A stretch of 39,647 bases of DNA from a virus: positions 1 to 39,647 of IMG/VR virus record IMGVR_UViG_3300044632_001147, one strand, 5' to 3'. The position numbers and the translations under genes were made by a program. Below the pieces are notes generated by a model. It ran no database searches, was not told the origin of the DNA, and was given only the letters and a program-made list of their open reading frames with translations. Shown piece after piece: positions 1 to 39,647 of the stretch. Every line of letters starts with the position of its first letter. Within the stretch, counting starts at the first letter, position 1.

Positions 1-2
1 AT

Positions 3-482
3 GATATATCGGAAAGAAGTATTGCCTACAAATATTCAGGAAGAGTCTGGCCGAAAGGTAGAGTAATATCATTTTGGTCCAAGTTGGGAGATGTTCCAGA
101 AGATATTGTATATAAAGTTTTTAAACATTTAAACATTCCAGATGGTGAAAATTTTGAAATAGATTTAATGGATCCCCAAAGATTGGAATTGGAAGGAACC
201 GAAGATAAAAAATTACCTACTGTAAAGGAATTTTTTGCTAATAAAAAAGGTGCATCAGAACCCATAACAAAAGAACAAGAAAAGAAACTTGCCGAACTTA
301 TGGCAAAGAAGCATACCGAAACAGATCCTAATAAAAGAAAGCAAATGCAACAGGAACTTGGTATGACCGATCAAGTAAAGCCTTGGGGTAGCACACTTGT
401 TGCTCAAAAAAATCCTATTCAGAAAAGACAGGCAGAATTCACATCTGAATCATTTTTAGATTTTTACAACAAAAAAAGGTAA
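3..482 (+). CDS. Unknown phage protein, 5'-truncated by the window edge
   Basis: The frame is open from base 3 to the TAA at 480-482, so the start lies left of the window. A TTG at 84 could start a shorter protein, but the upstream codons read as normal protein (YKYSGRVWPKGRVISFW), so truncation by the window edge is more likely. The product is hydrophilic and charged, with a lysine/glutamate-rich C-terminal half and no transmembrane segment. I do not recognise a domain. It lies 9 nt upstream of the next, leader-bearing gene, so the two are probably co-transcribed. Confidence 0.75.
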   Translation, partial: DISERSIAYKYSGRVWPKGRVISFWSKLGDVPEDIVYKVFKHLNIPDGENFEIDLMDPQRLELEGTEDKKLPTVKEFFANKKGASEPITKEQEKKLAELMAKKHTETDPNKRKQMQQELGMTDQVKPWGSTLVAQKNPIQKRQAEFTSESFLDFYNKKR

Positions 483-491
483 TTATATTAT

Positions 492-1073
492 ATGAGAAGC
501 AAAGATCAAATTTTATTGGAGAATTTATATTCTAAACAAATTTTAAAAGAAAATATCGATGGCGGTGATCGCCATGGTTATTTTCCTGATAATCAAGGTA
601 ATGAACCACTTGATGGTGTTGACCCAGAAGAAATGAAATTTCATTGGTTTAGTGATGAAGCAAATGAAAGAATTAGCAATTTAAAAACCGCTCAATTTAC
701 ATCTAGTCTTGATTACAATGTAGAAAATGAAAAAATGATAATTCTGTTTCCTTCTGTAGAATTTTTATCGGATGTAAACATAAACATAGATATGTCATTA
801 GAATCACAAATCAATGATATCAAAAGCACAATTAGTAATTTTATTAACGAAAAAAATATAAACGGTTTAATGTTTGATGTTAATGCTTCTGCTGACGAAC
901 AAGCAGAACCTGACGAAATTGAGAGAATAGGTACTGGTAACGAATGGATTGGGGTTTCATTAGAGTTACCCGAAATGGATATAGATGCAGAAGAACAATT
1001 CGATAGATATTTTAAACTTTTATCTATCATAAACAATTTCTTATTGAGTTTGACAGATAAATTTAAACAATAA
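492..1073 (+). CDS. Leader-tagged protein of unknown function (193 aa)
   Basis: The first 21 residues carry the leader shared by eleven proteins here: MRSKDQILLENLYSKQILKE, followed by N. It has (I/L)xE motifs at residues 8-10 (LLE) and 18-20 (LKE), the kind of site cut by T4-type prohead proteases. The rest is acidic, with no transmembrane segment and no domain I recognise. Its 3' end overlaps the convergent gene at 1063-1557 by 11 nt. By analogy with T4 internal proteins it may be packaged cargo; that is inference. Confidence 0.8.
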   Translation: MRSKDQILLENLYSKQILKENIDGGDRHGYFPDNQGNEPLDGVDPEEMKFHWFSDEANERISNLKTAQFTSSLDYNVENEKMIILFPSVEFLSDVNINIDMSLESQINDIKSTISNFINEKNINGLMFDVNASADEQAEPDEIERIGTGNEWIGVSLELPEMDIDAEEQFDRYFKLLSIINNFLLSLTDKFKQ

Positions 1074-1557
1074 ACCAATCAGGAGTATTTCCCATCTTCC
1101 ATTTGGAAAATTCTTTTTTGTCCTTGATGTAGTATGTTCGATATGCCTTGACTGGATCTTGATCTTTGTATTCGTCTGGCATTGCAAGGGCAAATTTTGT
1201 GAGTTCTCCTTCTGGAATTAAATCGATCATTTTACAAAGGTCTTCGATACCTTTTTGACAACTATGAGTTTTACCATACCTATGAGTATATTGGTTACAT
1301 AGTTCCAATGCATGTATAGCTGCCCATTCGTAATTGGATTTTGTATCTCCCACCCAACGGGTACACGGATGATTTTTATGTCCACCCTTTAATGGAGTTC
1401 CCTTTGCGGTGAGAGGCATATCTTCTGGTAATGCTCCGTGTCTAATGACTGCACTTCCCATTTGCTGATATAGTTCAACAACCATTTTCACAACATGCTT
1501 ATCATTATACTGTTGCGCTGCTTTAATTGGGTCTTTGTCGAGAATAAAAATATTCAT
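1063..1557 (-). CDS. Phage protein of the type annotated as pyrimidine dimer DNA glycosylase
   Basis: This 164-aa protein opens with MNIFILDKDPIKAAQQYNDK and continues HVVKMVVE. It has a central NHPCTRWVGDTKSNYEWA block and a C-terminal AYRTYYIKDKKEFSKWK block. The pattern matches a widespread phage family often annotated as pyrimidine dimer DNA glycosylase (Pyr_excise-like). It does not resemble T4 DenV closely, so the enzymatic role is uncertain. The gene is leftward, opposite to its neighbours, with its own promoter-like TTGACT-N17-TAATCT whose -10 box ends 7 nt before the ATG, suggesting a leaderless transcript. Confidence 0.75.
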   Translation of the reverse strand: MNIFILDKDPIKAAQQYNDKHVVKMVVELYQQMGSAVIRHGALPEDMPLTAKGTPLKGGHKNHPCTRWVGDTKSNYEWAAIHALELCNQYTHRYGKTHSCQKGIEDLCKMIDLIPEGELTKFALAMPDEYKDQDPVKAYRTYYIKDKKEFSKWKMGNTPDWFIV

Positions 1558-1563
1558 ACGATG

Positions 1564-1592
1564 AGATTACATTGAGAAAACTTTCCAGTCAA
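1564..1592 (-). promoter_or_regulatory. Sigma70-type promoter for the leftward glycosylase-like gene
   Basis: On the minus strand TTGACT (1592-1587) is followed by a 17-nt spacer and TAATCT (1569-1564). The predicted +1 coincides with the A of the ATG at 1557. It is one of a set of matching promoters in this window. Confidence 0.55.
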
Positions 1593-1593
1593 G

Positions 1594-1601
1594 CATAAAT
1601 A
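1594..1601 (+). promoter_or_regulatory. Candidate T4-type late promoter (CATAAATA)
   Basis: CATAAATA sits 13 nt upstream of the ATG at 1615. It fits the NATAAATA late-promoter form known from T4-like phages and cyanophages. In AT-rich DNA such octamers also arise by chance, so confidence is low. Confidence 0.35.
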
Positions 1602-1614
1602 TTAAAATAATAGA

Positions 1615-1977
1615 ATGAAAAACAAAGACCAAACATTACTGGAGAGTTTGTATTCCAAAAGCGTATTAAAAGAAAACGATCATTATGTGAATTTAAACGG
1701 AGATGTTGTTAAAAAGCAACCAGAGCATAAAATAACATTAGGTGGAAAGGTTAACTTAAACGGAGATGTTGTTCCTGATGAATATAAAAATAGTGAAGAT
1801 AAAGACGTATCCGATTTAACACAAAGGATATCTAGTGTTTTAAACGACCATGATACATCGGAGGATATTGCTAAAGCAATTGCACAAGTAATAAAAAATG
1901 AATATCAAACCGATGTTATAAGACCTTTTAAACAAAAGCTAAACGAATATCTACCAGATCCAGTAAATGAAAAATAA
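1615..1977 (+). CDS. Leader-tagged protein with VNLNGDVV repeat (120 aa)
   Basis: It begins with the shared leader (MKNKDQTLLESLYSKSVLKE, then N), with LLE at 8-10 and LKE at 18-20. Just after the leader an octapeptide, VNLNGDVV, occurs twice about 25 residues apart, and the coding DNA is nearly identical in the two copies. This suggests a small internal duplication. The remainder is a predicted helical region without a recognisable domain. The stop overlaps the next gene's start region (ATG at 1967). Confidence 0.8.
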   Translation: MKNKDQTLLESLYSKSVLKENDHYVNLNGDVVKKQPEHKITLGGKVNLNGDVVPDEYKNSEDKDVSDLTQRISSVLNDHDTSEDIAKAIAQVIKNEYQTDVIRPFKQKLNEYLPDPVNEK

Positions 1978-2389
1978 AGACCAAATAATACTGGAGAATT
2001 TGTATGAATCTATATCAAATGATGTTTCTATTGGTATAAACATAAACGATAAGATTCAAGATTTTACTGGTCAAATTCTACGAGGAGAAAAAACAATAGA
2101 GACGAGGAATACAAATTCTTTAAAATCATATATAGGTAGAAAGGTTGGAATAATTAGAACTGGTAAGGGAAAGGCGTATCTTGTTGGTTATTGTACTATT
2201 GGAGAACCAAAGATTTATGAATCAGAAGAAGAATTTACAAAAGATTTAGATAAACATCTTGTAGATAAAGGTAATAAATTTGATATTCCGAAGAACGGAA
2301 TTAAGTTTGGATATCCATTATATGATGTTGTGAAATTAGATGAACCTAAATTAATTACTAGTAGAGGTATTATATCTAGGAAACTATAA
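1967..2389 (+). CDS. Leader-tagged ASCH-domain protein (140 aa)
   Basis: Residues 1-18 are the shared leader (MKNKDQIILENLYESISN). From about residue 25 the protein looks like an ASCH/PUA-fold domain: ILRGEKTIETRNTNS is the conserved GxKTxExR-type ligand loop, followed by KVGIIRTGKGKAYLVGY beta strands. ASCH proteins bind RNA or modified nucleosides, and some are RNases or deacetylases. An ASCH domain behind a capsid-type leader suggests delivered cargo acting on host RNA (inference). The final A of its stop codon is the A of the next ATG. Confidence 0.75.
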   Translation: MKNKDQIILENLYESISNDVSIGININDKIQDFTGQILRGEKTIETRNTNSLKSYIGRKVGIIRTGKGKAYLVGYCTIGEPKIYESEEEFTKDLDKHLVDKGNKFDIPKNGIKFGYPLYDVVKLDEPKLITSRGIISRKL

Positions 2390-2859
2390 TGAAAAATAAA
2401 GATCAAATAATGCTGGAGAATTTGTATGATTCTATATCAAATGATAAATTCTCTTATCCTTTGATTGTTTTCCATGGAACCGATTTAGAATCAGCAAATG
2501 ATATTAAACAAAATGGTTTAGATTTGAGTAAATGTGATAGGGGATATTTTGGAAAAGCTTTTTATGTTACTACCGATGAACAATTAGCAATGAGTAACTA
2601 TGCTGATTTTTCTGGTGAGGAAGAAGGTGGTATTGTTTTAAAATTTGAAATGAATCCTGTTAATAGAGTATTGGATTTAAGAAACTCTGACGATTGGGAT
2701 TTTTATACAAATTTAAAATATAAAGGAAGAGAGATAAGAAATTTTATGGGGTTTGACGAGTTTCCTTCTATTATGACATCTCTTGGAATAGATGCATTAT
2801 ACGATAGATCGAATGATGCATTTGCAATTTATAATGTAAATATATTAAAGATAAAATGA
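2389..2859 (+). CDS. Leader-tagged ADP-ribosyltransferase-like protein (156 aa)
   Basis: The leader (MKNKDQIMLENLYDSISND) is almost identical in DNA to that of the preceding gene. The body begins with FHGTDLESANDIKQNGLDL, then GYFGKAFYVTTDEQLAMSNY, a pattern of the DUF3990/mono-ADP-ribosyltransferase-like fold (His-Gly-Thr for NAD, then a Gly-x-x-Phe-Tyr-Val-Thr strand). The late acidic stretch (DEFPSIMTSLGIDALYD) could supply the catalytic acid, but I cannot assign it. T4 packages Alt, an ADP-ribosyltransferase, in its head, so a leader-tagged counterpart fits well. The function is inferred from motifs only. Confidence 0.7.
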   Translation: MKNKDQIMLENLYDSISNDKFSYPLIVFHGTDLESANDIKQNGLDLSKCDRGYFGKAFYVTTDEQLAMSNYADFSGEEEGGIVLKFEMNPVNRVLDLRNSDDWDFYTNLKYKGREIRNFMGFDEFPSIMTSLGIDALYDRSNDAFAIYNVNILKIK

Positions 2860-2978
2860 AAACATTTAAACAAATTTTTACAGAAGCTTGTTGGAAAAAT
2901 TATAAACAAGTTGGAATGAAGAAAAAGGGAAACAAAATGGTTCCTAACTGTGTTCCTAAAAAGAAGAAAAAGAAATGA
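2856..2978 (+). CDS. Small basic protein with T4 internal-protein-like leader (40 aa)
   Basis: It overlaps the previous stop (ATGA at 2856) and the next start (ATGA at 2975), which supports translation. The protein starts MKTFKQIFTEACW, close in form to T4 capsid-targeting leaders (MKTYQEFIAEA), with a possible cut after FTE. It continues GMKKKGNKMVPNCVPKK and ends in six lysines. Similar MVPNCVP small proteins are common in T4-like phages. Probably a virion or DNA-binding internal peptide. Confidence 0.7.
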   Translation: MKTFKQIFTEACWKNYKQVGMKKKGNKMVPNCVPKKKKKK

Positions 2979-3577
2979 TAAATTTTAAACAGTATTTCGA
3001 TTTGTTCGTGGAAGCCAGAGAAGTAAAATTTGGTGGTTATGATGAATATCAAGGTAAAGCCAAGGTTTATGTGAATTTACATGCATCAATTCCGAAAGAA
3101 AGAAAACTCGTATATTCGATACAAGGGTATGTACCAGATCCAAGATTTCCAGATTCAAATAGAAACAAAACAAAGGTAATAGGATATAACAATCAACTAG
3201 TTTTAAATGATGTTACATTTAAAGTAAATGAAAGAGGTTGGAAAAAGGTTCAAGAACAAGGTGGAAAGAAAAATGTACATTCGATGGTTGTTGGAACAAT
3301 TTCTAAAGAAAAGCCTACGAAGTTTTCTACTGTTGTTACATATGACCCAAGAAAATATAGATATTTTGTTAGATTTGAAGGAGATACGCCGATACCTATA
3401 AAATCCGCAAATAAAGTAGCATTTAATCCAGATGGCCTTACGGCTGAAGGAGTTGTTGATCTATCAGAATTTGAGATACGTAATGAAGGTCCGGTTCTTA
3501 CGCCTGAAGAAATATATTATATGCAAAGACGTAAAGAAGAATTACTTAGATTGAAAAAAAGAAAAAAAAATAAGTAA
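2975..3577 (+). CDS. Protein with second-type internal-protein leader (200 aa)
   Basis: The N-terminus MINFKQYFDLFVEA resembles the T4 capsid-targeting type of leader, with a possible protease site after FVE. The body is beta-rich and basic, and the C-terminus is a lysine/arginine tail. No catalytic motif is visible and I do not recognise a family. It is translationally coupled to the 40-aa gene before it. Confidence 0.75.
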   Translation: MINFKQYFDLFVEAREVKFGGYDEYQGKAKVYVNLHASIPKERKLVYSIQGYVPDPRFPDSNRNKTKVIGYNNQLVLNDVTFKVNERGWKKVQEQGGKKNVHSMVVGTISKEKPTKFSTVVTYDPRKYRYFVRFEGDTPIPIKSANKVAFNPDGLTAEGVVDLSEFEIRNEGPVLTPEEIYYMQRRKEELLRLKKRKKNK

Positions 3578-3601
3578 GTAATGCACATAAAGGGAATAAA
3601 A

Positions 3602-3853
3602 ATGCCGAAGAAAAAAACAGATTTCAACAAACGAATGAAAACATCTGATTTGCGAAAAAAACGAAAAAAAGGTGAAGGTTTTGTAACAACGCAATTCGAA
3701 GTTGAAGAAATACTTGATGAAAGTGGAGAAGTATTAGAAGATACAATCATTAGAATATCTTTCGGTGGATTGTTAATACATATGTCTATTGCTTCCGCAT
3801 TGAAATTTAACAAGATGCTAAATGATGTTTTAAACTTAAAAAAAGATAAATAA
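3602..3853 (+). CDS. Small basic-to-acidic hypothetical protein (83 aa)
   Basis: I chose the ATG at 3602 because AAAGGG sits at ribosome-binding distance upstream. An ATG at 3581 would add seven residues (MHIKGIK). The N-terminus is very basic (MPKKKTDFNKRMK), the middle acidic (EVEEILDESGEVLED), and the C-terminus a predicted helix. No family recognised. Confidence 0.65.
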   Translation: MPKKKTDFNKRMKTSDLRKKRKKGEGFVTTQFEVEEILDESGEVLEDTIIRISFGGLLIHMSIASALKFNKMLNDVLNLKKDK

Positions 3854-3858
3854 TGTAA

Positions 3859-5049
3859 ATGAGAACAAAAGACCAAATAATATTAGAAAATTTATATTCC
3901 AATAACATAGCAAACAATTGTCGCAGTCTTATAATGGAAGTAAATTGGGATCAATTTGGTGATGTTAATAAAGTTTGTTACACGCCAGAATCTGTTGCAA
4001 AAGCATTGAACGATGAATTAGAACGTTTGGAAGTACCTACTAAAGATAGACCAAAAGCAAGTCTAAAATTTGCGCGTATCAGTAGAGGAAATATACCAAC
4101 TGACGAACAAGGAAAAGCAAATGTTGAACAATTTAAAAAACAATTGATGCAAAGACCAAAAACTATTTTCGATAAGGGAGAAAAATCATTACATACAACA
4201 GACGCAAACAAAATGACAATCAATACCGGAATACCAGCTTTAAAAGCTGTTATATATGATGAAGGGGATGATAAGTTTTTTGTCATTAATACGTGCCCAG
4301 GTGCTGGAGAGTGTATTAGAAACTGTTATGCTCTCCAAGGCTTTTACATAATGAACGATGGTAAAAATTTAAAACTACTAAATCGTTTACAAATGATGAT
4401 GAATCACCCCGAAGATTATGAGAAGATTGCATTCATGGAAGCCGAGAGGTTTGCGTTCGAGGCAAAACAAGAGGGAAAAGAACTAAAAATAAGATGGAAT
4501 GATGCTGGTGATTTTTTTAGTGATGCTTACTTTAAAATAGCTGTTAATGTGGATAAAGCTTTGAAAGCAAAAGGTTATAATTCATCATCGTATGTATATA
4601 CTAAAATGGGAAAATATATAAAACTTGGTGAAGAAGAAGGCATTAAGACTGTTTTTTCTAGTGGGGCAACAGAAAAACAAAAGAAAATAGTTGGTGATTT
4701 AGGCCAAACACATACACAAATAACTGTTCCTAAAGATGTATTCGAAGAATTTTTTATTAAAAAAGGTGCAAGATTTGAAAAAGACGAAAATGGAAAATCT
4801 AAATTTAAATCACCAGAAGCAAAAGAAGCTTTAAAACAAAGAATAGTTGATTTTTATAACACACATCCAGATCCAAAATATTCATATCTTAGAAACAAAT
4901 TAAATGTTTCTACGATGAAATATACTGATGAATTACCAACAGAAGAAGGCGAAAAAATGAAATACGATACTATTACAGTACCTTCTGGTGATAGTGATGC
5001 ACCAGCACAAAGAAAAGACGTTAGATTTACATTTTTAGCAATACATTAA
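3859..5049 (+). CDS. Leader-tagged GP88-family protein (396 aa)
   Basis: The leader is MRTKDQIILENLYSNNIANN. From about residue 140 it shows NTCPGAGECIRNCYALQGFY, a Cys-x5-Cys-x3-Cys cluster, then IRWNDAGDFFSDAYFK near residue 215 and YVYTKMGKYI. These match the mycobacteriophage gene product 88 (GP88) domain, common in actinophages and large phages. Its biochemical role is unknown to me; the clustered cysteines suggest metal binding. It is notable that a GP88 protein carries a possible capsid-targeting leader. Confidence 0.8.
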   Translation: MRTKDQIILENLYSNNIANNCRSLIMEVNWDQFGDVNKVCYTPESVAKALNDELERLEVPTKDRPKASLKFARISRGNIPTDEQGKANVEQFKKQLMQRPKTIFDKGEKSLHTTDANKMTINTGIPALKAVIYDEGDDKFFVINTCPGAGECIRNCYALQGFYIMNDGKNLKLLNRLQMMMNHPEDYEKIAFMEAERFAFEAKQEGKELKIRWNDAGDFFSDAYFKIAVNVDKALKAKGYNSSSYVYTKMGKYIKLGEEEGIKTVFSSGATEKQKKIVGDLGQTHTQITVPKDVFEEFFIKKGARFEKDENGKSKFKSPEAKEALKQRIVDFYNTHPDPKYSYLRNKLNVSTMKYTDELPTEEGEKMKYDTITVPSGDSDAPAQRKDVRFTFLAIH

Positions 5050-5052
5050 AAT

Positions 5053-5331
5053 ATGAAATACAAAGACCAATTAATAATGGAAGAACTTATGAATCAAGTT
5101 GGTATAGATTCAAACAACAATGAAAACGAAGAATTGTTTATTGCAATTGCCGCCGAATTTATAAGTCGAGCCAACCCTAGTGATAAAATTTTTTCATTGT
5201 TAAATCAAGTTAAAGAAAAGGGAATTGTGTCGGAACTTGTTGATTTTTTGAATCAACTTGGTGAAGACTATGAAGATAATTGGGTGGCAAAAGACAAATT
5301 GATAAAATTTTTATTTCAATATTATAAATAA
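5053..5331 (+). CDS. Leader-tagged small acidic protein (92 aa)
   Basis: A divergent leader, MKYKDQLIMEELMNQVG, keeps the KDQ core and an (I/L)xE site (IME). The remainder is helical and acidic with no recognisable domain. It follows the GP88 gene by 3 nt, suggesting the same transcript. A TATAAATA octamer at 5323-5330 overlaps its stop and could serve the next small gene. Confidence 0.7.
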   Translation: MKYKDQLIMEELMNQVGIDSNNNENEELFIAIAAEFISRANPSDKIFSLLNQVKEKGIVSELVDFLNQLGEDYEDNWVAKDKLIKFLFQYYK

Positions 5332-5369
5332 AATCTGGATTTTGTAAGAATATGTTGTAATATATTTTT

Positions 5370-5522
5370 ATGAGTGCAGGAAAAGGCGACAAACCAAGAC
5401 CAATAAATAAAAAAGAATACGATAAAAATTTTGATGATATTTATTGGGAAAGAAAAAATCCCAATATTTTAGAAACTAAAATAAAAAAAGGTAAACAAGT
5501 TATCGTTTATAAAAAACTTTAA
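5370..5522 (+). CDS. Small conserved phage protein, GKGDKPRP type (50 aa)
   Basis: The protein begins MSAGKGDKPRPINKKEYDKN and continues FDDIYWER. The opening glycine/lysine/arginine motif followed by an aspartate/aromatic motif recurs in very small proteins of many unrelated phages. Function unknown. Its end overlaps the convergent nucleotidyltransferase-like gene by 23 nt. Confidence 0.7.
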   Translation: MSAGKGDKPRPINKKEYDKNFDDIYWERKNPNILETKIKKGKQVIVYKKL

Positions 5523-6189
5523 AACTCTCTAAAGACAAAACATCATCTAATATATTGCCTTTGTATTTAAAAAGTTTTTCAATGTATCCGTTATTTCTTA
5601 ATGTTTTGAATACTAAATTGCCAACAGAAAATTCACCATCTTCTGATTTTAATCCTTCATTTCTCATTTTTTTTATTCTGTTTCTTATGTCATCGAAAGA
5701 TTCTAGAGGTTCTCTATTGTTGATTGCATCATCGATATCCTTTTGTATTCTTGAAACAATTGTTAAAACTTCATGATCTGTAAAATCTTTGGTTGGGTTT
5801 ACTGGTTCAGCAACCCATTCTTTATTCAATAAATCATAAACAGCTTTTCCTTTTAATAAAACTTCTTCGCGTTTGATGTTTATCTCGACCTTGAATCCCT
5901 TTAAATATATGTTATGTGTTTTATTAAAGTTTTTACTTTTAACATCAAAATAATCATCTATGGTATCTTCACAATTTTCATTTAAAACATCGACAATTAT
6001 ATGTAAATCGATATCGCTCAGTGGAGTCCATTGATAAGATGCTATGGAACCTGTTAAAAAAATATTTTTTATTTCAATAGGAGTTTCTATTTTTTTTAGA
6101 AAAAATTTAGATACTTGAATAAGTTTATCATATACATCATTATGCAAACGTTTTTTAGATTTCCATATGTCAGGATTTAAATTATTCAT
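5500..6189 (-). CDS. Nucleotidyltransferase-fold protein (229 aa)
   Basis: The protein contains IFLTGSIASYQWTPLSDIDL followed by HIIVD. This is the GSxA...DxD signature of the pol-beta-type nucleotidyltransferase fold, with the two metal-binding aspartates in SDIDLH. A third acidic residue is probably in KVEINIK. Large phages commonly encode this family, and the substrate is unknown. I chose the start at 6189 because MNNLNPDIW matches the usual family N-terminus. An in-frame ATG at 6222 would add 11 residues and overlap a palindrome. The gene is leftward among rightward genes. Confidence 0.75.
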   Translation of the reverse strand: MNNLNPDIWKSKKRLHNDVYDKLIQVSKFFLKKIETPIEIKNIFLTGSIASYQWTPLSDIDLHIIVDVLNENCEDTIDDYFDVKSKNFNKTHNIYLKGFKVEINIKREEVLLKGKAVYDLLNKEWVAEPVNPTKDFTDHEVLTIVSRIQKDIDDAINNREPLESFDDIRNRIKKMRNEGLKSEDGEFSVGNLVFKTLRNNGYIEKLFKYKGNILDDVLSLESFKVFYKR

Positions 6190-6195
6190 GTTAGA

Positions 6196-6211
6196 TGTAA
6201 ATATATTTACA
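6196..6211. promoter_or_regulatory. Perfect 16-bp palindrome between divergent genes
   Basis: TGTAAATATATTTACA is a perfect inverted repeat between the nucleotidyltransferase start (6189, leftward) and the membrane-protein start (6221, rightward). The position suits a dimeric repressor operator for both genes. AT-rich composition makes some such palindromes expected. Confidence 0.4.
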
Positions 6212-6220
6212 AACGCAAAC

Positions 6221-6418
6221 ATGAATTGTATAGCAACAATGTTAATTATATCTATATTGTCTATATTATCAACGACAATATTGTGTTCTGTAACTTCATT
6301 TTCATTTTTTGGATTTATTTTTTTGGGGTTTGCAACATTTATGAATTTTTGGTTATTTATATATCATATGATAATATATTTTATTTGTAAGATTTTTGAT
6401 AAAAAATATGATATTTGA
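6221..6418 (+). CDS. Small two-helix membrane protein (65 aa)
   Basis: From the ATG at 6221 it encodes MNCIATMLIISILSILSTTI and further long hydrophobic runs (FFGFIFLGFATFMNFW, MIIYFICKIF). It is probably an inner-membrane protein with two or three segments. An upstream ATG at 6167 is possible but would cross the divergent start and the palindrome. Function unknown; small membrane proteins in phages can be lysis or superinfection factors, but nothing specific supports that. Confidence 0.55.
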   Translation: MNCIATMLIISILSILSTTILCSVTSFSFFGFIFLGFATFMNFWLFIYHMIIYFICKIFDKKYDI

Positions 6419-6599
6419 CAAATTTGTTTTTGAAGAAAAGGGAACTTTTTATCTCGATCTAATCAATTCCGATGTTGGAATTGATGTCGATGTTGGAGAT
6501 TATATAAAATTCATATATGAAGGGAGTAAAATTTCAGCAAAGGTTATAAATAAAATTGACAACCTATATGAATTGTATATACTTGAATTTATATTATGA
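6408..6599 (+). CDS. Small acidic hypothetical protein (63 aa)
   Basis: ATG at 6408 overlaps the end of the membrane gene. The product (MIFDKFVFEEKGTFYLDL...) looks like a compact beta-barrel, with DVGDYIKFIYEGSKISAKV resembling a small SH3-like fold. Its stop overlaps the next ATG at 6596. No function assigned. Confidence 0.65.
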   Translation: MIFDKFVFEEKGTFYLDLINSDVGIDVDVGDYIKFIYEGSKISAKVINKIDNLYELYILEFIL

Positions 6600-6796
6600 G
6601 AATAGATAATCCAATCCCTAAAGAAGAGTTTTTATATCTAGTAGAATCTAAAGATAAAAATAAAGACGGAACATCTCTGGTAGAAATAGCACAATATAGA
6701 AAAGAAAAGTTTTGGTTTTTTGGATGGGAAATGCCAGAAAGTCTTGATAAATTTGAATCTTGGAAAGAATTGGTTGTTGCGGTTAAAGAAACTTGA
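6596..6796 (+). CDS. Small hypothetical protein (66 aa)
   Basis: It starts at the ATGA overlap 6596-6599 and encodes a charged product with an aromatic core (EKFWFFGWEMPESLDKF). No family recognised. The tight coupling to the preceding gene supports it as real. Confidence 0.65.
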   Translation: MRIDNPIPKEEFLYLVESKDKNKDGTSLVEIAQYRKEKFWFFGWEMPESLDKFESWKELVVAVKET

Positions 6797-6817
6797 TTAT
6801 GATAAGTATACATCGTA

Positions 6818-8590
6818 ATGTATACTTTAGTAAATCAAGTTTCGGTAAAACCTTTAAATTGCAATGTAGGTTATGTGAATTCTTGGTTAAGCGTGATGAA
6901 CAACGCTGAACGAGAATTTTGCGCACAAGCATCTTATATAACTAATTTTGATGATCTTTCTATATCTTTATCTGCTGCTGATCTTAATATAGGTTCAATA
7001 CACATACAAGATCCCGATAGTGGGTTGCAGGCAGATGTTGTTCCGGTTGGAAATGGTTTGGGCGCATTAAGAGTTATTAGTCAAGATTTAGAATCTACAG
7101 AAGACGATGTAACAATAGGAGATAGAAACGGAAATTTTGCATCGGTATATGCACCTTTAAGCGCACTTAGAGTTTATAATACAAATCCTGTATCTTCTGT
7201 AGATGTAACAAATATAGTATCAGTAAAATCATCTAATACATTTCCAATATCTGGATCTGTAACCGTTTTAAATCCAATAACATCGGTTAATGTTTTAAAT
7301 TTTCCAACACAATTAAGTTCTGTTAGTATTACTAATCAGTTAACCGGAATAACCATTTTAAATCCAGTTACTCAAGTTACTACATTACCACAACCAACTC
7401 AGCTGGATGCATTTGGCAGATTAAGAGTGTCTTCCCCGATGACTTTGTTTGATTCTTCACATCGTTATAGGGATAATAATTTATGGTCTACACTATCCGC
7501 AAATGGGGGTTCGGTTTCATTCAATCCATCACAGGGATTGATGGAATTAAATGTTACTAATACAGCAGGAGCAAGTGCAATAAGAGAAACAACAAAGGTA
7601 TTTTCCTATCAACCAGGTAAATCCTTGCTTGTCATGAATACATTTGTCATGGCTTCTTCTGCTACCAATTTAAGACAAAGGGTAGGATATTTTGGAGATC
7701 AGAATGGAGTATACTTTCAGCTAGATGATGGTAATATTAGTTTTGTTGAAAGATCCCTTGTCACGGGTTCCGTTACAGAGAGTGTAGTTTCACGATCTAA
7801 TTGGAACGGCGATAAGCTAAATGGAACTGGTTCTTCTGGTATAGTTTTAGATATAACCAAAGCTCAAATTCTTTGGTCGGATATTGAATGGTTGGGAGTA
7901 GGAACAGTAAGAGTTGGTTTTGTTATAAACGGGCAGTTTATTGTTTGCCACTCATTCCATCATGCTAATAATATAGATTCAACTTATATTACTACAGCTT
8001 CTTTACCTTTAAGATATGAAATTATTAATAAAGCAGCAACGGGTGGATCTAAAACACTAAAACAAATATGTTCTACTGTTATTTCCGAAGGTGGTTATGA
8101 ATTAAGAGGCTTGCAACAAGCAGTCTCTATTCCAATAACTTCACCAAGAACGTTTGCGGTAGCTGGTACGTTTTATCCAATTATTTCAATTCGATTAAAA
8201 GTAAGTCCAGATAGACTCGATGCAATTATTATTTTAACGGCTTTATCAATACTTGGACAAGGAAATGGCATAAACTATAACTGGCAGGTTAGAGCAAGTG
8301 GGGTCACAGCAGGAGGAAGTTGGGTTGATGCAGGGGTTGATAGTGCAGTTCAATACAATATTACAGGAACAAGCTATGCAGGAGGAAGAATTTTAGCAAG
8401 TGGGTTCTTAAATTCCTCTAATCAAGGTTCTCCAAATTTGGATATTCTTAAAGAAGCTTTGTTTAAGTTTCAATTAGAACGAAACAATTTAACAAAAACT
8501 CCTTTTGAATTAACTTTGGTTGCTGCAACAGATACCGTAAATGGATCTGGTATGTTTGCTTCTATGGATTGGGAAGAAGTTAGTAGATAA
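6818..8590 (+). CDS. Phage virion structural protein (590 aa)
   Basis: The protein has beta-rich repeats in the N-terminal third (SVDVTNIVSVKS, SVNVLNFPTQLSSVSI). At about residue 195 comes DAFGRLRVSSPMTLFDSSHR, followed by RETTKVFSYQPGKSLLVMNT, RQRVGYFGDQNGVYF, CHSFHHANNI and STVISEGGYELRG. This block is typical of structural proteins in marine myoviruses and jumbo phages, usually annotated as virion or tail-fibre-associated. There is no signal peptide. It is probably a late gene; the exact place in the particle is unknown. Confidence 0.85.
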   Translation: MYTLVNQVSVKPLNCNVGYVNSWLSVMNNAEREFCAQASYITNFDDLSISLSAADLNIGSIHIQDPDSGLQADVVPVGNGLGALRVISQDLESTEDDVTIGDRNGNFASVYAPLSALRVYNTNPVSSVDVTNIVSVKSSNTFPISGSVTVLNPITSVNVLNFPTQLSSVSITNQLTGITILNPVTQVTTLPQPTQLDAFGRLRVSSPMTLFDSSHRYRDNNLWSTLSANGGSVSFNPSQGLMELNVTNTAGASAIRETTKVFSYQPGKSLLVMNTFVMASSATNLRQRVGYFGDQNGVYFQLDDGNISFVERSLVTGSVTESVVSRSNWNGDKLNGTGSSGIVLDITKAQILWSDIEWLGVGTVRVGFVINGQFIVCHSFHHANNIDSTYITTASLPLRYEIINKAATGGSKTLKQICSTVISEGGYELRGLQQAVSIPITSPRTFAVAGTFYPIISIRLKVSPDRLDAIIILTALSILGQGNGINYNWQVRASGVTAGGSWVDAGVDSAVQYNITGTSYAGGRILASGFLNSSNQGSPNLDILKEALFKFQLERNNLTKTPFELTLVAATDTVNGSGMFASMDWEEVSR

Positions 8591-8599
8591 TTATATTAT

Positions 8600-9439
8600 A
8601 TGTTTAAATTAGTATTAGCATCATCTGCCATTTTGGTTGCTGGTTGTGCCGCATATTTTTCCGTACAAGGATTAGCAACATTATATGCTGGGTCTTTCAT
8701 AGCAGTATGTGTAATGGCTGGTTCTTTGGAATTTGGAAAATTAGTAGCTGCTAGTTATTTGCACCGTTATTGGAAAAAAACATCAGTTTTGTTAAAAACA
8801 TATTTAACTATTTCTGTTATAACATTAATGGCAATAACATCTTTGGGTATTTTTGGATTTTTAACATCAGCATTTCAAAAAAGTCATGTGAAGATTGAAA
8901 TCATAAATGTTCAAAAAGAAAGTTTAAATATAGAAAAAGAATCATTTCAAAAAGAAATAAACAATTTAACAAGCAGAATTAGTACTTTGAATGATATTAG
9001 AGTAATTCAAGAAAAAAGAGTTGAAGAAGCTGGTAATTACAAAGTTCCGAGAGAACAAGCATACTCAGCAATCGATAAAGCAAATCACGAAATAAAAGAT
9101 TTATCTCAGCAAATAAATGGATTAAACGATAAAATAAAAAATATAAATAATAAAAACTTAGAACTAAAATCTGAAGAAGTAAAATCTTCCGATATTGGAA
9201 CTTTAAAATTTGTAGCAGAATTGTTTAATACAAATATTGAGACAGTAGTTAAATGGTTTACTATCATAATAGTTTTAGTATTTGACCCGTTGGCAGTTTC
9301 TTTGGTATTGGCCTATACAAATACCATTCAAAGAAAAGAAATTTTAGAAGAATCTTCAAACGAAGATCAAAAAGAAAATAAATTTAACAAAATTTTAAAA
9401 CCATTTAAAACGAAATATAAGGATCAAAAAAACTTATAA
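8600..9439 (+). CDS. Membrane protein with long coiled coil (279 aa)
   Basis: Hydrophobic segments lie near residues 4-24, 29-50, 68-90 and 215-242, with a lysine/glutamate-rich coiled coil from about 95 to 195. The N-terminus includes VAGC, which fits a lipobox, although a plain transmembrane anchor is as likely. Similar four-segment coiled-coil proteins lie beside structural genes in large phages. Function unknown. It starts 9 nt after the structural gene. Confidence 0.7.
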   Translation: MFKLVLASSAILVAGCAAYFSVQGLATLYAGSFIAVCVMAGSLEFGKLVAASYLHRYWKKTSVLLKTYLTISVITLMAITSLGIFGFLTSAFQKSHVKIEIINVQKESLNIEKESFQKEINNLTSRISTLNDIRVIQEKRVEEAGNYKVPREQAYSAIDKANHEIKDLSQQINGLNDKIKNINNKNLELKSEEVKSSDIGTLKFVAELFNTNIETVVKWFTIIIVLVFDPLAVSLVLAYTNTIQRKEILEESSNEDQKENKFNKILKPFKTKYKDQKNL

Positions 9440-9470
9440 TCAATTGAATAGTTTGCGCATAAATATAAAT

Positions 9471-9662
9471 ATGCGTTATTCGACTGATAGATCATATAGA
9501 GATTCCGTTATGGTTGAAGTTGAAAAAGTTGTTAAAAGATTAGAAACAGAAAACCAAAAAGACGAAAATTTCTTTTCATCTTTTTGGTTTTTTATTGTTA
9601 AAATTTATAAAAAATTCTTAAATTTTTGTAAATCTTTTTTAAAAACCATCAAAATGCTTTGA
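9471..9662 (+). CDS. Small basic hydrophobic-tailed protein (63 aa)
   Basis: From the ATG at 9471 it encodes MRYSTDRSYRDSVMVEVEKV, an acidic helix, then an aromatic/lysine-rich amphipathic tail (FWFFIVKIYKKFLNF). An upstream TTG at 9444 is open but less likely. CATAAATA at 9458-9465 is a possible late promoter. The stop lies inside a bidirectional terminator hairpin. Confidence 0.6.
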   Translation: MRYSTDRSYRDSVMVEVEKVVKRLETENQKDENFFSSFWFFIVKIYKKFLNFCKSFLKTIKML

Positions 9663-9670
9663 TGGTTTTT
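9641..9670. terminator. Bidirectional rho-independent terminator between convergent genes
   Basis: A perfect 13-bp stem, AAAAACCATCAAA and its complement, encloses the 4-nt loop ATGC. The A-tract on one side and T-tract on the other let it work in both directions. It contains the stop codons of both convergent genes (9662 and 9649), so it doubles as coding sequence. Confidence 0.8.
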
Positions 9671-10833
9671 CCTAAAGAGCATACTGTAGCTTTCTTGTTG
9701 TGAATAACAACAGTTTCAACGCCTGTGATATTTTCAGAGTAGTTAACAATTGAAAACCCATTTTGCCAGTTAGCACCCGATACATATGTTGGATTTAACT
9801 TACAGGCACATCCGTTTTCATAATTTTTAATAATCTGATCCGGTCTGGAACCGATTCTAGGAATTCTCTGACAGGTAGAACCAATTCTGTGTGTGTGATT
9901 TGTAATAGTAGATGCATATCTCTTTTCGAAAGTTCCTCTAGCCGAGAACCCGCCGTTTTTTCTAACAACATCACCATGTAGAACAAAAAGTTCGTCTGGT
10001 AATTCCACTATAGATTCCTCGTCTTCGTTGGAATCGACTAGTTTAATTCTTGACCAGCTATCATGTGGATGAAATACCTTTGAGTATGAAAGATTGTCTG
10101 CGATATTTGGAATGCATAAAAGTTGTTTGATGTCTTCACTAGAAGAAATGTATCTCCACCATCTGCCTTCCACGCCATTACCAGAATGGTTTCCATTTGT
10201 TTCTAAAATTTCTGTCTGATATGGTTCTGTGATATCATGCAAAATTTTCAAAAATTTATGATATGCCAAAATTTCATCATATAATGTATGAGTATGTCTT
10301 GGATCTTTTGAATAACGACTGATAGATAGAAGATCTACTGTATCACCATTAAGAATAATTTTTTCTGGTTTAAGTTGATCTACGACATCTAAGAAAATAT
10401 TGAGAGTATCCCAACATTCTACTCCAAAGTGTGTATCACCAATCACCATTGCAATTTTATTAGGAGAGTGATATGTCTTTGGTTTTGGAGGTGCTGGATA
10501 TTGAACCGATTTTACGGTATTGAGAAATTCTTTAATTTTATCCTCTTCTCGTTTAGTCAATCTTGTACTAAAAGAAGAATCATCATAATCCGATGTTTCT
10601 TGTGTTGTGATGATATCAATTGGATTATCGTTTTCATCATAACAAGAATCTTCTTCGACAATAGTTGTTTTAACCTGAGTTGTTGTTGTTTTTCGTCTAC
10701 CTGTAATCCAATCGAAAATTGTTGATCTTGGGATTCCCATCAACTCGGATATTTCTGTTTTTGTTTTTCCTTTTTTGTGTAAGGAAATTGCTTGATTAAT
10801 CTTTTTTTGTTTTGGATCAGTATTGTTGCTCAT
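9649..10833 (-). CDS. HTH-fused metallophosphoesterase (394 aa)
   Basis: Residues 1-60 contain a helix-turn-helix (KGKTKTEISELMGIPRSTIF, then DWITGRRK), of the Hin/transposase-like type. A linker rich in Thr/Glu/Asp follows. From about residue 110 it is a calcineurin-like phosphoesterase: VIGDTHFG, NGDTVD, ETNGNHSGNG, VLHGDVVRKNG and NHTHR supply the metal ligands. Phages often carry this arrangement near replication or packaging genes; DNA is a plausible substrate because of the HTH. The start could also be the ATG at 10839. A TTGACA-N17-TACTCT promoter lies just upstream. Confidence 0.8.
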   Translation of the reverse strand: MSNNTDPKQKKINQAISLHKKGKTKTEISELMGIPRSTIFDWITGRRKTTTTQVKTTIVEEDSCYDENDNPIDIITTQETSDYDDSSFSTRLTKREEDKIKEFLNTVKSVQYPAPPKPKTYHSPNKIAMVIGDTHFGVECWDTLNIFLDVVDQLKPEKIILNGDTVDLLSISRYSKDPRHTHTLYDEILAYHKFLKILHDITEPYQTEILETNGNHSGNGVEGRWWRYISSSEDIKQLLCIPNIADNLSYSKVFHPHDSWSRIKLVDSNEDEESIVELPDELFVLHGDVVRKNGGFSARGTFEKRYASTITNHTHRIGSTCQRIPRIGSRPDQIIKNYENGCACKLNPTYVSGANWQNGFSIVNYSENITGVETVVIHNKKATVCSLGKTIKAF

Positions 10834-10840
10834 CCTCATC

Positions 10841-10869
10841 AGAGTACTATAAGAAAATATATATGTCAA
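10841..10869 (-). promoter_or_regulatory. Sigma70-type promoter for the HTH-phosphoesterase gene
   Basis: Minus strand TTGACA (10869-10864), 17-nt spacer, TACTCT (10846-10841). The -10 match is weak, but the -35 is perfect and the spacing to the ATG at 10833 (8 nt) repeats that of other promoters here. Confidence 0.45.
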
Positions 10870-10885
10870 ATTAAACTTTCTCCGA

Positions 10886-10893
10886 GATAAATA
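10886..10893 (+). promoter_or_regulatory. Candidate T4-type late promoter (GATAAATA)
   Basis: GATAAATA lies 17 nt upstream of the ATG at 10911, in a short divergent intergenic region. Confidence 0.35.
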
Positions 10894-10910
10894 TTCTATA
10901 CTCGACAGTT

Positions 10911-11306
10911 ATGACAAACGTGACATCAACACTACAAAAACTTAACAACTTTGAATCCAAACATAGTGCTTTCATCAATTTAATAATTAAACCTTTACTC
11001 GGAATGGTTGCTTTTTTATCAGTAGGTTATTATACGATGTGGTTATCTACCAATTATGTTCGACAAGATAAATTTTCTGAATATTTAGAAAAACAAATTA
11101 TTGCTGATAAAAACCAAGACGAAAATGCAAAAAACAGATTTGAATTGACTCAAACAAAATTAGAAACAATAATAAACCAACAAGTTATTTTTAATGAACA
11201 ACTTAAAACTTATAACACATTGATGGCATCTTATCAAAAACAACTCGATCAATTAAATGATCGAGTTTTATATTTGGAAAGAAAAGAAAGAGTTTTGCGT
11301 GAATAA
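10911..11306 (+). CDS. Single-pass membrane protein with coiled coil (131 aa)
   Basis: One hydrophobic segment (about residues 22-46, INLIIKPLLGMVAFLSVGYY) is followed by a long helical coiled coil (LTQTKLETIINQQVIFNEQL, QKQLDQLNDRVLYLERKE). The layout resembles small spanin-like or lysis-associated proteins, but no specific family is recognised. It overlaps the next gene by a GTGAATAA junction. Confidence 0.7.
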   Translation: MTNVTSTLQKLNNFESKHSAFINLIIKPLLGMVAFLSVGYYTMWLSTNYVRQDKFSEYLEKQIIADKNQDENAKNRFELTQTKLETIINQQVIFNEQLKTYNTLMASYQKQLDQLNDRVLYLERKERVLRE

Positions 11307-11451
11307 AAAGTTAACATATAGGCAAGGTTTAATAAAAGATTTAAACAAAGTAGTATATATTGTTGGCGAAGATTTTGAAAATTTTTTTGTAAAAGATTCT
11401 AACACATCACCAGTTGAAAAATTTTTAAAAAAAGATATAGTTTTTGTGTAA
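11299..11451 (+). CDS. Small hypothetical protein with GTG start (50 aa)
   Basis: GTG at 11299 overlaps the preceding stop (GTGAATAA), with AAAGAAAGAG upstream as a ribosome-binding region. The product reads VNKKLTYRQGLIKDLNKVVY and ends KFLKKDIVFV. An ATG at 11257 in the same frame lies deep inside the previous gene and is less likely. No function recognised. Confidence 0.5.
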   Translation: MNKKLTYRQGLIKDLNKVVYIVGEDFENFFVKDSNTSPVEKFLKKDIVFV

Positions 11452-11456
11452 TCTGA

Positions 11457-11464
11457 TATAAATA
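11457..11464 (+). promoter_or_regulatory. Candidate T4-type late promoter (TATAAATA)
   Basis: An exact T4 late-promoter octamer lies 8 nt before the ATG at 11473. The short distance would give a nearly leaderless transcript, so the site is tentative. Confidence 0.35.
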
Positions 11465-11472
11465 TATCATAT

Positions 11473-11949
11473 ATGTATTCCAACAAAAAAGATCAAAAAC
11501 AATTAGAAAATTTATATTCTAATTTAAATGAAAACAAAAAACAATTAAATGAAGGGATTTCGGGAGTTTATCCAGAAGAAGCAAACAATTTTGGTGCTAT
11601 GGTTTTTCATGTTTTACTTTTTACATTACCATTGGTTTTACATGCTGTGAAATTAAGTTTAGATAAAGGCAAATTAAAAACATTAAAAGATAAAATTGCT
11701 CAAGTCGTAGGTTCAGATAAATCTCCAAAAACTTTAAAAGATAAAATTGTAGAAGCTTCAAAAAATGTTATTTTTTCAGAATTTTCAACAAATTCAACAA
11801 TCAGTAAAAATTTAGCGTCGAAACTTGAAACGGCTTTAAATTTCTTTATACCTAAAAATTTAGAATCAAAAACCCCAGTAGATGTGGATAATGATATGAA
11901 AAGAAAAGAAATTGGACTTTCAAATCCTATGTTTCGTGGTAAATTGTAG
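11473..11949 (+). CDS. Leader-tagged membrane-associated protein (158 aa)
   Basis: The leader is a variant (MYSNKKDQKQLENLYSNLNE, then N), keeping KDQ, LEN, YS and a second site LNE at 18-20. A hydrophobic stretch follows at about residues 43-62 (MVFHVLLFTLPLVLHAVKLS). A repeated motif, LKTLKDKI / PKTLKDKI, occurs at about residues 69 and 86. If the leader is removed during head maturation, the product would be a membrane-active cargo protein (inference). Confidence 0.75.
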   Translation: MYSNKKDQKQLENLYSNLNENKKQLNEGISGVYPEEANNFGAMVFHVLLFTLPLVLHAVKLSLDKGKLKTLKDKIAQVVGSDKSPKTLKDKIVEASKNVIFSEFSTNSTISKNLASKLETALNFFIPKNLESKTPVDVDNDMKRKEIGLSNPMFRGKL

Positions 11950-11956
11950 GATAAAC

Positions 11957-11971
11957 AATTTTGGTGCTTGA
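11957..11971. repeat. Left copy of inverted repeat flanking the Hsp20 gene
   Basis: AATTTTGGTGCTTGA here is the exact reverse complement of the sequence at 12541-12555. The pair encloses hsp20 and little else. Confidence 0.6.
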
Positions 11972-12025
11972 AAAAGACCAAATAAACATATAAACTCGCT
12001 TAAAAATAAAAGGAGAATATATAAA

Positions 12026-12520
12026 ATGACAACAAAAATACAAACATACAACCCAAACTATACAGTTGGTCACTTTTCGACCACAGAGCGGTTATATAAC
12101 CAACTACCCGCTTTGTTCAACGACAGTTGGTTCAAAACCGTTATCGATGGCTTAGATAAAGCCTTTGATGTTCCAAATGCGGTTTATCCGTACAATGTAA
12201 AAAAAGTTACGAATAAAAAAGGAGAACCTGAAAAATATATCGTAGAAATTGCATTGGCTGGAGTAGGAAAAAATAATATTGATGTAAAAGTCCGAGAAGG
12301 ACATTTAAATATCGATATTGTTAAAGACGAAGACGATGAAGACAAAACTGCAACTTATGTCCGTAAAGGAATAAGCAAGCGTAAAGGCAGTCTTTCGTTT
12401 GTCTTGAATGAAAATACTGATCCTAAAAAAATCAGTTCAACTTACTTGGATGGTTTATTGCGAGTTACCGTTCCTGTAAAACAACCCGAAATCTACAACA
12501 TAGATATAAAGGTTGACTAA
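12026..12520 (+). CDS. Small heat shock protein, Hsp20/alpha-crystallin family (164 aa)
   Basis: The alpha-crystallin domain spans about residues 58-160: YPYNVKKV, YIVEIALAGVGKNNIDVKVR, EGHLNIDI, YVRKGISKRKGSLSFVL, then LDGLLRVTVPV, which is the final strand region typical of IbpA-type proteins. Phage Hsp20 homologues, common in T4-like phages, act as ATP-independent holdases during infection. A strong AGGAG lies 10 nt before the ATG, clearer than for most genes here. The gene is bracketed by a 15-bp inverted repeat. Confidence 0.93.
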   Translation: MTTKIQTYNPNYTVGHFSTTERLYNQLPALFNDSWFKTVIDGLDKAFDVPNAVYPYNVKKVTNKKGEPEKYIVEIALAGVGKNNIDVKVREGHLNIDIVKDEDDEDKTATYVRKGISKRKGSLSFVLNENTDPKKISSTYLDGLLRVTVPVKQPEIYNIDIKVD

Positions 12521-12540
12521 TATTTGTTTATTTGGTAATC

Positions 12541-12555
12541 TCAAGCACCAAAATT
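12541..12555. repeat. Right copy of inverted repeat flanking the Hsp20 gene
   Basis: TCAAGCACCAAAATT, reverse complement of 11957-11971. It lies between the hsp20 stop and tRNA-Ser(ACT). Confidence 0.6.
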
Positions 12556-12560
12556 TTCAT

Positions 12561-12650
12561 GGAACGATGGCAGAGTGGTCTAATGCAGGAGTTTACTAAA
12601 CTTCAGAGGTGTAAAAGCCTCCGTGGGTTCGAATCCTACTCGTTCCGCCA
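12561..12650 (+). tRNA. tRNA-Ser with unusual ACT anticodon
   Basis: The acceptor stem is GGAACGA/TCGTTCC with G73 and an encoded CCA. The anticodon arm is GGAGT-TTACTAA-ACTTC, placing ACT at 34-36. A long class II variable arm (GAGG/CCTC) and a canonical T-loop TTCGAAT are present. Ser identity follows from the anticodon, long variable arm and G73. The usual bacterial anticodon for AGY serine codons is GCT. Confidence 0.88.
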
Positions 12651-12682
12651 AAAAATTTGATTTTTTTTTTTGCAAAGAAAAT

Positions 12683-12711
12683 TTGACATTGAATTCGGCA
12701 CATGATAGAGT
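12683..12711 (+). promoter_or_regulatory. Sigma70-type promoter upstream of leader-tagged gene
   Basis: TTGACA, 17-nt spacer, TAGAGT. It precedes the gene at 12766; a GATAAATA late-type octamer (12745-12752) lies between, suggesting both early and late expression. Confidence 0.45.
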
Positions 12712-12744
12712 TAAGGAAATTATACAAGAATGTGTAATTAAAAA

Positions 12745-12752
12745 GATAAATA
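12745..12752 (+). promoter_or_regulatory. Candidate T4-type late promoter (GATAAATA)
   Basis: It lies 13 nt upstream of the ATG at 12766, the same distance as CATAAATA before the leader-tagged gene at 1615. Confidence 0.4.
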
Positions 12753-12765
12753 ATTAATATAATAT

Positions 12766-13416
12766 ATGAAAAATAAAGATGATATCGGATTATTCGAAGC
12801 ATATAACCAAGTAGTAGATCCTCAACAACTAATAGAAGAGGGTTGGTGGGATAGACTTAAAGCACGTACTTCTGGTGTTGCTGGTGGTGCAAAACCTATG
12901 GAACGTATTGGTGCTGGCGTTGCGAGTGGTTTAGGAAAAATTGCTGGTAAATTTAGTCCAGAAGCTGGAAAATCTTTACAGCAAGTTGGCGCAGAAGGAA
13001 GAAAAAAAATCGCAGCTGCTGGTCAAACTTCTAAAATAACATCCATTTTAAATTCTAAAAGAAACAGCATAAACAAACTTGCTAACGATATAATCAACGA
13101 TTTAAACAAATTAGGATTAAATTCAAAAGGAATGACATCTGATGATGTTTCTAAATCTCTTTTAAACGACATCGAAACAATGTTGACAGGTCAATTAGGA
13201 TCTGCAACGTCCGCTACATCAACAAAAACATCAGCTTCTCCAAAAGGAAAACCAACAACACAACATTTTGCGAGTGACATAGGCGCATCTGGCGATTCTA
13301 TGTATCAAAAATACAACGATGGTTGGTATGAAAGAGAAGGTTCTAAAGCATCCGGATTTACGTTTTCAAAAGTAAGTGATCAGAATATAATAAATGCTTT
13401 AGAAAAACTTCCTTGA
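12766..13416 (+). CDS. Leader-tagged Gly/Ala-rich protein (216 aa)
   Basis: A divergent leader (MKNKDDIGLFEAYNQVV) is followed by a Gly/Ala-rich, amphipathic region (GVAGGAKPMERIGAGVASGL). A helical middle and a Ser/Thr-rich linker (SATSATSTKTSASPKG) follow, then a small C-terminal domain ending SGFTFSKVSDQNIINALEKL. The C-terminal part (KYNDGWYEREGSKASGF) looks like a ligand- or wall-binding module, but I cannot name a family. The glycine-rich helix could be membrane-active. Confidence 0.75.
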   Translation: MKNKDDIGLFEAYNQVVDPQQLIEEGWWDRLKARTSGVAGGAKPMERIGAGVASGLGKIAGKFSPEAGKSLQQVGAEGRKKIAAAGQTSKITSILNSKRNSINKLANDIINDLNKLGLNSKGMTSDDVSKSLLNDIETMLTGQLGSATSATSTKTSASPKGKPTTQHFASDIGASGDSMYQKYNDGWYEREGSKASGFTFSKVSDQNIINALEKLP

Positions 13417-13448
13417 TTTTTAAATAAGAATCGTATATATTAAATATA

Positions 13449-13523
13449 CGGGCATGAGGAAGAAAGTAATCCGACTGGTTTGGGGCCAGTAGACACTCAG
13501 GGCGGTACTGAGATGCCCGACCA
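13449..13523 (+). tRNA. tRNA-Pro(TGG) with non-canonical elbow loops
   Basis: Acceptor CGGGCAT/ATGCCCG with A73 and encoded CCA; C1-G72 with A73 matches bacterial proline identity. Anticodon arm ACTGG-TTTGGGG-CCAGT gives TGG. D-stem GGA/TCC encloses AGAAAGTAA, lacking the usual GG. T-stem CTCAG/CTGAG encloses GGCGGTA instead of TTCRANY. tRNA-Gly at 18993 has the same loop changes. Confidence 0.85.
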
Positions 13524-13524
13524 T

Positions 13525-13600
13525 GGGAAATTAGCTTAGTGGCTAAAGCATCACGTTTACATCGTGACTACCATAGGTTCGAGTCCTATATTTCCCACCA
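13525..13600 (+). tRNA. tRNA-Val(TAC)
   Basis: Acceptor GGGAAAT/ATTTCCC, A73, encoded CCA. D-arm GCTTAGTGGCTAAAGC with normal GG. Anticodon arm TCACG-TTTACAT-CGTGA gives TAC. T-arm ATAGG-TTCGAGT-CCTAT. It starts 1 nt after tRNA-Pro, so both come from one precursor. Confidence 0.93.
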
Positions 13601-13610
13601 TATAAAAATT

Positions 13611-13778
13611 ATGAAAAAATTTTGTACCATTTTAATATTTTTATTTTTTTGTTTTTGTTTATATTTTTTTATGTTTTTGATACAAGTATCAAACGATAAA
13701 ACAATATCAGATTTAGAAAAACAAGTTGAATTAGAATTAATAGAAACAAAAAATAAAAAACATATTGACAGTCATTGA
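13611..13778 (+). CDS. Small membrane-anchored protein (55 aa)
   Basis: ATG at 13611 gives MKKFCTILIFLFFCFCLYFF, a hydrophobic anchor or uncleaved signal, then an acidic helix (TISDLEKQVELELIETK). The in-frame extension upstream runs through tRNA-Val and is not the start. Function unknown; the membrane-anchor plus coiled-coil layout is typical of small phage envelope proteins. Confidence 0.6.
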   Translation: MKKFCTILIFLFFCFCLYFFMFLIQVSNDKTISDLEKQVELELIETKNKKHIDSH

Positions 13779-13803
13779 TTGATATGATATTTTTGATGTT
13801 AGT

Positions 13804-14817
13804 ATGAAACTTGCATCAATAGAAATCATAAAAAACATACGCCAACATAACAACGCAGATTCATTAGAAATTGGAGAAGTTCTCGGTTGGCAAGTAGTAG
13901 TAAAAAAAGGAACACATAAAGAAGGAGATAAAATTGTATTCATCACAATTGATAGTATTGTTCCAAAGTGTAAATGGTCTGAATTTTTAGTTGATTCTAA
14001 AAATCCAGATAAACAACTTCGTATCAAGAATATTAAGTTGCGTGGAGAATATTCTTCTGGTATTGTTATTCCTTTGAGCGAATTTCCAGAACAGTTTACA
14101 GAAACATGTGTGGTTGGTGAAGACTTAACAACACTACTTGGTGTTACAAAATATGTAAAAGAAATTCCTGCAAATCTTTCTGGTGAGAATGAAGGAGAAT
14201 TTCCAACTCATCTTGCGTCTAAAACAGACGAAGACAACGGGCTGAATGATCCAGAAATGGTCAAACAAGTTCTAGAACAAGATCCAACAATTACAATCAC
14301 ACAAAAATTAGATGGTAGTAGTGTAACTATCGCGGTAAACGATGGAGAAATAACGCAAGTATGTAGCAGAAATCTTTCCAAGAAAGATACCGAAAAATCT
14401 ACATTCTGGAGATGCGCTAGAAAATTAAAAATACCAACTGGTTGGTCGGGTGTTATTCAAGGTGAAATGTGTGGAAATGGAATACAAAAAAATACATTAA
14501 AACTCGTAGATATTAAAATTTTTGTATTTCAAATCAAAGTAGGTCAGGCATATATGACATACGATATGATGGCAGACTTTTGTAAAAATGAACTTGAATG
14601 TGATGTTGTTCCTTTAATCTCAAAATTAGAGGTTGCATCTACTGTAAAAGTATGGGAGAATCCATTACAGAAACTTCAAGAGTTGGCAGACATGCAAAGA
14701 TATGATAGCGGTGAGGTTGGAGAAGGTATTGTAGTTAGACCTTCTTCTTATATTAGATCTTTCCAGTCTCGTCGTCCGATGGGTTTCAAACTAATCAATA
14801 GAAACTATAAAGACTGA
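13804..14817 (+). CDS. RNA ligase, DRB0094/Rnl5-like (337 aa)
   Basis: The N-terminal 120 residues form the OB-like domain of this family (LASIEIIKNIRQHNNADSLE, KKGTHKEGDKIVFITIDSIV). The nucleotidyltransferase domain follows, with motif I TQKLDGSSVT (Lys is the AMP acceptor), motif III-like VFQIKV, motif IV EGIVVRP and motif V MGFKLINRNY. It joins 5'-phosphate and 3'-OH RNA ends. Phage RNA ligases repair tRNAs cut by host anticodon nucleases, and this one lies just after tRNA-Pro and tRNA-Val. Confidence 0.87.
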   Translation: MKLASIEIIKNIRQHNNADSLEIGEVLGWQVVVKKGTHKEGDKIVFITIDSIVPKCKWSEFLVDSKNPDKQLRIKNIKLRGEYSSGIVIPLSEFPEQFTETCVVGEDLTTLLGVTKYVKEIPANLSGENEGEFPTHLASKTDEDNGLNDPEMVKQVLEQDPTITITQKLDGSSVTIAVNDGEITQVCSRNLSKKDTEKSTFWRCARKLKIPTGWSGVIQGEMCGNGIQKNTLKLVDIKIFVFQIKVGQAYMTYDMMADFCKNELECDVVPLISKLEVASTVKVWENPLQKLQELADMQRYDSGEVGEGIVVRPSSYIRSFQSRRPMGFKLINRNYKD

Positions 14818-15116
14818 TGCACTTTAATATATCATTACATAATATTTTTAATAAAAAAAATAAATTCAAAAATATTTTTTCTTATTATAAACCAATATCA
14901 AAAAATAAAAATATAGAACTCGAACTATTATATACAAATTTTACCTTATTTAAATTAGAAATCGATTTACATTTTATTGCTAGAGATCATGCTGGGATTT
15001 TATTTGAGTTGAATTTGTTTGGTTATGAGGGAACTTTTAAAATTTATGATTCTAGACATTGGGATTATGAAAATTGGTGTTGGGAAACCCCCAATAAAAA
15101 TAAATTTTCAAATTGA
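14817..15116 (+). CDS. Conserved phage hypothetical protein, RDHAGI type (99 aa)
   Basis: It starts on the last base of the RNA ligase stop. The C-terminal half contains ARDHAGILFELNLFGYEG and IYDSRHWDYENWCW, a pattern I associate with small proteins of many large phages. Function unknown. The stop overlaps the -35 box of the next gene's promoter. Confidence 0.7.
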   Translation: MHFNISLHNIFNKKNKFKNIFSYYKPISKNKNIELELLYTNFTLFKLEIDLHFIARDHAGILFELNLFGYEGTFKIYDSRHWDYENWCWETPNKNKFSN

Positions 15117-15141
15117 CATTTTATGAAAATTCATACATTAT
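15113..15141 (+). promoter_or_regulatory. Sigma70-type promoter giving a probably leaderless transcript
   Basis: TTGACA (15113-15118), 17-nt spacer, CATTAT (15136-15141); the ATG at 15149 is 8 nt after the -10 box, at or next to the predicted +1. Confidence 0.45.
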
Positions 15142-15148
15142 AAATAAT

Positions 15149-15424
15149 ATGGATATACCATCAGAAACATTCGATAACAGTTATTGTATTTTTATTGATA
15201 AAATACAAGCAACGACATATAAAAAAATAACCGAAAAATATAAAAATGATGGGGTTAGAATACTTGAAGGTAATTTCGAAAATTCACCCGCTTGTATTGT
15301 AATACCAAATAAATTGGATATTTTTAAAATAGAACATGAATTATATGATTTAGATGTTTCGGATGGTGGCTTTTGGGGCCAATTTGGAATGGGATATTTT
15401 GGTAAAACTTGGAAAGAAATTTAA
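15149..15424 (+). CDS. Hypothetical phage protein (91 aa)
   Basis: MDIPSETFDNSYCIFIDKIQ begins the protein; it ends with an aromatic/glycine motif (DGGFWGQFGMGYFGKTWKEI). No recognised domain. I chose the ATG at 15149 over the in-frame TTG at 15113, which lies within the promoter. Confidence 0.65.
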   Translation: MDIPSETFDNSYCIFIDKIQATTYKKITEKYKNDGVRILEGNFENSPACIVIPNKLDIFKIEHELYDLDVSDGGFWGQFGMGYFGKTWKEI

Positions 15425-15425
15425 T

Positions 15426-15611
15426 ATGTACAAATTAGAAAGAAAAATATACACCTCCGGTGCTTGGTATGAAGTGATGCTTTCTCCTTTCAAGACAAGA
15501 GAAGAAGTAAAAACATATCATGCTAAATACAGCAAATACTATCCAGATCCAGAAGATCGAATTTATAGAGTAACTAATCTCGAAACTGGAGGAATGAAAG
15601 TTATTCGATGA
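15426..15611 (+). CDS. Small basic hypothetical protein (61 aa)
   Basis: MYKLERKIYTSGAWYEVMLS begins the product and YRVTNLETGGMKVIR ends it. It looks like a compact beta-sheet protein and begins 1 nt after the previous stop. An upstream in-frame start (15354) would overlap the previous gene by 70 nt and is less likely. Confidence 0.65.
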   Translation: MYKLERKIYTSGAWYEVMLSPFKTREEVKTYHAKYSKYYPDPEDRIYRVTNLETGGMKVIR

Positions 15612-15802
15612 ATATATATAAACAATTATCAGAATTAGAAGAATTGAAAGATAGATCAAAATCTCAAGCAGATGTAATTTTAGATCATTATTTTACAGAT
15701 CCAAAAAAAGCTAAAAAACTTCTTATTGAATTAAATAGTATAGAAGAAGAACTAGAAGAATTGGAAAGAGAATTAAAAAAATTACAAAATGACATTTATT
15801 AA
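15608..15802 (+). CDS. Small coiled-coil protein (64 aa)
   Basis: It is almost entirely charged heptad-like sequence (ELEELKDRSKSQADVI, NSIEEELEELERELKKLQND). It overlaps both neighbours (ATGA at 15608; next ATG at 15789), indicating translational coupling. A structural or adaptor role is plausible but unproven. Confidence 0.65.
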   Translation: MNIYKQLSELEELKDRSKSQADVILDHYFTDPKKAKKLLIELNSIEEELEELERELKKLQNDIY

Positions 15803-16286
15803 TATAATTTTAGAAAATAGTTCTGATAAATTGGCAAAACTTTATGGCCCAGCATTTAAGGCAAGTCAAAATCCAGAAAACGGTATAACTATTCATAACA
15901 AATCTGCCTATCATGTTATTAAAGATTGTGCTGATATAGCACATAAATATATTCCATTATATGTTTTTGGTGAATATTTAGAACCCTTTTCAAAACTCAA
16001 AGGTAAATTTAAAAAATCTGATATTGTTGAGTTTGTTCAGTCCACTAAAAAAATTACTAGAAACGAACATTTGTTATGTTTGATTATACACAAATCAAAT
16101 GAAAAAAATAAAGCACAGGAAGCTTTAACTATAAAAACAAATACATTCGATTCAAGTGATCCTTATGGTGATTATGGTTCAGGTTCCGGAGTTGAAGATA
16201 CTAAAAAATATGTAAATCAATACAATCCAATGAATGATTCTGATACAATTCAATTATTATGTGAATTGTTTGATGTAAGTATCTAG
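15789..16286 (+). CDS. Hypothetical protein (165 aa)
   Basis: The N-terminus MTFINIILENSSDKLAKLYG contains ILE followed by N near residue 9, reminiscent of the leader cleavage motif of its neighbours but without KDQ. The body is soluble with a Gly/Ser/Asp-rich loop (SSDPYGDYGSGSGVED). No domain recognised. It precedes two leader-tagged genes. Confidence 0.7.
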   Translation: MTFINIILENSSDKLAKLYGPAFKASQNPENGITIHNKSAYHVIKDCADIAHKYIPLYVFGEYLEPFSKLKGKFKKSDIVEFVQSTKKITRNEHLLCLIIHKSNEKNKAQEALTIKTNTFDSSDPYGDYGSGSGVEDTKKYVNQYNPMNDSDTIQLLCELFDVSI

Positions 16287-16287
16287 T

Positions 16288-16713
16288 ATGAAAAACAAGG
16301 ATCAAATTCTATTGGAACAAGCATATTCAGATATATTGGAAAACAAATACGAAAGAAACGTTTTCAATAAAATTGATTACAAAGAACAAAACGACGACAG
16401 AAACATGGGATTGAAAAACGACGAAAGAATGATGTCCAGTTCGGGTATATATGCTATTAAAGGCCCCAATCCAAATAAAATAGGTTCGGATGGATATTGG
16501 AACACCGAAACCGGAGAATTTTTGTATGGTATATATGACAATACAAAATATAAATCAGAACACCATACAAGAGATTTGAAAAAGGCGAGAGAAATGGCAG
16601 CAAAACTTTCTGCTGAAAGAAAAGATTTGGAAGATCAATGGAAAAAAGCAAATAGCGTTACAATGGAATACCAACCAAGTTACAAACCTTTTCACGTAGT
16701 AGAAATCATATGA
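16288..16713 (+). CDS. Leader-tagged hypothetical protein (141 aa)
   Basis: Leader MKNKDQILLEQAYSDILEN with LLE at 8-10 and ILE at 16-18. The body is charged, with SSSGIYAIKGPNPNKIGSDG and WNTETGEFLYGIYDN, a beta-rich module, and a helical KKAREMAAKLSAERKDLEDQ. No family recognised. Its last four bases are the ATGA of the next leader-tagged gene. Confidence 0.75.
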   Translation: MKNKDQILLEQAYSDILENKYERNVFNKIDYKEQNDDRNMGLKNDERMMSSSGIYAIKGPNPNKIGSDGYWNTETGEFLYGIYDNTKYKSEHHTRDLKKAREMAAKLSAERKDLEDQWKKANSVTMEYQPSYKPFHVVEII

Positions 16714-17234
16714 AAAACAAAGATCAAATTTTACTTGAACAAGCATATTTAAAAATTATAAAAGAAAATGAGGACAAGTTCCAACCTCATGATCCAGAAA
16801 TGCAAGAACTATCAAAAATCGGAATGGGAGAAGAATATCCAGAAGAAGAAAATTTAGAATCAAATGAATGGACTTTCATTGAAAATCCAGATGATCCAAG
16901 ATCAATTTTATCTAATAAAGTCTTTATCGTAGATGGAAAAAAAGCAGTTGTAAAAATTGAAGAAGATGGTACTGATGATGATATGTGGTATAATTATTCT
17001 TTTGTTGACCCAGAAACAAAAGAACACGTAGCCAATATGAATTGGGGTAGAGACGGACTAACATATCAAGATGTTTTAGATTACATTAAACTCGGTCTTC
17101 CGTCTGGCGTTTCGAGAAAATCAGAAAAATCTTCTTATCCAACTAGATTCAACTTAGATTCAATAACTTTAAAGAAATTTATAAATGGTACAGCAGAGAG
17201 AGAAGGACTTGAATTAATTCCTAGAGGAAAGTAA
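16710..17234 (+). CDS. Leader-tagged acidic hypothetical protein (174 aa)
   Basis: Leader MKNKDQILLEQAYLKIIKEN, nearly identical to its upstream neighbour through residue 13, with a second site IKE at 17-19. The body is strongly acidic (EEYPEEENLESNEWTFIEN) and has an aromatic beta-rich middle (DDMWYNYSFVDPETKEHV). No domain recognised. It ends one base before the promoter of the large RNA. Confidence 0.75.
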   Translation: MKNKDQILLEQAYLKIIKENEDKFQPHDPEMQELSKIGMGEEYPEEENLESNEWTFIENPDDPRSILSNKVFIVDGKKAVVKIEEDGTDDDMWYNYSFVDPETKEHVANMNWGRDGLTYQDVLDYIKLGLPSGVSRKSEKSSYPTRFNLDSITLKKFINGTAEREGLELIPRGK

Positions 17235-17263
17235 TTGACATTTTTGGAAAATTGATATATAGT
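17235..17263 (+). promoter_or_regulatory. Strong sigma70 promoter of the 640-nt structured RNA
   Basis: TTGACA, 17-nt spacer, TATAGT. The -10 box ends at 17263, so transcription should begin about 17270-17271, exactly where the RNA's closing stem begins. Confidence 0.75.
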
Positions 17264-17270
17264 TTTTATT

Positions 17271-17910
17271 AGAAAGTTGGTTCCCGATGAGCCAACGGGA
17301 CTGGGAATACTCGGTCGAATACAAAATCGGATGATCTTTGATATTTTATTTTTAGCAGACCCACCATGCCTCTGCTTGTAATCATGGTTTCTTAAGTACA
17401 AGGCAACTTAGCAAGTTATGCACACTTTGTTGGGTATTCTAAATTACCAAGCGCAGATGCCTTCGAAAGCTCTACCGCAACAGATAACAATGCAATGTTT
17501 CCGGAAACAACATTTAGTCTGTAGGGAACTTCTCCTAGAAATAGAATGAGAGGTCTTGGTAATGATTTTAAAAACTGGAATGTTGGTTTAGAAAACCATC
17601 ATCTAAGGAGTGGGAGATTGGACGTGGAGAACTGGTAATTCGTATGGACACAATTCATATAAGCCATACACCCTATTTATAGGTGCGGAGATGACCGTGA
17701 ATTGCGTTTCACAGGACGAAGAAATTCGTAACCCCTTTAGCTTTAAAAAGCACACCAGTTAAATTCTGATAAGTCGGGTGGGAATAGTGTGCTGTGCTGT
17801 TCTTAAAAAGCTCACCACTGCGGACTTATCGCCAGACTCGATTAGGCAGAGGGTGACAAGTTATCTTCGTCCAACGTGAGAGAAACACGGTAGCCAATGA
17901 AGAACTTTCT
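17271..17910 (+). ncRNA. Large structured noncoding RNA, ROOL/GOLLD-like in size and setting
   Basis: No coding frame spans this 640-nt stretch, and its base composition is more even than the genes around it. The predicted 5' end AGAAAGTT (17271-17278) is the exact complement of AACTTTCT (17903-17910), giving a closing stem. Inside are GTTGG/CCAAC (17276/17292), GCAGA/TCTGC (17355/17371) with its loop ACCATG pairing to CATGGT at 17383 (pseudoknot), and GTATGG/CCATAC (17642/17664). Further pairings are GATAAGTC/GACTTATC (17768/17823), AGCACAC/GTGTGCT (17749/17787, a crossing pair), and GGACGAAGA/TCTTCGTCC (17714/17864). It has its own promoter and lies beside tmRNA and tRNAs. ROOL and GOLLD RNAs share this size and phage tRNA-cluster setting; the family assignment is inference. 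Confidence 0.8.
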
Positions 17911-17942
17911 GGTAAATAATTTAAAAATTATAAGTATTTCTA

Positions 17943-18176
17943 ATGAAAGCAAAAGACCAACAACTTTTAGAAGAAGCTTATAGTAAAATTTTATTAGAAG
18001 TAGAATCTATTTCACAATCTTCTCCAGAAGAAAGTTCAAATGTTGATGTTAAAAAAGTAGTTCATGATATATTGAATGAAATTCAACCTCATGTTTTTGA
18101 TCTCGATAGAGAAACTTATAAAGAAGCAATTAAAACTTTAATTGATAGATTAAATTCAATTTTACAACGATATTAA
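17943..18176 (+). CDS. Leader-tagged small protein within the RNA island (77 aa)
   Basis: Leader MKAKDQQLLEEAYSKILLE with sites LLE at 8-10 and 17-19. The rest is a helical acidic domain (VVHDILNEIQPHVFDLDRET). It lies between the large RNA and tmRNA; TATAAGTA 6 nt upstream is a weak late-promoter variant. No domain recognised. Confidence 0.7.
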   Translation: MKAKDQQLLEEAYSKILLEVESISQSSPEESSNVDVKKVVHDILNEIQPHVFDLDRETYKEAIKTLIDRLNSILQRY

Positions 18177-18205
18177 TTGACAAATCCACAATTTGGTAGT
18201 AAGTT
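18177..18205 (+). promoter_or_regulatory. Probable tmRNA promoter
   Basis: TTGACA, 17-nt spacer, TAAGTT. The -10 box is weak. A hairpin TATTCGA-GATA-TCGAATA (18220-18237) lies between it and the tmRNA 5' end and may mark a processing site. Confidence 0.45.
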
Positions 18206-18258
18206 TATTACATAATAACTATTCGAGATATCGAATAACTGATCTTTGAAAAATTTAT

Positions 18259-18719
18259 GGGGATGAAAGGATTCGACATTGGATTCTAATTCCACAATGC
18301 ATGTGAAGGTTAATCGATGGCCTTCTAAAAAATCGATTAAAAACTAAATGCAGATGACAATACATCTGATCTTTTAGCCGAAGCTGAATACATCTTCAAC
18401 AATGCTGACGAGTTTCTCGGTGGCATCGAAGAAGAGTCCTACGCACTCGCCGCTTAAAAGCCTAACGGTAATCCTCTAACTCCGTTTTGAATTGCAGAGG
18501 TTCGGGCATGAGATGACTAGTGTGGTAAAATTTAGTCATAGGTAATATGCGGTCTTTATTCACGCATATAGGCAGACATTAAACTCGGTCAGTATAACCA
18601 AACAGCCTTTTGTCTTCGTTATCGTAAGATAGCTGAAATGTTAAATATACTCAAACATGTGAAGAATTGTGAAATGAAAGTTCATTGGACACGGCTATCG
18701 TATGCCGTCATCTCCACCA
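18259..18719 (+). ncRNA. ssrA: tmRNA (transfer-messenger RNA)
   Basis: The 5' end GGGGATGAAAGGATTCGAC carries the universal GGATTCGAC signature, and GGGGATG pairs with CATCTCC before ACCA at the 3' end. Pseudoknot PK1 precedes the tag: GAAGG/CCTTC (18305/18321) with loop TTAATCGAT pairing perfectly to ATCGATTAA (18332-18340). A second pseudoknot follows the tag: AACGG/CCGTT with CCTCT/AGAGG. The 3' region shows GGAC then a 5-bp T-stem ACGGC/GCCGT, but the T-loop is TATCGTAT (8 nt) rather than a normal 7-nt TTCRANY. tmRNA rescues stalled ribosomes and tags products for ClpXP. At 461 nt it is longer than the E. coli RNA (363 nt), largely owing to its long tag frame. Confidence 0.95.
18350..18457 (+). 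other. tmRNA tag reading frame (35 residues plus TAA)
   Basis: From the resume codon GCA at 18350, 10 nt after PK1, the frame encodes ADDNTSDLLAEAEYIFNN, then ADEFLGGIEEESYALAA and TAA. The YALAA end is the classic ClpX/ClpA degron. At 35 residues the tag is near the long end of what is known (E. coli has 10). Confidence 0.85.
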
Positions 18720-18894
18720 TTTGATTAGAAAATGTAGAATAGTTCAAGTATGATTATAACTATTGCACATAATCTAAACAATTTGTTTGGTGTTTACAAA
18801 ATTATTTGTAGATCATTGCCTCGAAAATGAGATGGTGCTTAATAAGGTGTTTCGAGAGTTTTCACAGCCATTCATCAAACGAAGTTTTTTATAT
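18720..18894. other. Gene-free spacer between tmRNA and tRNA-Met
   Basis: No convincing gene. CTCGAAA (18820-18826) and TTTCGAG (18850-18856) can form a 7-bp hairpin; no tRNA fold or promoter of good quality is seen. An open frame that begins at 18787 runs into tRNA-Met and is not credible. Confidence 0.4.
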
Positions 18895-18970
18895 TGCAGG
18901 GTGGACAAGTGGTTAAGTCGCTTGGCTCATAACCAAGAGATCGTGGGTTCGAATCCCACCCCTGCTACCA
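18895..18970 (+). tRNA. tRNA-Met(CAT)
   Basis: Acceptor (T)GCAGGG/CCCTGC(T), A73, encoded CCA. D-arm GAC/GTC. Anticodon arm CTTGG-CTCATAA-CCAAG gives CAT. T-arm GTGGG-TTCGAAT-CCCAC. Position 1-72 is a T/T mismatch, an initiator-like trait, but the three G-C anticodon-stem pairs of initiators are absent. An Ile2 (lysidine) identity cannot be excluded. Confidence 0.9.
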
Positions 18971-18992
18971 ATTTAAGCAGAATTAGTTTAAT

Positions 18993-19067
18993 GGGTCATT
19001 AACATCAAAAGTAATGTGCTAGTCTTCCAAACTAGATAAGTCGGGGCAGTACCGACATGGCCCTCCA
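18993..19067 (+). tRNA. tRNA-Gly(TCC) with non-canonical elbow loops
   Basis: Acceptor GGGTCAT/ATGGCCC, T73, encoded CCA. D-stem ACAT/ATGT with loop CAAAAGTA, lacking GG. Anticodon arm CTAGT-CTTCCAA-ACTAG gives TCC. T-stem GTCGG/CCGAC encloses GGCAGTA instead of TTCRANY. The D- and T-loop changes match those of tRNA-Pro at 13449. Confidence 0.83.
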
Positions 19068-19080
19068 TTATTTTAATATT

Positions 19081-19165
19081 GGGTAGTTCGCATAGCGGCA
19101 ATTGCCGGAGACTGTAAATCTCCTCCCTTCGGGGTTCGCTGGTTCGAGTCCAGCACTACCCACCA
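19081..19165 (+). tRNA. tRNA-Tyr(GTA)
   Basis: Acceptor GGGTAGT/ACTACCC, A73, encoded CCA. Anticodon arm GGAGA-CTGTAAA-TCTCC gives GTA. Long variable arm (CCCTTCGGGG) as expected for bacterial Tyr. T-arm GCTGG-TTCGAGT-CCAGC. Confidence 0.95.
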
Positions 19166-19172
19166 TTTTAAT

Positions 19173-19244
19173 GCCTGTGTAGCTCAGTGGTAGAGCAACG
19201 GTTTTGTAAACCGTCGGTCATCGGTTCAAATCCGATCTCAGGCT
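19173..19244 (+). tRNA. tRNA-Thr(TGT)
   Basis: Acceptor GCCTGTG/CTCAGGC with one T/T mismatch, T73, CCA not encoded. D-arm GCTCAGTGGTAGAGC. Anticodon arm ACGGT-TTTGTAA-ACCGT gives TGT. T-arm ATCGG-TTCAAAT-CCGAT. Confidence 0.93.
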
Positions 19245-19253
19245 GATTCATAA

Positions 19254-19328
19254 GTCTCTATAGTGTAACGGTTAGCACAGTACCCTTTCACGGTATTAGT
19301 AGCGGTTCAAATCCGCTTAGAGATGCCA
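19254..19328 (+). tRNA. tRNA-Glu(TTC)
   Basis: Acceptor GTCTCTA/TAGAGAT, G73, encoded CCA. Anticodon arm GTACC-CTTTCAC-GGTAT gives TTC. T-arm GCGG-TTCAAAT-CCGC. Last tRNA before a strong terminator. Confidence 0.93.
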
Positions 19329-19348
19329 AATTTCTGCGGAGTCGAACC

Positions 19349-19391
19349 AAACCCCTTTTGGGCTACCAACCCGAAAGGGGTTTATTTTTTT
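19349..19391 (+). terminator. Strong rho-independent terminator of the tmRNA-tRNA transcript
   Basis: AAACCCCTTT pairs with AAAGGGGTTT (10 bp, extended inside by TGGG/CCCG) and is followed by ATTTTTTT. It separates five tRNAs from tRNA-Ser(TGA). Confidence 0.9.
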
Positions 19392-19397
19392 CTTTAC

Positions 19398-19428
19398 TTG
19401 TATAAATTATAATGTATCATTATATAAT
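19398..19428 (+). promoter_or_regulatory. Promoter for tRNA-Ser(TGA)
   Basis: TTGTAT, 17-nt spacer, TATATA/TATAAT. The predicted start falls at the first base of the tRNA. It restarts transcription immediately after the terminator. Confidence 0.5.
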
Positions 19429-19431
19429 AAT

Positions 19432-19515
19432 GGAGGATTAATTTAACTGGCGTTAAACCTAGTCTTGAAAACTAGCGGTGCCGAAAGGCATGGGGATCGA
19501 TACCTCAGTCCTCCG
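19432..19515 (+). tRNA. tRNA-Ser(TGA)
   Basis: Acceptor GGAGGAT/GTCCTCC, G73, CCA not encoded. D-stem TTTA/TAAA with GG in the loop. Anticodon arm CTAGT-CTTGAAA-ACTAG gives TGA. Long variable arm (GTGCC-GAAA-GGCAT). T-arm TGGGG-ATCGATA-CCTCA, slightly off consensus. Confidence 0.9.
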
Positions 19516-19538
19516 ATTTTTTCCATTTACCATAACAA

Positions 19539-20615
19539 ATGTCATTTACAATTTTTAACGAACATCAATGGTCTAGTATTTTATCAAAACATCCAAAACC
19601 ATCAGATCACATAAAAGAAGAAATTTGGAATAAAACCAGAGATTTTTACATAACCAAAGATATTTCATTTGATGATGCTAAGAACGATTTTAATACTTTA
19701 GAAAAATTAGACACAAAGACATTAATTAAAACCGGAGATATATTTTCTAGATATAATTACAAATGGGATTTGGGTTCCGAATATATTGATTCATCAAATA
19801 CAGGTAACAAATCTTCAAACTTTTTTCATCAAGAATTAAGATACAGGTGCGATTCTATAAACGCACCTTCTCCATATAGAACATGGAACGAAAAAAAATT
19901 TTTCTATACTTTGTTAAATGGGCTTTGGACTCTTAAGCCAAAGCAAATTAACAGCGATACAATTAGAAGTTGCATAGCATTAAGAAAATATATAGCAAGT
20001 CAATTTAGACCATCGGCGGCAAAAGTGATATATGAAAAGTTTAATTCTAAAAAAGTTTTAGATTTTAGTTCTGGTTGGGGAGATAGATTGTCAGCGGCAA
20101 TGGCAACAGATTGTGTTGAAGAATATGTTGGAATAGACCCAAATGTAAATTTAATAGACGGTTACAATAAACAAATAGAAAATTTTGGTTCTAATAAAAA
20201 TATAAAAATGATACCAAAACCAGCAGAAGAAGCTTTATTAGATTTAAATTATGAACCAGATTTGGTTTTCACAAGTCCTCCTTATTTCATTATTGAAAGA
20301 TATTCCAAAGATTCTACACAATCTTGGCAAAGATATAAAAAAATAGATAGTTGGTTAAATAATTTTTTATTTCCAGTAATTGAAAAAAGTTGGAAATTAT
20401 TATCTGAAGGTGGACATATGGCTATCAATATAAGTGATGTATATTGTAATCATACGATTAACAAAATATGTGATCCTATGAATGATTTTATATCGAAACT
20501 AGAAGGCAGTAAAAAAATAGAAAATATAAATTATAGAATGGCAAAAAGAATTAAAAGTAATTCTGAAAAGACTGGTATATTTGTTGAACCTGTTTGGATG
20601 TGGAGGAAAGAATAA
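19539..20615 (+). CDS. SAM-dependent amino-methyltransferase (358 aa)
   Basis: The N-terminal half (about 160 aa) is family-specific (SPYRTWNEKKFFYTLLNGLW). Motif I is VLDFSSGWGDRLSAA near residue 168, the acidic loop is YVGIDPN, and motif IV is VFTSPPYF near residue 247. The SPPY motif indicates methylation of an exocyclic amino group (N6-adenine or N4-cytosine) in DNA. Large phages carry such enzymes to modify their DNA against restriction. There is no target-recognition domain I can name. Confidence 0.8.
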   Translation: MSFTIFNEHQWSSILSKHPKPSDHIKEEIWNKTRDFYITKDISFDDAKNDFNTLEKLDTKTLIKTGDIFSRYNYKWDLGSEYIDSSNTGNKSSNFFHQELRYRCDSINAPSPYRTWNEKKFFYTLLNGLWTLKPKQINSDTIRSCIALRKYIASQFRPSAAKVIYEKFNSKKVLDFSSGWGDRLSAAMATDCVEEYVGIDPNVNLIDGYNKQIENFGSNKNIKMIPKPAEEALLDLNYEPDLVFTSPPYFIIERYSKDSTQSWQRYKKIDSWLNNFLFPVIEKSWKLLSEGGHMAINISDVYCNHTINKICDPMNDFISKLEGSKKIENINYRMAKRIKSNSEKTGIFVEPVWMWRKE

Positions 20616-20626
20616 TAAATATCAAT

Positions 20627-20917
20627 ATGGAAAATGTTATAAAAAAACTACAAGATCTTTATCCAAGATTTGAATTTAAATTAAATTCATACAATAACGC
20701 TTTACAAAAACCACCAGTTCAAATTTATAATGTTTTGAGTTGGTTGAATGAAGAACCAACAGATCTTGAAAAATTATCAGATTCTGAATGGGATCAAATA
20801 GAAGTAAATGAAGTTAATATTGGCAAACTTTGGGATTCCTTAGTAATGAAAAATGGAGAAAAATCCTTTGATGGTAATATTGATTTCGATTCAACATTAG
20901 AACGATATAATAATTAA
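20627..20917 (+). CDS. Hypothetical acidic protein (96 aa)
   Basis: From the ATG at 20627 it encodes MENVIKKLQDLYPRFEFKLN. The middle (LSWLNEEPTDLEKLSDSEWD) is helical and acidic. AATAAATA lies 5 nt upstream of the ATG (20614-20621). No family recognised. I rejected the in-frame TTG at 20594 because it lies within the methyltransferase gene. Confidence 0.6.
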   Translation: MENVIKKLQDLYPRFEFKLNSYNNALQKPPVQIYNVLSWLNEEPTDLEKLSDSEWDQIEVNEVNIGKLWDSLVMKNGEKSFDGNIDFDSTLERYNN

Positions 20918-20918
20918 T

Positions 20919-21185
20919 ATGTCAAAAATAATATTTTTATTTTTTATATTAAATTTTAATGCTTTTGGTTTTGAATTGTCTAAAATAAGAGGAGAAACCT
21001 CTTATTCAAAGTCTAGCACTGAAAGTTTAAATACTAGTTTAATATTTGAATACAATATAAAAATATATGAACCAAAACATAAAAAATGGGAACTTCATAT
21101 TAGTGGAAAATTGAATCCTTGCTATGATTATTTTGGAAATGAAATAAAAATGGACGCATTTACTGTTTTGGGGATTGGTTTTTAA
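20919..21185 (+). CDS. Small exported protein, possibly outer-membrane-like (88 aa)
   Basis: MSKIIFLFFILNFNAFGFEL is a good Sec signal peptide (cleavage likely after NAFG or nearby). The mature part alternates polar and hydrophobic residues (TSLIFEYNIKIYEP, KWELHISGKL) and ends in phenylalanine (AFTVLGIGF), as outer-membrane beta-barrel proteins do. It is too short for a full barrel monomer, so this could be an oligomeric barrel, a fragment or a periplasmic lipocalin-like protein. Confidence 0.65.
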   Translation: MSKIIFLFFILNFNAFGFELSKIRGETSYSKSSTESLNTSLIFEYNIKIYEPKHKKWELHISGKLNPCYDYFGNEIKMDAFTVLGIGF

Positions 21186-21188
21186 CGT

Positions 21189-21216
21189 TTGACTTTTTTT
21201 CAAAAAAAGTTATAAT
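21189..21216 (+). promoter_or_regulatory. Sigma70-type promoter before the 21.2-kb gene block
   Basis: TTGACT, 16-nt spacer, TATAAT (perfect -10). The ATG at 21225 lies 9 nt after the -10 box, so the transcript would be leaderless or nearly so. It starts a long run of overlapping genes. Confidence 0.65.
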
Positions 21217-21224
21217 CAATATTA

Positions 21225-21479
21225 ATGAAAATTTTTAAAGATTGGGAAACAAAACAAATAGAATCATTTGTAATTTTTCTAGGAAAAGAAGCAATTCTTC
21301 AAAATAGAAAGGCAAGAAAACTTTTAAAAGAATTTGAAAAAACCGGTGATATAGATTGTTTAAAATCTACATGCGTTCAAAGTGGAGCATCTATGGAAGC
21401 TGTTAAATCTTTTAGCATAGCAAAAAATTATTTTAAACTAGATACTTTTAATAGAAAACACATAAACAATGGAAAATGA
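21225..21479 (+). CDS. Small hypothetical protein (84 aa)
   Basis: Predicted mostly helical and basic (MKIFKDWETKQIESFVIFLG, RKARKLLKEFEKTGD). First gene after the promoter at 21189. No family recognised. It overlaps the next gene by 11 nt. Confidence 0.65.
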   Translation: MKIFKDWETKQIESFVIFLGKEAILQNRKARKLLKEFEKTGDIDCLKSTCVQSGASMEAVKSFSIAKNYFKLDTFNRKHINNGK

Positions 21480-21732
21480 ATTATTAACAGTAAATGGATT
21501 AATCGATGGAATATCAGTAATCGAAAAAGATTCTAAACAAGAATTGCCAAATTACAAATCAGATATTCTTTACAACGACAAAGAACTCACAGATTTGGAT
21601 TTTCAAGGTTTGTATTATGATGAAGGGTTCACTGTATCAAATTATGATTTTGGCGAAGGTGTTAATTTGATGAGTGTAACAACCGAAGAAATTAAAGTTG
21701 ACACAAAATTTTCAAATGATATTATATCATAA
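21469..21732 (+). CDS. Small acidic hypothetical protein (87 aa)
   Basis: MENELLTVNGLIDGISVIEK begins a soluble, strongly acidic product. No domain recognised. The overlap with the upstream gene supports co-translation. Confidence 0.65.
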   Translation: MENELLTVNGLIDGISVIEKDSKQELPNYKSDILYNDKELTDLDFQGLYYDEGFTVSNYDFGEGVNLMSVTTEEIKVDTKFSNDIIS

Positions 21733-21734
21733 GA

Positions 21735-22484
21735 ATGAAAAACAAAAAACAGAATAAGAAAATTCAAATAGAATTTGATAGTGATCATTTGCCTGTTTTA
21801 ATTGATGCATTGGAAACATATTCTCGTCTGCAATCTGGTCAGGTGAGTATGGCTATGGATACGGTTTATGCTGACAGAAACCTTTCTTGGGATGAAAGGC
21901 AATTCGTTGAAGCAACTGTTAGATATATGGCATTTCCACCTAACATCAGAAGAGAATATGATGGACATGGTGGTTTTTATGATCAATATCAAAACGAATA
22001 TGATGAAAATGGAAATATTGTAAATGAAGGAGAAGATTGGACTTCTAAGAAAAATAGACCACATTTGGATCATCCCAATTCTTATTTCGGCGTTGGCTGT
22101 CCAGAGATGAGACGAGGCACTATAGCATGGGAGATTAAAAAAGCAATAGAAGAGTTTTTACACTATGAACGAAACGACGGCTATAGAGATATGGGCGTGG
22201 ACGGTGACGGAGTTCTTAATATATCTGGTATTCCTAACGCGAAAATATTAAACCCAATAATTCTATCCAATTTTAAGTATTGGAACCCACAAAAAGAATT
22301 TAGAATACCACAAAGATATCAAGAAAAAATAACAAATTTAATTGAGAAAAAAGAATATAAACAAGTTTGGGATATTGTTGAAAAAGCATTTCAAAAAAAT
22401 CCTTTACCAAAAGGAGCATCTTATAAAATAGAAAAAGTTTCAGGAACAAATTATGTTGTAATAGAAAAACCTTATAAATTATGA
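21735..22484 (+). CDS. Hypothetical phage protein (249 aa)
   Basis: The N-terminus (LPVLIDALETYSRLQSGQVS, WDERQFVEATVRYMAFP) matches a recurring phage family of unknown role. The C-terminal third (PKGASYKIEKVSGTNYVVIE) looks like a small beta domain. There is no catalytic motif. Despite beginning MKNKKQNKK, it lacks the KDQ/LxE leader pattern and is not counted in that family. Confidence 0.7.
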   Translation: MKNKKQNKKIQIEFDSDHLPVLIDALETYSRLQSGQVSMAMDTVYADRNLSWDERQFVEATVRYMAFPPNIRREYDGHGGFYDQYQNEYDENGNIVNEGEDWTSKKNRPHLDHPNSYFGVGCPEMRRGTIAWEIKKAIEEFLHYERNDGYRDMGVDGDGVLNISGIPNAKILNPIILSNFKYWNPQKEFRIPQRYQEKITNLIEKKEYKQVWDIVEKAFQKNPLPKGASYKIEKVSGTNYVVIEKPYKL

Positions 22485-22738
22485 TAACAGAAAAACACTA
22501 CACAGACAAAAACGAACATCCAGAAGATAAAATATATGAAGTAAAAAAGTTTATAAAAGAACTTGAAAACGTTCAAACTTTTTATTACAATCAACTTCTT
22601 TTGGATTTAAATCTTAAATCGGAAGCTGATGATTATTTGTTTGATTATGTTTATAATGAAGATAATAATTTGTCATTTGATGAATATCTTAATAAACTTG
22701 GAAAATCATATGAACAATTTCATGAAAATAATACATAA
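22481..22738 (+). CDS. Small acidic helical protein (85 aa)
   Basis: ATGA overlap with the preceding gene. Helical, acidic product (IYEVKKFIKELENVQTFYYN). No recognisable family. Confidence 0.65.
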   Translation: MITEKHYTDKNEHPEDKIYEVKKFIKELENVQTFYYNQLLLDLNLKSEADDYLFDYVYNEDNNLSFDEYLNKLGKSYEQFHENNT

Positions 22739-22955
22739 AAGCAATTGGGGGTTTTGGATTTTTTCTAGATATTCTTTCATTTTAGAAAATGAAGAAGAAG
22801 GATTGAATGAAATTGTGATAGATAAAAAAACATGGAATAATTTTGAAATTGGAGATTTTTATGATTCTCATTACGGGCAATTTTTTAAATATGATCAACG
22901 AAATAAAAATAACAGACTTATCAGAAGCTGGATCTTACGCGAATGGAACAAATAA
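22722..22955 (+). CDS. Small hypothetical protein (77 aa)
   Basis: ATG at 22722 overlaps the previous stop and encodes MKIIHKSNWGFWIFSRYSFI, an acidic middle and a basic end. It overlaps the phosphatase gene by 65 nt, so either this product or the long overlap is unusual. No function assigned. Confidence 0.5.
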   Translation: MKIIHKSNWGFWIFSRYSFILENEEEGLNEIVIDKKTWNNFEIGDFYDSHYGQFFKYDQRNKNNRLIRSWILREWNK

Positions 22956-23433
22956 CAAATATGATATTTGGATATCCGCGACAGATGAAGAAGATATGCA
23001 TAAAATTAAAAGAATGAAAAAACTTCTTCATAATAAAGGAGTGACACATTATTATCAATTTTTTTATGATTGGTCAGATGAAGATGGAATAGAATGGGAT
23101 CATTTGGAAACTCTTGGACCTCAATTAAAACACGTCGAAAATATTATCAACTTTTTAAAACCATTTGTTGACGACGATAAAGTTCATAATTTAGGAGTTA
23201 ATTGTTTTGCGGGTGTTTCTAGATCAACAGCTATCGGAATAATTGCTTCGGTCATGACAGGTAAAACACCATACATGGCATTTGATTATATCAAAACAGT
23301 TAGACCTATGGCATGGCCAAATTTGAGAATTTTGAGATTTGCATCAGATATTTTAAAACAAGATTTGAAAACCACAATTGAAAATTGGAAAAGAACAAAA
23401 ATTGGAGGTATTTATACAGGAGGTTGGTCATAA
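22891..23433 (+). CDS. Cysteine (tyrosine/dual-specificity-like) phosphatase, copy 1 (180 aa)
   Basis: The P-loop is NCFAGVSRSTAIG, a C-x5-R-S/T active site in which Cys attacks phosphate and Arg binds it. YYQFFYDWSDEDGIEWDHL upstream probably holds the general acid (DWSDEDG). I chose the start MINEIKITDLSEAGSY because the paralogue at 28321 has the same N-terminus. Such enzymes dephosphorylate proteins or RNA caps; the target is unknown. It is the first of two copies 5.4 kb apart. Confidence 0.82.
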   Translation: MINEIKITDLSEAGSYANGTNNKYDIWISATDEEDMHKIKRMKKLLHNKGVTHYYQFFYDWSDEDGIEWDHLETLGPQLKHVENIINFLKPFVDDDKVHNLGVNCFAGVSRSTAIGIIASVMTGKTPYMAFDYIKTVRPMAWPNLRILRFASDILKQDLKTTIENWKRTKIGGIYTGGWS

Positions 23434-23434
23434 T

Positions 23435-24118
23435 ATGAAGAATAATGTAGAATTATTAGGTTACTATGGAAGTGATGAAGTTATTGCGTGTTCAGCTTGG
23501 ACAAGCACATCAAGAGAACTTGACGAAGAAAAGAAACAAAGGATTCCAAAACTAATTGATCAATTATGGTTGAATGGGCATGAAACTCCTTTCGAAAAAG
23601 GAACGGTTCATTTTTTGGTAAACTGCGATATTGCATCTCATATACATTTGTTAAAGCACAGAATGGCAAGTATCAATGCAGAGTCTGCTAGGTACAAAGA
23701 ATTGAAAGAAGATAAGTTTTATATTCCAGAAGATTGGGATAATATTAAATCAAACTTTAATGTAGATGAAAATGTTTTTAATGTAATTGATAATAAGTGG
23801 GTGAATATTCTCAGAGGTTATACCGATCTTGGAAACAATCTTTATCACCAGTGCATTAAAGATTTAGAACCAATTCTAGGAAGAAAGAGAGCAAAGGAAT
23901 CTGCAAGGTTCTTTAAAACATACAATAGTCAAATACAAGCCGATGTTATGTTTAATATGAGAAGTTTTGCAAATTTTCAAAAACTAAGAAACAGCGAACA
24001 TGCTCAAAAAGAAATAAAAGAAATAGCAAACGATATGTTAATTCTAGTAGAAAATATAACTGGACAACCGTTCAAATATACATTAGAATCGTGGAGAAAA
24101 AATAAAACAATATTATGA
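23435..24118 (+). CDS. thyX: Flavin-dependent thymidylate synthase ThyX (227 aa)
   Basis: ThyX converts dUMP to dTMP using FAD, methylene-tetrahydrofolate and NADPH. The signature reads LLKHRMASINAESARYKEL, where the usual RHRxxS begins with Lys instead of Arg. The FAD/dUMP helix region is ADVMFNMRSFANFQKLRNS, followed by HAQKEIKEIAND. Length is typical. AGGAGG lies 11 nt upstream of the ATG at 23435, one of the best ribosome-binding sites in the window. T-rich phage genomes commonly carry thyX. Confidence 0.93.
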   Translation: MKNNVELLGYYGSDEVIACSAWTSTSRELDEEKKQRIPKLIDQLWLNGHETPFEKGTVHFLVNCDIASHIHLLKHRMASINAESARYKELKEDKFYIPEDWDNIKSNFNVDENVFNVIDNKWVNILRGYTDLGNNLYHQCIKDLEPILGRKRAKESARFFKTYNSQIQADVMFNMRSFANFQKLRNSEHAQKEIKEIANDMLILVENITGQPFKYTLESWRKNKTIL

Positions 24119-24603
24119 AAAATGAACTAGAACTAGAACTTGTAAAAAAATACCCAAAGATCCTTAAGGATTATAAGGGAGATATGATGCAGACTTGCAT
24201 GGCTTGGGGCATGGAGTGTGATGATGGTTGGTATAAACTTCTTGACAAATGTATGGAGAAACTTCAATATTTTTGCGATCTTTGTTTTTACCGAAGTGGA
24301 GTGCAAATACAAGTTGTTGCAAGCCAAATTAAAGAAAAATACGGAACTCTCAGTTTTTACTATAGCGGAGAAGGTGGATCAAGAATAGAATGGGACATTA
24401 TAGACGATATTATTTCAGAAACAGAAAGGCGTTCTGCTCAAACTTGCGAAGAATCAGGTGAACATGGATGCCTTTGTCATCGTGGTGGGTGGTATAAAAC
24501 TCTTTGCTATGAAGAAGCAAGAAAATTAAATTATAAAGCATGTGACAAAGGAACAGAAGAATATTGGGTATCAAAAGATGAAAACAAATCTGGTGACGAT
24601 TGA
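24115..24603 (+). CDS. Cys-rich conserved phage protein (162 aa)
   Basis: ATGA overlap with thyX. MECDDGWYKLLDKCMEKLQY, KEKYGTLSFYYSG and CEESGEHGCLCHRGGWYKTL (then C) match a common phage family of unknown function. The C-terminal cysteines and histidine probably bind zinc. Nothing shows its partner. Confidence 0.75.
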   Translation: MKNELELELVKKYPKILKDYKGDMMQTCMAWGMECDDGWYKLLDKCMEKLQYFCDLCFYRSGVQIQVVASQIKEKYGTLSFYYSGEGGSRIEWDIIDDIISETERRSAQTCEESGEHGCLCHRGGWYKTLCYEEARKLNYKACDKGTEEYWVSKDENKSGDD

Positions 24604-24760
24604 AGACTTAGAAGAGTTTGCGTTTTATGAGTCTGGTTTGTCGGCAGATGGTTGTTTACAAAAACTTGATGACTATGCTATGAAAGCTATTACCAGATAT
24701 GGTAGGATATTATTAAAAAAACAAAAAGAAATAAACATTGATGAAATTGGACAGCAATAA
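24578..24760 (+). CDS. Small hypothetical protein (60 aa)
   Basis: From the ATG at 24578 (MKTNLVTIEDLEEFAFYESG) it overlaps the previous gene by 26 nt and the next by 20 nt. Helical, with LQKLDDYAMKAITRYGRILL. No family recognised. Confidence 0.55.
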   Translation: MKTNLVTIEDLEEFAFYESGLSADGCLQKLDDYAMKAITRYGRILLKKQKEINIDEIGQQ

Positions 24761-25433
24761 AACATTAATTTTTTTAGGTGACAATCACGGTGATTGGCCT
24801 AATCTTATTCATAATATAAATTCAAAAAATATTTCAAACACAAATATTATTTCAGTTGGCGATTTGGGTATTGGGTTTAATCCAAATAAAGATTTGGCTA
24901 CTTACGAAAAGCTAAGTGAACAATTTCAAAAAAGAAATATTAATTTTTATGCTATTCGCGGAAACCATGATGATCCTTCGGCATTCAAAGGAAATGATAG
25001 AATATGTTTGGATAATTTTGAATTAATCGAGGATTACTCGGTTTGTGAATACAATTCTAAACTTATTCAATTCATTGGTGGTGCAGTATCTATCGATAGA
25101 ACCGGAAGAACCGTTGGAGTTTCTTATTGGGAAGACGAGGGCGTTGTTTTCAATAAAGAATCCTGTCAAAAGGTTGATATTCTAGTGACCCATACGGCCC
25201 CATCACATTGCTTTCCTCAACAATTTAATGAAATGGTTTATGGATGGGCAAGGGAAGATGCGTATTTACTAGAAGATTTAACCGATGAACGAGCGGTCAT
25301 GGATGAAATCTTTAAACTGTGTAGTCCAAGTCTACATTTATATGGACATTTTCATTCAAGCTGGACCGAAAGAGTAAATGGATGTGTATCTAAACTTTTA
25401 GATATCAATGAACTTTGGGAGTATCGTGAATAA
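24741..25433 (+). CDS. Calcineurin-like metallophosphoesterase (230 aa)
   Basis: Metal-ligand motifs occur in order: FLGDNHGDW, SVGDLGIG, RGNHDDPS, VTHTAPSHC and YGHFHSSW. The GNHDD and GHFH motifs define the family, which hydrolyses phosphomono- or diesters with two metals. The substrate cannot be told from sequence. It is adjacent to an Rnl1-type RNA ligase, so end-healing of RNA is a possibility worth considering. The start is the ATG at 24741. Confidence 0.85.
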   Translation: MKLDSNKTLIFLGDNHGDWPNLIHNINSKNISNTNIISVGDLGIGFNPNKDLATYEKLSEQFQKRNINFYAIRGNHDDPSAFKGNDRICLDNFELIEDYSVCEYNSKLIQFIGGAVSIDRTGRTVGVSYWEDEGVVFNKESCQKVDILVTHTAPSHCFPQQFNEMVYGWAREDAYLLEDLTDERAVMDEIFKLCSPSLHLYGHFHSSWTERVNGCVSKLLDINELWEYRE

Positions 25434-26525
25434 GTGAAAGTACATTTACCAATAGAAGAAGGATATTTTAATATTGTTCCAAATAAGTTTTGTGGTCTAG
25501 ATTGTTATTTAATAACTCCAAAAATTGATGCAAAATGGAATAAGAATAATTTATTTTATCGTTCTTTGATTACAGACAAAGAAGGTAATGTTTTATCTTC
25601 CGGTTTTCCGAAATTTTTTAACTATGGAGAAAAACCAGAATGTTATCCAAATCCAGAAGATTTCACCGATTGGAAGATGGAAGATAAGATAGATGGTTCT
25701 TTGCTTATAACAGACTATGTTAATGAAAAGTTCTCAATGAGAACAAGAGGAACGGTTTCTTATTCATCACAAGAGAATTCGAAAGATTTTGAATTGCTAG
25801 TCGAAAAGTATCCAAAAGTAGTGGAGTTCTTAAAAGAAAACCAACATCTTAGTCTTTTATTTGAAATTGTAACTCCTAATAATGTTATTGTTGTTAGATC
25901 ACAACAAATAGAATTCTATCTTATCGGCGCTATAAACAAGAATGGAATGTGTGTTGTATCATCATCTGATTTAGTTGACATATGGAGAAAGATTGGTCAG
26001 ATGCCAACTCCACAATCATATAACTTCCTAGATACTAATGATCTTTCTAAAATAGCAGAGACTATTAAAAATTGGAAAGGCAAAGAAGGAATTGTTATAT
26101 CGTATAATAATGGACAGAATAGAATTAAATTAAAATCTGATTGGTATTTGTTTTGTCATAGAGTTAAATCACAATTAAATTCACAAAATAATTTAATTGA
26201 ATATTATGTTGATTCTGAAATGCCATCATGTGAAAATTTCTATAAAAAAATAGAAACAGATTTTGATTTTGAAATAGCTTTACAACTAAAGGATGATATA
26301 GAAAAAATTTGTATTGCTGGTGAATATACAAAAAAATATATTGACAATATCTTAGAAATGGTTCATGATATTAGAAGAGTTGAATCTAGAAAAGAACAGG
26401 CAGAGATGATTAAAAGAAACTATAAAGAAAATTCATCTTATGCTTTTTGTATTTTAGATAATAAAATTATAACAAACCAACAGTGGGTAAAATTGATAAC
26501 ACAAAAATTAAACTATGAAAGTTAA
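25434..26525 (+). CDS. rnlA: T4 RnlA-like RNA ligase 1 (363 aa)
   Basis: GTG start directly after the phosphoesterase stop. Motif I is KMEDKIDGSLL (Lys of KIDGS is adenylylated). The middle has SLLFEIVTPNNVIVV (motif III region), then GKEGIVISY (motif IV) and RIKLKSDWYLF (motif V). T4 RnlA, with polynucleotide kinase, repairs tRNA cut by the host anticodon nuclease PrrC. The C-terminal 130 aa are helical, like the tRNA-specific domain of T4 Rnl1. Confidence 0.85.
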   Translation: MKVHLPIEEGYFNIVPNKFCGLDCYLITPKIDAKWNKNNLFYRSLITDKEGNVLSSGFPKFFNYGEKPECYPNPEDFTDWKMEDKIDGSLLITDYVNEKFSMRTRGTVSYSSQENSKDFELLVEKYPKVVEFLKENQHLSLLFEIVTPNNVIVVRSQQIEFYLIGAINKNGMCVVSSSDLVDIWRKIGQMPTPQSYNFLDTNDLSKIAETIKNWKGKEGIVISYNNGQNRIKLKSDWYLFCHRVKSQLNSQNNLIEYYVDSEMPSCENFYKKIETDFDFEIALQLKDDIEKICIAGEYTKKYIDNILEMVHDIRRVESRKEQAEMIKRNYKENSSYAFCILDNKIITNQQWVKLITQKLNYES

Positions 26526-26748
26526 AGAATTAATAGAAATTTTGTCTAAAGAAGATCCTGAAAAACGAATAGTTGTAAATGGATATGAGGGTGGTTTTGA
26601 TGAATTGGATAAAACTTTTCACGTATGTATAACACCAAATCCAGATAAAACAAAAAATGATAAATGGTGGTTGGGTGAGTTCGAAGAATGTATAAAAGAT
26701 CCAAATTCGGATGAAGAAATAGCAATTCTTTTACCAAGAAAATCATAA
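26515..26748 (+). CDS. Small conserved phage protein (77 aa)
   Basis: MKVKELIEILSKEDPEKRIV, then NGYEGGFDEL: a common phage-encoded small protein type of unknown function. It overlaps the ligase by 11 nt. Confidence 0.7.
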   Translation: MKVKELIEILSKEDPEKRIVVNGYEGGFDELDKTFHVCITPNPDKTKNDKWWLGEFEECIKDPNSDEEIAILLPRKS

Positions 26749-26750
26749 AT

Positions 26751-27107
26751 ATGAAAAAAATCACAAAACCAGAAGAACCTGAAGAGTGTGTTTATTATTC
26801 TGATTTTTCTGGAAAACTTCTTAATGATTTTTACCCTCCGGTAGAATTAAAAATAGATTTTTATTATGGGTCTAAAAACGATGGTTCTAATTTAACGTTA
26901 CATTTGGATGATAATGACATCGAATGTGTGTTAGAACTTGTAAAAAACAAAATATCGGAACAATGTAAAAAAAATCTTGCAAAAGAATTAAAAAAATGCG
27001 ATGATTCTTTCAATGACAATATGCAATTCCGAGATTGGGATAGCTGTGATAAAATTTCAAACAAACTTTGGTTTTTGAGAAATCTATTAGATATAAAGGA
27101 AGAATAA
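26751..27107 (+). CDS. Hypothetical protein (118 aa)
   Basis: Acidic start (KPEEPEECVYYSDFSGKLLN), beta-like middle, and a lysine/cysteine-containing helical C-terminus. No family recognised. It starts 2 nt after the preceding stop. Confidence 0.65.
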   Translation: MKKITKPEEPEECVYYSDFSGKLLNDFYPPVELKIDFYYGSKNDGSNLTLHLDDNDIECVLELVKNKISEQCKKNLAKELKKCDDSFNDNMQFRDWDSCDKISNKLWFLRNLLDIKEE

Positions 27108-27108
27108 T

Positions 27109-27780
27109 ATGAAAATACCATACGTGAAAACAAATTCTGTGGAAGAATATTTTAAACTTGATAAAAGAGATAGGGAATACTTTGGACTTTATATGCTTCC
27201 ACATTCACTTCCTTGTGACATCTTCGATGAAGATGAAGAAGGCTGGAACTCTTTTTATAAAAAAATAAAACAAAAATATCCAATACAATGGTTCTTTAGG
27301 AGATGGTTAAAATCTTATAACAACCCTATTTATTCTTTCTTTTCTCTAAAAGTTTATTTTCCAATTCGTGATTTTAAATGGGCAGTTAATAATTTTATAT
27401 CACCATGTTTTCCAATCTGGAGAAATACAATTCCTAGACATAAATATGCAGATGGTGTACACTTAATAATCGAATCTAATTTTAATATAATTTTGGATTT
27501 TTATAATGAAGCATCAGAATCATATATCGATTGGGAATCTTCTGAAGAACATTCGAATTTTTACAAAAAACTAGAAGAATATAAAAACTGGATCAAAACA
27601 GAAAGAAAGAAAATCAATGACATATTAGATATCGAATTGACTATTGCTACTAATAACAAACATATAAAAGATTATAAAGAAAAATATAAAACATATGATC
27701 TTCTTGAAGAAGATTTAAAAAACAAAGAAACTGAAATTTTGAATTGGATGGTTGAAAATAGATCATATTTTTGGACATAA
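27109..27780 (+). CDS. Hypothetical phage protein (223 aa)
   Basis: Aromatic-rich N-terminal half (YPIQWFFRRWLKSYNNPIYS, FPIWRNTIPRHKYADGVH) and a long charged helical C-terminus. Proteins of this aromatic type occur in phages, but I cannot assign a role. There is no signal peptide or clear transmembrane helix. Confidence 0.7.
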   Translation: MKIPYVKTNSVEEYFKLDKRDREYFGLYMLPHSLPCDIFDEDEEGWNSFYKKIKQKYPIQWFFRRWLKSYNNPIYSFFSLKVYFPIRDFKWAVNNFISPCFPIWRNTIPRHKYADGVHLIIESNFNIILDFYNEASESYIDWESSEEHSNFYKKLEEYKNWIKTERKKINDILDIELTIATNNKHIKDYKEKYKTYDLLEEDLKNKETEILNWMVENRSYFWT

Positions 27781-27789
27781 ATTATAAAA

Positions 27790-28074
27790 ATGAAAGAATT
27801 GATTGACGAAATTACAAAGTTAACAGAAGAATGGTATAACTTAATTGGACCAGATCATCATAAAGATAGAGATTGTCATTGGTATATAGAAACTAAATGG
27901 AGTTATGGTATGTCTCCGATATATTGTATTCATCATTATGGATATATTTTAGATGAAATTACAGAAAATTGGGGTTCTTATGAATTAGCATTAGGTAGAT
28001 TAAAAGAAATATTGACAAACGAAATAAAAGAATATAAAAACTATATAAAACAAGACGATGAAAACGAAATATAA
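27790..28074 (+). CDS. Hypothetical protein (94 aa)
   Basis: MKELIDEITKLTEEWYNLIG, then HHKDRDCHWYIETKWSYG. His/Asp/Cys-rich middle could bind metal. It overlaps the next gene by 17 nt. Confidence 0.65.
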   Translation: MKELIDEITKLTEEWYNLIGPDHHKDRDCHWYIETKWSYGMSPIYCIHHYGYILDEITENWGSYELALGRLKEILTNEIKEYKNYIKQDDENEI

Positions 28075-28324
28075 ATTTATAGAAACGACTGGGTGTACTG
28101 CATTTGATTTTACTGTAAACGAAAAGTCGTTTTCTGAATTATCAACTACAGAATATGATGAAATGTTAAATTATCTTTTTGAAAAGATTAAAGAAGGTAT
28201 TGGTGAACAAACAATTCTTTTAGAAGACGTTATTCATCTTTTTCAATATGATGATTATGAACATGATCCACATGTTTGTGAACAATGTGGAGATAGCGTA
28301 TCAACTACAACTTGGAATATATGA
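28058..28324 (+). CDS. Small protein with C-terminal CxxC (88 aa)
   Basis: MKTKYKFIETTGCTAFDFTV begins it and HDPHVCEQCGDSVSTTTW ends it; the CxxC with nearby histidine suggests a zinc-binding knuckle. It overlaps the second phosphatase gene by 4 nt. Confidence 0.65.
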   Translation: MKTKYKFIETTGCTAFDFTVNEKSFSELSTTEYDEMLNYLFEKIKEGIGEQTILLEDVIHLFQYDDYEHDPHVCEQCGDSVSTTTWNI

Positions 28325-28881
28325 TCAATACAATTAAAATTACCAATCTTGCAGAAGCAGAGAGTTATAGCTTCAATCCAAACAATACAGAGTACGACGT
28401 TTGGATTTCCGTTGTGGGACAAGAAGATAGAAAGCAAATTAACAGGATGCGTAAAAACCTTGCAGAAAAGAATGTAAAACATTTTCATCAGTTCTTTGCT
28501 GATTGGTCAGATGAGGACGGTATTCAATGGAAGCATCTAGAGGAAGATGCTCCACAAAAGAGACACGTTCAAAACATTATTACGTTTCTAAAACCATTTA
28601 CAGAAGATGACAAGCCACATAGTCTTGGAGTAAATTGTTATGCTGGTATTTCTAGATCGACTGCTGTTGGTATTATAGCCTTAGTGATGTCAGGAAGAAC
28701 AATAGAACAAGCACTGAAAGAAATATTGAAAGTCAGAAACATAGCTTGGCCTAATCTTCGTATTCTTGGCTTTGGTTCAGAAATTCTGGAAAAAGACATT
28801 AAGACCCATGTAGCCAACTGGAAAAAGTCCTCTTTAGAGGAAGGCATATGGATGCCCGACAGAATGCAACCAACAGAATAA
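28321..28881 (+). CDS. Cysteine (tyrosine/dual-specificity-like) phosphatase, copy 2 (186 aa)
   Basis: Paralogue of the gene at 22891. Shared features include INTIKITNLAEAESY, FHQFFADWSDEDGIQWKHL, the active site NCYAGISRSTAVG and AWPNLRILGFGSEIL. The active-site Cys and Arg are intact in both, so both should be active. Copy 2 has an extra C-terminal tail (EEGIWMPDRMQPTE). Duplication followed by divergence suggests two targets. It starts with ATG at 28321. Confidence 0.82.
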   Translation: MINTIKITNLAEAESYSFNPNNTEYDVWISVVGQEDRKQINRMRKNLAEKNVKHFHQFFADWSDEDGIQWKHLEEDAPQKRHVQNIITFLKPFTEDDKPHSLGVNCYAGISRSTAVGIIALVMSGRTIEQALKEILKVRNIAWPNLRILGFGSEILEKDIKTHVANWKKSSLEEGIWMPDRMQPTE

Positions 28882-28884
28882 TTT

Positions 28885-29091
28885 ATGTATAGTAAACTCC
28901 CTATTCAAGTAAAAGCAGCAAAGCCTGTAGTAACAGCAATTGTTGATGATGTGGTCGAAGAAGTACATCAACCTCAATTTAATATTGTTGACGTTTCCGT
29001 TGAGAGACAAGAAACTGATCCACCAACATGGAAGATGTTTCTTGTTGATGACCAAGGACAAAATTACGAATACGACTTATACTTTTCCTAA
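28885..29091 (+). CDS. Small acidic hypothetical protein (68 aa)
   Basis: MYSKLPIQVKAAKPVVTAIV, an acidic linker (DDVVEEVHQ), then a beta-like C-terminus (PPTWKMFLVDDQGQNYEYDL). No family recognised. Last gene before the structural LRR region. Confidence 0.65.
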   Translation: MYSKLPIQVKAAKPVVTAIVDDVVEEVHQPQFNIVDVSVERQETDPPTWKMFLVDDQGQNYEYDLYFS

Positions 29092-29155
29092 TGAATGCTG
29101 AAACAATTAGACTATTCAAATTTACTGAAATGTGAAATAAATATGTAATAATTAT

Positions 29156-29374
29156 ATGATAAATGTTATTTTAAACAATACAAAGATTAAAGGCACCGCA
29201 AGAGTTGTTTTCAACAGAACCCTTATTAATTTCTGGGAATTTATAGCTCCCGCACCCAGTACCACTCTTTCTAATTTTAGAGTTGTTTACACCGGAGATC
29301 CAATTACTGTAGATTGGGGCGACGAACAAGAACAAACAATTCTATCAAATGTTAATTATAGTCACACTTATTGA
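29156..29374 (+). CDS. N-terminal piece of a structural protein, ended by in-frame TGA (72 aa)
   Basis: The product contains RVVYTGDPITVDWGDEQEQT and ends SNVNYSHTY; this is a PKD-like beta-sandwich motif (VDWGD...YSHTY) usual in phage and surface proteins. It stops at TGA (29372-29374). The same frame continues two codons later with the ATG of the LRR protein. The two may be parts of one gene split by a stop, read through it, or be separate coupled genes. Confidence 0.65.
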   Translation: MINVILNNTKIKGTARVVFNRTLINFWEFIAPAPSTTLSNFRVVYTGDPITVDWGDEQEQTILSNVNYSHTY

Positions 29375-29380
29375 TATATT

Positions 29381-30355
29381 ATGTATACTTTAAATTTAAA
29401 ACCTTCACCGAATCTCAATGTAACTCAAATTCATTGCGGCACAAGCTCCCCTAAACTTGGGGGCACGATAGATGTTTCGTCCTTCCCGAACCTCACCAGT
29501 ATCACTTGTGCTGGTAACGGGATTACAAAATTTCAAGGCTACGGATCGCTTACAAAGCTCGTTGATATAACTTTAAACAACAATGAATTTAACCAAGTTG
29601 GCTTTGAGACTCTTACCAATAAACCCAACCTTCGCACGCTGAATTTTGCGGGCAGCATAGCCAACCAATACATAAATTGGACAGGATCATTCCCAGACCT
29701 CTCGGCTATTACAACTCTAGCCGCAGTCCTTATCAACAACTCCTCATTAACGGGCAGCAATCTGAATCTCTCCGCGCTGACGAATCTTACGAGTTTAGCT
29801 ATCCAACACAACCTACTGTCCGGCGCGTTCCCTATTCTTCCCACTGGAGCAAACTCGAAGCTTATTACCATAAATGTAGGCCAAAACAAAACGACGCGCT
29901 TCACAGGGACTCCTCCACTCCTCACGGATCACCCTGCTTGCACTAGCCTTGCGTATTCCACCAACGATGTTACTGGCCCTATACAGGATTTAAGTGTGCG
30001 CCCGACGCTGACGAATTTCTGGTGCAACGTGTGTTTACACACTGGTAACATCCCGAATCTTTCTTCCAACACCGTCCTTGGCGCATTCCGCGCAAATGGT
30101 CAGAGAGGCACGACCAAACTCACAGGCTTCGCAGGCGGGACGGTATCCGCGACACTCGGAGATTTTTGGGCAAACGATAACCAACTCACCGCTTCTGCCG
30201 TGAACGCCATCCTCGCCGCATTCGTTGCCGCAGGCCGCTCGACAGGCACGCGCGTTCTTAACCTTGGTGGCACGGGAAATGCCGCCCCGACAGGACAAGG
30301 GATAACTGATAAAGCTACTCTTGTATCCAGAGGGTGGACAGTAACGACGAATTAA
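29381..30355 (+). CDS. Leucine-rich-repeat structural/adhesion protein (324 aa)
   Basis: Repeats of about 22-25 residues follow an LRR pattern (PNLTSITCAGNGITKFQG, LVDITLNNNEFNQVGF, LSALTNLTSLAIQHNLLSG). The C-terminus (LAAFVAAGRSTGTRVLNLGG, ITDKATLVSRGWTVTTN) resembles LRR proteins of phage tails and bacterial surface proteins. Its DNA is visibly GC-richer (near 50 % by eye) than all neighbours, suggesting recent acquisition. It is in the same frame as the preceding 72-aa gene. Likely a receptor-binding or decoration protein. Confidence 0.8.
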   Translation: MYTLNLKPSPNLNVTQIHCGTSSPKLGGTIDVSSFPNLTSITCAGNGITKFQGYGSLTKLVDITLNNNEFNQVGFETLTNKPNLRTLNFAGSIANQYINWTGSFPDLSAITTLAAVLINNSSLTGSNLNLSALTNLTSLAIQHNLLSGAFPILPTGANSKLITINVGQNKTTRFTGTPPLLTDHPACTSLAYSTNDVTGPIQDLSVRPTLTNFWCNVCLHTGNIPNLSSNTVLGAFRANGQRGTTKLTGFAGGTVSATLGDFWANDNQLTASAVNAILAAFVAAGRSTGTRVLNLGGTGNAAPTGQGITDKATLVSRGWTVTTN

Positions 30356-30361
30356 TATTTT

Positions 30362-30610
30362 ATGAAAAAAATATATACAAATCAAAATATTAACAATGAA
30401 GAAGTAGTACCTTTTACTTCTGAGGTGCAAACCACAGACCAAGATTGGTGGATGATTTATGATGCGGTTACAATGGATTTATTAATTAAACCTCAACAAT
30501 GCTCAGGTTTCACATCAAGCCCTTTTACTATGGTGATATCGGATAATAAAGAAGAACTTGAGCAATATATTATTGACAATCAAATAAATGACAGTATTAA
30601 TGAAAATTAA
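30362..30610 (+). CDS. Small conserved phage protein (82 aa)
   Basis: The central WWMIYDAVTMDLLIKPQQCS, then SPFTMVISDNKEELEQYI, is a pattern found in small phage proteins next to tail genes. Unknown function. It returns to the AT-rich composition of the genome immediately after the GC-rich LRR gene. Confidence 0.7.
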   Translation: MKKIYTNQNINNEEVVPFTSEVQTTDQDWWMIYDAVTMDLLIKPQQCSGFTSSPFTMVISDNKEELEQYIIDNQINDSINEN

Positions 30611-30646
30611 ACATGTCAGTTACTATAAAATTTCCTTGATTTTTTA

Positions 30647-30674
30647 TTGACATTTTTTGGGGGTAGTATAGACT
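30647..30674 (+). promoter_or_regulatory. Sigma70-type promoter of the 30.7-36.9 kb gene array
   Basis: TTGACA, 16-nt spacer, TAGACT (or TATAGA at 30667 with a shorter spacer). It starts the long run of overlapping small genes; the ATG at 30687 lies 13 nt after the -10 box. Confidence 0.55.
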
Positions 30675-30686
30675 CAATTATGTCAA

Positions 30687-31088
30687 ATGAAAGCCGACAC
30701 AATAAGATTTTTCAAAAAAGCAGAAAAGATTCAAGAGCAACTCCGAAAATTTAACTTCCATCATTTTGAATACCTTTGGTATACTGATGGAAGATATTCT
30801 GGATGTTGGAAAGATATGTCTGTATCTATGGATGAACCAGAACAAGACTCTTATTGTCACTGGCAGTTTACTTTTAGGAGTAGTTGGTCAACTGATAGGA
30901 AATTGCATCTAGAAGCGATTGTGCCAGTATTTGAAGATTATTTTGTATTTGATTTGAGATACTATCGAGACATTCAACTACATGATAGAGAAGGTTATTA
31001 TGGACCAACTCCTGTTCTGTCTGTTCAAGGAATTTTGGAAGAAGATTTGACAAACATGCAAAAGTATATAGACTATTTAGTGAAGTAA
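30687..31088 (+). CDS. Hypothetical protein (133 aa)
   Basis: Helical N-terminus (RFFKKAEKIQEQLRKFNF), aromatic middle (YLWYTDGRYSGCWKDMSVSM, SYCHWQFTFRSSW) and acidic C-terminus. No family recognised. First gene after the promoter. Confidence 0.7.
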   Translation: MKADTIRFFKKAEKIQEQLRKFNFHHFEYLWYTDGRYSGCWKDMSVSMDEPEQDSYCHWQFTFRSSWSTDRKLHLEAIVPVFEDYFVFDLRYYRDIQLHDREGYYGPTPVLSVQGILEEDLTNMQKYIDYLVK

Positions 31089-31092
31089 ATTT

Positions 31093-31311
31093 ATGAAAAT
31101 ACCAGTAACAATAAGAACAATAGGACCAGAGGATTTTAAACCTGTATACCGAAGAGAGTATATCATAGGTTGTGATATAGAAAAACAAACATTAACATAC
31201 AGTTATAAGGATGGTGAAATGTATTCTTCTTTTGAAAATTTTAACGAACAAAGACCACACATAGGACATATTTCTGATGAAGATCTCAGAACAGCTAAAG
31301 AAATTCCATGA
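31093..31311 (+). CDS. Small hypothetical protein (72 aa)
   Basis: MKIPVTIRTIGPEDFKPVYR begins a beta-rich product; GCDIEKQTLTYSYKDGEMYS follows. The stop overlaps the next ATG at 31308. No family recognised. Confidence 0.65.
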   Translation: MKIPVTIRTIGPEDFKPVYRREYIIGCDIEKQTLTYSYKDGEMYSSFENFNEQRPHIGHISDEDLRTAKEIP

Positions 31312-31529
31312 GAGCAGACTACAAAAACACAAAACACGGAGATAAAATAGTCTTTAAGAAGGCTGGGGAATGGCATTACTTTAGAGATAGAATAGAGAAC
31401 GCCAAGAAGCTAGAAGAAGGTAAAACTTATACAGTAAAAGAAATATCAGTTGCTTCTTCTTCAACTGGTGTTACTCTAGAAGAAACTGAAGAGTTAGTAT
31501 ACGAACTTGGTTGGTTTGACACATTATGA
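31308..31529 (+). CDS. Small SH3-like phage protein (73 aa)
   Basis: KLEEGKTYTVKEISVASSST, then GVTLEETEE: the EGKxYTVKEIxVxSSSTxVxLEE pattern occurs in small phage proteins thought to be SH3-like barrels. Overlaps on both sides support expression. Confidence 0.7.
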   Translation: MRADYKNTKHGDKIVFKKAGEWHYFRDRIENAKKLEEGKTYTVKEISVASSSTGVTLEETEELVYELGWFDTL

Positions 31530-31729
31530 ATACAAAAAAATACGAAATTCAAATTAAAATATTAGACACTGATACTCAAAACGGTCCAACTTTATCTGTA
31601 CCTCTAGATATAATTCAAGAATCAAAAATTGATGTTTTAAAGGAGCTTATAGAAGGTACTATAAAGGGAATGGAAGGTAAGCTATTTATACCTTTTCATG
31701 ATGAAGTTTGTGAATTTACGAAAGTGTAA
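31526..31729 (+). CDS. Small hypothetical protein (67 aa)
   Basis: Begins at an ATGA overlap. MNTKKYEIQIKILDTDTQNG, then a helical VLKELIEGTIKGMEGKLFIP. No family recognised. Confidence 0.6.
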   Translation: MNTKKYEIQIKILDTDTQNGPTLSVPLDIIQESKIDVLKELIEGTIKGMEGKLFIPFHDEVCEFTKV

Positions 31730-31737
31730 ACGGTATT

Positions 31738-32013
31738 ATGAAATATCTACTAGACTTGTCATTAGAAGTTGATTCATCAGAAATTAATTATGAACACGAT
31801 TTGCACTTCATTATTACAAAAATTATTGACGGACAGAAAGTTGTAATTGAATTACCAACCGTTGATAGTTACTCTGGAGAAGGTTTGAAGAATGGTGAAA
31901 TCTATGAGCATTATAGTGTTCGTGGTTGGTGGTTAAGAGAAAAGACGGATAAGAATTCAAATCAAGAAACTGGAGTAAATTTAGCTCTAAAACAACCCAG
32001 TTCTTGGGATTAA
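31738..32013 (+). CDS. Small acidic hypothetical protein (91 aa)
   Basis: MKYLLDLSLEVDSSEINYEH begins it; it contains SYSGEGLKNGEIYEHYSVRG. No family recognised. It lies 8 nt after the previous stop. Confidence 0.65.
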   Translation: MKYLLDLSLEVDSSEINYEHDLHFIITKIIDGQKVVIELPTVDSYSGEGLKNGEIYEHYSVRGWWLREKTDKNSNQETGVNLALKQPSSWD

Positions 32014-32017
32014 AATT

Positions 32018-32446
32018 ATGAATACAGAAATAGAAACACTAAAAGAAGAATTTGAATATATTCTTCAAACACAGATAGAAACAACATCAAAAGAAGATTT
32101 TGGAGTTACAACAGACGTAAAAGAATGGTTAAATGTTATTAAATCAGAAAAACATCGAGATGCCTTAAAATCAATAGACTCTAATGAGAATCTTGATTAT
32201 GAGATTATTACAAATGCCGAAGCTTATGCGCTTGCTCCAGTAGTTTCCTATAAAGGCAAAACTATAGCTATGGAAGTTATTAGAGGAGAAAATCTAGAGG
32301 ATATTAAAAACAAGCTAAAAAGAAAAAAATACATTTTATATGCATCATATTATAATTTATCTATCCACAAATTAGTTGATTTTGAATTTGAAAAGCTTGA
32401 GAATCCAAAGCTACAATATGGGGTTAGATGTTCTATTTTAGATTGA
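32018..32446 (+). CDS. Tandem paralogue A, unknown function (142 aa)
   Basis: The C-terminal half (NLDYEIITNAEAYALAPVVS, LEDIKNKLKRKKYILYASYY, LENPKLQYGVRCSIL) corresponds segment by segment to the next gene's C-terminus, showing tandem duplication. The N-terminus is helical and acidic. No known domain. Confidence 0.7.
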   Translation: MNTEIETLKEEFEYILQTQIETTSKEDFGVTTDVKEWLNVIKSEKHRDALKSIDSNENLDYEIITNAEAYALAPVVSYKGKTIAMEVIRGENLEDIKNKLKRKKYILYASYYNLSIHKLVDFEFEKLENPKLQYGVRCSILD

Positions 32447-32450
32447 AACT

Positions 32451-33158
32451 ATGAATAAAGAAAATTACGAACAAATGGGAGATGCAATAGATTTTCTAGC
32501 AGACCATCCAGATATTAAAGATTTGCTGCTCAAAAAGCATCCAGAAAAACAAACAGAAGTAGAAACAGAAATTAAAGAAAGAAAAGATGTTTCAAAATTT
32601 TTAAACTCTATAACCTATACTTTGCAAGAAGAAGTTGCAAAAGAAAGAGAAGATATTTCAAAAATTTTAAACTCTATGAGTGATACACTAGAAGAAATAG
32701 TTGCATACGAAATGCAAGGTATAGAAAGATCTTTTCTTCCTAGTGAAGAAAAAGATATTAGTTATACAGAATCAGTTGACGAATGGATTCAAAAAATTAA
32801 ATCCATTGATATAGAGTGTAGTAATAAACGCGGAACAGGTATGAGCGAATATAGGATAGATGAAACATTTTATGGAGCAGGTTGTACCTTTAATTTTGAT
32901 TATGAAATCGTTAAGGAAGCCTCTGGCTATATTACTACTCCTGTATTCAAACATAATGGAATTTTGAATACAGCTTCTTTTAAAAGTAGTAAAACATTAC
33001 AAGGCATCAAAGATTACCTTAAAGATAAAAAATATCTTTTATTCATGATTGTATCGTTCATTCGAACTAGAGGAGTAGTTGGAGATAATTCTTTTAAGCA
33101 ATATACTCTTGAAGAACCAGAAATGAGATACGTTTTTAGAGGACATATTTTAGAATAA
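32451..33158 (+). CDS. Tandem paralogue B with internal duplication (235 aa)
   Basis: The C-terminus (NFDYEIVKEASGYITTPVFK, LQGIKDYLKDKKYLLFMIVS, LEEPEMRYVFRGHIL) aligns with paralogue A. The N-terminus has an internal repeat: KDVSKFLNSITYTLQEEVAK, then EDISKILNSMSDTLEEIVAY, encoded by about 66-nt near-identical tandem DNA (about 32580-32710). A helical coiled-coil arm is likely. Function unknown. Confidence 0.7.
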   Translation: MNKENYEQMGDAIDFLADHPDIKDLLLKKHPEKQTEVETEIKERKDVSKFLNSITYTLQEEVAKEREDISKILNSMSDTLEEIVAYEMQGIERSFLPSEEKDISYTESVDEWIQKIKSIDIECSNKRGTGMSEYRIDETFYGAGCTFNFDYEIVKEASGYITTPVFKHNGILNTASFKSSKTLQGIKDYLKDKKYLLFMIVSFIRTRGVVGDNSFKQYTLEEPEMRYVFRGHILE

Positions 33159-33162
33159 TATT

Positions 33163-33498
33163 ATGAGCGATTATGTTCCTGATAAATGGGTAGTTGTTAA
33201 GATTGAAGGAAAGAACGTACCGTTAACTTACAAGGTATTTGGTTGCTGGTATGGTGGTTATCTTGGTTCTAATTCTTGGAAGCTGAATAGCGGAATTGCA
33301 AAGGTAACAGAAGCAGAAGACCATTGGTTGTTTGAAGGTTATTCAGGTTCTGTATATAAATGCTACAAAGGAATATACGGTATGCATATGTATGGTTCTG
33401 GAATTCTTAATGATATTATTAACAAATCAGAAGAGGTTGGAGTAAATGTAGAAATGCTTCCAGAAGATACAAAATGGAAAGAATTAAAATATGAATGA
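33163..33498 (+). CDS. Conserved phage hypothetical protein (111 aa)
   Basis: VFGCWYGGYLGSNSWKLNSG is the core of a phage family I have seen annotated only as hypothetical. Glycine- and aromatic-rich beta-sheet protein. It overlaps the next gene by 8 nt. Confidence 0.7.
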   Translation: MSDYVPDKWVVVKIEGKNVPLTYKVFGCWYGGYLGSNSWKLNSGIAKVTEAEDHWLFEGYSGSVYKCYKGIYGMHMYGSGILNDIINKSEEVGVNVEMLPEDTKWKELKYE

Positions 33499-33733
33499 TA
33501 ATAATTTTAACTATGAAGATGTTGCATCTTTTTTTAAAAATAAAAAATTAAGTTTTTTTGAAAGAACAGAATTTTTTCATGCAACAAATGGAATATCCTC
33601 AGCAACTGACGTTTTTCAAGATATCGAAACTAAAGAGCTTTTTGAAATTTCTTGGTTTAAAGAATTTGAAAATCAAAATTTAGTTAAAAAATATTTACCA
33701 ATCAAAAAAACACAATACGATTATCAAGTATGA
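33491..33733 (+). CDS. Small hypothetical protein (80 aa)
   Basis: MNDNNFNYEDVASFFKNKKL begins it; ELFEISWFKEFENQNLVKKY near the end. No family recognised. ATGA-type overlap downstream. Confidence 0.6.
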   Translation: MNDNNFNYEDVASFFKNKKLSFFERTEFFHATNGISSATDVFQDIETKELFEISWFKEFENQNLVKKYLPIKKTQYDYQV

Positions 33734-34017
33734 GGAATCCAGAAGATACAAAATTTGTTTGGGATAAAAAAAACTTTAATATTATTAAAAACACTCTTAA
33801 CAACAATATGAAAGATTTAAAAAATTTATTAAATTCTCCTAGTATTAGTGAAGGTGAAGTTTTGAATATTTTGCCACACGATCTTCATAATGAGTGGAAT
33901 AATTTTATGAGAGGTAAAACATGCCCGATTCTCGACAACGGAGATCATGGTGTATATTCTTGGGATTTAAGTCAGTTTATTAACATTATAGAAAAGTATG
34001 ACAGACGAACAAATTAA
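33730..34017 (+). CDS. Small hypothetical protein (95 aa)
   Basis: MRNPEDTKFVWDKKNFNIIK begins it, and it contains PHDLHNEWNNFMRGKTCPIL and GDHGVYSWDLSQF. No family recognised. It overlaps the next gene by 20 nt. Confidence 0.6.
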   Translation: MRNPEDTKFVWDKKNFNIIKNTLNNNMKDLKNLLNSPSISEGEVLNILPHDLHNEWNNFMRGKTCPILDNGDHGVYSWDLSQFINIIEKYDRRTN

Positions 34018-34264
34018 CGAAGCTATTGGACAAGAGATTGGATGGCAATATGTAGATGGTTGGCATCATGAAGACGGTAGAGAAGGTTTGCCAGACTTTT
34101 GTAATAATCACGAAGCAATGATTGAAGCAGAGAATTTTCTTATGAAGATAGATGAATTGTCTTGGGATGACTACTATTGTAGTTTTGAAAAAGGTTTATG
34201 TTCTTCTACTACTCGTCAACGTGCTGAGAATTATTTGAAAGTTTTTGGAGAATGGAAGGAATAA
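33998..34264 (+). CDS. Small conserved phage protein (88 aa)
   Basis: MTDEQINEAIGQEIGWQYVD, then LPDFCNNHEAMIEAENFLMK and STTRQRAENYLKVFGEWKE. This matches a widespread small phage family often seen among early genes; its function is unknown to me. Confidence 0.72.
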   Translation: MTDEQINEAIGQEIGWQYVDGWHHEDGREGLPDFCNNHEAMIEAENFLMKIDELSWDDYYCSFEKGLCSSTTRQRAENYLKVFGEWKE

Positions 34265-34265
34265 T

Positions 34266-34556
34266 ATGACAGAAGGAACATGGAGTTATGATACTCATAG
34301 ATGCGGAAAATGTTATTACGAAGGATGTGAACCTTGCCCTGATCATTTTCCAAAGAATGAAAAAAAAAAAGTTACCATGAATAACAAAACTTTTATCTTA
34401 GAACTAGCAGTGAAAGACGAAGACGGGAAAACCATTCACTCAATTAACGTTACGAATTTTAAATTAGAAGAAACAGGTTTAACTTTCTTTGATAGTATGC
34501 TAAAAGAAAGTAAAGAAATTTTGTTTAATATTTTAAAAAAAGAAAACAACTTTTGA
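34266..34556 (+). CDS. Small Cys-rich hypothetical protein (96 aa)
   Basis: From the ATG at 34266 (MTEGTWSYDTHRCGKCYYEG) it shows CGKC...CEPC, a possible zinc knuckle, then a beta/helix C-terminus. AGGAA upstream of the ATG supports this start. No family recognised. Confidence 0.65.
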   Translation: MTEGTWSYDTHRCGKCYYEGCEPCPDHFPKNEKKKVTMNNKTFILELAVKDEDGKTIHSINVTNFKLEETGLTFFDSMLKESKEILFNILKKENNF

Positions 34557-34582
34557 CTTGAAAAGAAAATTCAGAGAGAGAA

Positions 34583-34858
34583 GTGAAAATTTCGAAGAAT
34601 AGTTTAGGTGGAAAGAATAACCATGGACGCATGAGTGGCGCACGTTCGAGTCGTGCTTCTTCGACCATTTTTAAAAAATTACAAAAGTTAGATAGAGAAA
34701 TTACAAAACTCTATAAAATGATAACTCCTTTTAGTATTCGATATTTTGATTTCGGAAAATATCCAAATAAAAAAATTATGGATAAAATCAAAAAACTTGA
34801 CATGCAGAGAAAAGAAGTTAGACTTGAGAGAAAGAAATATGAAAACCGAAAAAACTGA
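34583..34858 (+). CDS. Small basic protein whose 5' end overlaps a tRNA-shaped element (91 aa)
   Basis: A GTG at 34583 opens the frame, encoding MKISKNSLGGKNNHGRMSGA. Bases 34593-34667 also fold as a tRNA-like structure, so the real start may be downstream (ATG at 34631 or 34718). The C-terminal part (IKKLDMQRKEVRLERKKYEN) is a charged helix and is the better-supported section. Confidence 0.45.
   Translation: MKISKNSLGGKNNHGRMSGARSSRASSTIFKKLQKLDREITKLYKMITPFSIRYFDFGKYPNKKIMDKIKKLDMQRKEVRLERKKYENRKN
34593..34667 (+). tRNA. tRNA-like element lacking a normal anticodon loop
   Basis: Exactly 75 nt: acceptor CGAAGAA/TTCTTCG, A73, CCA; TA at 8-9; a D-arm of type GTTTAGGTGGAAAGAAT with GG; T-arm GCACG-TTCGAGT-CGTGC, fully canonical. 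The anticodon arm is abnormal: ACCATG and CATGAGT pair with one bulged A around a 4-nt loop GACG, leaving no 7-nt anticodon loop. It is either a decayed tRNA or a tRNA mimic. Confidence 0.55.
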
Positions 34859-35108
34859 AGAAAAGTATAACGATATATATTCATCAATAGAAAACTTAGA
34901 ACGCTTTTTAGAATCTCTTCATATGAGTATATGTATATTAGGAGGAAGACTAGAAAATGTTTCTAGAAAACATGATGTTGTAGATGAATTAAATCAAGAC
35001 ATTTCTTTTAAAAAAACATATCTGGGAGGAAGAATTCAAAAGTCCGCATTTAAGACAGAATTGGCATCTAAGCGAATAGATGCTATAATAAAACATTTAG
35101 AACTATGA
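34839..35108 (+). CDS. Small coiled-coil protein (89 aa)
   Basis: From the ATG at 34839 it encodes MKTEKTEEKYNDIYSSIENL and further helical sequence. It overlaps both neighbours. I rejected the longer in-frame start at 34746 because it lies inside the previous gene. No family recognised. Confidence 0.6.
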   Translation: MKTEKTEEKYNDIYSSIENLERFLESLHMSICILGGRLENVSRKHDVVDELNQDISFKKTYLGGRIQKSAFKTELASKRIDAIIKHLEL

Positions 35109-35560
35109 CTAACAGAATCCTTAAATTTCGAGCTTGGGATAAACTAGCAAAACAATTCACCTATCCAGACAAAGGATATCAAGGACATTATGTTCTTACT
35201 TTGAATGGAGAATTTTGGAACCTTCAGAATGGTTCTGGTGGTGATGAATATGTTATTCAGCAATTTACTGGACTCTATGACAAGAATAAAAAACCAATTT
35301 ACGAAGGTGACAGAGTGAGGTTTGGTTATACTGAAGACCATGACTTTTATGGTGAAGTTATCTGGCTTGAAGACAGAGCATCTTTTGGAGTTAGAACTGG
35401 AAATGCCTTTGAGACATTTGAAGACTTAATGGATCATATGAACTACTTTGAAGTAGTTGGAAATATTTTTCAATTGCCTTGCAATCCAGATCATAATGGA
35501 GAATGTTTGGTTTGTGATTGTTGGTTGAGTGATTGTCCATTTAATAAAAATGAAAAATAA
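35105..35560 (+). CDS. YopX-family protein with Cys-rich tail (151 aa)
   Basis: It shows the YopX signature: LKFRAWDKLAKQFTYP at the start, QQFTGLYDKNKKPIYEGDRV in the middle, and FEVVGNIFQLP near the end. YopX proteins are common in phages of many hosts; their function is unknown. A C-terminal extension (CNPDHNGECLVCDCWLSDCP) adds five cysteines and may bind zinc, which is not part of the usual domain. Confidence 0.85.
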   Translation: MTNRILKFRAWDKLAKQFTYPDKGYQGHYVLTLNGEFWNLQNGSGGDEYVIQQFTGLYDKNKKPIYEGDRVRFGYTEDHDFYGEVIWLEDRASFGVRTGNAFETFEDLMDHMNYFEVVGNIFQLPCNPDHNGECLVCDCWLSDCPFNKNEK

Positions 35561-35762
35561 TAAATTTAAATTTGAGGTAAGTTTCAATCTCAATACGTGC
35601 GACGACGAGAAGCTAGACAAGCACAGCGTCACGCAGTTTAAAAATGATCTGCTCGATTTTGTACGCCGTTATGCAGGAGAAGAGGGTACTTTCTATACAT
35701 ATTCTAGTGATTCGGATAGTGAAGCATATCCAACAAGTATTAAAGTCAAACAAATAAAATGA
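35550..35762 (+). CDS. Small hypothetical protein (70 aa)
   Basis: From the ATG at 35550 (MKNNKFKFEVSFNLNTCDDE) it is a small alpha/beta product. A short stretch at 35596-35660 is GC-richer than its surroundings. It overlaps both neighbours by a few bases. Confidence 0.6.
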   Translation: MKNNKFKFEVSFNLNTCDDEKLDKHSVTQFKNDLLDFVRRYAGEEGTFYTYSSDSDSEAYPTSIKVKQIK

Positions 35763-36421
35763 TTCTAGCGTTATCTGACATACATTTAGGTAGTCCAATT
35801 TGCCAAGCAAGTTTGACCTTACATCTATTAGAGAACGAAACATATGATACTTTAATCATATGTGGAGACTTGTTAGATAGCTATAACATTCATAGACTCT
35901 GTAAAAGACAATGGAAAGTTCTTTCTACACTGAGAAAGATTTCTAAAAAAAAGAAATGCATCTTTATTAAGGGTAATCACGATAAGGATTTAGATACTAT
36001 TTCTGCTCTTCTTGGATTTGAATTCGTAGATGAATATACAGAGACAATTAATAATAAAAGAATCCTTTTTACTCATGGTGACAAATGGGATTTCTTTATT
36101 ACTTCCAAACCATATTTGACAGAAATTGCTGCTGGTATATACTATCTTTTACAAAAAATAGACAAGAAGCAAAAATTTACTAGAAAACTAAAGACAAAGA
36201 TTAAAACGTGGCACGGAGCGGCACATGATTTAACAATTAAAATAGCACAATATTGCTATAATAACAAACATGATGCTGTTTGTTTTGGACATACACACGT
36301 TCCAAAGCATTATCATGTTGGTGGTATAGAATGTGTAAATTTAGGTTCGCAATGTGATTTACCGATTACATATGCTATAATTAACAAAGAAGGAAAAATA
36401 GAATTGAAACATTATGAATAA
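35759..36421 (+). CDS. Metallophosphoesterase, UDP-diacylglucosamine hydrolase-like (220 aa)
   Basis: Motifs in order: LSDIHLGSP, IICGDLLDS, IKGNHDKD, FTHGDKWD and CFGHTHVPKHY. The spacing resembles LpxH-type or YfcE-like calcineurin phosphoesterases, including the SDIHLG opening. A long helical insert (YLLQKIDKKQKFTRKLKTKI) lies before GHTH. The substrate is unknown; lipid A precursors are one possibility, generic nucleotide hydrolysis another. It is the third phosphoesterase in the window. Confidence 0.83.
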   Translation: MILALSDIHLGSPICQASLTLHLLENETYDTLIICGDLLDSYNIHRLCKRQWKVLSTLRKISKKKKCIFIKGNHDKDLDTISALLGFEFVDEYTETINNKRILFTHGDKWDFFITSKPYLTEIAAGIYYLLQKIDKKQKFTRKLKTKIKTWHGAAHDLTIKIAQYCYNNKHDAVCFGHTHVPKHYHVGGIECVNLGSQCDLPITYAIINKEGKIELKHYE

Positions 36422-36638
36422 ATTCGCATGTTACCACAAGCCAACTAAGTGTTGGGTATTCTTCAGAGAAGATAAGCAAGGCATTCCAATGATTTGTTTG
36501 TGTCTAAAGCCAACTGCAACAACATTTGAAAATAAAAAAGAGGCAGAAGAACTTTTAAAAAAATCTTCATTCAATGACTCAGAAAATTATGGAGCAGAAA
36601 ATTTTCTTGAATTTCAAATAAAAACTGTTAAACTTTAA
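36414..36638 (+). CDS. Small hypothetical protein (74 aa)
   Basis: MNKFACYHKPTKCWVFFRED, then TATTFENKKEAEELLKKSSF. It has the feel of a small phage adaptor but no known family. Overlaps the phosphoesterase by 8 nt. Confidence 0.65.
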   Translation: MNKFACYHKPTKCWVFFREDKQGIPMICLCLKPTATTFENKKEAEELLKKSSFNDSENYGAENFLEFQIKTVKL

Positions 36639-36641
36639 CAC

Positions 36642-36911
36642 ATGGCTAACGACACAACCAAACCTTTAAAAGAACTAGAAATTAGTATTTTAGAAACATC
36701 TACGAATTTCACAAAACATCAATTAAATGAATTGGAATGGAAGCTCAAACAAAACGATATGCTTATTGCTTACGATGTCGAAAGATTGCAAAAGGAGTTT
36801 ATAGAATTTAAAAAATGCGTAAAAAATTTCAAACGACATTTGGTAGAAGCAATTTTACTAATGACTGCATCTATTGTTTTTATATATGCTCTCTTTTTAT
36901 TTTATAAGTGA
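36642..36911 (+). CDS. Tail-anchored coiled-coil membrane protein (89 aa)
   Basis: A charged helical N-terminal 60 residues is followed by a C-terminal hydrophobic segment (AILLMTASIVFIYALFLFYK), giving a tail-anchored topology. Function unknown. It is the last rightward gene, facing the leftward sulfotransferase 40 nt downstream. Confidence 0.65.
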   Translation: MANDTTKPLKELEISILETSTNFTKHQLNELEWKLKQNDMLIAYDVERLQKEFIEFKKCVKNFKRHLVEAILLMTASIVFIYALFLFYK

Positions 36912-36951
36912 GCTTAATAAGCAGGGCTTTTCTTGAAACAAGAACGATTTC

Positions 36952-37752
36952 TTACAAACTGCTAATCCACTTAAAAGACTCATTAATATTTTCAGAGAAG
37001 TCTTTTCCTAGAATCTTCGACCAATCGTTTTCCAAAGGCTTCACTTGGTTTCTAATCTCATGATCACCATAAGGCCAGCCTAATTCGTGCTCTACTGTGT
37101 ATTGCTCCACATTGTCGAAGTTATGCTCAAAAGGTTCTTCTTCAAGATACTCCCAAACTTTATTCATAGTTTGTTTAGGATTCTTTGTGAGTTCTTCAAA
37201 GTGAACAAAATGAAGTTTGTTTTGATATCTTTTTACAGCATCTGAAAGCCTTTCGACAGCAATTCCAAGTGGAGGAATGTTCAACCAACCCTGTGCTCTT
37301 TTTTCCACAGTTGTCCAGTTTTGAGGATTTTGTTTTTCAACTCCTGTGAATGGAAAGGGATGCTTGCGCCATTTCTTTTCAAAGGAAGAAAGGATACCAC
37401 GCATGTCCCTCACAGGAACCAGAACCTTTGCATTAGGCCAGATTGCAAATAGCATATCTAAATGACCAACCCACGAACGGCACTTGTCAACTACTACAGG
37501 ACGATCTGTCAATCTATTAAAAGCATTTTCACATCCTCCTTTGACATAATCATAGAACAATGTTTCCCCATCTTGGGGATTGGGGATAGTTTTAAACTCT
37601 TCTGTAGCAGAAAATTGCCGAGCAAGATAACCAATTTCGTGAAGACCACTAGTGGCTGTAGAATGAACTCTAGGATTCTGGGCTAGAACGTTCATCAAAA
37701 GAGTGGAACCTGCACGAGGAAGACCTGAAACGAAGTGAATAGTTTTTGACAT
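36952..37752 (-). CDS. Sulfotransferase (266 aa)
   Basis: The N-terminal P-loop-like PAPS motif is FVSGLPRAGSTLLMNVLAQN (5'-PSB), and the 3'-phosphate-binding region is VPVRDMRGILSSFEKKW. These mark a PAPS-dependent sulfotransferase of the type often found in marine phages and bacteria. The acceptor is not visible; surface glycans or a small metabolite are options. It is leftward and lies downstream of the surface-protein gene, though separated from it by a terminator. Confidence 0.85.
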   Translation of the reverse strand: MSKTIHFVSGLPRAGSTLLMNVLAQNPRVHSTATSGLHEIGYLARQFSATEEFKTIPNPQDGETLFYDYVKGGCENAFNRLTDRPVVVDKCRSWVGHLDMLFAIWPNAKVLVPVRDMRGILSSFEKKWRKHPFPFTGVEKQNPQNWTTVEKRAQGWLNIPPLGIAVERLSDAVKRYQNKLHFVHFEELTKNPKQTMNKVWEYLEEEPFEHNFDNVEQYTVEHELGWPYGDHEIRNQVKPLENDWSKILGKDFSENINESFKWISSL

Positions 37753-37791
37753 ATACTATATTTTAGTAAACTTAGTAAAGAAATCAATAAA

Positions 37792-37825
37792 AAAACCTCG
37801 AAAAATTTTAGTCTTCCGAGGTTTT
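37792..37825 (-). terminator. Rho-independent terminator after the small leftward gene
   Basis: AAAACCTCG and CGAGGTTTT form a 9-bp stem; read leftward it ends in a T-tract, and rightward it is followed by CTTTTTT. It would stop transcripts from 38048 leftward before the sulfotransferase gene. Confidence 0.7.
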
Positions 37826-37877
37826 CTTTTTTATTTAGGTAGGGTTAGAGAGCAAATTCAACTACAGAATTATCTTT

Positions 37878-38048
37878 CTAACCAGCGGATTTGCCTTCCT
37901 TGCGGAGAGCAACAACTTGTTCGTGTTGTTCTTCTGTTAAGTGAATTTGAGTTACACCTTGACGAACTTTATCAGCAACTTGTTCGGTTTCGAACATTCT
38001 GTTAACCCTTCCCATTGGTCCTACGAATGCGTGTTGTTTTTTGTTCAT
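37878..38048 (-). CDS. Small hypothetical protein (56 aa)
   Basis: MNKKQHAFVGPMGRVNRMFE, then TEQVADKVRQGVTQIHLTEE and a basic end (LRKEGKSAG). It starts 7 nt after the stop of the large surface-protein gene, so the two are probably one operon. No known domain; VGPMGRVNRMFET may be a binding loop. Confidence 0.65.
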   Translation of the reverse strand: MNKKQHAFVGPMGRVNRMFETEQVADKVRQGVTQIHLTEEQHEQVVALRKEGKSAG

Positions 38049-38055
38049 ATGATTT

Positions 38056-39647
38056 TTATAGATCTTTTATAACTGTTACGTTAGTATTTCCTTGGAATGA
38101 CCATCCAGTTTGTGCTGTCCAAGTATTATCAGAAGCTCTAGCATGAATGGTGAGAGGGCTTGCTGTATATTGGAACGCATTATAACTAACAAAGGCTGAT
38201 CGGGCTACATAACAATTAACAGTGGCAAGATTTGAGTTACTAAAGAATGCATAGTATCCAATACTAGTCACAGAATTTGGAATAGTAACTGATGTGAGTG
38301 AGTTACCACGGAATGCACTGTCTCCAATACTAGTCACAGAATTTGGAATAGTAACTGATGTGAGTGAGTTATCACGGAATGCACTGTTTCCAATACTAGT
38401 CACAGAATTTGGTATAGTATAAACACTTCCAGCAGCTTCTCCACGATATATTAACGTCGTTTGGTCCTTGTTAAAGAGCACTCCGCTTAAACTACTGAAA
38501 TTTGGATTGTCTGTATCTACAGTAATTGTTGTCAAACCGTTCCCACTGAATGCATAGTTTCCAATACTAGTCACAGAATCTGGAATAGTAACTGAAGTGA
38601 GTTGGTTAGCACCGAATGCACCGCCTCCAATACTAGTCACAGAATTTCCTATAGTAACTGATTGGAGTTGGTTATTTCGGAATGCACTGTCTTCAATACT
38701 AGTCACAGAATTTGGAATAGTAACTGATGTGAGTTGGTTATTATAGAATGCAAAGTTTCCAATATTAGTCACAGAATCTGGAATAGTAACTGATGTGAGT
38801 TGATTATAAGAGAATGCATTGTCTCGAATACTAGTCACAGAATCTGGAATAGTAACTGATGTGAGTTGATTATAAGAGAATGCATTTTCTCCAATACTAG
38901 TCACAGAAGTTCCAATGTCTACATAACCTGCTATGTTTTGCTGATTTTTCCAACTATTTGGAACATTTCCATTTAAAGGATTTCCTGCAGTATTAAAAAC
39001 AGTTCCATTGGGATTATAGATAGTGGTTTTGAGAGGACTAACAAAACCAACAGAAGTATCGTTAATAGTAACACTTGCTGTTTGGCTAGCAGATGTCATT
39101 GTTAATGTCTCTACACCTTCTGTAGTAGAGTCTGCTGTGATGTTTAATGTGACGCTTCCTGTATTAGAGTTGATAGTAAAATTACCTGTTAAAGAAACTC
39201 CACCTATGTCTTCAGTAGAAATGCCAGTAATGGTATAAGGAACAGTAGTTCCATTAGCCACATTGGTTGTGGTCATAGTAAAGGTAACAGAACCTCCTTC
39301 ATCAACAGAAGCAACAGAGCTAGTTAATGCATAAGTTGGAGTAGGTAACACGAAAGATGTGTCATTAATTATGAGAGAACCTGAAGTTAAAGCGGCTGTA
39401 AGCGATGGGGTTATACTGCTTATAGAAACAATCATTGTTTCTGCTCCCTCTAGTAATAAGTCCGAGTTTGGATAGAATTCTATAATAGTCGTATTTCTAT
39501 ATGGATATCCTTCAGACCCTGGAATTCCTGGAGTCCAAAATCCAGTTTGTCCAACAAGAACTCTTCCAGTTAAAGGTGGTATTCCAGAATTTATAAAAAT
39601 GTCATTTTCTGATATTCCGGTGATTTCGTAATAAATTTCAGAAAATG
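38056..39647 (-). CDS. Calx-beta and BspA-type LRR surface protein, 5' end beyond the window
   Basis: Leftward, and the frame stays open to the right edge, so the N-terminus is missing; the first internal Met is at 39435. The visible N-terminal part has Calx-beta features (ASVDEGGSVTFTMTTTNVAN, DSTTEGVETLTMTSASQ, and EGAETMIVSIS further upstream). The C-terminal 280 residues hold about ten BspA-type LRR_5 repeats of 23 residues (NQLTSVTIPDSVTSIGDSAF type). Calx-beta domains bind calcium and BspA LRRs mediate adhesion. In a phage this suggests a receptor-binding or tail-decoration protein. Confidence 0.85.
   Translation of the reverse strand, partial: FSEIYYEITGISENDIFINSGIPPLTGRVLVGQTGFWTPGIPGSEGYPYRNTTIIEFYPNSDLLLEGAETMIVSISSITPSLTAALTSGSLIINDTSFVLPTPTYALTSSVASVDEGGSVTFTMTTTNVANGTTVPYTITGISTEDIGGVSLTGNFTINSNTGSVTLNITADSTTEGVETLTMTSASQTASVTINDTSVGFVSPLKTTIYNPNGTVFNTAGNPLNGNVPNSWKNQQNIAGYVDIGTSVTSIGENAFSYNQLTSVTIPDSVTSIRDNAFSYNQLTSVTIPDSVTNIGNFAFYNNQLTSVTIPNSVTSIEDSAFRNNQLQSVTIGNSVTSIGGGAFGANQLTSVTIPDSVTSIGNYAFSGNGLTTITVDTDNPNFSSLSGVLFNKDQTTLIYRGEAAGSVYTIPNSVTSIGNSAFRDNSLTSVTIPNSVTSIGDSAFRGNSLTSVTIPNSVTSIGYYAFFSNSNLATVNCYVARSAFVSYNAFQYTASPLTIHARASDNTWTAQTGWSFQGNTNVTVIKDL
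38236..38915 (-). repeat. Tandem 69-nt DNA repeats coding BspA-type LRR units
   Basis: Units of about 69 nt recur with CCAATACTAGTCACAGAAT and GGAATAGTAACTGATGTGAG as near-constant blocks, and one divergent stretch (about 38410-38550) interrupts the array. The identity between units makes unequal recombination and variation in repeat number likely. Confidence 0.8.

Follow-up and report, generated by a model that had tools for sequence, protein, structure and literature searches.

Does a stop codon lying in frame between two apparent protein domains mark a broken gene, a recoding site or simply the end of one gene? The question is raised by a 39,647-base virus record (IMGVR_UViG_3300044632_001147; G+C 31.7%), analysed whole and called the window below, whose virion protein at 6818-8590 has its nearest relatives in T4-like cyanophages (best match S-RIM4, which we take to be T4-like, with 69.6% identity over 67% of the query). 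A 72-aa ORF ends here in ...NYSHTY at a TGA (29372-29374), and the same frame runs on through two codons, TAT ATT, to the ATG (29381) of a leucine-rich-repeat (LRR) ORF. Our ORF check reproduced exactly the coordinates, sequence and frame given for this junction in the initial annotation, which had proposed either a gene split by a stop-codon mutation or TGA read-through. We favour another reading: the region 29156-30610 is probably a modular three-part late phage adhesin cassette (Table 1), in which the sandwich and the LRR protein are separate genes and the LRR body has been exchanged.

Table 1. Positions of the cassette's predicted parts in the window
Feature	Position	Strand	Remark
Late-promoter-like NATAAATA (AATAAATA)	29136..29143	+	12 nt 5' of the 72-aa ORF; motif known from PMC2984593
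72-aa beta-sandwich ORF, adapter-like	29156..29374	+	TGA most likely an ordinary stop
TGA stop	29372..29374	+	Conserved break position after the HTY/KTF motif
324-aa LRR ORF, putative adhesin	29381..30355	+	
AT-rich 5' strip of the LRR ORF, apparently the recipient's own	29381..29433	+	Encodes the strand ahead of the first repeat
Transferred LRR body	29434..30356	+	G+C 0.504
5' breakpoint of the LRR body	within about 29420-29434		CGTSSPKLGG anchor
3' breakpoint of the LRR body	about 30356-30364		
82-aa partner gene, AT-rich, directly 3' of the LRR ORF	30362..30610	+	Apparently not co-transferred

In a second IMG sample, the contig IMGVR_UViG_3300049629_000373 aligns with the window over 5825 nt, differing at two positions (30174 and 30180), and carries an identical 72-aa ORF with the same TGA, which makes a sequencing error at this position unlikely. 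It was also the only contig returned by a DNA pattern scan for other stop-codon alleles and by a scan for close relatives with the 72-aa protein. TGA terminates 26 of the 71 plus-strand ORFs tallied in the window, ruling out an alternative genetic code, and no suppressor tRNA occurs among the 6 tRNAs found in this fragment. On its own, same-frame adjacency of two ORFs is a 1-in-3 event.

Scanning for the LRR N-cap gave 49 viral loci, in which the sandwich was then assigned by profile. It is a separate upstream ORF in 17 (including L126, the window's own virus), fused to the LRR ORF in 12 (11 by profile and L130 by eye) and absent directly upstream in 20; other scans added the separate case L081 and the fused cases L007, L012 and L087. 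Sandwich and LRR are an ordinary gene pair, common to many related viruses. The expectation that a structural protein would contain both parts is borne out in some relatives, and the homologue search yields mixed states, not the always separate genes that the initial annotation had named as telling against its reading.

All 17 separate loci break at one place: the sandwich ORF ends 0-3 residues past a shared motif (HTY, KTF, KTY, or variants such as PININ/PINIT), and its stop lies 1-17 nt from the LRR ATG. The frame relation from sandwich to LRR, however, is 0 in six loci, +1 in six and +2 in five, or 5/5/4 for the 14 loci that remain when three pairs with identical printed junctions are merged (L100/L101, L128/L129 and L131/L132). 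In one close group, whose sandwich ORFs share 81-100% identity with the L068 one, the frame is 0 in L068, L076 and L077 and +2 in L072 and L079, the cause being a 2-nt difference in the spacer. No Met stands between motif and strand in any of the 11 fused rows of the alignment, nor in L021, a more distant joined row. Since the break falls at one place in any frame, the position of the TGA is a gene boundary, and the codon most likely terminates, in the normal way, a gene that is conserved as a separate unit. The boundary is thus fixed at one residue while frame and fusion state vary, and finding two domains parted by an in-frame stop does not by itself show a gene to be broken. On a tree of the C-terminal tail and the 82-aa protein (34 rows and 155 columns, with good support for 10 of 31 inner branches), the 'separate' label is not clustered (8 changes against a shuffled mean of 8.8) and the 'fused' label is (7 against 11.1); the tree gives no order of age between the two states.

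Had a recent nonsense mutation divided a fused sandwich-LRR gene and left its LRR part truncated or decaying, the homologues should otherwise be joined, as they are in the 12 fused loci; the break recurs instead across 17 of the 49 and in all three frames. It is true that the window's stop is a TGA in frame with the LRR ORF, where the other 16 separate loci use TAA, and that the 72-aa protein is as close to the fused relative L004 as to the separate L068 and L079 (local score 112 for each). Yet the ATG sits exactly where LRR-only relatives start, the stop is the same in the second sample, and the LRR ORF is intact and, from sequence comparison, looks to be under constraint (dN/dS 0.25 against L010, 0.20 against L003 and 0.19 against L002, much of the compared history being older than the transfer described below). 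We consider such a mutation an unlikely origin of the junction, and the proposed split is not supported. Programmed read-through of the TGA, yielding a minor fused protein, is a much poorer candidate still and in our view very improbable: with the 6/6/5 distribution of frames it would be workable in only a third of the relatives, so that neither read-through nor frameshifting can be the general mechanism, and it has to contend with TGA as a working stop elsewhere in the window and with the missing suppressor tRNA, even though the frame is shared, has no further stop and gives a fused form that folds confidently as a single chain.

If the TGA is an ordinary gene end, what is foreign about the LRR gene? 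G+C is 0.342 in the 72-aa ORF, 0.237 over 29375-29433, 0.504 in the LRR body (29434-30356) and 0.286 in the following gene; no other 923-nt stretch of the contig exceeds 0.415. The edges are sharp, as the initial annotation had remarked in proposing a transfer from a contrast of about 50 to 30% G+C, and the proposal is borne out both by these values and by alignment to G+C-richer loci: DNA identity of the LRR ORF is 88% to L010, 85% to L002 and 84% to L003 (G+C 56%, 53% and 49%, respectively), the alignment being limited to the stretch from 29420-29434 to 30356-30364. An equal G+C in the source phages had been listed as an objection, an ambiguous wording; the likely sources do match the segment, and this speaks for transfer. 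The 5' edge does not coincide with the TGA but falls 50-60 nt into the LRR ORF, at a seam formed by a conserved CGTSSPKLGG anchor. The 82-aa protein shares 68% identity with that of L049 and 65% with that of L005, and only 35-43% with those of L002, L003 and L010. Because the 5' edge is internal to the LRR ORF and the 82-aa gene is unlike those of the donors, the exchange took in the LRR body and nothing else, and it was not what created the split.

As far as sequence can tell, then, only the LRR body is replaced, from the CGTSSPKLGG anchor to the stop codon, and the 5' strip and the 82-aa gene are kept. The replacement was recent, by homologous exchange between conserved anchors with a G+C-richer relative as source, and it spared the 82-aa gene, the sandwich and the residues with which the LRR ORF begins; the donors are likely to be near L002, L003 and L010. 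The swap probably altered which targets the virus can adhere to. Other contigs, too, have LRR genes whose G+C is discordant: L020 (0.63 against 0.42) and L006, L008 and L012 (0.35-0.37 against 0.42-0.47). An LRR-based, probably receptor-binding module is exchanged at defined seams between phages of very different base composition, and the cassette offers a natural test bed for the way phages swap host-binding parts.

For the window's LRR protein, Pfam LRR_4 reaches 26.6 bits, just under its cut-off of 27, and relatives (L004, L006, L010, L017 and others) exceed the Pfam LRR gathering score. An AlphaFold2 model of the read-through product (mean pLDDT 91) places five strands before the stop and one after it (residues 78-82), followed by an LRR solenoid, for which LRR chains fill the lists of structural matches (Foldseek E down to 2.9e-06, VIA Z up to 26.6). 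The best match, 8web_A (Z 26.6, 313 residues, rmsd 3.2), covers about residues 78-399 of the model. This part has the fold of plant receptor ectodomain, Leptospira LRR and internalin solenoids; its sequence, by contrast, shares about 20% identity with theirs. Against solved structures, a profile of the sandwich-LRR region found matches through its LRR part and otherwise weak scattered hits, and no Pfam family was matched by the 72-aa ORF at E up to 0.1; the W-G-D ... H-T-Y pattern of this ORF is reminiscent of a PKD or Ig-like domain. No match to the LRR protein was found among 50,697 phage records, the N-cap alignment confirmed no relative in bacterial and archaeal genomes, and literature searches on phage LRR proteins listed no report directly on such a gene pair. 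The window encodes a second LRR protein, of BspA type and with a different repeat type from that of the 324-aa protein, at 38056-39435 (-) (Pfam LRR_5, E 2e-59).

The third part of the cassette is the 82-aa partner gene. A scan for the 82-aa gene found 44 loci, and in all 43 that were read (the remaining one, L013, was observed separately) it lies directly behind an LRR-type gene with the conserved C-terminal tail; in an overlapping set, a small gene is directly downstream in 25 of 25 hit rows. In the reverse direction, an 82-aa-type gene was seen in 16 of the 37 loci of the first LRR scan, the rest being cut off or more distant. The protein has no Pfam or PHROG match, was not found in phage isolate records or in bacterial or archaeal genome contigs, and its model (pLDDT 82.8) gave no convincing fold match: the Mu fibre-chaperone complex 5yvq_B scores Z 2.4 (rmsd 3.9 over 65 aligned residues), level with unrelated chains. 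The cassette shares with tail fibre-chaperone pairs a small gene directly downstream of the binder, and differs from them in that this small protein lacks a convincing chaperone match. The 82-aa protein would help to fold or place the LRR binder.

What would such a cassette do? Because the genes flanking it in the window are not tail genes (a phosphatase-like ORF and small ORFs without assignment), a tail function rests on the relatives. In L079, L076, L064, L085 and L072, tail-type signatures (BppL_N, Phage_tail_C, PHROG tail fibre) lie upstream, the match in L085 being below the cut-off, and these signatures make a receptor-binding role our best guess from sequence, although the window's own neighbours speak against it. 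From all this we infer a division of labour in which the sandwich protein would dock the LRR binder to tail or baseplate and the LRR surface would bind the host. Alternatively, the pair might be no adhesin but a two-gene unit with an intracellular or accessory task, for which the two folds are used. The window's neighbours would suit such a unit, and family searches assign no function; the sandwich, on the other hand, not only follows genes with tail matches in the relatives but also ends long proteins of structural type, forming the C-terminus of a long FG-GAP protein in L061 and, with the same end motif, that of the 615-aa L081 protein (140-1987), which carries an FGE-sulfatase domain (E 1.2e-29). 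We find the non-adhesin alternative rather unlikely.

A two-gene receptor-binding device would have precedents. In the T5-like phages DT57C and DT571/2, the lateral tail fibres are described as products of two genes, LtfA and LtfB, the second attached through the first, and natural and selected deletions fused both ORFs (PMC4728585). The cassette resembles them in being a two-gene arrangement, fused in some relatives, and differs in consisting of a small sandwich and an LRR solenoid instead of long fibres; the likeness meant here is one of arrangement. Distant Alteromonas phages are reported to share host-recognition modules of tail fibre and chaperone (PMC10579305), and Pam3 gp24/gp25 combine a receptor-binding gene with a partner gene (PMC9608196). 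Like both, the cassette pairs a binder gene with a partner and has moved as a module between unrelated phages; unlike both as described there, the LRR body moved here without its partner.

Might the break lie inside a domain, and on purpose? If so, the N-terminal strand of the LRR ORF (MYTLNL..., MAGISLIL... or MPTxSINI...) would supply in trans the last strand missing from the sandwich, in the manner of donor-strand complementation. The break does always fall after the same strand; in L069 and its kin, however, near-identical LRR ORFs come after an unrelated domain that looks complete, and we hold the idea to be doubtful. If true, the trans strand would act as a plug, both genetic and physical, for clicking any LRR module onto any tail protein that bears the sandwich. 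In the tree, L068 and L069 stand next to each other. The small proteins ahead of their near-identical LRR ORFs (L068:3778-4032 and L069:3464-4033) share an N-terminal anchor (SAKQ.YYNN.LIW) and have different C-terminal domains, which suggests that the adapter is modular too.

Expression of the separate genes would be late. Cyanophage late promoters have been reported as NATAAATA (PMC2984593). Of 26 LRR starts in separate or LRR-only loci, 11 have this motif no more than 50 nt upstream, against 0 of 13 fused starts; a background of 0.315 per kb over all loci analysed predicts about 0.4 of 26, and some matches fall inside codons of an I-N-K motif whose coding constraint raises the count. In the window, the motif precedes the 72-aa ORF (29136-29143) and is absent before the LRR ORF. 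The LRR ORF would be translated from its own ATG at 29381, most likely by re-initiation or coupling on the one late transcript of the 72-aa gene. A Shine-Dalgarno sequence at the LRR start is uninformative either way, since listed starts are no richer in 4-nt matches than random ATGs (17 of 56 against 33%). Over the whole window, NATAAATA occurs 17 times on the plus strand and 6 times on the minus strand; 7 of the plus-strand copies are followed within 45 nt by a listed ORF start.

Several other features of the window deserve mention. Nine otherwise different plus-strand ORFs, starting at 492, 1615, 1967, 2389, 3859, 5053, 16288, 16710 and 17943, share the N-terminal tag M(K/R)xKDQxxLE..Y or a near form of it, and those at 11473 and 12766 carry weak-looking versions; we presume that the tag could mark its proteins for the head or for processing, as in the internal proteins of T4. 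Two paralogous dual-specificity-phosphatase-like ORFs (22843-23433 and 28312-28881, both +; weak Pfam DSPc matches) are 71.6% identical in DNA over 190 nt, the second sitting just before the cassette. ARAGORN places a tRNA-Ser with the unusual anticodon act at 12561-12650 (+), and a sulfotransferase-like protein is encoded at 36952-37752 (-) (Pfam Sulfotransfer_3, E 1e-18).
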